Positions 1-54,382 of a stretch of 54,382 bases of DNA are shown here, piece by piece. The stretch's first letter is position 1. Each line of letters begins with the position of its first letter. Below the pieces are notes generated by a model. That model saw only the letters and a program-made list of their open reading frames with translations, did not search any database and was not told the DNA's origin. The position numbers and the translations under genes were made by a program. Location of the stretch: the NCBI GenBank assembly GCA_018659585.1, contig JABJMC010000048.1, positions 1-54,382 on the forward strand, written 5' to 3'. The stretch is from Candidatus Peregrinibacteria bacterium. Its GTDB lineage: Bacteria; Patescibacteriota; Gracilibacteria; UBA1369; UBA12473.

Positions 1-45
1 ACCCTTACTAAACGCCAAGGTTGGTACTTGCTTGGTGTTTACGCC

Positions 46-74
46 TTGTTTTTAATTGCAATTTGTTTTATAAA
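46..74 (+). promoter_or_regulatory. Promoter of the cys leader/cysK unit
   Basis: TTGTTT at 46-51, a 17-base spacer and TATAAA at 69-74 form a good sigma-70-type promoter. The predicted start of transcription is about base 81, which is the A of the leader-peptide ATG, so the transcript would be leaderless. A hairpin at 10-19/31-40 lies just upstream and may be the terminator of a gene outside the window. Confidence 0.65.
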
Positions 75-80
75 TTAACT

Positions 81-134
81 ATGAAACACATTTTATTTAA
101 TCTTCTGGTTTGTTGTTGCCCCCCTGGGGCTTAA
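81..134 (+). CDS. 17-residue leader peptide with three consecutive Cys codons
   Basis: The frame reads MKHILFNLLVCCCPPGA and stops with TAA at 132-134. Codons 11-13 (111-119) are TGT TGT TGC. It lies between a promoter and an intrinsic terminator directly ahead of a cysteine synthase gene, which is the classic layout of an amino-acid leader peptide. Its role would be to report charged tRNA-Cys: ribosome stalling at the Cys codons frees the downstream sequence to form an antiterminator. There is no Shine-Dalgarno, and the -10 box ends 6 bases before the ATG. It is too short for similarity searches; the call rests on context and on the pairing geometry. Confidence 0.75.
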   Translation: MKHILFNLLVCCCPPGA

Positions 135-195
135 AAATGTGTCTTTTTACAATTTTTATTTAAGCCCTTTCCAAGTAATAGGAAGGGCATTTTTT
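118..195 (+). promoter_or_regulatory. Cysteine attenuator (three mutually exclusive hairpins)
   Basis: Three competing pairings can be drawn by eye. Helix 1:2 pairs 118-122 with 126-130 (GCCCC/GGGGC). Helix 2:3 pairs 126-135 with 159-168, ten base pairs with one G-U, and acts as antiterminator. Helix 3:4 pairs 164-172 with 181-188 and is followed by a T run at 190-195. Segment 2 contains the last codons and stop of the leader peptide, and the Cys codons lie over segment 1. Stalling at Cys codons would block 1:2 and favour 2:3; full translation would cover segment 2 and let the terminator form. Confidence 0.75.
164..195 (+). terminator. Intrinsic terminator of the cys attenuator
   Basis: The stem is 164-169 plus 171-172 against 181-188, with T170 bulged, an 8-base loop and six T residues at 190-195. 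It stands between the leader peptide and cysK. Confidence 0.8.
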
Positions 196-208
196 AATAT
201 CTCAAACC

Positions 209-1039
209 ATGAAAACTCCATTAATTACCCTCGACGGGATTCACACCAAACTCGAAACATACAACTTAACCGGCAGTATCAAAGATCGTATGGTTACTTT
301 TATAATTAATCAGGCCGAAAAACGCGGTGAGCTTAAAAAAGGCCAACAAATCATCGAAGTTACCTCTGGAAACACCGGAATTGCCTTAGCCGCCATTTCC
401 GCTCAACGCGGTTACAAATTCACCGCCATTATGCCAGAATCCATGAGTCTTCAGCGACGACAAATGATGCAGGCTTTTGGTGCCAACTTAATCCTCACTC
501 CAGCCAAAGAGGACATTGTTGGAGCAATCAGCAAATACAAAGAATTAGTCGGCTCAACCCCCTCTGCGTACCTTCCTAAGCAATTCGAGAATCCAGACAA
601 CATTATGGCCCACCAACTCGGCCTCGGCCCTGAAATTCTGGCCGACGTACCACAAGTTGACGTTTTTGTAGCGGGGGCCGGCACCGGCGGAACACTTATT
701 GGAGTAGCTAAAGCTTTGCCCAAAACCACCAAAATTATTGCTGTTGAACCAGCAGAATCAGCGGTTCTTTCTGGCGGCAAGCCTGGAATTCACGGCATTC
801 AAGGTATTGGCGAAGGTTTTATTCCTCATATTTTAGAAGAAAATCGTCATTTAATTGATGAAATTATTATCATAAAAACCAAAGACGCCATCCGGGCCAG
901 CCACGATCTTGCTCAAAAAAATGGTGTTTTAGTTGGCATTAGTTCGGGCGCCAATTTCCTTGCTGCACAGTCGCTCAAAAATCGCTTTCGCCACATCGTG
1001 ACGGTGTTCCCAGATAGGGGAGAGCGATATTTTAAATAA
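209..1039 (+). CDS. cysK: Cysteine synthase (O-acetylserine sulfhydrylase), PLP-dependent
   Basis: It makes cysteine from O-acetylserine and sulfide, a cytosolic fold-type II PLP reaction. The Schiff-base lysine is K25 in GSIKDR. The TSGNTG substrate loop is at 52-57, the glycine-rich phosphate loop GTGGT near 157-161, and GISSGAN near 243-249. The chain ends right after the conserved GERYF motif, so at 276 residues it is about 30 shorter than usual; the N-terminus is also clipped, beginning close to the KDR motif. The start is the ATG 13 bases after the terminator T run. It is the only gene behind the Cys-codon leader, which supports a cysteine rather than a threonine, serine or cystathionine role, although those related PLP enzymes cannot be fully excluded. 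Confidence 0.85.
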   Translation: MKTPLITLDGIHTKLETYNLTGSIKDRMVTFIINQAEKRGELKKGQQIIEVTSGNTGIALAAISAQRGYKFTAIMPESMSLQRRQMMQAFGANLILTPAKEDIVGAISKYKELVGSTPSAYLPKQFENPDNIMAHQLGLGPEILADVPQVDVFVAGAGTGGTLIGVAKALPKTTKIIAVEPAESAVLSGGKPGIHGIQGIGEGFIPHILEENRHLIDEIIIIKTKDAIRASHDLAQKNGVLVGISSGANFLAAQSLKNRFRHIVTVFPDRGERYFK

Positions 1040-1041
1040 GC

Positions 1042-1452
1042 CTACAATCTCACAATTTTAGAACCATGCGGATTTGCCGCTAAATCTTCAAGACCTTTTT
1101 TAATTGCATTGGCCACACTTGGAGTTAGCATCACCGTAATTTCCCCATCAAATAATTCAATAGATTCAGCCCTCAAAGCCTCCATTGCTTGCTGTCGATA
1201 GCCTCCAACTTGGTCTGTGAGTGTTGTTTTTGTCCTATCTCCAATGGCTTCTAAATTTTGATCTTTATAAATTTGGGCAAGCGCAGGCCCTAAGGTTTCG
1301 GCGCGAAATTGTTTTAGAGGAACAACCTCCAACATCGCTTCAGAGGGATCCATAGTTCGGAAATAAATATTGTCTAGTACATAATGAGTTAGGTCAGTCC
1401 TAAAAGCTTCTACTAATTGTTGCATTACAGCCTCACTCTCCTCCCTCTTCAT
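1042..1452 (-). CDS. Hypothetical protein, C-terminal half of a split paralogue
   Basis: I do not recognise a named domain. The protein resembles the C-terminal part of the product of 2245-3438: both share an FR-x-DL-x-x-Y segment near the start and an ELFDG segment near the end, followed by a region ending in G-x-K-(I/V). The preceding gene (1433-2233) matches the N-terminal part, so the two together equal one full paralogue. The frame begins with ATG at 1452, 20 bases inside the upstream gene; an internal ATG at 1425, lying after a GGAGG-like stretch and the upstream stop, is an equally good start. It is the last gene of a minus-strand operon. Confidence 0.7.
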   Translation of the reverse strand: MKREESEAVMQQLVEAFRTDLTHYVLDNIYFRTMDPSEAMLEVVPLKQFRAETLGPALAQIYKDQNLEAIGDRTKTTLTDQVGGYRQQAMEALRAESIELFDGEITVMLTPSVANAIKKGLEDLAANPHGSKIVRL

Positions 1453-2233
1453 TAGCTACAGCTTGTCTAGCTGTTCTTAAACGGGCAAATTTACGTCCTA
1501 AACCACCTTCGGATCGCCATTTTTTAATCGCCTCAGAATAAGCGGCATCCATAATTTGCCTTGTATCAGTAATTCCCAGGGCTTCTAATGTTTCTTTAAA
1601 GTAATGATTTCCTCCATATATTCCTACGTCAGCAGCAACAGCATTAGCACAATCATCAGATTCTAAAAAGGCATCAATCCGGTTTTGAACTTCTTCTCCC
1701 GCTTCACGCCAATCCACGGCCTTAACCATTCCCATATTATTAGGCCCAAAACGATTATTATTCACTGCTTCTAGTACTTTCATGGCCATATAATTTTTAA
1801 TTTCATCCCAACGTTCTTCCGTTAAATCATATTCCTTCACCAAGGTTTGATACATTCTTTGCAATACCTGCAACAGTTCACTTAATGATTCAGGATTAGA
1901 AAGTGTATAATCCGCCATAATTTCCCATAAAGAAGGCCCATTAATCTCATCTCCTTGTCCGTGAATCGGTTCATTAACAATGCTTAAAACCATTGGGTCT
2001 GGAGGGCCGGTTTCTTCATGCCTACTCCTGTCCCAGGCTTGCATTCGAATTCGAGCCAAATCCGCTACGTGAGAAATATCCTCCGCCATTGGAGGAGTGT
2101 TTACCTCTATTTCTTCAGTAATATCATCAAAATCATCATCAGATTCTACCATAACTGGCACAATTTGAACTGATTCTTCAGTAATTTCATCATCATCATC
2201 AAGGTTTTTTCTAGGAACAAATGGTTTTGCCAT
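1433..2233 (-). CDS. Hypothetical acidic protein, N-terminal half of a split paralogue
   Basis: This soluble acidic protein of 266 residues has no signal peptide or membrane segment. Its first 60 residues are rich in D and E. The middle (residues about 110-160, with an RMYQ-x-L motif) and the end (a segment running to RTARQA) align with the corresponding parts of the 397-residue neighbour encoded at 2245-3438. The match stops where the neighbour continues into its C-terminal module, and that module is encoded separately by the overlapping gene at 1042-1452. It starts 11 bases after its paralogue in the same operon. Function unknown. Confidence 0.7.
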   Translation of the reverse strand: MAKPFVPRKNLDDDDEITEESVQIVPVMVESDDDFDDITEEIEVNTPPMAEDISHVADLARIRMQAWDRSRHEETGPPDPMVLSIVNEPIHGQGDEINGPSLWEIMADYTLSNPESLSELLQVLQRMYQTLVKEYDLTEERWDEIKNYMAMKVLEAVNNNRFGPNNMGMVKAVDWREAGEEVQNRIDAFLESDDCANAVAADVGIYGGNHYFKETLEALGITDTRQIMDAAYSEAIKKWRSEGGLGRKFARLRTARQAVANEEGGE

Positions 2234-2244
2234 AAATAATAAAT

Positions 2245-3438
2245 TTAAATTTTAGGAAAGTTTTTGAATGGTTGATAAGCTCCGATGCCAAACACTTTTC
2301 GTCCTTGCGGTTTTGCAAGGGTTTCAATAAGTGGGTTTTGGGATCCTTTGGTAAATACCACTAATTGTCCGTCAAATAATTCCACGGCTAAATCTGTTAA
2401 GCCAATTACGGTTGCTTCCCAAGTAAGCTTTTGACATTCTTCCGAGCATTCGCCCCAAGTTTTTGGGTAGGCCGGCAGATCAAAAATGTGTTGCTGGATT
2501 AAGTCCGCAATTCGATCTGCATTTTCATCAAAATACGCCGCTAAAGCGGGAGCAATTTCCTTAGTTCGTCGCCAAGTTTCTGGAGTTGTTACGGCGCCAC
2601 CTATGAAATATTCGGCTAAGTCTTTGCGAAAAGGTAAGACTATTTTTCCTAGGAAATCTTCCTCATAACCATCCTGCCCATAAGGTTTATCCACTGCTTT
2701 TTTAGCCGTCCTCCTAGGCGCAACTTTGCGCCACACCGATTCTAAAATCCCCAGAGCACCAGTGCCTTTTACTTCTCGCCAAGCCCCAATTTCTTGGTCA
2801 TAAATTTTATCCGCAGAATATCCTGTTAATTTTTCAAAATGAGGTCCAAAGTCATCCTCTCCACCGGTTAATTCTGTGGCGGTTGCGAGGGCAATTTCCC
2901 TTTCGAAAACCGGAAGAGCCATTTTGGCCTGGAATTGTCTTTCAATAAGACCCGGGACTTCATCTGGGAGCAAAGCCAAAGTGTGGACATCACTAATTTG
3001 CCCAGATTTAATAGCTTCCTGCAAAAGGGGAGTTAAATGAGCACTAATTTTCGGCCAGCAATTCGCACACTGATGATCACATAAATCTTGGTACATGTTT
3101 CTGAGCCCCTCCAAATAGTCATTCAAAGTTTGTGGCGGATCATTACAATAATCCATCATCACTTGCGCTAGATTTGGGTTTGGAATTCTTTCCTCCAAAA
3201 AATTTAAGACTTTAGGTCTGGTAGATTGAAAAGTTTTAGATCTTAGAACTGCTTCATATTGCCTAACCAAATTCACCACTGGAGTCGGGCCTGCCTCTAA
3301 ACCTTCAGTGATATCAGTTGAATGCTCCCAATCAGAATCTTCTTCGGGATCAAAAGCAGCACCCTCAACAGTAGCCGCTTCATCATCAGTTAAAGCATCA
3401 GGGGGGTGGACTCCATTTGTATCAATGGGTCCGATCAT
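2245..3438 (-). CDS. Hypothetical acidic protein, full-length paralogue
   Basis: First gene of a three-gene minus-strand operon. The protein is 397 residues, acidic at the N-terminus (about 50 residues rich in D, E and P), otherwise globular, without signal peptide or membrane segment. A short Cys cluster (C-x3-C-x2-C) lies near residue 125. Its middle and C-terminal parts are repeated in the products of the two following genes, so it represents the unsplit form of the family. I recognise no known domain. Long acidic proteins of this sort recur across the chromosomal part of this window, which suggests lineage-specific genes. Confidence 0.7.
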   Translation of the reverse strand: MIGPIDTNGVHPPDALTDDEAATVEGAAFDPEEDSDWEHSTDITEGLEAGPTPVVNLVRQYEAVLRSKTFQSTRPKVLNFLEERIPNPNLAQVMMDYCNDPPQTLNDYLEGLRNMYQDLCDHQCANCWPKISAHLTPLLQEAIKSGQISDVHTLALLPDEVPGLIERQFQAKMALPVFEREIALATATELTGGEDDFGPHFEKLTGYSADKIYDQEIGAWREVKGTGALGILESVWRKVAPRRTAKKAVDKPYGQDGYEEDFLGKIVLPFRKDLAEYFIGGAVTTPETWRRTKEIAPALAAYFDENADRIADLIQQHIFDLPAYPKTWGECSEECQKLTWEATVIGLTDLAVELFDGQLVVFTKGSQNPLIETLAKPQGRKVFGIGAYQPFKNFPKI

Positions 3439-3590
3439 AAAATTAGTTTATTTAGTGCTTACTTATATCGAAAAACAGGGAAAGTGTCAATCCTCTAAAA
3501 TGTCAGATTTTTCCATGGGCGGTGGGGTGAAGCAAGCTTTACGAAAAATCAATTCCAACGTAGGATGAAAAAAATGACAACCTTAAAATT

Positions 3591-4580
3591 ATGAAGGAGA
3601 GAATAATAGAAAAAATAATCAGGAAGACAATTTTAAAATCCTTTTTTTCACTCGATCTTTCGAGTGCTCAGGAAGAAATAGCTTCCACAGCAATAGTAAA
3701 AAAATACGCAAAAGCGATAAGAAGCGCAGCTTTTAAAGCAATTCTTATTATACCGGCAATTGCACTCCTTGATATTGGTATTATTGTTTCAGTTCTTATC
3801 CCAACAACCATGGTTGTTGGTGGAGCTTGGTTCGCAATTTCTTTGGCTAATGTTAAGAAGAAATTTGAAAGTTTTGGACGGGAGTTAACAACATCCTTAT
3901 TTGATGCTTTTATTTCTGCTCTATTAGTATTAGGGTTATTAACCTTTTTCTCTCTGAACACAGCCTTGCTTGATTTTTTAACACAATCCATAAGAGGCAA
4001 CTTATATTTAGAGATAATTTCAGGTTTATTAGGGGCTTACGTAATGATGAGTATTTTATATGATCTTTTTTCAGGAGCACTAAAATATGACATCAATGAT
4101 GCCATGTTAACAGGTCAAGCCGAAGCCGCTGAAATATATTTTAAAGATTCTTTATCCAGCTTAAATATTACCGCACTCTCCTTGAGAGAGGGAAAGAATT
4201 TAGAAGTTGCAAATTATTATTTGGGAAAAGCTTTTGAGTATCTGTCTTTTGAAATAAAAGAATTATCCCACTCAACTCCTCCAAGTGTATTGGGAAAGAT
4301 GGAAAAGAGAGTTAGCGAACTATTAAAGAATCCACAAATGCCTCAGAAGGAAGCAGATTTAATAAGTACTTCACTAATAGAAGATTTCATGGGTTTATGT
4401 ATAAATATAGGCAATTCAAGGGAAGATAAAGAGGCATTTAAATCTATTAAATTCGAAATAAAAAGAATTAAAAAGAACCACGAGCCACAGCATTTAGTTG
4501 ATACAAGGTTTGCTACAATTTTAAAGGATATAGCAAAATTACTAGTTAATAGAGGAGAAATATTATTTAGAAAAAATTAG
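3591..4580 (+). CDS. Hypothetical membrane protein with a long cytosolic tail
   Basis: The 329-residue protein has a basic, helical N-terminus, then hydrophobic segments at about residues 48-70, 72-90, 105-127 and 140-162, followed by a charged helical region of about 160 residues with no further membrane segment. This looks like a four-helix integral membrane protein with a soluble C-terminal domain. I recognise no family. The gene is richer in A+T than its neighbours and stands alone between a divergent operon and the sigma-factor gene, so recent acquisition is possible. The ATG at 3591 has no clear ribosome binding site upstream. Confidence 0.65.
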   Translation: MKERIIEKIIRKTILKSFFSLDLSSAQEEIASTAIVKKYAKAIRSAAFKAILIIPAIALLDIGIIVSVLIPTTMVVGGAWFAISLANVKKKFESFGRELTTSLFDAFISALLVLGLLTFFSLNTALLDFLTQSIRGNLYLEIISGLLGAYVMMSILYDLFSGALKYDINDAMLTGQAEAAEIYFKDSLSSLNITALSLREGKNLEVANYYLGKAFEYLSFEIKELSHSTPPSVLGKMEKRVSELLKNPQMPQKEADLISTSLIEDFMGLCINIGNSREDKEAFKSIKFEIKRIKKNHEPQHLVDTRFATILKDIAKLLVNRGEILFRKN

Positions 4581-4624
4581 AAATGCGAAATTTTGTCATC
4601 ATCTTTTTGATGGTGTCCGTTGTC

Positions 4625-4653
4625 TTGACGAAAACAAAAAAGCCATTTAAATT
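4625..4653 (+). promoter_or_regulatory. Promoter of the sigma-factor gene
   Basis: TTGACG at 4625-4630, a 17-base spacer and TAAATT at 4648-4653. The predicted transcript starts near base 4660, giving a leader of only a few bases before the ATG at 4665 and making the TTG at 4656 an unlikely start. Confidence 0.6.
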
Positions 4654-4664
4654 AGTTGGGAAAA

Positions 4665-5759
4665 ATGTTAAATACAGATCAAAATTACGGAGCAGTTGAA
4701 AATGATGGTGATTTGCCATTATCTACTGACGTACTTAGAATTGGGGTAGAAGATATTGGCTTAATGCCCCCTCAGGAAGTAATAGAGATAGCTATAAAAC
4801 TAAGAAGATGGTTTTTTGGTAAAGCCAAGTCAAGAGGATTAGATGAATATGAAGCCGAAGACGTATTTCAAATGGTTATGCTTCAAGTTTGTGAGCGGGG
4901 CCGTCTAGTTAGAGATCAAAATCCACAAGCTTGGTTAAAAAGTCGCTTAATCGGAGAAATAAGAGACGAATGGCGGCGAAAAGATGGTTTTGGTAAACGA
5001 AGAACAAGAGATCTAACAAAAGAGGTGAAACACTATATGACCAGACAAGGCTGCACCTTAGACGAAGCTTTAAGTAGGGTAGGGATTGATCGTAAAAAAT
5101 GGGAAGAACTTAGAATGAAATTAGAACAAGGATATTTAACTGAATATGGGGGAAATGAAGGTGATGAGGGACAGGATCCAGAATCAATATTTGATAATAT
5201 CCCTGACGACGCTCGAGGAGCCGAAGAGGAAACAATGCGTCAACGGTTAGCCGAAGACCTAATAGAAGTGGTGCTAGATCTTTTTATGGAAATGCCATTT
5301 AGAGACGCTGTTATTTATTTTTTATATGAATGGAACGGTAAGAATTTGCGAGCAGTAGGAGAGGTAATAGGGCTTTCCGGTTCAAGGGTCTCTCAATTAA
5401 AAGCCCAAGTTGAAAAATCTTTGAGAATAGCTTCTAGGCGGACAAGTGCAAAAAATCAATTAGAAGGGGCCTTGGAATTAGAGGGATTAGGTGTGAGTTT
5501 AGGCGAAGAAGTAAGAGATTTATTATTGAATCGTTGTGTCACCGAAGCTGATCGTCTTCTTTTAAATCGTTTAGCTCTCGCGGTTGGCTGTGCTGAAAGA
5601 TTTGATGTTTTAACAGAGGTCTTTAGAGTTGGTGGAGTCCAAAATGTTTCCGATGAGTTTTTGGAAATAGTGGGATATCAAAAAGTCAAAGCAAGAAGAG
5701 GGGGCCGCAAAAATGGAGTTTGTTGGGAGATTAAAAAAGCAATTCCAATGGAATGTTGA
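4665..5759 (+). CDS. Sigma-70 family factor, FliA/WhiG-like
   Basis: The protein would direct RNA polymerase to a subset of promoters. Region 2 is seen at about residues 55-105, with the E-AEDV-Q-V pattern, a PQAWL segment and the basic IRDEWRRKDG end. Region 4 is near residues 210-255 and has a clear helix-turn-helix: NLRAVGEVIGLSGSRVSQLK. About 100 further residues with no assigned domain follow, so at 364 residues it is longer than FliA (about 240). The ATG at 4665 is preferred to an in-frame TTG at 4656 because of the promoter position. No flagellar genes are nearby. It stands alone, and its regulon cannot be inferred from the window. Confidence 0.75.
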   Translation: MLNTDQNYGAVENDGDLPLSTDVLRIGVEDIGLMPPQEVIEIAIKLRRWFFGKAKSRGLDEYEAEDVFQMVMLQVCERGRLVRDQNPQAWLKSRLIGEIRDEWRRKDGFGKRRTRDLTKEVKHYMTRQGCTLDEALSRVGIDRKKWEELRMKLEQGYLTEYGGNEGDEGQDPESIFDNIPDDARGAEEETMRQRLAEDLIEVVLDLFMEMPFRDAVIYFLYEWNGKNLRAVGEVIGLSGSRVSQLKAQVEKSLRIASRRTSAKNQLEGALELEGLGVSLGEEVRDLLLNRCVTEADRLLLNRLALAVGCAERFDVLTEVFRVGGVQNVSDEFLEIVGYQKVKARRGGRKNGVCWEIKKAIPMEC

Positions 5760-5764
5760 GAGAA

Positions 5765-6070
5765 TTATTCCGTAGTAGTTCCTGCTTGAACTCTTGATCG
5801 TAATCCCTGTAGAAAAACTTGAGCATCCTGTTCAGGATTTTTTCCTCCAAGGAAGGCAAATGTTGCTTCCGCCCCCTCAAGTTTTACTCGATGACCTCCA
5901 ATTGCTTGCTCAATAGCAATTAGTGACTCAACAGATAGATCGTCCTGAGGGTCAAGATCTCCTGCAGATTTTAGGCAAACATGTCTAATAGCTAGATTAA
6001 TTAACTGGATGGAGAGAGTATCCAAGCAAGGCGAGCTAGCGGCTTCATCAGAAACTTCAGCAATTTTCAT
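5765..6070 (-). CDS. Small hypothetical protein
   Basis: A protein of about 101 residues, mixed alpha/beta by composition, with one Cys pair and no membrane segment or signal peptide. I recognise no family. The frame is open to a GTG at 6112, but a strong promoter (TTGACA, 17 bases, AATTAT on the minus strand, 6103-6131) has its -10 box overlapping that GTG region, so the ATG at 6070 is the likely start. It lies tail-to-tail with the sigma-factor gene, five bases apart. Confidence 0.6.
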   Translation of the reverse strand: MKIAEVSDEAASSPCLDTLSIQLINLAIRHVCLKSAGDLDPQDDLSVESLIAIEQAIGGHRVKLEGAEATFAFLGGKNPEQDAQVFLQGLRSRVQAGTTTE

Positions 6071-6102
6071 GGGGTGTGGGGTGAAAAGTGAAAAGGTCTC
6101 AA

Positions 6103-6131
6103 ATAATTCCACAAAATAAAAAACCTGTCAA
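6103..6131 (-). promoter_or_regulatory. Promoter of the small gene at 5765-6070
   Basis: On the minus strand, TTGACA (6131-6126), a 17-base spacer and AATTAT (6108-6103) make a near-consensus promoter that begins two bases beyond the CCA end of tRNA-Phe. It decides the start of the downstream gene. Confidence 0.65.
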
Positions 6132-6133
6132 GG

Positions 6134-6208
6134 TGGTGCCGGGGGGCAGGATTGAACTGCCGACACCAAGATTTTCAGTCTTGTGCTCTACCACTGAGCT
6201 ACCCCGGC
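6134..6208 (-). tRNA. tRNA-Phe (GAA), CCA encoded
   Basis: Read on the minus strand, the 75-base gene folds as a full cloverleaf: acceptor GCCGGGG/CCCCGGC, D stem GCTC/GAGC, anticodon stem CAAGA/TCTTG around CTGAAAA with anticodon GAA, and T stem GGCAG/CTGCC. The discriminator A and CCA are encoded. Its promoter is at 6225-6253. Confidence 0.97.
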
Positions 6209-6224
6209 TAAATTTGACTCAGCA

Positions 6225-6253
6225 ATTCTAATGGAGGTCTTTAAAACAATCAA
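6225..6253 (-). promoter_or_regulatory. Promoter of tRNA-Phe
   Basis: On the minus strand, TTGATT (6253-6248), a 17-base spacer and TAGAAT (6230-6225), 16 bases ahead of the tRNA 5' end. Confidence 0.65.
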
Positions 6254-6297
6254 ATGAAAAATTAAAAATAGCTTTTGATATTGAGGTAGTTCTCGGA

Positions 6298-6382
6298 GCG
6301 CGGCTGGCTTGGTCTTTTGCGTAGCAAAAGCAGCCGCGCGAGAGTACAGATAGTTGATTCCCGCTGGAGGAATCAAACTATC
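6298..6382. repeat. Two adjacent strong hairpins of unknown role
   Basis: Hairpin 1 pairs 6298-6306 with 6331-6339 (9 of 9), and inside it 6314-6320 pairs with 6324-6330 (7 of 7) around a GTA loop, leaving a 7-base bulge on one side. Hairpin 2 pairs 6349-6361 with 6369-6382, with one extra A in the right arm. Neither is followed directly by a T run, and both lie upstream of the apparent promoters of the flanking genes, so they are probably not terminators or leaders. Confidence 0.6.
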
Positions 6383-6454
6383 GGTACCGAAATAGCAATA
6401 AACTGTTTTTTAATTTTTATTTTGGTATTATTAGCTCACTTTAACCCTCTCACC

Positions 6455-6844
6455 ATGCTTTCTCTTAAATTTCTGGCTGTTTTGCTCGGGACATTTATTG
6501 TAGCCACCCGGTTACCTGGAGTTTTTTACCCAAAGCCATTTATAAAAGTTTGCAAAGGCTACTTAAAAGATGAAAAATTTCTTCGCGCTGCGGCTCTGAT
6601 GCCTCTTGGTTTTGCCGTGGCTATTTTGATGCAAAAATATGATTTTACTCAGGATTGGGAAACCGTAATGTCTGTGTTTGGTTGGTTGATGCTACTGGCC
6701 TCTCTTTATATGTTATGGGAGCCCAAAGTTTTGGAAAAAAGAGCTCTTAAAGTTCTTAAAAATAGAGAAGCTGTGCAAGGTTTATGTGTGGTAGGCGTAG
6801 CCATTGGTATTGCTCTTATTTATCTTGGGTTGGTCGTATATTAG
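6455..6844 (+). CDS. Small integral membrane protein
   Basis: The protein has about 129 residues and four predicted membrane helices, at roughly residues 1-20, 45-63, 73-91 and 110-128, with a basic loop between the third and fourth. I recognise no family. An open frame extends upstream to a TTG at 6317, but that region is the hairpin element. A TATTAT box at 6426-6431 precedes the ATG at 6455, so this ATG is preferred. It overlaps the convergent flavoprotein gene by four bases. Confidence 0.6.
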   Translation: MLSLKFLAVLLGTFIVATRLPGVFYPKPFIKVCKGYLKDEKFLRAAALMPLGFAVAILMQKYDFTQDWETVMSVFGWLMLLASLYMLWEPKVLEKRALKVLKNREAVQGLCVVGVAIGIALIYLGLVVY

Positions 6845-7563
6845 AGGTGAAATTGTTCAAAATAAATTTGCTCCTCGGGGATATTCTTCTTGAGGAGTAT
6901 TTTTTTTGCGTCATCAATCATGGGTTTACCTCCACAAAGATAAAAATCTGTGTCTGAATCAAATTCAATTTTTGGCAAAATAGCGGTTACTCGGCCTTTT
7001 GATCCTTCCCAACCCTCTGCTGGCTGCGATAAGGTTAAAACAAACTCAAAATTCCCATACTTTGTCGCCAGTTCTTCAAAATCTTTTTCATAAAAAATAT
7101 GTTCTTGGCTTCGAACGCCAAAATAAAGCGCAACTTTGCGTTCGGGATTTTCATTCAAGACAGTTTCAATCATTGCTCTTAGCGGCGCCACCCCCACACT
7201 GGTAGCTACAAAAACTAAGCTTTTTTCTGGTGGGGACTTAAGTTTGAAATAGCCAAACGGACCTTGAACATCAATTTCTTCGCCAACTTCAACCTGATCT
7301 AATAGGGGAGTTAAACGACCATCCGGGATGATTTCAATATTTAAAATAAGTTCACAACCTTGCTGCGGGGCCCGGGCAATGGAATAAGCTCGGCTCAATT
7401 CATCACCAGTTTCGGGGTGAGGGAGTTTAATTAACACAAATTGACCAGCTTCATATTCAAAATCATTTCCATAACACGGTAATTCCAACACAAAATCACG
7501 CACCTTATCTGTTAGGGTGATTTTTTCTTTTAAATGAGCTTGGTAAGTTGCCGGAAGTGACAT
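6841..7563 (-). CDS. FAD-dependent oxidoreductase, ferredoxin-NADP reductase family
   Basis: The protein would pass electrons between NAD(P)H and a one-electron carrier through FAD. The FAD domain shows SRAYSIA (the RxYS motif) and a GPFGYF segment. The NAD(P) domain shows ATSVGVAP in place of the usual GGTG-x-AP and CGGKPM near the C-terminus, and the chain ends in an aromatic QFHL tail. At 240 residues it is a bare reductase module without an iron-sulfur domain. The ATG at 7563 is preferred to a GTG at 7584, which lies in the spacer of the promoter (TTGTTT, 17 bases, TCTTAT; 7576-7604 minus). The redox partner is not evident. Confidence 0.82.
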   Translation of the reverse strand: MSLPATYQAHLKEKITLTDKVRDFVLELPCYGNDFEYEAGQFVLIKLPHPETGDELSRAYSIARAPQQGCELILNIEIIPDGRLTPLLDQVEVGEEIDVQGPFGYFKLKSPPEKSLVFVATSVGVAPLRAMIETVLNENPERKVALYFGVRSQEHIFYEKDFEELATKYGNFEFVLTLSQPAEGWEGSKGRVTAILPKIEFDSDTDFYLCGGKPMIDDAKKILLKKNIPEEQIYFEQFHL

Positions 7564-7575
7564 AGCCACCTCATC

Positions 7576-7604
7576 ATAAGACACTTCTTACTTGCAGTAA
7601 ACAA
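7576..7604 (-). promoter_or_regulatory. Promoter of the flavoprotein gene
   Basis: On the minus strand, TTGTTT (7604-7599), 17 bases, TCTTAT (7581-7576), 12 bases ahead of the ATG at 7563. Confidence 0.5.
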
Positions 7605-7643
7605 GGTTTCTGGTTTACACTAAAAAGCCCAAATCCTTTGTTT

Positions 7644-8480
7644 ATGAATGTTATCAATGACATTGTGGCGCGCCTAATTTTATCTCTTTCAAATTTAGGG
7701 GAAACGTTCTGGGAACATCTCACGCTTTCGCAGTATTCATTTTGGCAAACCGGTGTGGATATTTTTATTGTGGCTTTCTTGTTTTACTGGTTAATTATGC
7801 TGCTTAAGGGAACTCGGGCGGTTCATATTTTAACTGGACTCGCAATTTTGGGTGTTTTTTATACTTTAAGTCGCTGGTTAGAATTGTTAGCGGTGAATTG
7901 GATTTTGAGTCGAATTTTCCCAGTTATTTTGTTGGCTATTCCGATTATTTTTCAAAAAGAATTACGCCGGGGATTAGAGCATTTAGGGAAAACTCCTCTT
8001 TTGGGGAATCAAATTGAGGGAACAGATCGAATTATTAGTGACATTATCGAGGCTTGTCAGGAATTAGTTAAGCATGGCCATGGGGCTTTACTAGTTTTTC
8101 AACGTGATATCAAATTAGAAGAATATTTAGAAACTGGGGAAGAGCTGGATGCCCATATTTCCAAAGATTTGTTGGTAAGCATTTTTCAACCAAAATCTCC
8201 GTTACATGATGGGGCCGTGATAGTGCAGGGAAGGCGATTAGCCGCTGCAGGGTGCACTTTGCCGCATGATTTTAAGAGATACGACCCTAAATATGGCACT
8301 CGTCACAAAGCTGGTATTGGTCTTTCCGAAAACACAGATGCTGAAGTCATTGTTATTTCCGAGGAAAGAAAAACGATTTCGCATGCTTTTGAAGGAAAAA
8401 TTAAAGAACTCACCACCGATGAGTTACAAGTTGTTTTAGAAAATATTTTCAAACCAAAAAAACCATCTAAAAAATCATGA
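7644..8480 (+). CDS. cdaA: Diadenylate cyclase CdaA (membrane c-di-AMP synthase)
   Basis: It joins two ATP molecules into c-di-AMP, a second messenger for potassium and turgor control. Three membrane helices fill roughly residues 35-105 and are followed by the DAC domain. Catalytic motifs are intact: DGAVIV beginning near residue 189 and GTRHKAGIG near 218. Length (278) fits the CdaA class rather than DisA. The frame opens with TTG at 7638; the ATG at 7644 is more likely. The stop overlaps the start of the YbbR-like gene (ATGA at 8477-8480), the usual cdaA-cdaR pairing. The MscS channel next door fits an osmotic-stress theme. Confidence 0.93.
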   Translation: MNVINDIVARLILSLSNLGETFWEHLTLSQYSFWQTGVDIFIVAFLFYWLIMLLKGTRAVHILTGLAILGVFYTLSRWLELLAVNWILSRIFPVILLAIPIIFQKELRRGLEHLGKTPLLGNQIEGTDRIISDIIEACQELVKHGHGALLVFQRDIKLEEYLETGEELDAHISKDLLVSIFQPKSPLHDGAVIVQGRRLAAAGCTLPHDFKRYDPKYGTRHKAGIGLSENTDAEVIVISEERKTISHAFEGKIKELTTDELQVVLENIFKPKKPSKKS

Positions 8481-9403
8481 TTAAACGTTTTTTTACCAAG
8501 AATGTGGCCATTAAATTATTAGCTTTAGGAGCGGCCTGTTTATTTTGGTTTTTTGTTTTAAGTAGCGAAAATACTTTCTATCAATTACCCGGAGAATTAA
8601 CTATTGAACCCTTTAATGTCCCCGAAGGTTTAGCGGTTGTAAATGAACTTGGAGAAGCCGAAATCACGATCCGGGCCTCTCAAGAAGTTTACAAAACTCT
8701 GATCTCTGACAACTTTACCGTTTACGTGGATTTACAGGGATTAGCAGCGGGTAGTAAGCAAGTTGATATCGCGGTAAATTCCAAAAAAACAGACGTTAGT
8801 GTGGTTAGTGTTTCCCCCGAAAGCGTACAAGTAATTTTGGAAGAGTTAACGACCAAGGAAGTGCCCTTAACTTACGCCCTTTCAGGCGAACCGGCCGAAA
8901 ACTACACCGCTGCACTAACAGAAATGCCATCCACCACCATCGCAATCAGCGGCGCCACCAGCCTTCTTTCCGAAATCGAAACTGTAATAGCCACCCTAGT
9001 TTTACAAGGGGACGAAACCACAGACTTAATCCGCTCCGCGGAAATCACCATTTTAGACGAAGATGGGCAGGAATTAACCACTTTAGAATCAGATCCTGCC
9101 AGCATTGATTTAGCAGCCCAAATTACCCTATTAGAATCCCAAAAAACCGTAGGTGTCAAAGTTATGGTCGAAAGCCTTCAAACTGGTTATTTAGATTCTA
9201 TAAAAACCACACCCACTACCATCCAAATCCAGGGTGACGCGGATTTATTAGAAGAAATTATTTATCTAGAAACAGAGACTTTAACTGTCCCAGCCGGGGA
9301 AGAAATCTACAAAACCACGGTACAATTAATTTTGCCCGAAGGGGTTTCCTTTGTTGACGAAACAAACACCATCGAAGTCGTGCTTTCTATTAACGAGGAT
9401 TAG
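8477..9403 (+). CDS. cdaR: YbbR-domain protein, CdaA regulator
   Basis: It would anchor in the membrane and modulate the diadenylate cyclase. An N-terminal membrane helix (residues about 12-30) is followed by an extracytoplasmic part made of about three YbbR-like beta modules, seen as repeated EVPL/SVQV/TTIAI-type strands with P-E-S-V or P-T-T-I turns before each strand. Sequence identity to characterised CdaR looks low, but the gene order and the four-base overlap with cdaA make the assignment strong. It overlaps the convergent channel gene by 14 bases (9390-9403). Confidence 0.85.
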   Translation: MIKRFFTKNVAIKLLALGAACLFWFFVLSSENTFYQLPGELTIEPFNVPEGLAVVNELGEAEITIRASQEVYKTLISDNFTVYVDLQGLAAGSKQVDIAVNSKKTDVSVVSVSPESVQVILEELTTKEVPLTYALSGEPAENYTAALTEMPSTTIAISGATSLLSEIETVIATLVLQGDETTDLIRSAEITILDEDGQELTTLESDPASIDLAAQITLLESQKTVGVKVMVESLQTGYLDSIKTTPTTIQIQGDADLLEEIIYLETETLTVPAGEEIYKTTVQLILPEGVSFVDETNTIEVVLSINED

Positions 9404-10514
9404 TCGGCGCCCCATCCAAATTTTTCAAATAAAGTAGTTGCGTTGGATAAGCAAATTCAATCTTTGCTTTTTCAAAACCTTGTTTAATCTTAAAATTAAT
9501 CTCGTTTTGAATTTTTTGACCCTTTTCTAAATCCGTATCTTTAATCCAATAACTCAACATAATATCCAGCCCGTGTGCCGAAAAAGTTTGAAAATTAACT
9601 CGGCAATGATTTTCAACATCCTTAGTGGCCGTAATAATATCTTTCACAATTTTAATACCCTCTTTCATCTTGGTATTAGATGTTTCGTAAATTACCGAAA
9701 GCGTTACATCAACGCGACGTTTGGGACGGCGAGAAAGATTTTCTACCACCATCGAAGCTAGTTGACTATTTGGCACAATCAACTCTGTGCCATCTACTGT
9801 ATCTAATCTCGTACTTCGCAAACCAACCGCTTTAATATTTCCATCAAATTCCTTGGTTCTCACATAATCACCCATCTTAAATGTCTTATCCGCAAAAATC
9901 GAGATCGACCCAAAAAAGTTCGATAAGGCATCCTGCGCCGCCAAAGCAATGGCCAAACCACCAATACCTAGTCCAGCGAGTAGAGAGCTAATATTGTATC
10001 CCAGATTACTCACAATCATTAACGCCACAATGGCCCAGATTCCTAACTTTACCAGCCGGTTCAAAGTCGGCACCATTGTGCGATCCAAAATTCCATTTTT
10101 TGAGGCATACGGCACTAAATAATGACTTACAACAAAATCAAAAATCTTTAAAAACGCAGCCGTAACCTTAATCACCACAATTACCAAAATCGCTCTTTCT
10201 ACAAAAATATCAATCTGTTCCGCCAAAGTTAAAACTCGGGTCGCATACAAAAAAGCCATCACAAAAATCACAAAATTCCCCACGTTTTTAAAAACTTCAA
10301 TCGCAAAATCATCAATTTGAGTCGAAGTTTTGCGTGTTAACTTAACTACATAACGCCCCAAAATAAAGGTAAAAATTCGTGCTGTCGCCCAACCAACTAC
10401 AACAATCAAAAGAGCTAGTAACACCTGGTCAAGCGTGTTGTTTAAAAAAGAAATCAGTCTAAGCGATTCGAGGCTCGCTACCAAACTGCCTTGAAGGAGG
10501 GAAAGAAAATTCAT
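9390..10514 (-). CDS. mscS: Small-conductance mechanosensitive channel, MscS family
   Basis: It releases solutes on hypo-osmotic shock. Five hydrophobic segments are visible, ending in the pore helix with the hallmark run GLGIGGLAIALAAQDALSNF (about residues 185-205). The beta domain follows, with a GDYV segment and PNSQL, then the alpha/beta cytosolic domain. Its 374 residues exceed E. coli MscS because of an extra N-terminal membrane hairpin, as in the larger MscS subclass. It is transcribed alone toward cdaAR. Confidence 0.92.
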   Translation of the reverse strand: MNFLSLLQGSLVASLESLRLISFLNNTLDQVLLALLIVVVGWATARIFTFILGRYVVKLTRKTSTQIDDFAIEVFKNVGNFVIFVMAFLYATRVLTLAEQIDIFVERAILVIVVIKVTAAFLKIFDFVVSHYLVPYASKNGILDRTMVPTLNRLVKLGIWAIVALMIVSNLGYNISSLLAGLGIGGLAIALAAQDALSNFFGSISIFADKTFKMGDYVRTKEFDGNIKAVGLRSTRLDTVDGTELIVPNSQLASMVVENLSRRPKRRVDVTLSVIYETSNTKMKEGIKIVKDIITATKDVENHCRVNFQTFSAHGLDIMLSYWIKDTDLEKGQKIQNEINFKIKQGFEKAKIEFAYPTQLLYLKNLDGAPTNPR

Positions 10515-10596
10515 AATTTTAATCTTAAATAATACGCTTTTAATCTAAAAGGAATCCCTTAAAAACACAAGAGCCCTTTCCTTAAGGAGTCTGTTT

Positions 10597-10625
10597 TTGG
10601 TATGTTTAGCGCGCATCATTAACTT
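10597..10625 (+). promoter_or_regulatory. Promoter of aroD-ychF
   Basis: TTGGTA at 10597-10602, 17 bases, TAACTT at 10620-10625. The start codon ATG at 10633 lies 7 bases beyond the -10 box, so the message is probably leaderless. Confidence 0.45.
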
Positions 10626-10632
10626 GTCTTAT

Positions 10633-11319
10633 ATGTCAGCGCTCCATTGTATCCCTGTGCAAGAGAAAACCATGCAAGATTTAAAGCAACGGTTAGTAGC
10701 CGAGGCTCATCAGGCAGATTTAGTCGAAGTTTGGTTAGATTCAATTCAAGATCTACGTTTAGCCGAAATATTTTTTGAAGAAGCTGATATCAAAACACCG
10801 TTTTTGTTTGTGAATAAAGTCCCGGCCGAAAGAGGAGATTTTATGGGAACTCCAGAGGAACACGCCGAAATTTTACGCGAATTGTTTGAAAGAGGAGCAC
10901 ACTATGTAGACGTAGCTTTTGAGACTGAACCTAAGCACATCAAACATATTTTAGGTGCCAAACAGGACTATGCCAATTTGATTATTTCGTATCATAATTT
11001 CGAGGAAACTCCAGAATTAAAAGAACTACAAAAAGTAGTAAAGCAGGCTGTCGAAAGTGGCGCGGACATTGTAAAAGTAGCTACTTTTGTGAAGGAGCGG
11101 CCAGAAAATGTTGTTTTATTTGAACTTACAACGTGGGCCGCGGCACAAGGAATAAAAGTTATTGTGGTGGGGATGGGACAAGAAGGTCGCTTATCACGTA
11201 TTGTTTGTCCCTTGTTAGGTTCTGAGATCTATTACGCCCCCTTGGAACACGGTACGGAAACTGCTCCCGGACAAATAACAAAAGCAGAATTAACTACAAT
11301 TTGGGAAAAAATGATTTAA
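10633..11319 (+). CDS. aroD: 3-dehydroquinate dehydratase, type I
   Basis: It dehydrates 3-dehydroquinate to 3-dehydroshikimate through a Schiff base, the third step of the shikimate pathway. With the ATG at 10633 as start it has 228 residues, normal for the family. EVWLD near residue 33 is the substrate-binding strand, ISYHNF carries the catalytic His (H121), DIVKVAT carries the Schiff-base Lys (K148), and GMGQEGRLSRI near residue 180 is the closing phosphate/substrate loop. No other shikimate genes are in the window. The gene lies 10 bases before ychF in an operon. Confidence 0.9.
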   Translation: MSALHCIPVQEKTMQDLKQRLVAEAHQADLVEVWLDSIQDLRLAEIFFEEADIKTPFLFVNKVPAERGDFMGTPEEHAEILRELFERGAHYVDVAFETEPKHIKHILGAKQDYANLIISYHNFEETPELKELQKVVKQAVESGADIVKVATFVKERPENVVLFELTTWAAAQGIKVIVVGMGQEGRLSRIVCPLLGSEIYYAPLEHGTETAPGQITKAELTTIWEKMI

Positions 11320-11329
11320 AAAAATAACT

Positions 11330-12424
11330 ATGGCTCTTCAAATCGGAATTGTCGGCTTGCCGAATGTTGGGAAATCTACAATTTTTAATGCTCTTACCAA
11401 ATCTGGCGGGGCCGAAGTTGGGAATTATCCCTTTTGTACAATTGATCCCAATGTTGGGATAGTAGAAGTCCCAGATCCTAGGCTTCACCAGTTAACTGAA
11501 CTTGTTTCTTCCGAAAAAACAATCCCTGCGATTGTGGAATTTGTAGATATTGCGGGTTTAGTAAAAGGCGCGTCCGAAGGGGAGGGTTTAGGTAATAAAT
11601 TCTTATCTCATATTCGTGAATGTGATGCCATTGCTCAAGTTGTTCGATTATTTGAAGACGAAAACGTGACCCATGTTCATGGAGACCTTGATCCCAAAAG
11701 CGATCGCGAAGTTATTGAATCAGAACTTATTCTGGCTGACCTCCAAACTTTAGAACGACGCCTTCAAAAATTAGAAAAAGAAGCCCGCAGCGGTGATAAG
11801 GATGCTAAAGAACTTCTCGACTTTTCCCAAAAACTCCAAGCCGAACTTAACGAAGGAAATTTAGCTAGTCATCTTAATTTAACAGATGAGGAAAAGGATC
11901 TTATGCGACAATTACAGCTCATTACTAGCAAACCTTTTATGTACATTGCCAATGTACACGAGGATGATATGACTTCTTTTGATGAGACTAAAATCCGCGA
12001 AGCTCTTACTATTCATCCTTCCGCTAAAATTGTTCCTATTTCCGCCAAAATTGAACAAGAAATTGGACAGCTCTCCGATGAGGAAGCCAAAGAATTTTTG
12101 GATGAATTGGACTTAAAAGAACCGGGATTAGATGCTTTTATAAGGCATGCTTATGATCTGCTCGGATTACACACTTTTTTCACTGCTGGCCCCAAAGAAT
12201 CACGCGCTTGGACTGTCCGAAAGGGAGCCAAAGCGCCGCAGGCCGCTGGCACCATTCACACCGATTTTGAAAAAGGTTTTATTCGGGCCGAGGTTATCCC
12301 ACATAATCATTATTTAGAGCACGGCGGCGAACAAGGTGCCAAAGCCAAAGGAGTTATGCGCCTTGAAGGAAAAGACTACATTGTCCAAGATGGAGATGTG
12401 ATTTATTTCCGGGTTGCTTCTTAA
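11330..12424 (+). CDS. ychF: Ribosome-associated GTPase/ATPase YchF
   Basis: An Obg-family P-loop NTPase that binds ribosomes and prefers ATP. GLPNVGKST (residues 9-17) is the Walker A motif, DIAGLVKGASEGEG is switch II, and the altered base-recognition motif NVHED replaces NKxD as in other YchF proteins. A helical insert follows at about 130-200, and a C-terminal TGS domain contains the conserved KGAKAPQAAG-x-IH segment. The length of 364 is typical. It has no ribosome binding site and follows aroD closely. The end overlaps the convergent gene by four bases. Confidence 0.95.
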   Translation: MALQIGIVGLPNVGKSTIFNALTKSGGAEVGNYPFCTIDPNVGIVEVPDPRLHQLTELVSSEKTIPAIVEFVDIAGLVKGASEGEGLGNKFLSHIRECDAIAQVVRLFEDENVTHVHGDLDPKSDREVIESELILADLQTLERRLQKLEKEARSGDKDAKELLDFSQKLQAELNEGNLASHLNLTDEEKDLMRQLQLITSKPFMYIANVHEDDMTSFDETKIREALTIHPSAKIVPISAKIEQEIGQLSDEEAKEFLDELDLKEPGLDAFIRHAYDLLGLHTFFTAGPKESRAWTVRKGAKAPQAAGTIHTDFEKGFIRAEVIPHNHYLEHGGEQGAKAKGVMRLEGKDYIVQDGDVIYFRVAS

Positions 12425-13548
12425 TTCAAAAGATCGGCAAGTTGTTCGATAGCAAAGGGACGCATTGTAGCAGCTAAATGGCGAGAATCCTCCGCTGTTA
12501 GTTCCTTATTAAAAAAGCGACTAATTTGTTCTTCATTACTAAAAATGCCACTCTCTCTAAATGTAGAGGCTATTTGTTCTTGAGGAATATCAGACTTAAA
12601 TTGGGATAAAATCTCTCCCGTAATTTGATAAGCAATCTCTTCTAGCAAATGATCCGGGAGTCCGTCTAAAAAACCAGCAAACTCTTCATCTGTGGAATTA
12701 ACAACAGTATCAAGAAATTCTACTAGTTGATCTTGTGGAATCCCTGAAACTTCACAGGCTTCCATCAAAAGTGGATGGTTTGGGTCAAACTCCAATTTTT
12801 TTTCTGAGTCTGTTTCACTAGATGTTTCCGCCGTATCATTACTAGCTCTAGAAGTTCGCGGTACTTTAGGAATATGATAAGTTACTTCTCCATTGTCTAT
12901 CCAAAGATAAGCTTTTCCTTTGTTTTTTTCAAAAACATAAGCCAGCCCAGCATCCCCCATGTAAATATGTGAATAAGAAAAGTCCTTCTTCATAATTTCT
13001 ATGAGCCCAGGAATGTAATTAATCCCTACTTCATGGAGATTCATTTTAGCCAAAAAATCAGCCGCCTTTTTTTCATATTCAGCTTGTTTTTGTTCAGCTT
13101 GCTCTTTTAATTCAGTGGCTCCATCATGCCAAGTTCGTTTATATTCATAAACTTCACCAATTGTGCTGAGGATTAAATCATCATGTGGAGTACCAACATA
13201 AGATGCTAAATCCTCCAGATAGTATTTTTCAAGTTGTTCCAGAGGCATAGTACTAGCAATAGTCATAATTAAATCTGATGGAGTTTCCACAAGACCTTGA
13301 TCAAGATCTTCAAGAATTTGATTAAGAGCTTCGAGATCATTCACTTGATTTAAAACATTATTAAAAACTTCATCTTCCTCGGGGCTAGCGTCAAAGAATT
13401 TTGATTGGTATAAATCACGAACATCATATTGTAAGCGACCAACCTCTTCTCTTTGCTCCATTTCCTCACTCACCTCGAATGAAAGAGGAGCACCAGTGTC
13501 TTCAAGCGAATCAGATCTTGTTTCCGCACCATTAGAAAGTTCAACCAT
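12421..13548 (-). CDS. Hypothetical acidic protein
   Basis: About 375 residues, strongly acidic, with a Q/E/K-rich helix near residues 150-175 and a T/S/E-rich linker near 245-260 separating two helical regions. No membrane segment, signal peptide or known motif is seen. The frame is open to an ATG at 13572, but the promoter (TTGACT, 17 bases, TATTAT; 13576-13604 minus) would start transcription at or just inside that codon, so the ATG at 13548 is chosen. It is one of several lineage-specific acidic proteins in this window. Function unknown. Confidence 0.65.
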   Translation of the reverse strand: MVELSNGAETRSDSLEDTGAPLSFEVSEEMEQREEVGRLQYDVRDLYQSKFFDASPEEDEVFNNVLNQVNDLEALNQILEDLDQGLVETPSDLIMTIASTMPLEQLEKYYLEDLASYVGTPHDDLILSTIGEVYEYKRTWHDGATELKEQAEQKQAEYEKKAADFLAKMNLHEVGINYIPGLIEIMKKDFSYSHIYMGDAGLAYVFEKNKGKAYLWIDNGEVTYHIPKVPRTSRASNDTAETSSETDSEKKLEFDPNHPLLMEACEVSGIPQDQLVEFLDTVVNSTDEEFAGFLDGLPDHLLEEIAYQITGEILSQFKSDIPQEQIASTFRESGIFSNEEQISRFFNKELTAEDSRHLAATMRPFAIEQLADLLN

Positions 13549-13575
13549 GGGTAAAATTATTAAAATAATCATCTA

Positions 13576-13604
13576 ATAATACCACATAAGAACAAAACAG
13601 TCAA
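13576..13604 (-). promoter_or_regulatory. Promoter of the gene at 12421-13548
   Basis: On the minus strand, TTGACT (13604-13599), 17 bases, TATTAT (13581-13576). Its position moves the likely start codon to 13548. Confidence 0.65.
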
Positions 13605-13636
13605 ACGCATAAGGTTAGAAGTGATCTTTCCTGTTC

Positions 13637-13665
13637 TTGCACTAAATCGTAAAATATGTTAAAAT
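13637..13665 (+). promoter_or_regulatory. Promoter of the gene at 13692
   Basis: TTGCAC at 13637-13642, 17 bases, TAAAAT at 13660-13665. It gives a leader of about 20 bases, very A-rich and without a Shine-Dalgarno. It is divergent from the promoter at 13576-13604. Confidence 0.6.
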
Positions 13666-13691
13666 AATTAGATAGAATTAATAAAAATAAA

Positions 13692-15083
13692 ATGGCTACG
13701 CCTCTAGAAATCTTTCCAAAAAAACCAGGTGGCTCTGACCGCGATGTCGAGTCTTTCCTTCTACATAAAAAAGAAGTTATGGGGATGGAGGCTAGCCCCA
13801 CCGAACAAGACGCTAATTTAGAACGCTTAATTCAAAATGACTTAGATGATCTGCTGACTCTTTATGCTGATGACGGTACAGTTGGGGATTACACCGAAGC
13901 TTTTGCTGCTTTTGACGTCGAAGTAGATCCTAACGAAATTTTACATTTAGCCCCAATTGATCCAGAAATGAAGCCCTTAAGGCCAGCCCAAAAGCGCGAG
14001 GAGGTTAATAATCGTTTATTTGGTGAATTAAGACCTGATGAAGCCCCAGAGACACATGTGCAACGACGATTAGTTACTAACACCTTAAGTGGAAATTCAT
14101 TTGAAATAGATCCACAAAGTCAAAAAAAGCGAATTTCTGGTGATACCACTCGCAAAAGTCAGCGTCGTCGCATGGTTTACAATCGATTTTTAGAAAAAAT
14201 GGAAGATGAAAAAGGAGATCTCCGACATTTATCTGAAGGGGAACGTCGACACATCAGAGAGCGTGTACACCGAGAAATAGCCGCTCATGATAGAGTTCTA
14301 GACTTAGCCGAGGCTGACATTGAAGCTCAAGATCAAGTTAGTGGCATTGTTAGTGAATACGAAGCCCTAGAAGCATCTAATCTTTCAGATCAAGAATTAG
14401 CAGCAGCAGAAAGTGATTTAGTAACTCAAGTGAATGAAGTTTATGAAACTTACGAGATTGGCGTAGCCGCGGTTGCTGATAAGTCTCAAGAAATAGATGA
14501 AGAAATAGATGAAGAAAATCCAATAACTGATCAGGAAACAGCCACGGTTATCGAAGCTTTAAATCTTACTCCAACCCAAAAAATCCTTGGGAAAACCGAA
14601 CATAACGACGTTATTATTGAGGCAGCTACCAATGTTACCTGTGCCTGCGATTTACGGACTGGAAATTTGGAGTGGGTTAAAATTAATATTGATGGAACAG
14701 AGTATATTCGTCGTCTTCCTCCAGATATTCATGCTACTCCACAGAATTTCCGTCGCGAAGTGGGGATTGCGCGTTTAAATGGAATTTGTGCGCACCGTGA
14801 AATTCCTCTTGGTCAACCCGCTCAAGAACGAATGGTTGAATATTTTATGGAAGGAACCAATTCCTTTAACTGGGATTTATATGATCAGCTAGAAGAAGAT
14901 TTTAAGAATTTTTTGCATGATTTAGCTCCTCGTCGGGAAGACACGGTAGGAGTGCTTACCTCTTTGGGAATATTAGATGAACAAAATAAATTAGGCCCAG
15001 CTCCAGTTTTTGAAAAAGTAGTTGCTGCCTGGCGATCTACTGGCGAAGATCTTGATATCAGTAAGTTAATCGCTGAAAACTAA
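13692..15083 (+). CDS. Hypothetical acidic protein
   Basis: This 463-residue soluble protein has no recognisable domain. Residues about 125-205 are rich in R and K and predicted helical, 205-275 are very acidic, and the C-terminal third is globular with two Cys in a C-x-C arrangement (TCACDL) near residue 318. There is no signal peptide. It ends three bases before the HisA-like gene, so the two are probably co-transcribed, but this gives no clear hint of function. Confidence 0.65.
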   Translation: MATPLEIFPKKPGGSDRDVESFLLHKKEVMGMEASPTEQDANLERLIQNDLDDLLTLYADDGTVGDYTEAFAAFDVEVDPNEILHLAPIDPEMKPLRPAQKREEVNNRLFGELRPDEAPETHVQRRLVTNTLSGNSFEIDPQSQKKRISGDTTRKSQRRRMVYNRFLEKMEDEKGDLRHLSEGERRHIRERVHREIAAHDRVLDLAEADIEAQDQVSGIVSEYEALEASNLSDQELAAAESDLVTQVNEVYETYEIGVAAVADKSQEIDEEIDEENPITDQETATVIEALNLTPTQKILGKTEHNDVIIEAATNVTCACDLRTGNLEWVKINIDGTEYIRRLPPDIHATPQNFRREVGIARLNGICAHREIPLGQPAQERMVEYFMEGTNSFNWDLYDQLEEDFKNFLHDLAPRREDTVGVLTSLGILDEQNKLGPAPVFEKVVAAWRSTGEDLDISKLIAEN

Positions 15084-15085
15084 AA

Positions 15086-15850
15086 ATGTTAATAATTCCC
15101 GCACTTTACATTCAAAAAGGACACGCGATTTCTCTCTACAAAGGGCACGAAAACGAACAGAAAAAAATCTACAAACGATCTGCCCTAAATTTAGCTCGGG
15201 AATTTGAAAAAAAAGGCGCCAAGTTAATTCAAGTAATAGATTTAGACGGGAGTTACGAAGGCCATCCAGTTAACACTGGTTTGTTAGAAAAGTTTGTCCG
15301 AGAACTAAAAACCCCACTGGAAGTAGGCGGGGGAGTTCGCACTATGGAAGATATTGATCGATTAATGAATATTGGAGTTTTTAGGGTGATTTTAGGAGTA
15401 ACTGCTCGTGATCTTTTACCATCTGCTCTAGAGAAATACGGCCCTGAACGCATTGTGTTTGGAATTAAAGCCCGTCAGGACATGATGGTGGACTCCGATA
15501 GTCTCCGCGACAATTCTGACGAAGTAATTGAAGTTGGCCAATCGGTAGTGGCCATGGGAGTAAAGCATATTGTTTACAAAGATTTAGAGCGCGAAGGTAC
15601 TCTTTATCATCCAAATTACGATGACATTGACCGCTTAATTGAAGGATTAGGTCCCAGTGTTAGCATTTATTCTTCGGGAGGAATTGTGATGCTAGATGAT
15701 CTTCGAATTTTAGAAACCATAAAAGCCAAAGGAGTCGTGGCTAGTCGCGGTTTTATTGAGCACAAAATCAGCCTAAAAGCAGCCATTGACCAGTATCAAA
15801 CCACTCAAGACGAAGCCACAGTTTTAGATTTCTTTTCTGGAACACGATAA
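15086..15850 (+). CDS. HisA-like TIM-barrel protein lacking catalytic aspartates
   Basis: The fold matches HisA/HisF: IIPALYIQKG at the N-terminus, VIDLDGS, VGGGVRT and SSGGI phosphate-binding segments in the right order, and a length of 254. Canonical HisA uses an Asp in PAID near residue 8 and another in the SLD segment near residue 127. Here they are Y8 and K (in FGIKAR), and the GT after the GGG-R strand is GV. Isomerase activity is therefore doubtful. No other his genes are present. It may be a diverged paralogue with another substrate. It shares an operon with the upstream unknown gene, and its 3' end overlaps the convergent rel gene by 46 bases. Confidence 0.7.
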   Translation: MLIIPALYIQKGHAISLYKGHENEQKKIYKRSALNLAREFEKKGAKLIQVIDLDGSYEGHPVNTGLLEKFVRELKTPLEVGGGVRTMEDIDRLMNIGVFRVILGVTARDLLPSALEKYGPERIVFGIKARQDMMVDSDSLRDNSDEVIEVGQSVVAMGVKHIVYKDLEREGTLYHPNYDDIDRLIEGLGPSVSIYSSGGIVMLDDLRILETIKAKGVVASRGFIEHKISLKAAIDQYQTTQDEATVLDFFSGTR

Positions 15851-17841
15851 GTTTCCTCAACTCCTTCCACCGCCTCAATTGCATCAAAAGCTTTTTGAAG
15901 TTGCTCAAAATTCATAACTTCTAGCGTAATAATAACGTGGGCATAACCATCTTTGCCATGTCGTTCACTACTAACTTTAATTTGATAAATATTTGCTCCT
16001 AGGTTGGCCAGTTGCATTCCAATGTCTCGTAAAAATCCAACTCGATCCACGGCAAGAATAGAAATCTTAACACGATAATAAGGAGTTCCACTGTCTTCTT
16101 CGTTGGTTTTTTCCACTAAGCGGGAACGACTTTTGGAATAATGTGTCAGAGGAGTTCCCTTCCCACGACATGGTTTTCCTAATAATTGTGTCGAAGTATA
16201 AAGCGCTTTTATAAATTGCTCTTCTGTGACCGTGCCATCACCAATTTTTCCTAAAAAGTCTTTCCACGTTTTGGAGTCAAAAGTTTTAACCAATTTATTT
16301 TTTTGTTTTTCAGTAAGATTGTCTAATTCGCCGCAACCATAGCGATGTAGTTCCTTTTTAAGGAAATCATGGCCAGCGCGATATCGTTTACTAGCAGTTT
16401 GCTTTTTTAGAGCAGTTTGGATTTTGCTTTTAGCAAGGTTAGTCGTGATCTTTTCTAACCAGTCGCGACGAGGATATTTTTGGGACTTAGAGGTAATAAT
16501 CCGAACCGTATCGCCGGTTTTAAGCGTCGTTGAAAGAGGTAGTTTAAGCCCATTTCGGTACATTCCCACCGCTCGATTCCCAACATCAGAGTGGATATGA
16601 TAACCAAAATCAATCCCATTAGAACCCTGTGGCAGATCAATCACATCTCCCTGTGGTGTAAATACAAAAATTCTATCTTGGAAAATATCAATTTTAAGGT
16701 TTTCCAAAAAGTCATAATTATTTTTGAGATCTTTTTGTAATTGCAGCACTTTTTGAACCCAAGCTGATTGGCCTTTTTTGGCTCGTTTTAATTGAGACTC
16801 GTGCAGGCGACTTTGTTTATAAAAATAATGGGCCGCAATTCCATATTGAGCCTCAAAGTGCATATCATGCGTACGGATTTGAAATTCTGTGGGAACGCCT
16901 TCAACTCCAAAAACCGTGGTGTGTAAACTCTGGTATCCATTTGGTTTAGGCACGGCAATAAAATCTTTAATTCTTCCGCTACGAGGTCGGAAAAGAGCGT
17001 GAATTATTCCTAAAACGCGATAACACATCTCTTTATCATCAATAATAATTCGAAGCGCTAACAGATCATTTAAATCTTCTAAACGTTGCCCACTAGACAC
17101 CATCTTTCTAAAAATACTGTAAAGCGTTTTTGGGCGAGCCTCTACTTCGGCTGGGATGGAATGTTGTTTAAGAGAGTTTTTTACAATTTGAACAGTTTGC
17201 TTGAGTAGTTTTCGCTGGTGATCAGAACTGCGAGAAATTTGTTTTTTAAGATCAGCGTATTCTTTGGGGTAAATATATTGAAAGCAAAGATCTTCGAGTA
17301 CGGATTTGAATTCCCAAATTCCCAGTAAATCAGCGATAGCTACGTAGATTTCCATGGTTTCGCGAGCAATGCGTAATTGTTTTTCTTCACGTACAAATTC
17401 GAGTGTCCGCATATTATGCAATCGATCCGCCAGTTTAATTAAAATAATGCGCAGGTCACGCGCACTATGCAAAAAGAATTTCTTCAAGGATTCAACTTGT
17501 CGTTCCATCATATCATGGCGATACTTAACTTTGCTCAATTTAGTAACTCCATCCACTAAAAAAGCTACTTTTTTCCCAAAAAGGTTTTCTAAATTTTCAG
17601 TAGTGTATTCCGTATCCTCTGGGACATCGTGCAATAAACAGGCTACTAACGTGTCTTCATCCACGTGTAACTCTGTCAAAATCATAGCTGCAGCCAGGGG
17701 ATGAAGCACATACGAAGAGCCATCCATTCTCTTTTGGCCCTTGTGTGCATCGCGCGCAAATTCATACGCTTCCCTAAGTCTTTTTTCATCGAGGTCAGGA
17801 AGATAAGTTTTGGCCCTTTTTATTAAAGTCCCAATTTGCAT
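15805..17841 (-). CDS. rel: Bifunctional (p)ppGpp synthetase/hydrolase Rel
   Basis: It makes and degrades the stringent-response alarmone. The domains are in standard order. The HD hydrolase (about 25-150) has H47, H71-D72 and E75-D76 in LLHDVPEDT plus LADRLHNMR. The synthetase (about 235-350) has RIKDFIAVPKPNGYQSLHT, with the RxKD motif typical of bifunctional enzymes, and EFQIRT. TGS (about 395-455) and a C-terminal ACT domain (about 600-665) follow. At 678 residues the region between TGS and ACT is slightly compact. Both active sites look intact. It is divergent from mnmA. Confidence 0.95.
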   Translation of the reverse strand: MQIGTLIKRAKTYLPDLDEKRLREAYEFARDAHKGQKRMDGSSYVLHPLAAAMILTELHVDEDTLVACLLHDVPEDTEYTTENLENLFGKKVAFLVDGVTKLSKVKYRHDMMERQVESLKKFFLHSARDLRIILIKLADRLHNMRTLEFVREEKQLRIARETMEIYVAIADLLGIWEFKSVLEDLCFQYIYPKEYADLKKQISRSSDHQRKLLKQTVQIVKNSLKQHSIPAEVEARPKTLYSIFRKMVSSGQRLEDLNDLLALRIIIDDKEMCYRVLGIIHALFRPRSGRIKDFIAVPKPNGYQSLHTTVFGVEGVPTEFQIRTHDMHFEAQYGIAAHYFYKQSRLHESQLKRAKKGQSAWVQKVLQLQKDLKNNYDFLENLKIDIFQDRIFVFTPQGDVIDLPQGSNGIDFGYHIHSDVGNRAVGMYRNGLKLPLSTTLKTGDTVRIITSKSQKYPRRDWLEKITTNLAKSKIQTALKKQTASKRYRAGHDFLKKELHRYGCGELDNLTEKQKNKLVKTFDSKTWKDFLGKIGDGTVTEEQFIKALYTSTQLLGKPCRGKGTPLTHYSKSRSRLVEKTNEEDSGTPYYRVKISILAVDRVGFLRDIGMQLANLGANIYQIKVSSERHGKDGYAHVIITLEVMNFEQLQKAFDAIEAVEGVEETYRVPEKKSKTVASS

Positions 17842-17917
17842 ACTGCAAGGCTAGATGATAGAAATAATTATGCCATATATTAGGATAAAAACAAAAGATT
17901 TCTTTTAATTTAGTTTT

Positions 17918-18991
17918 ATGAAAATTGCCATCTTACTTTCCGGAGGAGTTGATAGCTCCGTCGCTCTAAAACTTTTACAAGCAGAAGGGCACGATCTAAC
18001 GGCTTTTTATTTAAAAATTTGGCTCGAAGATGAATTGTCTTATTTGGGAGACTGTCCGTGGGAAGAAGACCTAGCTTATGCCCGTCAAATTTGTGAAGAA
18101 GCAGCTGTCCCACTCGAAATTATTTCTATGCAAAAAGAGTACTGGGACGAAGTTGTTTCCTACACTATAACAGAAGTAAAAGAAGGTCGAACCCCTAACC
18201 CAGACATTCTTTGCAATCAACGAGTTAAGTTTGGTGCTTTTTACAATCACATCAATGATTCATTTGATAAAATCGCCACTGGGCACTACGCTCAAACTAA
18301 AGAAAAAGATGGGCAGACCTATCTCAAAAAAGCCGCCGACTCTTTCAAAGATCAAACTTATTTTTTATCTCATTTAAGTCAGGAACAATTAAGTAAAGCT
18401 TTATTCCCAATTGGTAGCTTACAAAAAAGTAAAGTCCGCGAATTAGCCCAAAAATACAATCTTCCCAATCAAAAACGTAAAGATAGTCAGGGAATTTGTT
18501 TTTTAGGAAAAATAAAGTTTTCCGAATTTCTCAAACATCATTTAGGTGAAAAAACCGGCGATATAATTGAATACGAAACCCAAGAAAAATTAGGAGAGCA
18601 CCTTGGCTTTTGGTATCACACCATTGGTCAACGGCAGGGATTAGGGTTAAGTGGTGGACCCTGGTATGTAGTAAAAAAAGACATCCCGCATAACAAAGTT
18701 TATGTTTCCCGCGAATATCACACTCCCGAAAAAAACCGCAATGAATTTGAAGTTGGCAAGCTAAATTGGATCACAAAAGCGCCAACTAACCCCGAAAAAA
18801 ACATAAATTTACAGGTTAAACTTCGTCATGGAGAGACTTTTCACGAGGGAGAAGTTAGCTTTATTAAAAACGACACAGTTCTAGTTAAAATCAAAGAATC
18901 AGATCAGGGAATTGCCCCCGGACAATTCGCAGTTTTTTACGAAAAAGACATTTGTTTAGGCGGAGGAACAATCTTGCGCGAAATAGATTGA
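17918..18991 (+). CDS. mnmA: tRNA-specific 2-thiouridylase MnmA
   Basis: It thiolates U34 of tRNA-Lys, tRNA-Glu and tRNA-Gln using ATP. The PP-loop SGGVDSS is at residues 8-14. The two catalytic cysteines are present, C99 in ILCNQRVKF and C194 in GICFLG. The C-terminal beta domain ends with the conserved PGQ-x-AVFY and LGGG segments. The length of 357 is typical. The stop codon lies inside the -35 element of the next gene's promoter. Confidence 0.95.
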   Translation: MKIAILLSGGVDSSVALKLLQAEGHDLTAFYLKIWLEDELSYLGDCPWEEDLAYARQICEEAAVPLEIISMQKEYWDEVVSYTITEVKEGRTPNPDILCNQRVKFGAFYNHINDSFDKIATGHYAQTKEKDGQTYLKKAADSFKDQTYFLSHLSQEQLSKALFPIGSLQKSKVRELAQKYNLPNQKRKDSQGICFLGKIKFSEFLKHHLGEKTGDIIEYETQEKLGEHLGFWYHTIGQRQGLGLSGGPWYVVKKDIPHNKVYVSREYHTPEKNRNEFEVGKLNWITKAPTNPEKNINLQVKLRHGETFHEGEVSFIKNDTVLVKIKESDQGIAPGQFAVFYEKDICLGGGTILREID

Positions 18992-19016
18992 AAAATCAGG
19001 TTAAATCAGGTATAAT
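18988..19016 (+). promoter_or_regulatory. Promoter of the M23 peptidase-sortase unit
   Basis: TTGAAA at 18988-18993 (overlapping the mnmA stop), 17 bases, TATAAT at 19011-19016. This is one of the best promoters in the window. A short inverted repeat (AGATTT/AAATCT) occupies the leader just before the ATG at 19040. Confidence 0.75.
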
Positions 19017-19039
19017 AGATAGATTTAAAAAATCTTTTT

Positions 19040-20545
19040 ATGGCTGATGATGAACTTAACGAAGAGTTAGATCTAGAACCTCAGGGACAAGAACTCCCTG
19101 CGAACCTAGAAGAACTCGATGTAGATTTAGAAAATGTGCCAACCACAAACGAATTTCAAAAAGAAGTTTTAGAAGATTTTGATCCCGCTGATTTTGAACT
19201 TCAGAACTTTATTTTGGATGGCGAGGTTGATGTGGATTTAGTTTATAAACACAAAGACTATATTTCTGCCTCTGATTTAGAGGTTTTGAATCAACTCAGT
19301 CCCGGGATTTTGTTTGATTTATTTGTAGAACCTTTAAGTGACAATGAGTATGTTGTTAATTTTGGAAATAATAATGAGGCGGATCAATATATTGGTTTAA
19401 GCCAACTTTTACGGGGCTATGCCGACGGAATTGCCGGTGGTCGTTTAGAAGGTATTAGATCAGTTTATGTTCAAGAATACCCTGGCGGAGAGGTTAATTA
19501 CGCTGAAAGAGTAGGGTTAGCTGGTAATTTTTACGAAGACAGCACTGCTGGTCGCCAAGCTTACCAAGAAGTTCACACTAATTACGTGTTCGAAATAGAC
19601 CGAGAAGAAGATGTCACTGTGCTTTTGGATGATCTTCAAGATGAAGCTCAAACCGAAGTCCAAGCAATTCTAGAATTAAATTATTTAAATGACTTTGATA
19701 ACGTTGGGGAAGCCATTGATGTAGCTCATTTCCAAACTGAGGAAGCGGTAACTTATGATTCACGCGCTTCCAAAGAGGAATTTCTTAAGTACTTATACGT
19801 TGAAGCCAGTTTAAATGATGTTGACCCGTTTTTTGCCTTAGCTTTAACCGAAAATGTAGTTGAAATTGCAGATTTAAATCAATTTGAAAATGATTTTCAA
19901 TGGACCATGCGTTCAATTAAAGAATTTGAGTTTGTTTACGAAGAACAATACGGTGAACCAGCCCGTGATGACTATGGTTACTACACCCCAGAATTTGTAG
20001 CTCGAATGTTACGCGACAATCCTCTTAATTTATCGCCCGAGGATGCTTCTTTGCTATTTGAATCTTATGGTTACTTAACGGGAAAAGATTTTGAAATTCC
20101 AGAAGATATTAGCTTAGATAACCCACGCCCAGCTTGGGAAGATTTAGATAAGGTAGATTCGTCTGGAGTACGTTCAATTGTGCCAAAGGGTAGCGCTGGA
20201 TCTGGTTTTGGATATCGCAAGCCAGTTTTAGGAGGTTCTCCTTTTCACAAAGGGTTAGATATTGGAGCGCCTGCTGGATCACCGGCGTACTCATATGCGG
20301 CCGGGAAAGTAGTGCGTAGTGGCTGGGGCGATGTAAATGGAAATCACGTCTTTATAGATCATGAAAATGGTTGGAAAACCATTTATTTGCATTTTGAAAG
20401 TCCTAGTCATTTAAAAGTAGGGGACACAGTCGAAGCTGGGGAGTTAGTTGGAAAAATTGGTAGCACAGGACGCTCTACCGCGCCGCATCTTCATTTCGAA
20501 ATGCAGTACAAAGGAACTTCTGTAGATCCGCTTCATTATTTATAA
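19040..20545 (+). CDS. M23 family metallopeptidase with long acidic N-terminal region
   Basis: A LytM-type zinc endopeptidase domain occupies about residues 380-501. Zinc ligands are visible as H403 and D407 in HKGLDIG and H485 in HLHFE, with H483 as the second catalytic His. Such domains cut peptidoglycan cross-links. The first 380 residues are very acidic and unlike known domains. No signal peptide or membrane segment is seen at the N-terminus, which is odd for a wall hydrolase. The sortase gene starts four bases after the stop, so the pair is co-transcribed and probably acts at the cell surface. Confidence 0.85.
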   Translation: MADDELNEELDLEPQGQELPANLEELDVDLENVPTTNEFQKEVLEDFDPADFELQNFILDGEVDVDLVYKHKDYISASDLEVLNQLSPGILFDLFVEPLSDNEYVVNFGNNNEADQYIGLSQLLRGYADGIAGGRLEGIRSVYVQEYPGGEVNYAERVGLAGNFYEDSTAGRQAYQEVHTNYVFEIDREEDVTVLLDDLQDEAQTEVQAILELNYLNDFDNVGEAIDVAHFQTEEAVTYDSRASKEEFLKYLYVEASLNDVDPFFALALTENVVEIADLNQFENDFQWTMRSIKEFEFVYEEQYGEPARDDYGYYTPEFVARMLRDNPLNLSPEDASLLFESYGYLTGKDFEIPEDISLDNPRPAWEDLDKVDSSGVRSIVPKGSAGSGFGYRKPVLGGSPFHKGLDIGAPAGSPAYSYAAGKVVRSGWGDVNGNHVFIDHENGWKTIYLHFESPSHLKVGDTVEAGELVGKIGSTGRSTAPHLHFEMQYKGTSVDPLHYL

Positions 20546-20548
20546 AAT

Positions 20549-21322
20549 ATGCAAGATTACTACGTTATTCCCGAGTTAGAAGCTGAGAGGGACACCCGTT
20601 CCAAAGGATCTTTTGTAAAAGATTTAACCTCCCAAATTGGGTGGATGACAATTTTTTCTTTAATGATTTTTACAATTGGCTTTTTTACAATTAATGCCGA
20701 AGCTTATTCCGAAATCATGATGACTTGGGCTAGTAAGGATTGGGCTCAGGCCCAGGAACAGGCCATGAGTGAGGTCGTAGCTGAGCAAGTGGTAGAACAA
20801 CGCACTTTGGTAGTGCGCAGTACTCCAGAAACGCAAAAATCACTCATTCCAGACTTAAATTTAGATATAACACCGCCTGATAATCGACTTATTATTCCCA
20901 AAATTGGTAAAAACATTCCAATTGTAACCACTGACCCCGAAAAACTTATTGGCGCTGATTGGAAAACCCTAGAACAAGCCTTCCAAGAAGATCTTAAAAA
21001 CGGGGTTATTCACTATCCAGGCACGGCTGACCCAGGCGAAGTTGGGAATGTGTTTATAACTGGACACAGCTCTTATTATTTATGGGATTCAGGAGATTAC
21101 AAAGATGTTTTTGCCCGCTTGAATAAGTTAGAAATAGGCGATGAAATTGTTGTTTACCATGACCAGGATGAGTATCGCTATATGGTACGTGAAATGCGTG
21201 AAGTCCGTAACGAAGACGTAAGCGTGCTTGATCAAAGTAATGAAAAAACACTTACCTTAATGACTTGCTCCCCAGTTGGAACAAACTTTAGACGTCTAGT
21301 TGTAGTCGCTGACCAAATCTAA
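20549..21322 (+). CDS. Sortase
   Basis: A membrane-anchored cysteine transpeptidase that links or processes surface proteins. One membrane helix lies at about residues 30-50. The sortase barrel follows with the catalytic His in TGHSS (H173), Cys in LMTCSP (C240) and Arg in NFRRL (R248 or R249). The Cys is preceded by TLTLMTC, as in class D/E-like enzymes. It is co-transcribed with the M23 peptidase. No protein with an obvious LPxTG-type tail is encoded in the window. The 3' end overlaps the convergent gene by four bases. Confidence 0.9.
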   Translation: MQDYYVIPELEAERDTRSKGSFVKDLTSQIGWMTIFSLMIFTIGFFTINAEAYSEIMMTWASKDWAQAQEQAMSEVVAEQVVEQRTLVVRSTPETQKSLIPDLNLDITPPDNRLIIPKIGKNIPIVTTDPEKLIGADWKTLEQAFQEDLKNGVIHYPGTADPGEVGNVFITGHSSYYLWDSGDYKDVFARLNKLEIGDEIVVYHDQDEYRYMVREMREVRNEDVSVLDQSNEKTLTLMTCSPVGTNFRRLVVVADQI

Positions 21323-21777
21323 GCAGTTTCTTCGGTTCCTTCTTCATCTCCCAAGGCTTCCATTTGTTCAAGCAGTTCTGCTTCGGCGTCTTTTTCTTCT
21401 TTTTCGGCCTCGACTTCTTGTTTTTTAAGAGTATCGCGTTTTTCTTTTCGATCTTGCTCTTTCCATTCCATGATGTGTTTTTGGTTGAGCTTAGAAAGTT
21501 CAGTCTCGTATTCTTTGTCTAATTTAGCGAGCTGTTCTTTTTCGTGAATAAGAATGCCACGTAATTTTTGAATTTGCTTATCTGTCATGATAGGCAAAAT
21601 CTGGAACCAATACTCACGTTCCTCGTTAGTCATGGATTCAGTTTCGTTGATAAGTTGCTCTAAGTTTGGGTATTTTTCGCGGATATAATCAGGTACGCGG
21701 TGCTTTTTTTCGTCTTTTGGTTGTTGGCCAGCACCGGTGCCAGTATTTTGTTGAGTTGATTTAGGATCGTCAGCCAT
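21319..21777 (-). CDS. Hypothetical coiled-coil protein
   Basis: A 152-residue highly charged protein. A disordered Q/G/T/K-rich start is followed from about residue 50 by an almost uninterrupted E/K/Q heptad-like helix, then a very acidic tail. No known domain is seen. It is the last of three minus-strand genes (21319-23732) separated by short gaps, likely one operon. Confidence 0.65.
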   Translation of the reverse strand: MADDPKSTQQNTGTGAGQQPKDEKKHRVPDYIREKYPNLEQLINETESMTNEEREYWFQILPIMTDKQIQKLRGILIHEKEQLAKLDKEYETELSKLNQKHIMEWKEQDRKEKRDTLKKQEVEAEKEEKDAEAELLEQMEALGDEEGTEETA

Positions 21778-21818
21778 GATTTTGAGAGTTTAAGTACGTT
21801 AGGGATTATAGCGAAAAC

Positions 21819-23315
21819 TTAACTTGCAGTCCAAGCCATCTGTTTTTCTTTTTTAGGAGTGTTTTCAGTCAGGAAGTAGGCAAAAGATAAATTTTCATTT
21901 CCTAGATAAGTAGGCTCATTAGCTGATTTCCCAGCTTCACTAACATTAGCATCAGATTGGAACACCTCGGCCATCAGTTTTGCAAAAGCAGCAGAATTGT
22001 CAGTTCGAAGGTCTTTAATAACTTTTAAGTCTTCTGTAACAGCTTCTTTATGTTCCGCCTCCACATTTTCCAAAATAGTATCAAAATCTGCTTCCGAGTC
22101 TTCATTGTAAAGGGCGGCACAAGAAGCCAGGCTAAATATATGCACTCCCAGTAATTGTCTGCCCTCCTTAGGTTTAAACCCAAAGTGATCCTCCATTAAT
22201 TTGTTAGGAGATTCAAAGGTAGATTTTGGTGTTTTATTTTCCTCATCATCACCACCAAATAAATCAGTAATTGAGGTTATTCCTCCGGCCATCATAAATC
22301 TAACTCCCAAAAATACAGCAGCCCATATTCCAAGCGTAGCATGTTGGAAAGCAAATTCATTAAAAAATTCCATAATATCTTTTTCCTCCAAAATCCGATT
22401 AATAGCATCCTCATCTTCTTTGTTTTTCCAGTTTTTAACATCTTCGATAGTCGAAACCTCGCTTAAGGAAAGGGTTTGTCCACGGTGCGCATAAATAACA
22501 TTCTGCCCTTCTTTATCCAAAGAAAGCACTTTGTAAGCTGGTTGCGCTAACAATCCTTGCACCGCCGCAATGCTGATTGATTTTTTGTCTTTAGCATCCT
22601 CATCGGCCTCCTTTTTTTCTTGGGGTTCTTCTTGAGGTTCTTCTTCTGCCGGTGGAGGTATGACTTCTACTGGTTTAGGTTCTTCTTTTGGTTTTTCCTC
22701 AACTTCTTCCGCTTCTTCAAGAGGTAGCTCCGTATACCACTCATCTTCATCTACATCTCCCCCTTCATCTCCAGCTAAGTAAGATTCATAACTAGTCCAT
22801 TGTTCAGGTTCAGTTGTATGAAGCCAGGTGTAATATTCAATAAAATAAATCGGATGAGGAATTTTATTTTCATGTTCCCAGAGCTTAATCATTTGATTCA
22901 ATAATTCATTCAACCGAGGGTCTTCGCTTAATCCTTCAATCTCTCTGCGAAATTCTCTCAAAGTTGCTTTTGTTGATTCTGTTACAACATCAATGTAGGA
23001 ATTTACAAAAATATTCAAATACTCTTCATAAGTTGGGGGTCTGTCTTCCGAGGCATTATTAGTATCTTCCATCCCATCAATCACCGCTGATTCAAAATCG
23101 TCAAAATTATCTTCATTTAGCAATAATATTCCTTCACCTATTTCGTGACCACTTAAATGATCTGTAAAGAAAACTAAAATCTTTCCTCTCCAATCATTTG
23201 CGTCAATATCAGTTCTATTTTCCCCAATCATATCAATAAGAGTTTCTAGCCGATCTGTATGATCAGTTAGAATTTCGGGATCTGCCGTTAATTCTGCTTG
23301 AGAAATAAATGACAT
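21819..23315 (-). CDS. Hypothetical protein with Pro/Glu-rich linker and one hydrophobic segment
   Basis: The 498-residue protein has an acidic helical N-terminal region, a P/E-rich linker at about residues 205-245, and a C-terminal region with one hydrophobic stretch near residues 325-350 that could be a membrane helix. No signal peptide or catalytic motif is recognised. The linker suggests two separated domains. It is the middle gene of a three-gene minus-strand operon facing the peptidase-sortase pair. Function unknown. Confidence 0.65.
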   Translation of the reverse strand: MSFISQAELTADPEILTDHTDRLETLIDMIGENRTDIDANDWRGKILVFFTDHLSGHEIGEGILLLNEDNFDDFESAVIDGMEDTNNASEDRPPTYEEYLNIFVNSYIDVVTESTKATLREFRREIEGLSEDPRLNELLNQMIKLWEHENKIPHPIYFIEYYTWLHTTEPEQWTSYESYLAGDEGGDVDEDEWYTELPLEEAEEVEEKPKEEPKPVEVIPPPAEEEPQEEPQEKKEADEDAKDKKSISIAAVQGLLAQPAYKVLSLDKEGQNVIYAHRGQTLSLSEVSTIEDVKNWKNKEDEDAINRILEEKDIMEFFNEFAFQHATLGIWAAVFLGVRFMMAGGITSITDLFGGDDEENKTPKSTFESPNKLMEDHFGFKPKEGRQLLGVHIFSLASCAALYNEDSEADFDTILENVEAEHKEAVTEDLKVIKDLRTDNSAAFAKLMAEVFQSDANVSEAGKSANEPTYLGNENLSFAYFLTENTPKKEKQMAWTAS

Positions 23316-23333
23316 TTATTTTTGTTTTTTAAA

Positions 23334-23732
23334 TTAAATTATATACACATCGCCTAACTCTTCTTCGATCCTTTCCTTGGTAAAGCGAATGCGATGAATC
23401 TCTGTTTTAATCTGATAAGTAGGGGACGGATTAGCCTCCCAGAGTTCATGAATGTTACGGAGACTAGTCAAAATATTAAAAGCGTTTTGATCAGCTTTGC
23501 CTTTTTTGGCGTCATCTAATGTGTCGTAAACAGATTCATTCAAAAGTGAACTTGGTTCATGCGGACGGATTGTTTCGTCCCTAAATTTATCCATAACTTC
23601 TTGTAAAAAAGCCTCATCTCCCGCATCAAAACCTGTAGGGTCAGCTAACGGCTCATTTAGACGCTCTTGAACCTTGTCATCAATAGGAGCATCATCGGTC
23701 GCCGGATCGTAGAGAGGATTTAAATTATTCAT
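23334..23732 (-). CDS. Small hypothetical acidic protein
   Basis: A 132-residue soluble acidic protein with a D/P-rich start and a helical C-terminal half. No known motif is seen. It is the first gene of the minus-strand operon with 21819-23315 (18-base gap) and is divergent from ligA. Confidence 0.6.
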   Translation of the reverse strand: MNNLNPLYDPATDDAPIDDKVQERLNEPLADPTGFDAGDEAFLQEVMDKFRDETIRPHEPSSLLNESVYDTLDDAKKGKADQNAFNILTSLRNIHELWEANPSPTYQIKTEIHRIRFTKERIEEELGDVYII

Positions 23733-23738
23733 GAGTAA

Positions 23739-25826
<2,088 letters not shown>

Positions 25827-25868
25827 TGTGGTAAAATAGAAAGATTTTAAAAACAAAAATCAAATAGA

Positions 25869-27794
25869 ATGGCTAAATTTGAATTACATACAGATTCAGA
25901 AAGTGGTAAAAAATATAAAGCTCCTAAAGGGAGTTGGCACAATCTAAGTGAACAAGAAAGTTCCGAAATTTACCAAACACATCGAGAAGCTTTAGCCGGA
26001 GATTTATCTGATTATCGTGAAAAGTTACGTGGCGATATTTGGGATGACATTGCTAACCCTGACAATGTTGATTATCAATTAGAACGCACTGCTACACCCA
26101 ATGGGACTCCAATAAGTTCGCTTTTACTAGATGCTTTTACCAGTGAATCAGCTCGAGGGGGGTTAGGCGGCCGAGACCCTCACAAAGTTATGTATTACTG
26201 CCTGGATTACCTTCAAAACGGCAAGGAAAATCAGGGGCATGTTCACAAAATTAATGAAGTAGACCCGGGTGAAAAAATAAAGATTTATTTAGATGGGGAA
26301 CCAGCCCGATGGAAATTGAAAGTAGCTGGTCGATCCTCTTCTCGAGAGATAGATGGTTATATTTTCCCGGCTTTTGAAAGAAATTTTGAGGAGGAATTAG
26401 ATTTAGTCGAAGAATTTCACGATGGACAAGAGAATGATGAGGATCCAGTAGAGAACGAAGATCCAGTAGAAAATGAGGATCCAAATTCAGATCCGAGTTC
26501 AGACCCAGATTTTCGCGCGGAAATAGCCCCACTACTTACTGATACTCCCGATGAAACAGCCGCAAGAGTAAAAATCGAAGCTTTAGGATTACCCTTTTTT
26601 AATAGCCGAGAAGCTTATGTAATGGCTCAAAAAGGAGAGGGAGGTTTAAGTTTAGGTCCTGATGGCGAAATCCAGCTTCAATTAGGAGTAGAATGGTTAA
26701 TGAATCCGCCAAATTACGCCACTATAGATGTCACTGATACTCCTGCAGAAGCAGAGTATCGCAGTCAAGCCGAAGAAAGAGGCGAACGGTTTTGGAATTC
26801 TCGCCAGGCTTTGTGGGCTTACATTCGTGGACAAAGAGGTCTAATTTTACAAACAAGTGGCAATTTTGATTTAGAAAAAGGTTACGATTGGGTTGGTGAT
26901 GCTCCTAATTACGCAACTTATAAGATTGGAGTTGCTCCACCAACTCCAGTTGATGGAGAAGATCAAGCAGAAGAGCCGGGTGAACCAGCAGTTGAAGAGG
27001 AACAAGAAATAATTGAGGTACCCGATGCCTTGCCACCACGCCGAGAAAAAGAGTACGAATACGAGGAAGAGTATGAGGAAGAGTATGAGGAAGAGGAGGA
27101 AGAAGAGGAGGAATATGAAGAAGATCCACCACCAAGTGATGAAGAAGTAACTTCATTATCAACAGAGGATCGAAAGGAAGCATTAAAAAAGAGCTTAGCA
27201 GGTCAGATAGGAAATGTAATAGATCTTAATGGGAAAGGAGTTAAGTTTGAATATATTCCAGCTGGAGCAACTGAGCCCGTAAGTTGTAGATTAAACGATA
27301 AAGCCTTATATGTAGGTGGGAAACGTAATGACATAACACTTAGTACTAATAATTTAGAGCTTTGGGGTATACATAAAGAAAAGGAGTTACGCGCTTTAAC
27401 AATTGGTAAATTTAAAATTAAAAAAGTTGAAATAGGCCTAAATAGTATTAGGCCACACACCATTCGTTTAGAAGATGTTGAATTTGGAGATGTAAAAGCT
27501 TTGCTTGGACAAGATCAACTATTTGCCGCTTTAAGAGCTAATGATATTACTATTGTTAAGGATAAACCACCTATGATTTTAGAGTTTTTAGCTCCATCAA
27601 CTTTGTTGGGAGCTGATGCCCTTATTTCTTTTGATAAATTATTTAAAGCGCTCGAAACGGGGAAAGGGACTTTAGCTAATCCAACTTACAATCGAACTAT
27701 AATTGCCCCACCACTCACAGCTCAACAAAAAAAAGACAGAGAAGTAAGAGATCCCGCTAATCTTCGTGGTGGCTTTTCTATGGAAGTGGCCTAA
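25869..27794 (+). CDS. Hypothetical acidic protein with duplicated module
   Basis: A 641-residue protein. A module of about 55 residues occurs twice, near residues 234-290 and 300-355; each copy carries an F-(F/W)-NSR motif near its start and an (N/A)PPNYAT or APNYAT motif near its end. Between the N-terminal region and the modules are short D-P-V-E-N-E repeats, and after them a run of about 40 residues that is nearly all E, Y and D. The C-terminal 200 residues look globular. There is no signal peptide. A TAAAAT box at 25832-25837 precedes it. Function unknown; the repeated module may be a binding unit. Confidence 0.65.
   Translation: MAKFELHTDSESGKKYKAPKGSWHNLSEQESSEIYQTHREALAGDLSDYREKLRGDIWDDIANPDNVDYQLERTATPNGTPISSLLLDAFTSESARGGLGGRDPHKVMYYCLDYLQNGKENQGHVHKINEVDPGEKIKIYLDGEPARWKLKVAGRSSSREIDGYIFPAFERNFEEELDLVEEFHDGQENDEDPVENEDPVENEDPNSDPSSDPDFRAEIAPLLTDTPDETAARVKIEALGLPFFNSREAYVMAQKGEGGLSLGPDGEIQLQLGVEWLMNPPNYATIDVTDTPAEAEYRSQAEERGERFWNSRQALWAYIRGQRGLILQTSGNFDLEKGYDWVGDAPNYATYKIGVAPPTPVDGEDQAEEPGEPAVEEEQEIIEVPDALPPRREKEYEYEEEYEEEYEEEEEEEEEYEEDPPPSDEEVTSLSTEDRKEALKKSLAGQIGNVIDLNGKGVKFEYIPAGATEPVSCRLNDKALYVGGKRNDITLSTNNLELWGIHKEKELRALTIGKFKIKKVEIGLNSIRPHTIRLEDVEFGDVKALLGQDQLFAALRANDITIVKDKPPMILEFLAPSTLLGADALISFDKLFKALETGKGTLANPTYNRTIIAPPLTAQQKKDREVRDPANLRGGFSMEVA
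26439..26492 (+). repeat. Three 18-base tandem units in the acidic gene
   Basis: Units at 26439-26456, 26457-26474 and 26475-26492 each begin GA(G/A)GATCC and encode E-D-P-(V/N)-E/S-N/D-like hexapeptides. A second short-period GAGGAAGAGTAT repeat lies at about 27063-27100. Confidence 0.6.
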
Positions 27795-29095
27795 AAAGCC
27801 TCGATTAACTTGAAAGATCCAGTAACACAAATAGGGCTGCGGCCGGCTAATTTGCCTGCTTTTTGCCAAGCAATGCGCAAGTTGTTAGTGATAGCGCAGG
27901 TGATGTTTTGGTGGCGCAGCATGTCTTTGATTTGATCTTGGGCAATGCGGGCGGGCAGGGCGCGTGGGTGATTTATCTGGGTTAATACGACCGCATCACC
28001 ATAACGGCATAGTTCACGCACAAAGCCAGTTACATCTTTGTCTTTTAAGAATGCAAGAATGAATGTAATTGGTTCACCTCCATAAATTTCAGCTAGAGTT
28101 TTTCGTAAAGCAGCCGCGGATTCTGGGGTGTGAGCTCCGTCTAGAATTACTTCTTTTCCACCTTGAATCCGATATTCAAATCTGCCAGGCAGAGTTAAGT
28201 GTTCAAATACATCCAGGACCGGTCCGGGGTCAAATTCTGGTAATAATTCATCCAGGGCCGCCCACGCTGTCATGCTGTTTTGGATTTGATGTTCACCCAA
28301 AAGAGCTAATTTAATACGCGGGATGCGACGCGTTGGCGTGGTTAAGCGAAACGAATAATTATCAGTGGTGCGCTCCAAAATAGCGGCTTCGTACCGGTTT
28401 GGAACTACAATGGGTTTAGCTTTTTTCTGCATACAAGCTGTCCGTGCAAAATCCAAAATCATTGAATCAGCTTGGTGCGCAATTACAACCGGCGTATCTT
28501 CGCGCACAATTCCCAGTTTTTCATAAGCAATAGATGTAATACTGTTCCCCAAAATATCAGTGTGTTCTTTTTCAATCGGACAAATTATAGATAAAATAGG
28601 ACTTTCAACCGCATTAGTGGCATCTAACCTTCCTCCTAAACCAGTTTCCATAATCGCAAAATCCACATCTTCGTCATGAAAATGTTGCAAAGCCATGGCC
28701 GTCAACACCTCAAAAGAAGTTACAAAATTTGCTGGAGCCAAATCATCAATCACTTTTGAATATTGTTCAAATAATTTATCAAAAGTTTGCTTTGTCATTG
28801 GCGCTCCATCTACAAAAATTGCTTCTGTTGGTTCACGCAAATAAGGGGACATAAAAACTCCCACTCGCTTGCCTAGCGCTTGCAACGCTCCTCCAATCAA
28901 AACACAAGTTGACCCTTTTCCTTTAGATCCAGCCACATGAATAACTGGTAAGCCTTTTTCCGGATTTCCAATCTGATCTAAAAATCGCTGAAACCGCGAT
29001 AAATCAAAAAAATCATCTTGCCCCGGCGCTGGTCTAGAGCGATCAAAAGTAGGTAACTCCAGAAATCGTTCAAATCCAGTTTTAATTTCTGTCAT
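27791..29095 (-). CDS. folC: Folylpolyglutamate synthase/dihydrofolate synthase
   Basis: It ligates glutamate to (dihydro)folate with ATP; a Mur-ligase-fold enzyme. The P-loop HVAGSKGKGST is at residues 53-63, METGLGGRLDATN is the family signature near residue 145, and a GRFEY segment plus ILDGAHTP mark the C-terminal domain. The length of 434 is normal. It is the last gene of the minus-strand comF-GT-GT-dnaX-folC series, 10 bases behind dnaX, with its own weak promoter-like TTTTTG/TAAATT pair in the dnaX end and a -10 box only 7 bases before the ATG. It overlaps the acidic gene by four bases. Confidence 0.93.
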   Translation of the reverse strand: MTEIKTGFERFLELPTFDRSRPAPGQDDFFDLSRFQRFLDQIGNPEKGLPVIHVAGSKGKGSTCVLIGGALQALGKRVGVFMSPYLREPTEAIFVDGAPMTKQTFDKLFEQYSKVIDDLAPANFVTSFEVLTAMALQHFHDEDVDFAIMETGLGGRLDATNAVESPILSIICPIEKEHTDILGNSITSIAYEKLGIVREDTPVVIAHQADSMILDFARTACMQKKAKPIVVPNRYEAAILERTTDNYSFRLTTPTRRIPRIKLALLGEHQIQNSMTAWAALDELLPEFDPGPVLDVFEHLTLPGRFEYRIQGGKEVILDGAHTPESAAALRKTLAEIYGGEPITFILAFLKDKDVTGFVRELCRYGDAVVLTQINHPRALPARIAQDQIKDMLRHQNITCAITNNLRIAWQKAGKLAGRSPICVTGSFKLIEAF

Positions 29096-29105
29096 AGCTT
29101 AAAAT

Positions 29106-30608
29106 TTAATCAAGCACTTCACCGCCAAAAATTTCCGCTGCCTCATCCACGATTTTTTCCATGCTAACTAATTTGGGCACCATTTTAACCTTTGATCCAA
29201 ATACACTTTGAAAAGCATCTTCAATTTCTACTTGGCTAACCGTGTTTTTTACGTTTCCTAAGTAGAAATTAGATTGGAAATCTATGAAAATTTTATTTCC
29301 CTCAACTCGGTTAATCAATCCAGTTCGGAAAGATTGGCGTACGGATGGAGTTTTTATGGCATCCAATACTCGCGGGAAAAGATCTTTTACATTATCTAGT
29401 GATAATTCGGCCACTGGTCCCTCGGTTTTAGTTGGAGTTTCGGCTTTTTCTTTAGACGCTGGTTCTTGAGGGATTGGGGTTAAGCCGTCACCAGAGCTTT
29501 TAGCAGTCTCTTTTGGAACTTCTTTTGTTCCCTCTTCTTTTTTGCCACCTAAAATTCCACCAAACCAACCAGATTTAGCTTCTTCTTCTGGGGTCATACA
29601 ACCTTTGATCACCGCAATTTCCAATGGTAACTGCAAAATAAGGCTGTTTTTAAGTTCTTTAGCCGCCTCTTGAAACAATCCAATCCAACGTAAATATCGT
29701 TGCATGTTCTCTTTTTTCCCCAAGGAATCTAAAAGTTTACGACGCAAGTGATCCAAAAAAGCCTTATTAAATTGGTACAAGTCATGTCCTTCTTTGTGAA
29801 GGTTATGAATTTCCGCCAAACCAGCTTTAAAATCAGCTTTTTCCAAAGCTTGAAACAGTTTTTCCAAAGCAGCGTGTCCACTTAATCCCAATACTTGATT
29901 TACATTTTCTAAGGTTAATTTTCCATTACTCATAATCTGTTCAAAAGTCGAAATCGCATCTCTAAGTCCGCCTTCAGCAGTCTCGGAAATAAGAGTCAAA
30001 GCTTCGTCTTCGGCCTCAACTTGTTCGTGTTTAGCAATGTGCTGCAAACGTTTTACTATGGTTGTTCTTTCAATCCGGTGAAAATCAAAACGCTGACACC
30101 GTGAAATAATAGTTTCTGGGACTTTATGTGATTCGGTGGTCGCTAGAATAAAATAAGCATGAGCTGGAGGTTCCTCCAAAGTTTTGAGTAGCGCATTAAA
30201 AGCCGGCGTAGTCAGCATGTGCACCTCATCAATAATGTAAACCTTGTGTGGAGCTTGATTTGGTGCGAATTTAATCTTTTCCCGAAGATCCCGAATTTCA
30301 TCAATTCCTCGATTAGAAGCAGCATCAATTTCAATAATATCAATTAGTCTGCGGTCATTTACTAGCTGACAATACTCACATTTATTACAAGATTCACCGC
30401 TAGCTTCCGGATTAATACAGTTAATCGCCTTAGCCACTAACCGAGCAGTTGTAGTTTTACCAGTTCCCCGTGGTCCACAAAACAAATAAGCATGAGATAA
30501 ATGACCAGAGTTAATCGCATTCAAAAGAGTAGATCGAATATGGTCCTGACCAACAAGATTTTCAAAATTTCGGGGTCGATACTTTCGGTAGAGAGAAATG
30601 TCCGCCAT
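29106..30608 (-). CDS. dnaX: DNA polymerase III subunit gamma/tau
   Basis: The clamp-loader ATPase of the replicase. Walker A GPRGTGKTT is at residues 45-53, a zinc-binding four-Cys cluster at about 64-80, Walker B with DEVH near 126-129, and the sensor/arginine SRCQRF segment near 168. A linker rich in K, E, P and T (about 355-405) leads to a short C-terminal domain. At 500 residues it lacks much of the E. coli tau extension. It is in the middle of a minus-strand operon. Confidence 0.95.
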   Translation of the reverse strand: MADISLYRKYRPRNFENLVGQDHIRSTLLNAINSGHLSHAYLFCGPRGTGKTTTARLVAKAINCINPEASGESCNKCEYCQLVNDRRLIDIIEIDAASNRGIDEIRDLREKIKFAPNQAPHKVYIIDEVHMLTTPAFNALLKTLEEPPAHAYFILATTESHKVPETIISRCQRFDFHRIERTTIVKRLQHIAKHEQVEAEDEALTLISETAEGGLRDAISTFEQIMSNGKLTLENVNQVLGLSGHAALEKLFQALEKADFKAGLAEIHNLHKEGHDLYQFNKAFLDHLRRKLLDSLGKKENMQRYLRWIGLFQEAAKELKNSLILQLPLEIAVIKGCMTPEEEAKSGWFGGILGGKKEEGTKEVPKETAKSSGDGLTPIPQEPASKEKAETPTKTEGPVAELSLDNVKDLFPRVLDAIKTPSVRQSFRTGLINRVEGNKIFIDFQSNFYLGNVKNTVSQVEIEDAFQSVFGSKVKMVPKLVSMEKIVDEAAEIFGGEVLD

Positions 30609-30635
30609 AAAAAAAGTTAGGTTTAAGAGGGAGCC

Positions 30636-31721
30636 TTATGATAGCACCAGTTTTTCAATTCCTTCAATGAAATATTTTCGGTCAAATTTTTCGGCCTGTT
30701 TCCGGATTTTGACTGGGTCATAGCGAGATTCATTCACTAACAAGCGTGCTAACCCGTTTTCCATGGATTTTATGGTTGGTTCCTCAAAAAATTCTCCGGT
30801 CATTCCCGCAATTACACTCTCTGTAACTCCGCCTTTACGATAAGCCAAAACTGGTTTCCCGCAGGCCATTGCCTCCACTGGCGTCATTCCAAAATCATCT
30901 TCCCCTGGGAAAATTAAAGCTCGACAATTTTGCATATATTCCCGCACCACTTCATCTGGTTTAAATCCTAGAAAATCAATGTGTGGACCGGCTATAGATT
31001 CCAGTCTTTTCCGATCACTCCCATCTCCAATAATCACCAATTTTTTGCGAACTTTATTAAACAAATTCACGGCTAATTCAATGTTTTTATAAGGAGTAAT
31101 TGTCGAAACAATTAAAAAATAATTCTCATGATTTGGACTTAATTTAAATCGCTCTAAATCTATGGGTGGATAAATCACAGTGGCGTCTTTGCGGTAGTAC
31201 TTTTGAATTCTTCGGCGTACGTTTTCGGAATTAGCAATATAGTGATCTACCCGATCCGAAGAATAATAATCCCAAAGACGAACGTTTTTTAACAATCGGC
31301 GAGACACAGCTCGTTTAAAACGGCCCATGTTTTGTTCCTTCAAATACTCATGTGTCCAATCCCAAGCATAACGCATAGGGGAGTGACAATAACAGAAGTG
31401 TTTAGTGTCCGTATTAGTCACAATTCCGTGCGACATAGCCGTGTTTGAGCTAATCACCACGTCATAGCCACTTAAATCAAAACTCTCAATTGCTTGCGGC
31501 ATTTTGTGGAAAAAATACTTGTGACGTTTGCGTAAAAATTTAGGCAAATCCTGCAAACTAGAAGTCCGAACTTGAGATTTAGGAAAAACATGACCCACCC
31601 GCGCTTCGTCATAAAGAAGGGTGTAAATCGGAGCATTCGGGAACATATCCGTTAGAGTTTTAACAACTCTTTCCGCACCTCCCAACTTCACCAAAAAGTC
31701 ATGAACTATAGCAACTTCCAT
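30636..31721 (-). CDS. Glycosyltransferase family 4
   Basis: A GT-B fold enzyme that would move a nucleotide-activated sugar onto a surface glycan or lipid carrier. The start shows VHDFLVKLGGAERV, typical of GT4. The donor site shows FGMTPVEAMACGKPV, the E-x7-E motif, near residue 280. The acceptor is unknown; the closest familiar types are mannosyltransferases of O-antigen or capsule synthesis. It lies one base from another GT4 gene, so the two probably act in sequence. Confidence 0.85.
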   Translation of the reverse strand: MEVAIVHDFLVKLGGAERVVKTLTDMFPNAPIYTLLYDEARVGHVFPKSQVRTSSLQDLPKFLRKRHKYFFHKMPQAIESFDLSGYDVVISSNTAMSHGIVTNTDTKHFCYCHSPMRYAWDWTHEYLKEQNMGRFKRAVSRRLLKNVRLWDYYSSDRVDHYIANSENVRRRIQKYYRKDATVIYPPIDLERFKLSPNHENYFLIVSTITPYKNIELAVNLFNKVRKKLVIIGDGSDRKRLESIAGPHIDFLGFKPDEVVREYMQNCRALIFPGEDDFGMTPVEAMACGKPVLAYRKGGVTESVIAGMTGEFFEEPTIKSMENGLARLLVNESRYDPVKIRKQAEKFDRKYFIEGIEKLVLS

Positions 31722-31722
31722 A

Positions 31723-32802
31723 TTAACTAATTAATAGTTTCCAAACCTCACGCGCTGCCTTTTTCCAGGAATAGGCAGAGACTAAATCACTTTTTTGCGG
31801 CACAAATCGCTTGCGTGCCAACATGTCTAATCCCTCAGCAATCGAATTTGCATCTTTCCCATCCACAAAAACATCTACAATTTCCTGAAAATCTAACAAA
31901 GCCGGAATCCTAGAGGCCAAAACCGGGGTTCCATGACTAGCGGCTTCTAAAATCGGGAAACCAAAGCCTTCCGAAAGCGACGGAAAAGCAAAGATCTTGG
32001 CGTGACGCAGCAAAACATGCTTCTCATCCTCGGTTAAATAGCCCGGCAAAATTACGTGCGTCATAATCCGTTCTTTTTCGAGCGCTTGCAAAATCGCCCT
32101 AAAACCAATTCCTCGTCCACCACCAAGAATCAAGCGCCATTCCGGGTACTTTTTGCGAAATTTTGCAAAGGCTTGCACCAAACGAGCCAGATTTTTCTTA
32201 GTTTCTAATCGTCCTACAAAAAGTATGTAGGGATCTTTTTTAGTCAGATGAAAATTCTTTAAAAGACGCCGCTCCTTGTCCGCGCTAATTGTGTATTTCT
32301 GTGGCCGAAACCCGTGCGGAATAATCACAATTTTATTTGGATCACACTTGTAGTATTTCTCTAAATCACGCTTAGTCGCGGTGCTGGGAACAATAATTTT
32401 ACAGCCGTTTTTAACCGCGTATTTTGTGCTGCGATGCAAATACCAGTACTGAAAAGCCGAGTAAGCATCCGGAAACTCCTTAAAAGCCACGTCATGAATA
32501 GTGATGTAGGATTTTTCAGGATGATTTCGCGGAAAAACATGCGACGGCACAAACAAAACATCAACGGGATTCTTTTTTAATTCGCGCGAAAGATGAAATT
32601 GCGTCCACAATCTCCCAAATGGCAACACTTTTTGAATTTTGGCTGGGATTCCTTTTAGTTTTTTCGGAGTAAAAAACACAATTTCGTGCTTTTCCTGCTT
32701 TTTAATAAGCGGCAACAACCCATCAATAATTTCGTCAGAGTAGAACTCCACTCCTGTGGGACGAGCATGCTGATAGCGGGAGGCATCGATTCCAATCTTC
32801 AT
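31723..32802 (-). CDS. Glycosyltransferase family 4
   Basis: A second GT-B enzyme with GIDASRYQ at the start and SLSEGFGFPILEAASHGTPV (E-x7-E) near residue 275. LFVGRLETKKNL near residue 195 is the usual hinge strand of GT4 proteins. It lies between comF and the other glycosyltransferase in one tightly packed operon. Substrate unknown. Confidence 0.87.
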   Translation of the reverse strand: MKIGIDASRYQHARPTGVEFYSDEIIDGLLPLIKKQEKHEIVFFTPKKLKGIPAKIQKVLPFGRLWTQFHLSRELKKNPVDVLFVPSHVFPRNHPEKSYITIHDVAFKEFPDAYSAFQYWYLHRSTKYAVKNGCKIIVPSTATKRDLEKYYKCDPNKIVIIPHGFRPQKYTISADKERRLLKNFHLTKKDPYILFVGRLETKKNLARLVQAFAKFRKKYPEWRLILGGGRGIGFRAILQALEKERIMTHVILPGYLTEDEKHVLLRHAKIFAFPSLSEGFGFPILEAASHGTPVLASRIPALLDFQEIVDVFVDGKDANSIAEGLDMLARKRFVPQKSDLVSAYSWKKAAREVWKLLIS

Positions 32803-32818
32803 GCTCGTAGTTTACCTG

Positions 32819-33490
32819 TTATCCCCGCGCTAAGACAAGCCCCCAAATTTTCCTTGCTCCGGCCGCGCGCAAAACCCGCGCGCATTCATTAAGTGTTGCG
32901 CCCGTTGAGCAGACATCATCTACTAGTATAATTTTTTTGTTCAACAAGTCACGTTTAGAGCTTATATCAAAGGAATTCTTAAGGTTTTCTAAACGATCTT
33001 TTCGCGATAATTGAGCTTGAGGAACAGTATTTCGAATGCGCCTAATTAGGTGCTGTGGCTGACCAACTTGCCGCGCCAAAAGTTCAGCTTGGTTGTAGCC
33101 GCGGGATTTTTCTCGAAGCGGGTAAAGTGGGACTGGAACAATCAAAATGTCATCTGATAAGTCTATTGGAGTCCAATGATTCGCCATCCACGCTCCAAGA
33201 ATCCTACACAAGGAATGTGCCGCTCCGTACTTCATAGTTTTAATACAGGTTTGGAGAAGTGATTTTTGCGAATAGGGAGCCACCACAAAAAGACCATCTA
33301 ATGTCCAGCCTGAGCAAGTTTCACAAATTTTTCCAAGCAATGATTCACGTAAACAAACCGGACAATGTTGAGTTTTATGAGTAGGAATTGCTTCTAAACA
33401 AGCTCTACATAAGAATGTTCCTGATTTTTTGCATCCCAAACACCGCCGCGGAAACAAAAATTCTAAAAATCGATGAAATAACCTGATCAT
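32819..33490 (-). CDS. comF: ComF family phosphoribosyltransferase-like protein
   Basis: A competence-type protein linked to DNA uptake and ssDNA handling. The N-terminus carries a double zinc-binding region (C-x2-C pairs at about residues 17-55), and the C-terminus carries the PRPP loop ILVDDVCSTGAT near residues 188-200. The frame is open to a TTG at 33520, but the ATG at 33490 gives the normal ComFC N-terminus. It is the first gene of the operon, divergent from tRNA-Val. Natural competence is plausible but not shown by other genes here. Confidence 0.88.
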   Translation of the reverse strand: MIRLFHRFLEFLFPRRCLGCKKSGTFLCRACLEAIPTHKTQHCPVCLRESLLGKICETCSGWTLDGLFVVAPYSQKSLLQTCIKTMKYGAAHSLCRILGAWMANHWTPIDLSDDILIVPVPLYPLREKSRGYNQAELLARQVGQPQHLIRRIRNTVPQAQLSRKDRLENLKNSFDISSKRDLLNKKIILVDDVCSTGATLNECARVLRAAGARKIWGLVLARG

Positions 33491-33555
33491 GTGCCTATCG
33501 TAGCAAACCGAGATGTACAAAAATTAACAAAAACATTAAATAAAAATTAAATGTT

Positions 33556-33584
33556 TTGACTTTAGGGCTAAGTTTTCGTAAATT
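33556..33584 (+). promoter_or_regulatory. Promoter of tRNA-Val
   Basis: TTGACT at 33556-33561, 17 bases, TAAATT at 33579-33584, 15 bases before the tRNA. Confidence 0.7.
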
Positions 33585-33599
33585 TGTTGGGCAGAGTCA

Positions 33600-33676
33600 G
33601 GGCGATTAGCTCAGTTGGCTAGAGCGCAACATTGACGTTGTTGAGGTCACTGGTTCGAATCCAGTATCGCCCACCA
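33600..33676 (+). tRNA. tRNA-Val (GAC), CCA encoded; integration site
   Basis: A 77-base cloverleaf: acceptor GGGCGAT/ATCGCCC, D stem GCTC/GAGC, anticodon stem CAACA/TGTTG around TTGACGT with anticodon GAC, and T stem ACTGG/CCAGT. Discriminator A and CCA are encoded. The island recombinase gene on the other strand ends at 33647, inside the variable loop/T-arm of this tRNA. Confidence 0.97.
33647..33676. other. Probable attachment-site region (tRNA-Val 3' end)
   Basis: Inferred from the tRNA/integrase overlap: the island begins at or within the tRNA T-arm and restores a complete tRNA 3' end. I found no second copy of the T-loop and acceptor sequence elsewhere in the window, so the crossover core cannot be delimited. 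Confidence 0.5.
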
Positions 33677-35311
33677 CTTCGGATAACTTTCACCGGAACG
33701 TATTTCCTCAACCTGTTGAGGGGATAGTTTTGATGGTTCTAACGTTAAGTCTGCTTGTAATTCTAGTTTTTTGAACGATAAATACTCTTTTCCAATGTCT
33801 AAAGCCAAAATTCCGTCTTTTAAAATGAAGTTCGAACCGATCTTTTCAAATATGTATCGCTTTTCTTTTATCGTACTTTCGGCAAAGCGTTTGCAAAGGC
33901 CATGAACAAAATCAATTTCTTTCTCCACTTCCTCTAGCCAATCATCTCTAACAACTTCGGCTTCCTTAAACCGTTCTTTCCATTGATTACACTCACGTTG
34001 GGCTTCTTTTTTCATGTCTAAAAATTGTTCTTTGGTAAGTTCGTTTTCGGCTCTCATCTCAATAAGTCGCTTGAGTTTATTTTCTGATTGTTGGTAGTTC
34101 CTTTGAAAAAGATCATTTTGATTTTTCTTTTTCCCAAATTTTTCTTCATTTAAGAACTTAAACCATTTAATTGACCATTCCTCAAAATCAGCATCTAGCT
34201 CAATGGATGAGAGGATACTATTAATTTGTTTATCTAAAGCTTCCGCACGAACGGATGGTTGCTTACAGTTTCCTTTTCTTCTTGTGCAATGATAGTAGGT
34301 GTACCATTTTCCTTGGGAGATAACTTTTTGAGAAATTCTTTTCTTACAACGGAGGCAAGGTTTAGGATTTTTACCAGATTGGTGTTTACCGCAGTCTGGG
34401 CAAACATATTTTACTTTTTCTTGAGCAGTAATCTGACAGTTACATTCATTGCACCTTATTGATCCAGTAAAGGGGAATTCCACATTACTTTTAGTTTTAC
34501 GGCAACGCTTTCTTAAAATCTCTTGAGCTCGTTCAAATTCCGATTCGTTTATTATTGGCTCATGATTGCCCCAGTTTTCGTTTTCACCTGACTCAAGATA
34601 TCCGTAATAAAAACGATTGTTGAAAATTCCATGCAATGTTGATGGCGTTAACTCATTACCACCGGTCCTTTTTCTTTGTACGGTATTAAATCCCCATTTT
34701 TCATTAGCAACTCTGCAAATATCCTCAAGCGAATAAACATTTGTTAGGAGTAAATCCCACATTTTACGGACTTGATCAAAGCGTATAGGGTCTTTTATAA
34801 CAACTCGATTCTCCTTATCGTTCAGATATCCTTGGGGAGCCATATGGCAATGTCCACCCTTTTCAATTTTTGTTTTATTCCCACGTTTAACATTACGGGA
34901 AAGATCAAGGCTGTATTGATTAGCCATTCCAAATTCAATGGTGAGAGGGAGTGTGTTATCTGTTGGTAGATATGTGTTGTAAGGTGTTTTAATGCACTTA
35001 AGAATGCCATTTTGAAGAAGATAAATAAGGAAACCTCCCTCTACAGGATTGCGGGCCAAGCGGTCGGCTTTCCAAACGCTAATAGCATTAATTTCTCCAG
35101 CTTCTATTGCTTTTACCATGGCAGTGAAATCCTCGCGGTAACCCGGTTTGTGGCCTGTTTTTTCATCTCTGAATTCACGCAAAATATGAATCTCAAGCTG
35201 TTTTTCTGTTGTCTTAAGAGCCTCCCGTTGAGATTCGATGGACTCTGCTTGTTTGTCCTTTGCTTCATTTGATTTTCTCAAATATCGACAGAATTTTAGA
35301 CCTTCAAACAT
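33647..35311 (-). CDS. Large serine recombinase (integrase of the island)
   Basis: It would integrate and excise the island by serine-mediated strand exchange. The N-terminal resolvase domain has the catalytic Ser at S14 in YLRKSN and an SIESQ segment, with KADRLARN downstream. A recombinase domain follows (about 160-260), then a zinc ribbon of C-x2-C pairs (about 290-330) and a coiled coil, for 554 residues in all. The last eight residues (AILDSNQ and neighbours) are translated from the complement of the tRNA-Val 3' half, so the coding end depends on the junction. Nested inverted repeats lie right upstream of its start. Confidence 0.92.
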   Translation of the reverse strand: MFEGLKFCRYLRKSNEAKDKQAESIESQREALKTTEKQLEIHILREFRDEKTGHKPGYREDFTAMVKAIEAGEINAISVWKADRLARNPVEGGFLIYLLQNGILKCIKTPYNTYLPTDNTLPLTIEFGMANQYSLDLSRNVKRGNKTKIEKGGHCHMAPQGYLNDKENRVVIKDPIRFDQVRKMWDLLLTNVYSLEDICRVANEKWGFNTVQRKRTGGNELTPSTLHGIFNNRFYYGYLESGENENWGNHEPIINESEFERAQEILRKRCRKTKSNVEFPFTGSIRCNECNCQITAQEKVKYVCPDCGKHQSGKNPKPCLRCKKRISQKVISQGKWYTYYHCTRRKGNCKQPSVRAEALDKQINSILSSIELDADFEEWSIKWFKFLNEEKFGKKKNQNDLFQRNYQQSENKLKRLIEMRAENELTKEQFLDMKKEAQRECNQWKERFKEAEVVRDDWLEEVEKEIDFVHGLCKRFAESTIKEKRYIFEKIGSNFILKDGILALDIGKEYLSFKKLELQADLTLEPSKLSPQQVEEIRSGESYPKWWAILDSNQ

Positions 35312-35325
35312 GATTGTAGTGTTTA

Positions 35326-35432
35326 TCCAAATTGGACGACTCTAGCTTCCCAACGCGTGCATAAAGCCTTTGCTGGTAGAGTCGCCCAACTTGGACAACA
35401 AACCTAGACTTTATGATAACGAATTGGGAAGC
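35326..35432. repeat. Interleaved inverted repeats upstream of the recombinase
   Basis: Arm A (35326-35344) and arm A' (35377-35395) are inverted copies with 17 of 19 positions matching. Arm B (35345-35368) and arm B' (35407-35432) are a second inverted pair sharing GCTTCCCAA and CATAAAG blocks. The order A-B-A'-B' is interleaved. Arms A and A' each also hold a small palindrome (TCCAAATTGGA; CCAACTTGG). The block starts 15 bases from the recombinase ATG. Confidence 0.7.
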
Positions 35433-35490
35433 ACCTCAATTATGGCTTATTTTATGAAAAATTAAAAGATTACTTAAGTAATGGGGGTGG

Positions 35491-36255
35491 CTAAATGTTT
35501 TCAAGCCAATAGTGGATCGTTTTTTTACATTCTTCTTTTTCTTGCTCAGTGAGTTCGAGGGCTTTTTCAGGGTAAAAGAAGTATTCTTCAAATTCAGGGA
35601 CAGAAAAGCCACTCTTTCTTATCAGTTCCATCTCATCTGCTTTTTTGTAGATCCCAATCATTGGGCCGAAAGTGCCCATCTCTTCAAACTCAGCACGTTT
35701 TGAATTAGCGTCTTTAATCATTTCACGCAGTTCATCATTTAAAAACTGAATATCTCTCCCCTTCTGCTCTAGTACTTCAACCATATAAAGTGATTTGCGT
35801 AGCAGCCTGTAAGCTTGCAAGGCTCTGGCAAAAGCATGTTGAAAATCAACATTTGGTTCGTAATCCTCGTCTTCAGATTCGAGTGGTTCAAACCAGTAAG
35901 AAAATAGTTTTTTTGAAATTTTCTCTGGAGGGGAGTCTCTCCTCGTTCTTTGATCAATGAATATCCTTAAAATAATGACACTCAATCTACTTAACTGTAA
36001 ATCAAGCAAAACTACCCGCATACTTGAATCAACAACACAGCGGCGGATCACGTTGAAGCAATCAGTAAGGCGGTTTATTTCGGGAATTTGATGCTTTAAC
36101 TGACAATCTTCATAAATAGCCTCTTCCTCTTCGGGCGTTATAAGTCGCTCCTTTCCGCGGGTCTCACTTTGACGGTTAAAATCCGCAAAAATTATGTTGG
36201 CTTTATTTCTAAGCGACATAGATTTGCTGAGTTTTTTAAGGTTAAATTTCTTCAT
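35491..36255 (-). CDS. Hypothetical island protein
   Basis: A 254-residue, mostly helical, charged protein with no signal peptide and no recognised domain. It sits between the recombinase control region and a small zinc-binding-type gene, and is the last gene of the minus-strand replication block. Function unknown. Confidence 0.6.
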   Translation of the reverse strand: MKKFNLKKLSKSMSLRNKANIIFADFNRQSETRGKERLITPEEEEAIYEDCQLKHQIPEINRLTDCFNVIRRCVVDSSMRVVLLDLQLSRLSVIILRIFIDQRTRRDSPPEKISKKLFSYWFEPLESEDEDYEPNVDFQHAFARALQAYRLLRKSLYMVEVLEQKGRDIQFLNDELREMIKDANSKRAEFEEMGTFGPMIGIYKKADEMELIRKSGFSVPEFEEYFFYPEKALELTEQEKEECKKTIHYWLENI

Positions 36256-36265
36256 AAATTAAGGT

Positions 36266-36634
36266 TTAAAAAGTAGTACGACGCTCTAAAATAGCGCGTT
36301 CAATGATTTCGACTCGATTAGCGATACTGGAGACTTCAATAGCCTTAATGAGTTGTCCGGAAAGAACGCCAATACAGTTGCCAATTTTTGCGTCCAATTC
36401 ACCAGAACGGACACGATTGATTGTATCTTCAAGTAGGAGAATTACATCTTGAGTTTCCTTGAGCGTCATGGGTGGTAAAGGCTCTTTTACCACAATAGTT
36501 TTTGCTTGACCGCCTCGTGATTGTGCCTCTTGGCGTTTTTTCTTTTCAGAGTGATGGAAGAAACAGCATTCCTGGCCCTTTATGGAGTGAGCCCTACATT
36601 GTTTGCCATTATCGTCTTTGAAGTTGCATTGCAT
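36266..36634 (-). CDS. Small protein with a Cys/His zinc-binding-like N-terminus
   Basis: A protein of 122 residues. The first 30 show C3-x9-C13-x9-C23 followed by C24-x2-HH, the pattern seen in small phage and plasmid proteins of the C-G-x-x-C-R-A-x-x-x-x-G-x-x-C-x-x-H type, probably a zinc knuckle. The rest is helical and basic, then amphipathic. It lies ten bases after the primase-helicase gene and ten bases before the next gene, so it belongs to the replication block. A DNA-binding role is a guess. Confidence 0.65.
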   Translation of the reverse strand: MQCNFKDDNGKQCRAHSIKGQECCFFHHSEKKKRQEAQSRGGQAKTIVVKEPLPPMTLKETQDVILLLEDTINRVRSGELDAKIGNCIGVLSGQLIKAIEVSSIANRVEIIERAILERRTTF

Positions 36635-36644
36635 GAGAAGAGAG

Positions 36645-39176
36645 TTAAGAATTATTAGGGATATCGTCTATTTCCGTTTCAGGCCCAAAAACTTCTTTGA
36701 TTTCTTTATTAGAGATCTTATTCAAAAGGGCGTTTTTGTCGTCGCTACTGTCGCAGTCGTCGTTTTCAGGTGGAGTAGTATCAGGTTTAGCGACAGATGA
36801 GACAGATGAGACAGTTTGCTTGTAAATTTTGTAGAATCGGCCTCTCCGTGTTTTATCCTTCTCTTTTTCGATAACAATTCCGCTTTCAAGTAAATTGGAA
36901 TGCACCACATTAATTTGGCGCCCTAATGTTGCTGGCGTTTTTGGCATAGCTTTAAGATTTACTTTTGCATCCTCGGCAATTTTAAAAAGCTTCTCATGAA
37001 GTTCGGTTGGGGTACCTTCCCATTCCTCATAGTCATCAATTAGACGACAAATGGTATGAGCGACAGGGTCGTTTTCGAGTACTTCCTCATTTTGCTGATT
37101 GATATTAGATTCATAAGCTTTTAGAAAGGACGGCCCTCCAAAACCAAGTATTTCGGCAATCGCGTAACCCCATTTAGCAAAATCAGCCATACGTGGAAGT
37201 TCATTTAAAGAGATGTGATCAAATTCGACACGAGCTTGAGCTAAAACATCGAAAATACCTCCTAAAATAATTGGGCGATCCGTTGCAAACTCTGTGTTTA
37301 CAATTTCTTCTGTTTTTCGTTGTTCTTTATCAATACGTTTACACTCGATCATAATGCTACGATCGTGTAGGTCCGGGTTCTCTACAACGTTATTAATCCC
37401 ATTAAGCGCAATTACACGCCTATATTGGTAAATAACATCATCGTCGTCAGTGAAAAGGCGTCGCTTTGATGCTCCAGCTCCTGTGACAGCACGGCAAAGT
37501 ATGTCAGATGTATTTTGGTTTACTCGATTCACATTGTCGTAAAATGGAGTGTAGTGATGAGCAAGTTGCTGGACAATTTCATCGGCTGAAGGTAACGATA
37601 AAAGCCCAGCTTTTGAAGGATCAATTAGTTGGCGGAGGAACCGCATTGTAGTGGACTTTGCCGATCCTTGGCCGCCAAAAAGAACCAAAATAGCATGAGC
37701 TATTTCAGGAATGTAACTGGCTACAAGCCAAACCAAAAGTAAAACTTTATGGTTGTCACTTTGAAGGTGAATGTGATTCAAAAGACGGAGGGCATCTCCT
37801 TCTCCTTGAGCGACAGGTAAAATTTGATCTTCTTGATGCTGAAATGAACGAAATAGAATTGGGATATCATTCACGATTTCCCAAGTTCCTTTTCGGATAC
37901 GAACAGCTTTTGAATGGCCAATGTCATACCAGACATCGCCATCGCAATATGCAACTCTATTTTGAAGTTTAAATTGTTGATCACCATAAATCGCCTTGGC
38001 TGCAATCAGGTTCATAACTTTTGTTAAATTCTCTGAATTCACTAGGTCGCTAGTTTCTTTCCAGTAAAGATGATGAAGGTACTTCCCAAAGCTTTTACTT
38101 TCGCATCTTTTAATGTGTTTTTGATCACCAATTGAAAATTGAGTAAAAGGATCGTCCATCTGATCGCGAAATATAATTGGATTTTGCTTATCAAATAGCT
38201 CAATTAGAGTTTCTGTTTGAGTGGAGGTGTCGTCTTTTTTTTCGTTTGATAAGCCGGTTTTTTGATTGAGTGCACTTTTAGGTAGAAGATCACGACAGTT
38301 TTCTTTAATCCATTTAGCGATTTCACCTTTTGAGTGGTCATAGTATTGAAACCATTGGATGTAGGTGGGCCCACCATCTTTGCCCGATCCAATCATCCCA
38401 TTACTATCAATCCAGGCGTCCGCTGGCTTTCCATTTACGTCAATGTGTTCACCTCCTCCCGAGCGTGGCCTAAAAGTAAACATCTCATGGTTTACTATTG
38501 CTGTGCCAGACGCACGTTGTAAAACAAGTTTGTTACTTAAACTTGCGGCTGCATCCCAAAAACCTTGGCCTTTATTAGGTTTGCTAAGGGGGGCGATAGG
38601 TTTGTCAGGGCTTTTCTTTAAGGGGAAAGCTCTAACCATTTCTGCTTCAGTATAGTATTTGAGTTCGCTGTTATTTTTTGGCCAAACAATAGTTACCATC
38701 AATGGATCTTGCTTGTTATGGTAATAACCAGGGACTCTTAAAACACGAGAAATATCCTTACAAGCTGGGTCGCCATCAAAATATTGAATAATGGATTTTT
38801 GGATATCTGGAAAGTTTTCTAGTTTTGCGCCGTTTTTAGCGAGGTAATATCCATGAAGGGACTTCCGGGTCTTTATTATAACGCTAGGCCTCAGAGGGGC
38901 CATTCGGAAGCGATCCCATTGTTCTTTTAAAGGGAAGTCATCCATTTCCACAAACCAAGCATTAACTTGCGTCATATTCTCTTTTTTCCGCTTACCATCG
39001 GGACATGAATTTGGCGTAAAAAACACACCGGCACTTTTTTTATTGAGAGCCCTGGCTCGTTTCCATCTTTCAGGAGTTGGAGTGCCGCACATTGCAAAGG
39101 ACCTGTTTTTAGCCTTGTCATCAAAAGTTTGAAGGCAATAGCCTGGAAATAACTTTAGGAATTCATCAGTTTGCAT
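36645..39176 (-). CDS. Primase-helicase, RepB-type AEP primase plus superfamily-3-like ATPase
   Basis: The likely replication initiator of the island. The N-terminal domain has the archaeo-eukaryotic primase signature: the acidic pair in WFVEMDD (residues 79-80), SLHGYYL with the catalytic-type His (H108), and SRVLRVPGYYH near residue 145. The C-terminal half is a helicase-type ATPase with Walker A GGQGSAKST near residues 499-507 and a YDNVNRV segment. The last 60 residues are D/E/T-rich. At 843 residues it matches primase-helicases of satellites and integrative plasmids. Confidence 0.85.
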   Translation of the reverse strand: MQTDEFLKLFPGYCLQTFDDKAKNRSFAMCGTPTPERWKRARALNKKSAGVFFTPNSCPDGKRKKENMTQVNAWFVEMDDFPLKEQWDRFRMAPLRPSVIIKTRKSLHGYYLAKNGAKLENFPDIQKSIIQYFDGDPACKDISRVLRVPGYYHNKQDPLMVTIVWPKNNSELKYYTEAEMVRAFPLKKSPDKPIAPLSKPNKGQGFWDAAASLSNKLVLQRASGTAIVNHEMFTFRPRSGGGEHIDVNGKPADAWIDSNGMIGSGKDGGPTYIQWFQYYDHSKGEIAKWIKENCRDLLPKSALNQKTGLSNEKKDDTSTQTETLIELFDKQNPIIFRDQMDDPFTQFSIGDQKHIKRCESKSFGKYLHHLYWKETSDLVNSENLTKVMNLIAAKAIYGDQQFKLQNRVAYCDGDVWYDIGHSKAVRIRKGTWEIVNDIPILFRSFQHQEDQILPVAQGEGDALRLLNHIHLQSDNHKVLLLVWLVASYIPEIAHAILVLFGGQGSAKSTTMRFLRQLIDPSKAGLLSLPSADEIVQQLAHHYTPFYDNVNRVNQNTSDILCRAVTGAGASKRRLFTDDDDVIYQYRRVIALNGINNVVENPDLHDRSIMIECKRIDKEQRKTEEIVNTEFATDRPIILGGIFDVLAQARVEFDHISLNELPRMADFAKWGYAIAEILGFGGPSFLKAYESNINQQNEEVLENDPVAHTICRLIDDYEEWEGTPTELHEKLFKIAEDAKVNLKAMPKTPATLGRQINVVHSNLLESGIVIEKEKDKTRRGRFYKIYKQTVSSVSSVAKPDTTPPENDDCDSSDDKNALLNKISNKEIKEVFGPETEIDDIPNNS

Positions 39177-39201
39177 TGTAGTTTCATAAGGTTAGGAGTA
39201 A

Positions 39202-39231
39202 GCCTCCGCAAGACAACCCGCTTGCGGAGGC
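39202..39231. repeat. Perfect 11-bp hairpin between two island genes
   Basis: GCCTCCGCAAG (39202-39212) and its exact complement (39221-39231) flank an 8-base loop. It lies in the 62-base gap between the SSB-like gene and the primase gene. No T run follows on the minus (transcribed) strand, so processing or partial termination are possible roles. Confidence 0.7.
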
Positions 39232-39238
39232 GATTGGG

Positions 39239-40009
39239 TTAAAAAAGAAGATTTTCTGGCATGTCAGATTCTTCCTCCTTAGATTCAGAAGAGGGAAGTA
39301 CTTCTTGAATAGGGTCCTCTTCAGATCGATCTGTTAAGAATTTCTCCTGAAATAATATAATTCCATTGCGAATTTCGCGGCTCAGTTTGATCATTTCCTC
39401 AAGGTCTTGAGGCTCACTTTTCTCAAAATGGAGTTTGAAATACTCAACAGCGCCATTTTTTTCCTTCGTGGTGGTAAAAATGGTTTGGTTTTGCTGGATC
39501 GTAGAATTTTTAAAGGAAATTTCCTCATAATCCGAAAATCCAACAATAGAAGAGCCTTTCAAAAACATTTTGGCAATTTGACCGTTCACTTGTAGATAAA
39601 GAACAACCTGGAGACGCAGTCCTTCGTACTTATCCTTGAGTTGACGATATGTCCCTTTATCGATGAGGCGTTTGTCACTGGCTAGGTAAATTAGTTCAGC
39701 GTAATCATCAAATTCATTAGAGACGTAAATATTGCTTCCGGCATCATGATCCCATTGGCTAGTTTGTTTAGTATGAGCAAGAACTACTGCCTCTAGCGAA
39801 GGCCCCAAATCCTCGTCCTCGTATACTTCAGCTTCTTTATTCCAGCGGCGGAAGATAAAGTTCCCTCGTGGGGCGACAGCATCGTCATAGCTGATTTTTA
39901 CGTAGGACACGCGATCTTGCGGGCCAGAAGTTGTGCCAGCAAGCTTACGTGCTTCCGCAAGAAGATCAGGGTTAGTTTTTGTCAGGGCTCTTTCGGTTTT
40001 TGTAGTCAT
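39239..40009 (-). CDS. Hypothetical protein with SSB-like acidic C-terminal tip
   Basis: A 256-residue soluble protein. The core (about 35-215) is rich in beta-type residues. The C-terminus is a flexible S/E-rich tail ending in SDMPENLLF, an acidic stretch followed by hydrophobic residues and a final Phe, which resembles the tip by which SSB proteins recruit partners. It is directly upstream of the primase-helicase gene in the same direction. A single-strand-DNA-binding role is inference from tail and context; no OB-fold motif can be proven by eye. Confidence 0.6.
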   Translation of the reverse strand: MTTKTERALTKTNPDLLAEARKLAGTTSGPQDRVSYVKISYDDAVAPRGNFIFRRWNKEAEVYEDEDLGPSLEAVVLAHTKQTSQWDHDAGSNIYVSNEFDDYAELIYLASDKRLIDKGTYRQLKDKYEGLRLQVVLYLQVNGQIAKMFLKGSSIVGFSDYEEISFKNSTIQQNQTIFTTTKEKNGAVEYFKLHFEKSEPQDLEEMIKLSREIRNGIILFQEKFLTDRSEEDPIQEVLPSSESKEEESDMPENLLF

Positions 40010-40079
40010 GTTATAAATATTAAGGATTAAAAGTTGCTTCCATCAGTAAGGAAGCGTAAACTTGTGGTGACTAGGGGTT

Positions 40080-40104
40080 GAGAGGTTTTGCCACTCAACC
40101 TCTC
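40080..40104. repeat. Hairpin downstream of the DUF5659-like gene pair
   Basis: GAGAGGTT (40080-40087) pairs with AACCTCTC (40097-40104) around a 9-base loop. An alternative pairing uses GGTTGAG and CTCAACC in the same stretch. It sits between the small gene ending at 40158 and the SSB-like gene starting at 40009. No long T run follows on the minus strand. The rest of 40010-40157 holds nothing I recognise. Confidence 0.5.
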
Positions 40105-40157
40105 TCTTTATTAAGGAGGCTTTTGCGGGCGTATTTGGAGTTGAAAGTGAGAAAGGG

Positions 40158-40307
40158 TCATAAGATTTGTTGTTGGTCCTGCGATAGTGCGTAAAGGGTT
40201 AATAATTCTTGAGCCATTTCTTCAGATTCAGCGACAGATAGGTTTCTACCGGTTTTTAACTGATAGAGTTTTTTAAATTCCAAAATAGCTTCTTGGGGCA
40301 AGTTCAA
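40158..40307 (-). CDS. Tiny helical protein, TTG start, coupled to upstream gene
   Basis: This frame codes 49 residues beginning (M/L)NLPQEAILEFKKLYQLKTGR and ending with an AQELLTLYAL helix. It has the EFK-x-x-Y-x5-G-x-x-L-S-x-x-E-(A/S)-x-x-x-A-x-x-LL-x-L pattern that I associate with short proteins of CPR genomes and their mobile elements. A stop lies in frame five codons upstream, so the only start is TTG at 40307. That codon overlaps the stop of the DUF5659-like gene as TTGA (40304-40307), which supports translational coupling. Function unknown. Confidence 0.65.
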   Translation of the reverse strand: MNLPQEAILEFKKLYQLKTGRNLSVAESEEMAQELLTLYALSQDQQQIL

Positions 40308-40558
40308 GAGTGGATTTGATTAGATTCTTTTACTTTGGTCTTGAGGAATTTAAGGTTTGTTAATAATACTTGACTGGGGAGTACCAATTTCTGTTGGGTG
40401 TGTAGTTTTTGGATTTCCTTTAGCCTTTTTGTTTGTTCAAAAATAAAAATTGAACGTCCGGTAGGTAATTTTTGGACTTCAATCAAAGAGGCTCCGGCAG
40501 TCATTATCGATGCGGCAGTTTCAATACACTGAGTTTGGTATACGTTTAATTTTTGCAT
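40304..40558 (-). CDS. DUF5659-like small protein
   Basis: 84 residues in the layout of DUF5659: an amphipathic helix with a T/A-rich start, a G-x-x-L-I-E-V strand, then IFIFE and a helix with leucine spacing, ending near LKFLK. The family is common beside replication genes of phages and mobile elements; its biochemical role is unknown. The identification is by pattern memory. It overlaps the following TTG-started gene by four bases. Confidence 0.55.
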   Translation of the reverse strand: MQKLNVYQTQCIETAASIMTAGASLIEVQKLPTGRSIFIFEQTKRLKEIQKLHTQQKLVLPSQVLLTNLKFLKTKVKESNQIHS

Positions 40559-40651
40559 GTGAATTATTAAAGGCTTCTACCCTTAATAGGTTAAAAATCA
40601 CATGCGTTACGCTCTGTTATCTGAAAATTTTATTAAAATTGTCTGAGTTAA

Positions 40652-41494
40652 TTAACGTTGTCCGGTTATTTCTGAATAATGAGCTTCAAAATCATCAACA
40701 ACGGGCTTAAAAGGTTCGTTTTCTGGAATAACTCTGAACTTTAGTTTGTAAGCCTTAAAAATTTTATGTTCAAAAAAAGGATCTTCTGAAATCCCAAAAT
40801 ATAATTGAAAGGCTTCCTTTAAATCACATTTAGTACGCCTAAGATGGGGAGGGGCATCTATATCTTTACTTTTAAGATCCGGGTGTTTTGATAATATTTT
40901 AAAAAGATTCCATGGTTGAGTGGGCGGACGCATTCTTTCCCTTTTGTTTTCTAGGCCAAAATCATGGTAATTTGCTTCTCCCAATTTTCCTTTATTGCGT
41001 ATATAAATTTCAACAGTCTCCCCATTTAAGAATTTTAGTGTTAGATCTTCCCACTTTGTACCCGGTGGGAGCTTGACACGAGGTTTAACAGATTTAGTAT
41101 TTTTAGATTGAGAACCTTTATTCTGATTTAACCTTTCTGTGAGGGCCCAATAGAATTTTTGAAGGATAGCGATTCTCGTTGCAAAATTTGAACCGATATT
41201 AATAAAATCTTCATTCATACCATGGCTACCATAAAGGGCAAAAGTTTTTGGCCTTCTGAATTCTTGAATTGGAGTTTTTTCTAGAAATATATTTTCAAGG
41301 TGTCTCAGGCATTCTCGATACCATGAATTCAGGTAGATTTCTGAGTATTTTTTATTATCTTCTTTAGGGTCATAAGTTTTTTGATCTCTTTTTTCTAGGT
41401 AATCGAATTCCATTTGGTCAAAGCCTCGTTGTCCTTCGTCGGCTAATTTATCAATTATTGCTATAGCCTGTTCGATTGGTATGTTTAGTTGCAT
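40652..41494 (-). CDS. Hypothetical island protein
   Basis: A 280-residue soluble protein with an acidic helical N-terminal part and a basic linker near residues 125-140, followed by a C-terminal domain of about 130 residues with alternating strands and helices that could be a winged helix. I recognise no family. It is divergent from the defence operon, with 139 to 175 bases between the starts, so a regulatory role for that operon is possible but unsupported. Confidence 0.55.
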   Translation of the reverse strand: MQLNIPIEQAIAIIDKLADEGQRGFDQMEFDYLEKRDQKTYDPKEDNKKYSEIYLNSWYRECLRHLENIFLEKTPIQEFRRPKTFALYGSHGMNEDFINIGSNFATRIAILQKFYWALTERLNQNKGSQSKNTKSVKPRVKLPPGTKWEDLTLKFLNGETVEIYIRNKGKLGEANYHDFGLENKRERMRPPTQPWNLFKILSKHPDLKSKDIDAPPHLRRTKCDLKEAFQLYFGISEDPFFEHKIFKAYKLKFRVIPENEPFKPVVDDFEAHYSEITGQR

Positions 41495-41669
41495 TTAAAT
41501 GTTTTGAATTTTTATAAATAAATACTGCCGCTTTTTAGCTTTAAGGTCAAAGTTGTTTTATCTTAAAAATTTCATTAGTTATATGAGGTTGGGGCGGATA
41601 ATTAAAATCTAAATATTAAAAATATGAAATTTCATGTTATTGTATCCAGGAATTACAGGCTTAAAAATT

Positions 41670-44612
41670 ATGAAAATAACTCCTTATCATGCGAAGTATT
41701 ATGCTTATGCATTAACAAAACGGAGTCCTTCTGATAGCTTGGAAAAGCTCACGTCTACTTTGTCCAATGCTCAGGTTGATTTGAATCCTCACCAGATTGA
41801 AGCGGCTTTATTTGCTTTTCGTTCACCACTTTCCAAAGGTGCCATTTTAGCCGATGAAGTAGGTTTAGGGAAAACAATTGAAGCTGGGTTGGTTATTTCT
41901 CAAAAATGGGCTGAACGTAAAAGAAGAATGCTTCTAATTGTGCCGTCTAACCTCCGTAAACAATGGAGTACAGAGCTCCAAGAAAAGTTTTTTATTCCAT
42001 CTACAATCTTAGAGGCAAAATCCTTTAACAAATGTATAAAAGAAGGAAATCTTAATCCGTTTGATCAAGGTGACAATATTATAATTTGTTCATACCATTT
42101 TGCCCGCAACAAAGCTCCATACGTAAAGCAAACTCCATGGGATTTGGCAATTATTGATGAAGCGCATAGATTAAGGAACGTTTATAAGCCCAGCAACAAA
42201 ATTGCTAAGGATATAAAAGATGCACTTGAGAATGTCCCTAAAATTCTTCTTACAGCTACTCCACTTCAAAACTCCCTACTTGAGCTTTATGGTCTTGTCA
42301 GCATAATTGATGATCATGTTTTTGGGGATCTTAAAAGTTTTAAATCACAATACGCAAGAGTTTCTCAAGTACAGGATATTTATGAAAATGAATTAGGGCT
42401 CGTTGAGCCAAAACAGGAGATGTTTATTGACCTGAGAAAACGATTAAAATCCGTCTGCATTAGAACATTAAGAAGACAGGTATTAGAATATATTAAATAC
42501 ACAAAACGTATTCCTTTAACTGAAGATTATATCCCCTCAGAAGAAGAAGAGGAGCTTTATGATGAGATGACGGAATATTTACAGCGCCCACAGCTTTATG
42601 CCCTACCTGCTAGTCAAAGGCACTTGATGTCACTCATCTTACGTAAATTATTAGCATCTTCCTCATTTGCTATTGCTAGTACCTTAGGAGGACTTGCTTA
42701 TAAACTGGAAAAATTAATTGAGAAAGCAAAAAAGCATCAAACTCAAGTTGAATTAGGCCTTCCTGGTATTGAAGAAAACTTTGATGGCTATGATGAATTG
42801 GCTGACGAATGGGTTGATGATGAAGAGGGTGTTGATGATGAAGAAAATGAGGATGAAAAGATCTATACTAAAGAAGACATTCAAGCAATGAAGGAAGAGA
42901 AAGAAGATTTGGAGAAATATAGAGATATGGCGAACAAGATCTTTAAAAATTCAAAGGGAGATGCGCTCCTCATTGGTCTTCAAAAAGGTTTTCAAATGGC
43001 GGAAGAGTTAGGATCACAAAAGAAAGCTCTTATTTTTACAGAATCAAGGATTACTCAAGATTATTTAATGAATCTACTCTGTGAAAATGGGTATGAAGGA
43101 AAGGTTATAGTATTTAATGGATCCAACAATGATCCTAAGTCAAAAGAGATTTATGCGGAATGGTTAGAGAAGAATAAAGATACAGATAAAATTACAGGCT
43201 CAAAAACTGCAGATATGCGTGCCTCTATTGTTGAATACTTTAAGAATGAAGGAGAAATAATGATAGCTACGGAGGCTGGTGCTGAAGGTATTAATCTTCA
43301 ATTTTGCTCCTTAGTTATAAACTATGACTTACCTTGGAATCCACAACGTATCGAGCAAAGAATTGGTCGTTGTCACAGATATGGACAGAAAAATGATGTT
43401 GTAGTGATAAATTTTGTAAATAGAAAAAATGCCGCTGATCAAAGAGTGTATGAATTATTAGATCAGAAATTTAATCTATTCAAGGGGGTGTTTGGTGCCA
43501 GTGATGACATTCTTGGGACTATTGAATCAGGTGTAGATTTTGAGAAGCGTATTGCAGCTATTTATCAAACATGTAGATCAGAAGATGAAATTAACACTGC
43601 TTTTGATTCACTTCAAGAAGAGATGGATGTAAGTATTCAGGAGAATATGGGAGATGCTAGACAAAAGTTACTTGAAAATTTTGATACCGAAGTTCATGAA
43701 AAATTGAGATTAAATCTTCATGAGAGCCAACGATATTTGGATACTTATCAAAAATGGCTTTGGGAAACAACTAAATTTTATTTGGGTGATATTGCAAAAT
43801 TTGCAGATCATGAATACTCATTTTCATTAAATGAAAATCCATTCGAAGGTGAAGTTATCCCATCAGGTCCATATAAAATTGGAAATAATATTGAAGACTC
43901 ACACGTCTATCGACCTGCTCATCCATTAGCGCAAAGAATTTTAAGTGAAGTGAAGGGCAAGGAATTACCTACTAAGGAAATTGTTTTCGATTATAGCAAT
44001 CATCAAGTTATAATTTCTGTATTAGAGCCGTTAGTTGGAAAGAGCGGAACACTTAGGGTTTCTAATTATTCTGTTCAGGCATTTGAAAAAGAAGATCATA
44101 TTATTGTTGCAGCTATTGATGATAATGGTGAGAAGTTGGAGTCAGATGTTGTTAAGAAAATCTTTGCGCTTGCAGGGAAACACCAAGATTGTATTCAATT
44201 AAGCTCAGAGGAGGAGAGAAATATTGATGAATTTGAAAAGCAGACCGTCAAAATTGTTTCTGGTCAAATAGCTGAAAGGAATAGTGAATTTTTTGATGCT
44301 GAGGTAGACAAGCTGGATGGATGGGCAGAGGATTTGAAAAAGAGCTTGGAAATAGAATTAAAGCGTATGGATATTGATCTCAAGGCAATGAAGACAAGTG
44401 CAAAGAAAGTGTTAGACTTGGGAAAGAAAGTGAAACTCCAAAGAGAAATTAAGGGTCTAGAGAAAAAAAGAAATGAAATGCGACAAAAACTGTATCATTC
44501 ACAAGATGAGGTAGATAATAAGAAAGAAGACCTGTTGGAACGAGTGGAGGCTCAGCTGAATCAAAAAATGACACTTACTAATTTGTTCACTATTAGATTT
44601 AAAATAATATAA
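41670..44612 (+). CDS. SNF2-family DEAD/DEAH helicase of a restriction-type cluster
   Basis: An ATP-driven DNA translocase of the RapA/HepA type. Walker A is in DEVGLGKT near residue 65, DEAH near residue 163, TATPLQN near 192, and the helicase C domain has EAGAEGINLQ and QRIGRCHRYGQ near 560. The C-terminus is a long coiled coil. The frame is open to an ATG at 41634, but the ATG at 41670 gives MKITPYHAKYYAY, the usual N-terminus of this family. It stands first in a plus-strand operon, four bases before the methyltransferase gene. This helicase with MTase and Res neighbours is a recurring defence-type association. Confidence 0.88.
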   Translation: MKITPYHAKYYAYALTKRSPSDSLEKLTSTLSNAQVDLNPHQIEAALFAFRSPLSKGAILADEVGLGKTIEAGLVISQKWAERKRRMLLIVPSNLRKQWSTELQEKFFIPSTILEAKSFNKCIKEGNLNPFDQGDNIIICSYHFARNKAPYVKQTPWDLAIIDEAHRLRNVYKPSNKIAKDIKDALENVPKILLTATPLQNSLLELYGLVSIIDDHVFGDLKSFKSQYARVSQVQDIYENELGLVEPKQEMFIDLRKRLKSVCIRTLRRQVLEYIKYTKRIPLTEDYIPSEEEEELYDEMTEYLQRPQLYALPASQRHLMSLILRKLLASSSFAIASTLGGLAYKLEKLIEKAKKHQTQVELGLPGIEENFDGYDELADEWVDDEEGVDDEENEDEKIYTKEDIQAMKEEKEDLEKYRDMANKIFKNSKGDALLIGLQKGFQMAEELGSQKKALIFTESRITQDYLMNLLCENGYEGKVIVFNGSNNDPKSKEIYAEWLEKNKDTDKITGSKTADMRASIVEYFKNEGEIMIATEAGAEGINLQFCSLVINYDLPWNPQRIEQRIGRCHRYGQKNDVVVINFVNRKNAADQRVYELLDQKFNLFKGVFGASDDILGTIESGVDFEKRIAAIYQTCRSEDEINTAFDSLQEEMDVSIQENMGDARQKLLENFDTEVHEKLRLNLHESQRYLDTYQKWLWETTKFYLGDIAKFADHEYSFSLNENPFEGEVIPSGPYKIGNNIEDSHVYRPAHPLAQRILSEVKGKELPTKEIVFDYSNHQVIISVLEPLVGKSGTLRVSNYSVQAFEKEDHIIVAAIDDNGEKLESDVVKKIFALAGKHQDCIQLSSEEERNIDEFEKQTVKIVSGQIAERNSEFFDAEVDKLDGWAEDLKKSLEIELKRMDIDLKAMKTSAKKVLDLGKKVKLQREIKGLEKKRNEMRQKLYHSQDEVDNKKEDLLERVEAQLNQKMTLTNLFTIRFKII

Positions 44613-44616
44613 AATC

Positions 44617-46251
44617 ATGAATAACAATAAAAAAAAACTGGAACTTACGTGGATAGGAAAGAATAATCCTGAGTACGATATAGCCAATATTGAACCAAGA
44701 ATTTTAGAAGAAAACACTGAGCTTTCCAATTGTAAGAATGATCCAAATACAGAGAATATAATTATCCATGGAGATAATCTTCTTGCACTCAAGGCCCTAC
44801 TTCCTGAATATGAAGGGAAAGTGACGTGCATTTACATTGATCCACCTTATAATACTGGAAATGCATTTGAACAATATGATGACAGTGTAGAACATTCAAC
44901 ATGGTTATCTCTGATGAAGCCAAGATTGGAGTTGTTAAAAATACTACTAAACGAGAAAGGAAGTATTTGGGTTACTCTAGATGATAATGAATCACATTAT
45001 TGTAAAATTTTACTTGATGAAATATTTGGAAGACAGAATTTTGTTGCCAATATGATATGGGAAAAAGCAGATAGCCCTAATATGGATTCAAAATATTTTT
45101 CATCTAAGCATGATTCAGTTCTTGTTTATGCAAAGAACATAGAATCTGTAATAGTAAATCGTATATATAATGCTGATGAAATTCCAAAGCATTATAATAA
45201 AATTGATGAAAATGGAGATAGATATTATCTCAAACCATTAAGAGCAATGGGAGTTGATGGATATAGAGAAAAACGTCCTTCTATGTATTTTTCAATTATT
45301 GCTCCTGATGGAACAGAGGTATATCCCAAAAATGCAGATGGTTCTGATAGCAGATGGAGATGGGGATTAGAAAGAGTTGAAAAAGACAAGAAAAGGTTAG
45401 AGTGGATTAAGACCAAAAAAGGATGGAGTCTTTATTTTCGTATTTATCTAAAAGATAGTAAAGGCACTCCTCCTGAAACCATTTGGTACCATAAAGATGT
45501 AGGCACCAATAGAACTTCAAAAAAAGAAATAAAAGATTTATTTCCTAAAGACATCTTTAGTACTCCAAAACCAGAAAAATTAATTCAGAAAGTAATACAC
45601 GTCTCTACTATTTCTGGAGATATTGTGCTCGATAGTTTTTTGGGATCAGGAACAACCTCTGCAGTCGCCCATAAAATGGGCAGGAAACATATCGGGATTG
45701 AGATGGGAGAGCATGCTTATACGCACTGCAAGACTAGGTTGGATAAAGTAGTCGATGGTTCTGATCAAGGTGGTATTAGCAAGGCAGTAGAATGGAAAGG
45801 TGGTGGTGCATATAAATTCTATGAACTGGCCCCAAGTTTTATAATGAAGGATGAGTTTGGCAATCCAGTGATTGATGGATTTTACAACGACACAAAGCTT
45901 ATCAAAGCTATGTGTAAGTTGATGAATTTCACATTTGAACCAAGTGGCATTGAGTACTGGAAGCATGGTGTTGGACAAGGAAAGAATTATTTGTATGTTA
46001 CTACACAGCTTCTTACGAGTGGTATGGTTCAACAAATTGTAGTTCGCCTTGGAGTAGGTGAATCTCTTATTATTTGCCCAAAGAAATTTGAGCCCGGTGC
46101 AGAAAAAATAGATGATCGTATTACTATTAAAAAAATTCCACAATCAGTACTGAAAGCATGCCACTTTGGGAAAAAAGAATATTTACTTCCAATTAAAGAA
46201 TCAGTCATTGAAGATGAGGAAATTGAAGCTGATACTGAAGATAACTTATAA
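44617..46251 (+). CDS. Site-specific DNA adenine methyltransferase (type III Mod-like, beta class)
   Basis: It would methylate adenine in a target site to protect host DNA. The catalytic motif DPPYNTG begins at residue 75 and the SAM-binding motif DSFLGSGTT at residue 339; this order (DPPY first) marks the beta class. The middle region (about 160-320) is the target-recognition part. After the SAM motif a tail of about 190 residues follows, longer than minimal Mod proteins and possibly a contact surface for the Res or helicase subunits. It is five bases from the Res gene. Confidence 0.92.
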   Translation: MNNNKKKLELTWIGKNNPEYDIANIEPRILEENTELSNCKNDPNTENIIIHGDNLLALKALLPEYEGKVTCIYIDPPYNTGNAFEQYDDSVEHSTWLSLMKPRLELLKILLNEKGSIWVTLDDNESHYCKILLDEIFGRQNFVANMIWEKADSPNMDSKYFSSKHDSVLVYAKNIESVIVNRIYNADEIPKHYNKIDENGDRYYLKPLRAMGVDGYREKRPSMYFSIIAPDGTEVYPKNADGSDSRWRWGLERVEKDKKRLEWIKTKKGWSLYFRIYLKDSKGTPPETIWYHKDVGTNRTSKKEIKDLFPKDIFSTPKPEKLIQKVIHVSTISGDIVLDSFLGSGTTSAVAHKMGRKHIGIEMGEHAYTHCKTRLDKVVDGSDQGGISKAVEWKGGGAYKFYELAPSFIMKDEFGNPVIDGFYNDTKLIKAMCKLMNFTFEPSGIEYWKHGVGQGKNYLYVTTQLLTSGMVQQIVVRLGVGESLIICPKKFEPGAEKIDDRITIKKIPQSVLKACHFGKKEYLLPIKESVIEDEEIEADTEDNL

Positions 46252-46256
46252 ATAAT

Positions 46257-49139
46257 ATGAAACCAGAACAAACAATCAAATATCTTAAAAACGCAATGAG
46301 CTTGCGCATACCGCAGACAAATAGTTTGAAACTTTTTGCTGATTACTTACAGGCACCTGTTGGTCAAAAGGTTTTAGCACGCATGAAAAATGGTAATCGG
46401 AATAATACTGGTGAAATTTTGGCTGAATCAATAAAATATTTTGACACTATTCCTGAGGCAGATAATTTTGAAGATTTTGAGCGTACATATCCTGCATATA
46501 CCTTTGCGCTAGCAACAGGTGTGGGCAAAACACGTCTAATGGGGGCTTTTGTGGCCTATCTTTATCTTGTTTATAATATTCAGCATTTTTTAATTGTGGC
46601 TCCAAATCTCACAATCTATAGAAAACTCTATGATGACTTTAGCAAAGCAAACAATCCAAAGTATGTTTTTAAAGGTATACAAGAGATTAATATAAATACT
46701 ACAAAGATTATTACTACTGATAACTACACTAACCAACAGAATACAGAAATTTTTGGTAACCAGATTCAAATCAATATTTTTAATATTCAGCAATTTGCGC
46801 AAAAAAATCTAATTGATGGAAAAGGGATTGCGAAAGGTATAGTTAAAGGATCAGAAATGTACGGACAAAACGATGATGGAACTTTAGCTTCATATTTTGA
46901 TTATCTAAAGGAACAAGAAGACTTGGTTGTAATGCTTGATGAAGCACATCATTATCATGCTAGCGCAGCACTTGGGGCATTTGATTTAATGGATCCACTG
47001 TTTGGGCTAGAAATGACAGCAACACCATATCTTGGCACAAAAGGGACTGGAAGAAATGCACGACAAATTAGGATGAGGAATGTTTTATATTCTTATAATC
47101 TGGGGGATGCAATTCGTGGAAAACTTGTTAAGGATCCATGGATAGGAACAGAGGCAGATGTTGATTTTACTCAATTTGATAATGATTCAATTGATACCGA
47201 TGCACGCAAACTACAATTAGCGGCCTTTTTTCATGAACGTGCAAAAAACGCACTTAAGGAATATGCATTAGAAAATAACAAGTCGGTTGTAAAACCAGTA
47301 ATGCTAGTTGTGGCAAAAGATACAACCCATGCAGGAGAACTAAAGACTCTGATAGATAGTGATGATTTTAGGAATGGAGAATTCAAAGGGAAAGTAATAG
47401 AAATACATACCAAACTTCGTGGTGATGAAGCAGATAAAAATATTGAAGATCTTATTTCTCTTGAACATCCTGATAACACAGTGGAAGTAGTGATACACGT
47501 AAACATGCTTAAGGAGGGGTGGGATGTAACCAATATATATACAATTGCTCCACTGCGTGCATCTGCGGCAGCAATTTTAACCGAGCAAACAATTGGTCGT
47601 GGTTTGCGACTACCATACGGCGAACGAACTAGTGAGCCACTAGTAGATCGATTGGTTGTCGTCGCACATGGTCAATATGCCAGAGTCGTTGAATTAGCAA
47701 AAGATTCACCACTTATACAGGGACAAGTGGAAAAGATATCTGAGTTAGAGACAAAAGAAGTTAAAGTCTTAACTGAAGTTCAACCTATTGTTCTACAAAA
47801 CATTTCTGATGAGATACGAAAGTCTGACGTGGTTATGGAAGAAATAAATAAGCGAGCAGAAGCTACGATTTCAAAGATTCCACAATTTGAAACAATGGAA
47901 TCAGATGTTAAATCAAAGATGCTAGAGAAAAAAAGAGAAGAATTAATTAGTGCTGCTTCTAAAGAAACGGCTAAAATTTTATCCTTCTCAGACTTCCATG
48001 GTCAAAAAACAAGTGTAAAAGAGGCAACTCCTTTTGGAACAGATACTCTTTTTGGTTCATTTGAGCCAGGGATTCAAAATGAGCTGTCAAATATTGCAAA
48101 GAAATCAAGTGCAGATCTAGAAACAAGAAACATCCCGATTCCAAGACTTATTCTTACTCCACATTATGGAGAACTTATTCTTCATGATTTTGATTTAGAT
48201 ATTAGGATTGGTGTACTTCGGTCATATACAAATGAAAGAGCTATTCTAGAAGAGCAACTTCAGAATGAGCGAGAAAAAAATTTATTGGGTGAAGAAATTC
48301 CTGGCAGACGGGTGAGAGAGGTTACGCAAATAACCAGTTTTGGTTCGAAAAATAAACAAACACCACAAAGCACAATTATAGCTGCACTCCTAGATTTCCC
48401 CTTGGTTGATTATGATGATGAGGCACAAAAACCTTTATTGTTAAAATTAGCTGATCAAGCCGTGGCGCATTATAGGAAGAAGGCTATTGATGATGATAAT
48501 TTGTCTTTGATTGTGGAAAGCAATGCTCGTTGTATTGCCGATGATATTTATAAACAAATATTGTCTCATAAGGAATTAAAATCGGAAGGATATTTAGATT
48601 CAGGTGTTACCGAGCCTAAACCTTTTCTAGAACAATATAATATTTCACTTGGTTTTGGCGAAACGCCTGTTACTCTTGAGTCCCAGTTAAATACTTTTTC
48701 AGCAAAATTGGCATATGGTCCATTTCAAAAAGCCTGCCATTCTAAATATAAATTTGATTCTTCTGACGAAGTAAGGCTAGCCTATCTATTAGACAGTGAT
48801 GATGGAGTAGAGGATTGGTTGCGACCGGCGCCTAATCAATTTGAAGGTTTATATTGGCGTGATGAAAAGGGTGAATCACATCATCGCTATGAGCCTGATT
48901 TCGTAGTTGAATTTGAAAAAGAAATTGTAATGATTGAAGTTAAGCCAGAAGAGGAGATTGATAGACGTAATGTTCAAGCTAAAAAAACTACGGCCGAGGA
49001 ATATTGTGAAGTAGTTAATAAAAATATTGGTAAATTTGGGATCGTGAAACCATGGAGGTACATAATTGTCCCCACAAAGGAAATCACTATTCATTCAACA
49101 CTTAAAGTTTTATTAGAATCATGTAATCCTACCAAATGA
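46257..49139 (+). CDS. Type III-like restriction subunit (Res): helicase plus nuclease
   Basis: It would track along DNA and cut it. Walker A TGVGKT is near residues 85-91, DEAH (LDEAHHYH) at 228-231, TATPYLG near 260, and a late helicase motif TIGRGLRLPYG near 445. The C-terminus carries a PD-(D/E)XK nuclease: EPDF with D881 and IEVK near residues 892-895. The length of 960 suits Res proteins. Its stop overlaps the start of the next gene (ATGA, 49136-49139), so the extra nuclease gene is translationally coupled to it. Confidence 0.9.
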   Translation: MKPEQTIKYLKNAMSLRIPQTNSLKLFADYLQAPVGQKVLARMKNGNRNNTGEILAESIKYFDTIPEADNFEDFERTYPAYTFALATGVGKTRLMGAFVAYLYLVYNIQHFLIVAPNLTIYRKLYDDFSKANNPKYVFKGIQEININTTKIITTDNYTNQQNTEIFGNQIQINIFNIQQFAQKNLIDGKGIAKGIVKGSEMYGQNDDGTLASYFDYLKEQEDLVVMLDEAHHYHASAALGAFDLMDPLFGLEMTATPYLGTKGTGRNARQIRMRNVLYSYNLGDAIRGKLVKDPWIGTEADVDFTQFDNDSIDTDARKLQLAAFFHERAKNALKEYALENNKSVVKPVMLVVAKDTTHAGELKTLIDSDDFRNGEFKGKVIEIHTKLRGDEADKNIEDLISLEHPDNTVEVVIHVNMLKEGWDVTNIYTIAPLRASAAAILTEQTIGRGLRLPYGERTSEPLVDRLVVVAHGQYARVVELAKDSPLIQGQVEKISELETKEVKVLTEVQPIVLQNISDEIRKSDVVMEEINKRAEATISKIPQFETMESDVKSKMLEKKREELISAASKETAKILSFSDFHGQKTSVKEATPFGTDTLFGSFEPGIQNELSNIAKKSSADLETRNIPIPRLILTPHYGELILHDFDLDIRIGVLRSYTNERAILEEQLQNEREKNLLGEEIPGRRVREVTQITSFGSKNKQTPQSTIIAALLDFPLVDYDDEAQKPLLLKLADQAVAHYRKKAIDDDNLSLIVESNARCIADDIYKQILSHKELKSEGYLDSGVTEPKPFLEQYNISLGFGETPVTLESQLNTFSAKLAYGPFQKACHSKYKFDSSDEVRLAYLLDSDDGVEDWLRPAPNQFEGLYWRDEKGESHHRYEPDFVVEFEKEIVMIEVKPEEEIDRRNVQAKKTTAEEYCEVVNKNIGKFGIVKPWRYIIVPTKEITIHSTLKVLLESCNPTK

Positions 49140-50632
49140 TAACTAACCCAATCACCAAATCCGACTTTGTCCGCTACCTAGAATGTCCAGCCTATTTCTG
49201 GTTTTTTAAGAAAAAGCCGGAAGTTCTGGATGATAATATCCTTAGTGATTTTGATAAAGAATTAATCAAAAATGGGTATGAAGTAGAGCTCTGGGCGCGA
49301 AAGTTATTCCCACGTGGGGTTTTAGTTGAAAGTAGAGAAAGCGCCGCGGTTGAAGAAACTCAAAAACATCTAGAAGAAGGAAAAAAGAACATTTTCCAGG
49401 CTACTTTTGAGGTAGAAGGCCTCTATGCCATGGTGGATATTCTAGAATGGGATGAGGATAATGAGTATTGGGTTATTAACGAGGTAAAAGCCACATCTTC
49501 AAAAGAAAAGAAAAAAGATGAGCATCTTAAAGACGCCGCTTTTCAGTATATTTTGATGAAAATGGCTGGTTATAACGTTGGGAGGGTTAATTTAATAGAG
49601 TTGAACAAGGAATTCCGTAAGCAAGGAGACATCATCCCTCGAAATCTTTTTGAAATAACCGATATTACAGAGCTTGTAAAAGAGTTGGCAGGGCAGGTTA
49701 ATCTCATGATTGATGATATGCGGCGCATTTTAGAGAATGATCGAGAACCGCTTCCTTGCGAGTGTATTTACAAATCACGTAGTAAGCACTGCCCGGCTTT
49801 TAAATATTTGTACCCCGATGTGCCAGATTACTCTGTTCACGATATTGTAAGGATCGGCTCGAGCCCTAAGAGATTAGAAGGGCTTATTGAGGAGGGTTGT
49901 TACACCATTGAAGACGTTCCAGAGGAGTTTGAGCTAACCGAGTACCAGAGAAATCATGTAAATGTTGAACAAACTAAGCAATCGATTATTGATTCGATAG
50001 AGATAAAACAGAAGTTAGGAGAGCTAAGTTATCCTCTTTATTTTTTGGATTACGAAACCTTCCCAACTGCTATTCCTGTTTACGATGGCTGTACTCCTTA
50101 TCAGCAGGTACCTTTTCAGTTTTCATTGCACATTTTAAGAGAACCGAATGGGGAGTTGGAACATTACGAATTTTTGCATACTGATCCGGAGATAAATCCA
50201 ATGATCCCATTGGCTGAGGCTTTAAGGGAATTGATTGGAGAGCAGGGGAGTGTGATTGTTTGGAATAAGAAGTTTGAAGGAAAATGCCACGAAGACCTTG
50301 CGGAGCTACTACCTGAACACGCCGAAATTTTTCACGGCTACAACAATCGGTTTTTTGATTTAATGGATATTTTTTCACAGCATGATTATGTTGATGCTGA
50401 TTTTAGAGGAAAATTCTCCATAAAAGCTGTTTTGCCCGTGCTAGTCCCAGAGCTATCTTATAAGAACTTAAACATTAGCGACGGTTCGATGGCCATGAAC
50501 AGCTGGAAGAGAATGATGTTTGAAATGGAGAGCCAACAAGATAAAGATCAGGTTCAACAGGATTTGTTAAAGTATTGCGAGTTGGATACGTTGGCCATGG
50601 TGAAGATATTTGAGGTGCTTAAGAAATTATAA
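49136..50632 (+). CDS. Cas4-like nuclease domain fused to DUF2779 exonuclease-like domain
   Basis: A 498-residue protein in two halves. Residues 1-250 look like a RecB/Cas4-type PD-(D/E)XK nuclease: an ECPAYFWF start, a central NEVKA (E-V-K) and a late Cys group (C-x-C...HCPAF) that could hold an iron-sulfur cluster. Residues about 295-498 match DUF2779: FLDYET, a YQQVPFQFS segment, WNKKFE and a final YCELDT, giving DEDD exonuclease-like acidic residues. Its four-base overlap with the Res gene suggests it works with that complex rather than being a passenger. Confidence 0.82.
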   Translation: MITNPITKSDFVRYLECPAYFWFFKKKPEVLDDNILSDFDKELIKNGYEVELWARKLFPRGVLVESRESAAVEETQKHLEEGKKNIFQATFEVEGLYAMVDILEWDEDNEYWVINEVKATSSKEKKKDEHLKDAAFQYILMKMAGYNVGRVNLIELNKEFRKQGDIIPRNLFEITDITELVKELAGQVNLMIDDMRRILENDREPLPCECIYKSRSKHCPAFKYLYPDVPDYSVHDIVRIGSSPKRLEGLIEEGCYTIEDVPEEFELTEYQRNHVNVEQTKQSIIDSIEIKQKLGELSYPLYFLDYETFPTAIPVYDGCTPYQQVPFQFSLHILREPNGELEHYEFLHTDPEINPMIPLAEALRELIGEQGSVIVWNKKFEGKCHEDLAELLPEHAEIFHGYNNRFFDLMDIFSQHDYVDADFRGKFSIKAVLPVLVPELSYKNLNISDGSMAMNSWKRMMFEMESQQDKDQVQQDLLKYCELDTLAMVKIFEVLKKL

Positions 50633-50650
50633 TATTTTAATCAAACCAAC

Positions 50651-51487
50651 ATGAGAGGAAGAACAATAACTATATTCATTCCGGACAGTAATCCAAGAGG
50701 AGTAAAGATTTGCGATATTAAAGATTCAATTGTTAAAGCGATTTTCATTCCAAGAAATAAGTTAGATACTGTATATAAGCGCAATGATCTTCAAGATCCA
50801 GGAATATATTTTTTATTTGGGAAGGAAGATGAGATTGAAAAAGTAAGTGTTTATATTGGTGAAGCTGAAAATCTTATAACAAGATTAAAACAGCATAATG
50901 CTAATAAAGATTTTTGGAATAAAGCGATTTGCTTTGTTTCCGAAAAGAGAAATATAAATAAAGCTCATATTAAATATCTTGAAAATTATTGTTGTGAACA
51001 GGCAAAAATAGTTAATAAATGTAACCTAGAAAATTCAATAACTCCAACTCAGTCATCTTTAACAGAGCAAGATGTTGATTTTGTGTTGAGTTTTTATGAT
51101 GACATGAAAGTTTTAATTTCCACATTAGGATTTCCTATTTTTCAAGAAAACAAAAAAAATAAAGAAAATATTTTTATTTGCAAAGGGAAAAATGCTTATG
51201 CTGAAGGTGAATATACAGAAGATGGCGTAATAGTATTCAAGGGATCTAAGGCAAATTTAGAAGAAACTAAGACAGCTGGAAGTTGGTTATCAAACAGAAG
51301 GAAAATATTAGTAGATAAATCTATTTTAGAAGAAAAAGAAGGGACATATTTATTTAATGAGGATTATACATTCGCTTCACCCAGTACAGCGGCTGGGGTA
51401 ATCCTAGGGAGGAGAGCAAATGGATGGATTGAATGGAAAGATAAAAATGGGAAAACAATGGATGCCAAAATAAGACAAAAGGCGTAG
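50651..51487 (+). CDS. GIY-YIG nuclease family protein with DUF4357 domain
   Basis: 278 residues. A GIY-YIG-like domain spans about residues 45-140: GIYFLFG, then VYIGEAEN, then RLKQH (the catalytic-type Arg) and an E in LENYCCEQ. The C-terminal 100 residues match DUF4357: a small beta region (CKGKNAYAEG, FKGSKA) ending in SPSTAAGVILGRRANGW. Proteins of this make-up are often beside restriction genes. It is 18 bases from the DUF2779 gene and ends the defence operon. Confidence 0.85.
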   Translation: MRGRTITIFIPDSNPRGVKICDIKDSIVKAIFIPRNKLDTVYKRNDLQDPGIYFLFGKEDEIEKVSVYIGEAENLITRLKQHNANKDFWNKAICFVSEKRNINKAHIKYLENYCCEQAKIVNKCNLENSITPTQSSLTEQDVDFVLSFYDDMKVLISTLGFPIFQENKKNKENIFICKGKNAYAEGEYTEDGVIVFKGSKANLEETKTAGSWLSNRRKILVDKSILEEKEGTYLFNEDYTFASPSTAAGVILGRRANGWIEWKDKNGKTMDAKIRQKA

Positions 51488-51492
51488 AAAGC

Positions 51493-51520
51493 TTTACTTT
51501 AAGCCATAATTGGCTATAAT
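51493..51520 (+). promoter_or_regulatory. Promoter of the structured leader
   Basis: TTTACT at 51493-51498, 16 bases, TATAAT at 51515-51520; the start is expected near 51527. It separates the leader and its genes from the defence operon. Confidence 0.65.
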
Positions 51521-51526
51521 AAAACT

Positions 51527-51720
51527 GTCCTTGAAATTTAGAACTGAGTGCGACCGATTCGCACCATTTATTTCTTCCCGATTAGCGGGATAGGCAAGCT
51601 GGGAAATCTGCGGCAAGCCACATGAAATGAATGACTAATCGCTATTTAAGAGCGGTTGGGAGATTTCACTTGCTGGAGGTATAAGTCCAGACAATGAATT
51701 TTCCTGACCGCTTTTTTTGT
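51527..51720 (+). ncRNA. Riboswitch-like structured leader RNA of unknown class
   Basis: About 195 bases. The 5' part has hairpins GTGCG/CGCAC (51548-51552/51560-51564) and TCCCG/CGGGA (51576-51580/51586-51590) and a direct repeat GGCAAGC (51593-51599 and 51612-51618). The 3' part has two exclusive folds. In one, 51651-51667 belongs to a long terminator hairpin; in the other it pairs with 51637-51643 (AATCGCT with AGCGGTT) and 51603-51609 (GAAATCT with AGATTTC). I cannot match it to a riboswitch class I know. A GACTAA...TATAAGTCCA pair faintly recalls group I intron P7, but the helix order does not fit. Confidence 0.65.
51651..51718 (+). terminator. Long intrinsic terminator in the structured leader
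   Basis: 51651-51663 pairs with 51700-51712 (13 pairs, three of them G-U), and the stem continues through TTCA/TGAA, TTG/CAA and CTGGA/TCCAG to a GGTATAAG loop, with single mismatches or bulges between. Seven T residues at 51712-51718 follow. Confidence 0.8.
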
Positions 51721-51737
51721 TTTCTAACCCCATTTAT

Positions 51738-52007
51738 ATGGAAATGCACAAAAGCCTTACTCAAAACGGTCCTTACGTCGTTATGACAGAGGATTGCTGG
51801 GATTATTATAAAGATCCTCCCATCCGGAATGGCATTTTTCAGTCAGATAGTTATTTTGAAGCTGTATCTTTTGCCATGCGCTATTATGATCAGTGTAGTA
51901 AGGAAGATCTTCAATATCCAAACACTCAATCGCTTTGGATAAGTCCAGAGCCCATAGGAATGCACTTTGACTATAATAAATATATTGAATTCCTAATTAA
52001 CCAATGA
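51738..52007 (+). CDS. Small hypothetical protein downstream of the structured leader
   Basis: 89 residues, rich in aromatic residues (Y, F and W), acidic, without membrane segment. I recognise no family. A TTG in frame at 51717 lies in the terminator T run, so the ATG at 51738 is the start. Its stop overlaps the start of the HD-domain gene (ATGA, 52004-52007), so the two are translationally coupled and probably function together, for example as a partner or inhibitor. Confidence 0.6.
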   Translation: MEMHKSLTQNGPYVVMTEDCWDYYKDPPIRNGIFQSDSYFEAVSFAMRYYDQCSKEDLQYPNTQSLWISPEPIGMHFDYNKYIEFLINQ

Positions 52008-52981
52008 TCCAACCAAATATGAAAACAACTTCAGAATACAAAATCGCTAAAATCAACCTACTCGACACAAACATCTTTGCAGACTTTTTCGACGATGAAG
52101 CCTATTCTTGGACAGAACCCAGTGATAATTTGGAGTTTACTCTTATGCATGCCATTGATTCATTCAAAGAATTCAACCCCACTTTCTCAACCTACATCGA
52201 TTGGACAAGACGAGCTGAAGATGGCGCATATGAAATAGAAATTTTTGATGAAAACCCAAAATCGATCTTTAGAGCTAGCATGATATTGCTCTCAATAAGA
52301 GTAGAAAGGGCGCTTTATCTTGCGCTTAAGTATCACCAAGGACAAATTAGGAAAGGTGACGGTAAGCAGTACATCATTCACATTTTGGGAATATCCAGGC
52401 TCTTATTCGGACATGGCGGGAATAATCTGGATATTGATGTGATTACCGCCTCAATTTGTCACGATCTTTTGGAAGACACAACCTGCACGGAAGAAGAGAT
52501 AGAAGCCAATTGCGGCCCAGAAGTTCTTAGAATCGTCAAAGCGGTCTCCAACGATCCTGAACTCGAAAGCAAAGAGGATTGGGAGGATAAAAAGATCAAG
52601 TACATTGAAAGTGTTAAGGCCGGGGAGAGGAAGGCCATGATTGTCTGCCTTGCGGACAAAATTGTTAATTTAAGAGCGCTGCTCAGAACCTATAAACAAG
52701 TTGGGGAGACGGTTTGGGAACGATTCAATCGAGGTAAAGAAAAGAAATTATGGTTTGAGAAAAAGGTTTTGGAGATGTTGAAGGAAAATCTGGATCACCC
52801 TTTAGTTGAAGCTTATGAGCGTCTCATTAGGGAGTTGGAAATGGTGGGGGAATCGGCTTCTGGTGAGTCTTCTAGTCATCCATGGGATGGTCTCTCTGAA
52901 AGAGAAAAGCAACTGAAGCATGCGAGCATGATGACAAATCTTGCCTCATTCGTAGAATCGGGAGAGTTAGATGATCAGTAG
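52004..52981 (+). CDS. SpoT-type HD-domain hydrolase (small alarmone hydrolase-like)
   Basis: 325 residues. The HD domain occupies about residues 100-240 with the Rel/SpoT signature: HPL-like IIHILG, SICHDLLEDT (H153-D154, E157-D158) and LADKIVNLR near residue 215. No synthetase domain is present. By family it would hydrolyse (p)ppGpp or a related nucleotide. The first 95 residues are an unknown domain with a DW-rich acidic core, and the tail is S/G-rich. A second, full-length Rel is encoded at 15805-17841, so this is an island-borne extra copy. Confidence 0.8.
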   Translation: MIQPNMKTTSEYKIAKINLLDTNIFADFFDDEAYSWTEPSDNLEFTLMHAIDSFKEFNPTFSTYIDWTRRAEDGAYEIEIFDENPKSIFRASMILLSIRVERALYLALKYHQGQIRKGDGKQYIIHILGISRLLFGHGGNNLDIDVITASICHDLLEDTTCTEEEIEANCGPEVLRIVKAVSNDPELESKEDWEDKKIKYIESVKAGERKAMIVCLADKIVNLRALLRTYKQVGETVWERFNRGKEKKLWFEKKVLEMLKENLDHPLVEAYERLIRELEMVGESASGESSSHPWDGLSEREKQLKHASMMTNLASFVESGELDDQ

Positions 52982-53065
52982 ATAAAAACATTACCATTGC
53001 CAATGTGTCTGGATGCTAATATTTTTAAAGGGCAGCTTTTTTAGATTATTTTCTACACTTATTGC

Positions 53066-53851
53066 ATGTTAAAACATATGTTCACTAGCGAAGCTGTAAA
53101 ATGGGCACGATCTATAGATGCAAGTGGGATTGGGCATAATAAAGAAAAAGAAATGGTGCTTGATCTATTAGGTCAGGTTCCAAATTGTTCAAGTGGTGAT
53201 TTTACACCATTGTTTGGTTTTTTGATCTCTCCCAAGCCTGCTTGTTATGTTTCTAAGGTTGATCAAGAGGGATTGAACGAGATTCTTTTAGAGGCAAAGA
53301 AAATATATCCAGATGCCAAGATTGAAAAACACATATATAGCTCTTTTTGTCTTTATTCTCAGAGAAAAATTATTGCCAGAATAAAGGCTGAAAGTGGTTT
53401 TGCTGAAACATTGGGGATTCGGAATGACTCCATTGGCGTAATTTTGGAGAAATCAAAGAAAGATCAAGAGGTTGAAGGTTTTATTTTGGGTTTCCCTGAA
53501 TCTGCTATACATACGTGGAAAAAGCTTAAGGTCTTGGACAAAAGAATGCCTAGACCTTTGGATCTGCTGATAGAACATGGTTTTAGTAAATTTCAAAGAT
53601 GGGATGAAGTAGATAGGGCTAAATTATTATCCTTTAGAGCCAGATTAGAAAAAACTCGGATAACAGTTGATGGTTACATTGTGCATGCAGAGTTTAGAAT
53701 ATTTTCAGAGAAGGTATATAGAAAATATTTCAATGCTTCTCAGGAGGACATTGATTTTTTGCTTAGCTTGGCCGGGCAAGATACGAAAACTATGTATTAT
53801 ATAGATTCTAAGCTTCCAGGAAGGTGGTGGGAAAGTAGTAATTATGCGTAG
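53066..53851 (+). CDS. Hypothetical protein
   Basis: 261 residues, soluble, mixed alpha/beta. A GFILGFPES-type segment (EGFILGFPESAI near residue 140) resembles one I associate with uncharacterised CPR proteins. No catalytic motif is recognised. It is preceded by a short AT-rich gap after the HD-domain gene. Whether it belongs to the island or to the chromosome beyond is unclear. Confidence 0.6.
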   Translation: MLKHMFTSEAVKWARSIDASGIGHNKEKEMVLDLLGQVPNCSSGDFTPLFGFLISPKPACYVSKVDQEGLNEILLEAKKIYPDAKIEKHIYSSFCLYSQRKIIARIKAESGFAETLGIRNDSIGVILEKSKKDQEVEGFILGFPESAIHTWKKLKVLDKRMPRPLDLLIEHGFSKFQRWDEVDRAKLLSFRARLEKTRITVDGYIVHAEFRIFSEKVYRKYFNASQEDIDFLLSLAGQDTKTMYYIDSKLPGRWWESSNYA

Positions 53852-54013
53852 CGTAGAAGAAGTAAAAGACGTTGAAAAGAATGGAATAGGAAATAATATG
53901 AAGAAAGATTAGGGAAATTGAGAGTAGCCATTTAACAGAATTTTAATCTTGATCATACAATTTAACCTGTTAAGTGAAGCAGTGATTGCTCAAAAAAGTG
54001 GTTCTAATATCAT

Positions 54014-54382
54014 TGAGAGTGGCCCACCAGATACGTTTTCTAGTCAATAGCTTGGCAACACTCACTGATAATTTGTGATGGAGTTTTCTTGTTAATTCCA
54101 AGATGTAATCTTTCATGATTATAGTACTTTAAGTACTCTGAAATTGCTTTTGTATATGAGTCCATAGTTTCTGGCACTCTATCCAAACATTCTTCTTGAA
54201 TTGTGCGGTTGAAACGTTCTACATGAGCGTTGTCATTAGATTTTCTTACTCGGCTATGCCTGTGAATTATTTTAATTCTTTCGGTGAAGTTTTGTGAGAA
54301 CTCTGGTCCATTATCCGACTGAATCATCGTAAATTCAAAATTAGACTTTCTTTGAGCGCCACGAACAAAATACAAACTTTTG
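54014..54382 (-). mobile_element. Insertion sequence, cut by the window end
   Basis: The left boundary is proposed at TGAGAGTGGCCCACCAGATA (from 54014), which begins with TG like many IS termini and lies 26 bases from the transposase stop. The other end is outside the window, so the inverted repeat cannot be confirmed. Confidence 0.6.
54040..54382 (-). CDS. Transposase, integrase-core C-terminal part (IS3/IS481-like)
   Basis: The visible C-terminal part has the DDE integrase-core pattern: the second Asp in QSDNGPEF, and the catalytic Glu in NAHVERFNRTIQEE, followed by YNHERLH and a TPSQ tail typical of IS3/IS481-type enzymes. The frame runs off the window at its 5' end; the TTG near 54375 is an internal Leu codon rather than a start. 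The rest of the element is not visible. Confidence 0.88.
   Translation of the reverse strand, partial: KSLYFVRGAQRKSNFEFTMIQSDNGPEFSQNFTERIKIIHRHSRVRKSNDNAHVERFNRTIQEECLDRVPETMDSYTKAISEYLKYYNHERLHLGINKKTPSQIISECCQAID

Follow-up and report, generated by a model that had tools for sequence, protein, structure and literature searches.

How is the cysK gene near the start of this contig controlled? The window is the whole contig of 54,382 nucleotides, read from base 1, which leaves 80 bases of DNA visible 5' of a short reading frame that precedes cysK. A preliminary description of this DNA had proposed a trp/his-type attenuator retuned to cysteine, on a leaderless message that it considered unusual for attenuation. 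Based on folding, on the comparison with relatives and on profile searches, we find it very probable that cysK is governed by a trp/his-type transcription attenuator that is mediated by the ribosome and responds to cysteine (probability roughly 0.87). Translation confirms a 17-codon frame with three successive Cys codons, folding reproduces three mutually exclusive helices that end in a T run before cysK, and the -10 box lies 6 bases from the leader ATG, all as first described. In Table 1, we report the parts.

Table 1. Parts of the proposed cysK attenuator in the window, with the basis of each assignment.
Feature	Positions	Strand	Basis and remarks
Candidate -35 box, TTGTTT	46-51	+	sequence, weak match, putative; 17-base spacer to the -10 box
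Candidate -10 box, TATAAA	69-74	+	sequence; leader ATG 6 bases downstream
Leader ORF, MKHILFNLLVCCCPPGA and stop codon	81-134	+	translated sequence
Cys codons TGT-TGT-TGC (leader codons 11-13)	111-119	+	sequence; proposed regulatory
Helix 1:2, antiterminator-blocking hairpin (118-122/126-130)	118-130	+	folding; -9.1 kcal/mol for 111-135
Helix 2:3, antiterminator, GGGGCTTAAA paired to TTTAAGCCCT	126-168	+	folding; -12.3 kcal/mol
Helix 3:4, intrinsic terminator hairpin	164-188	+	folding; -10.9 to -12.4 kcal/mol
Terminator U tract, ATTTTTT	189-195	+	sequence
cysK, cysteine synthase / O-acetylserine sulfhydrylase family, 276 aa	209-1039	+	profile and structure matches

The gene downstream of the leader belongs to the pathway of cysteine, the amino acid of the leader codons. 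Its product matches NCBIfam TIGR01139 (E 1e-95) and Pfam PALP (E 3e-59), with a score of 320 bits that is slightly under the NCBIfam cysK cut-off of 351 and an N-terminus that begins at profile position 8. The best solved relative is the O-acetylserine sulfhydrylase 1o58 (E 5e-71), and the motifs GSIKDR, TSGNTG, GTGGT and GISSGAN are all kept.

From these parts we infer a start site, a stalling ribosome, readthrough and transcription-translation coupling that would work together as follows. RNA polymerase would start at the leader ATG or a few bases away, and a ribosome, needing no Shine-Dalgarno site, would load straight onto the 5' AUG. When Cys-tRNA is sufficient, the ribosome would reach the stop codon at 132-134 and cover segment 2; segment 3 would then pair with segment 4, the terminator would form, and transcription would end near base 195. 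When Cys-tRNA is scarce, the ribosome would stall at codons 11-13 and block segment 1, such that segments 2 and 3 would pair before segment 4 is synthesized and the polymerase would continue into cysK. If there is no translation, helix 1:2 would form, and termination would be the default outcome.

The window's leader has every segment of this scheme, and these fold in the way it requires. The stretch 81-208 folds at -29.3, versus -21.2 +/- 3.4 for its shuffles (z -2.4). The ribosome-free RNA has helix 1:2 plus helix 3:4 as its best fold, and the RNA from segment 2 up to base 178 has helix 2:3, which for the window by itself is marginal relative to shuffles (p 0.046). If a ribosome is placed at the stop codon and the stretch that it hides is removed, only the terminator remains. 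If it is stalled at the codon at 111 and its footprint is removed with an edge at +11 or +13, the antiterminator is the best fold. With an edge at +15, or for most edges when the ribosome is stalled one or two Cys codons later, equilibrium folds make the terminator combination at least as stable as helix 2:3, so that either the first Cys codon or the order of folding would have to decide.

Comparison with relatives supports this reading. We searched 353 whole genomes of the class, of which 31 have cysK at E <= 1e-30, together with 380 sampled genomes of the phylum (12 cysK hits) and 86 genomes of the class of one of them, G609 (4 cysK hits). A short upstream ORF with a run of Cys codons is found at 21 of the 43 phylum cysK loci, for a total of 22 leaders, since one locus has a tandem pair. 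The Cys-run mini-ORF, the terminator and the 2:3 alternative extend to relatives with CysK identity as low as about 34%. The locus with the closest CysK (L019, about 64-65% identical) has the leader MYIGASQHCCCKDARKSGADSVINM. Other leaders are MKSTNIYNQINNCCCGLGIVPRSACLCS (L004) and, from the same family, MIYSQLISNCCCLSKEAPLES (L007), as well as MLLISNCACCCCISCGGGCCK (L033) and MISKHEFQEFTNFCLGFPNSCPGRTCSCC (L051). Apart from the resemblances of L004 to L005 and of L052 to L054, most leaders are alike in their Cys codons only. The leader is scattered over the CysK tree, where it needs 11 changes, at least 8 of them forced by well-supported branches. Where the Cys leader is missing, cysK mostly starts no more than 135 nt from another ORF, and because of this it may be transcribed from upstream.

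The leaders are specific for cysteine. Within the 300 nt 5' of cysK at the 43 loci, ORFs 8-45 codons long contain Cys runs of three or more at 14 loci compared with 0 in 20 dinucleotide-shuffled sets, and at least two Cys in a row at 21 loci compared with 2.55 in shuffles (maximum 5). Residues other than Cys stay near their shuffled means, with leucine the case of 7 runs versus 3.95. Two further ORFs were left out of the count of leaders: an ORF beginning MGFV and carrying a CC pair at L014, and a CCC mini-ORF (MQKQSLKTHNSCCCKPTI) at 1035-1091 of L053, which lies 326 nt 5' of the second cysK (at 1417) of its genome, G747.

Downstream of 21 of the 22 leaders there is a hairpin with a T run, of which that assigned to L052 is doubtful, since it has only -3.4 kcal/mol and overlaps a second ORF. 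Because most leaders cannot be aligned, we use a test of pairing against shuffles in place of covariation. Segment 2 starts a median of 20 nt past the first tandem Cys codon. In 16 of the 19 leaders that allow the test (all except L019, L026 and L052), the pairing of this post-Cys segment with the terminator (flank, 5' arm and loop) exceeds that of shuffles at p <= 0.05. The leaders above that value are L033 (0.054), L036 and L051. The combined Fisher P for the 19 is 2.8e-16, a value somewhat overstated since the leaders are partly related and not fully independent. An earlier, narrower test that considered the terminator 5' arm only reached p <= 0.05 for 10 of 21 leaders (Fisher P 3e-10); it missed pairings with the flank and the loop, and the wider region was defined after this result had been seen. 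Helix 1:2 is a result for the window only. Both the Cys codons and helix 2:3, on which the preliminary description had staked its claim, are thus present in relatives (21 of 43 loci with leaders, 16 of 19 leaders with 2:3), and they support its reading of a trp/his-type attenuator for cysteine.

Where transcription starts is the part of the model with the strongest competitor. By an automatic start rule that takes the most upstream in-frame ATG (leader start codons were otherwise partly picked by eye), a TATAAT-like -10 hexamer ends 4-9 nt 5' of the ATG in 12 of the 22 leaders, compared with 3.4 +/- 1.7 in shuffles, for which the maximum in 1000 is 9; the other 10 have no -10 box at leaderless spacing. 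Similar -10-to-ATG spacing is thus seen in relatives of the window's leader. Such a box is found 4-9 nt before the start of cysK itself in 9 of 40 cases. In all 22 leaders, the 18 bases ahead of the start codon are devoid of Shine-Dalgarno-like sites, and such sites precede just 1 of the 43 main ORFs of the window, whose starts were assigned mechanically. Initiation in this genome seems, from its sequence, to be largely independent of Shine-Dalgarno sites. Because of the excess of -10 spacings, the lack of Shine-Dalgarno sites in the leaders and their rarity in the window, initiation on the leaders is likely to be leaderless or to involve a very short 5' UTR. The same switch could instead be not truly leaderless, having a short 5' UTR or a leader reached by processing or by read-through from upstream, a possibility that we consider doubtful yet worth keeping in mind. 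In the window, the putative transcription start at the leader ATG is placed by the -10 spacing. In relatives, the -10 box is 12-13 nt from the ATG in L008 and L026, there is no clear box in L028, L038 and L042, and the leader of L044 follows a tRNA-Leu gene closely. Also, TANNNT is frequent in AT-rich DNA, and occurs 4-9 nt before the start of 11 of the 43 window genes. Against this reading stand the excess of leaderless spacing over shuffles and several leaders whose start codon follows an exact TATAAT at 5-9 nt, in some cases with a TTGACA-like -35 box as well. In L044 (genome G358; coordinates with cysK turned to the + strand), tRNA-Leu occupies 1180-1263 and the leader ATG is at 1276, a gap of 12 nt, such that processing of the tRNA 3' end could produce a near-leaderless 5' end.

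The hairpins speak against control at another level. Cysteine codons could act through translational or Rho-dependent control, as proposed for the polycysteine ORFs of mycobacteria, with the hairpin merely ending the transcript from upstream. Those leaderless ORFs do exert regulation with no obvious terminator (PMC1262725; Canestrari 2020, as cited in PMC9031893). Here, however, a hairpin and T run stand between the leader and cysK for nearly all leaders, and the 5' side of the terminator is complementary to the segment right after the Cys codons. The folds of the window include no helix that specifically masks the cysK start. We regard this explanation as unlikely.

That a riboswitch or a T-box takes the place of the leader-peptide switch is very improbable. 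What recurs is a coding property, the Cys runs, and not an RNA sequence, and there is no conserved aptamer. At 46-211, Rfam gives no match at gathering score, which led us to reject both candidates there; the matches at E up to 5 are weak and chance-like, and the T-box (RF00230) is absent from them. One cysK of the phylum does have a T-box: in L048, RF00230 matches upstream of cysK at 2479-2722 on the minus strand with 59.2 bits (gathering 93) and E 1.5e-11. This locus has a T-box and not a Cys leader, that is, a different tRNA-sensing switch on cysK within the same phylum.

Chance, as an arbitrary mini-ORF ahead of the ordinary terminator of an upstream gene, would fit the modest single-locus statistics and a pattern scan of the window's own genome that returned 2 matches versus 4 in a reversed control, but it is hardly credible given that Cys-only recurrence at 21 loci comes with matched antiterminators, and we reject it on the comparative counts. 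The scan of that genome, which looked for T runs downstream of Cys runs and is too noisy for finding further Cys switches, identified no clear second one, and when the window was scanned for further terminators of the attenuator type, no second convincing case emerged.

The attenuator reading applies to a host that the preliminary description had tentatively taken to be a Patescibacterium. The source genome is 1.41 Mb and 96.7% complete. Ribosomal protein L30 is absent from all 11 genomes tested and present in 10 of 14 controls, phylum-mates have genomes of about 1 Mb, and two class-mates have in-frame TGA codons; these features fit Patescibacteria. None of 22 genomes (G000 and 21 related genomes with leaders) has a cysE above the NCBIfam cut-off, even though they carry a cysK that cysteine apparently regulates. 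G186 has one weaker cysE match of 114.8 bits.

Lineages appear to vary the cysK switch by tandem copies, by inclusion of tRNA-Cys, and by replacement with a T-box. In L045 (G609), two complete Cys attenuators stand in tandem, with leaders at 1145-1198 and 1276-1344 and cysK at 1420; neither shares its CCC leader, antiterminator or terminator with the other. In L054 (G747; locus oriented with cysK on the + strand), the order is leader (1168-1224), tRNA-Cys (1317-1390) and cysK (1417), so that a single switch may control both cysK and the tRNA-Cys that it senses.

It seems fairly probable that Patescibacteria widely control cysK by termination attenuation, with the ribosome on a leaderless leader ORF. 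If true, tight transcription-translation coupling would be needed from the first nucleotide in these mostly uncultured bacteria with reduced genomes. The switch, present in many distant Patescibacteria on messages without Shine-Dalgarno sites that are probably leaderless, would be a sequence-level sign of such coupling. The Cys leaders would likewise indicate that Patescibacteria sense their own cysteine supply despite their reduced genomes. The arrangement would also provide a compact natural system for the speed at which 70S ribosomes load onto a 5' AUG relative to the polymerase.

Our full-text search of a limited literature returned no account of leader-peptide attenuation for Patescibacteria or the Candidate Phyla Radiation. 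The T-box is alike in sensing tRNA charging, as in L048, but it binds the tRNA directly and has no leader ORF, and it does not occur in the window. The uORFC-8-2 motif, which lies 5' of cysS in Rhodobacterales (PMC8632094), shares the intrinsic terminator and a uORF that carries tandem Cys codons, and both proposals are drawn from sequence; it controls cysS in another phylum, and the part of that source describing it mentions no leaderless feature, whereas the window's switch precedes cysK. Mycobacterial polycysteine leaderless short ORFs, which act in regulation (Canestrari 2020, cited in PMC9031893), have an uninterrupted run of Cys codons late in a short ORF with cysteine genes downstream, and resemble the window's probably leaderless ORF. 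They were predicted without conserved terminator hairpins (PMC1262725), unlike the window with its intrinsic terminator and matched antiterminator. The trpL of Sinorhizobium is leaderless, with the 5' end of the message at the leader ATG and ribosome-dependent termination (PMC7298713), as would be the case in the window; it differs in that it responds to tryptophan and controls trpE(G) in Alphaproteobacteria. Because of these precedents, and given how rare Shine-Dalgarno sites are in the window, a leaderless leader is less unusual for attenuation than first described, while its being leaderless remains likely from the position of the -10 box. The classical trp/his-type attenuators are alike in their run of regulated codons in a leader ORF, their 1:2, 2:3 and 3:4 alternatives, their intrinsic terminator and their biosynthetic gene, and the window has tandem codons, a terminator, an exclusive antiterminator after the codons, a 1:2 hairpin and a pathway gene. 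It differs from them in the use of cysteine, in having no Shine-Dalgarno site, in being probably leaderless, in its presence in Patescibacteria, and in controlling a single enzyme gene. The mechanism would thus be classical, and what appears new is the combination of cysteine codons, no Shine-Dalgarno site and a probably leaderless message, together with the phylum in which it is found.
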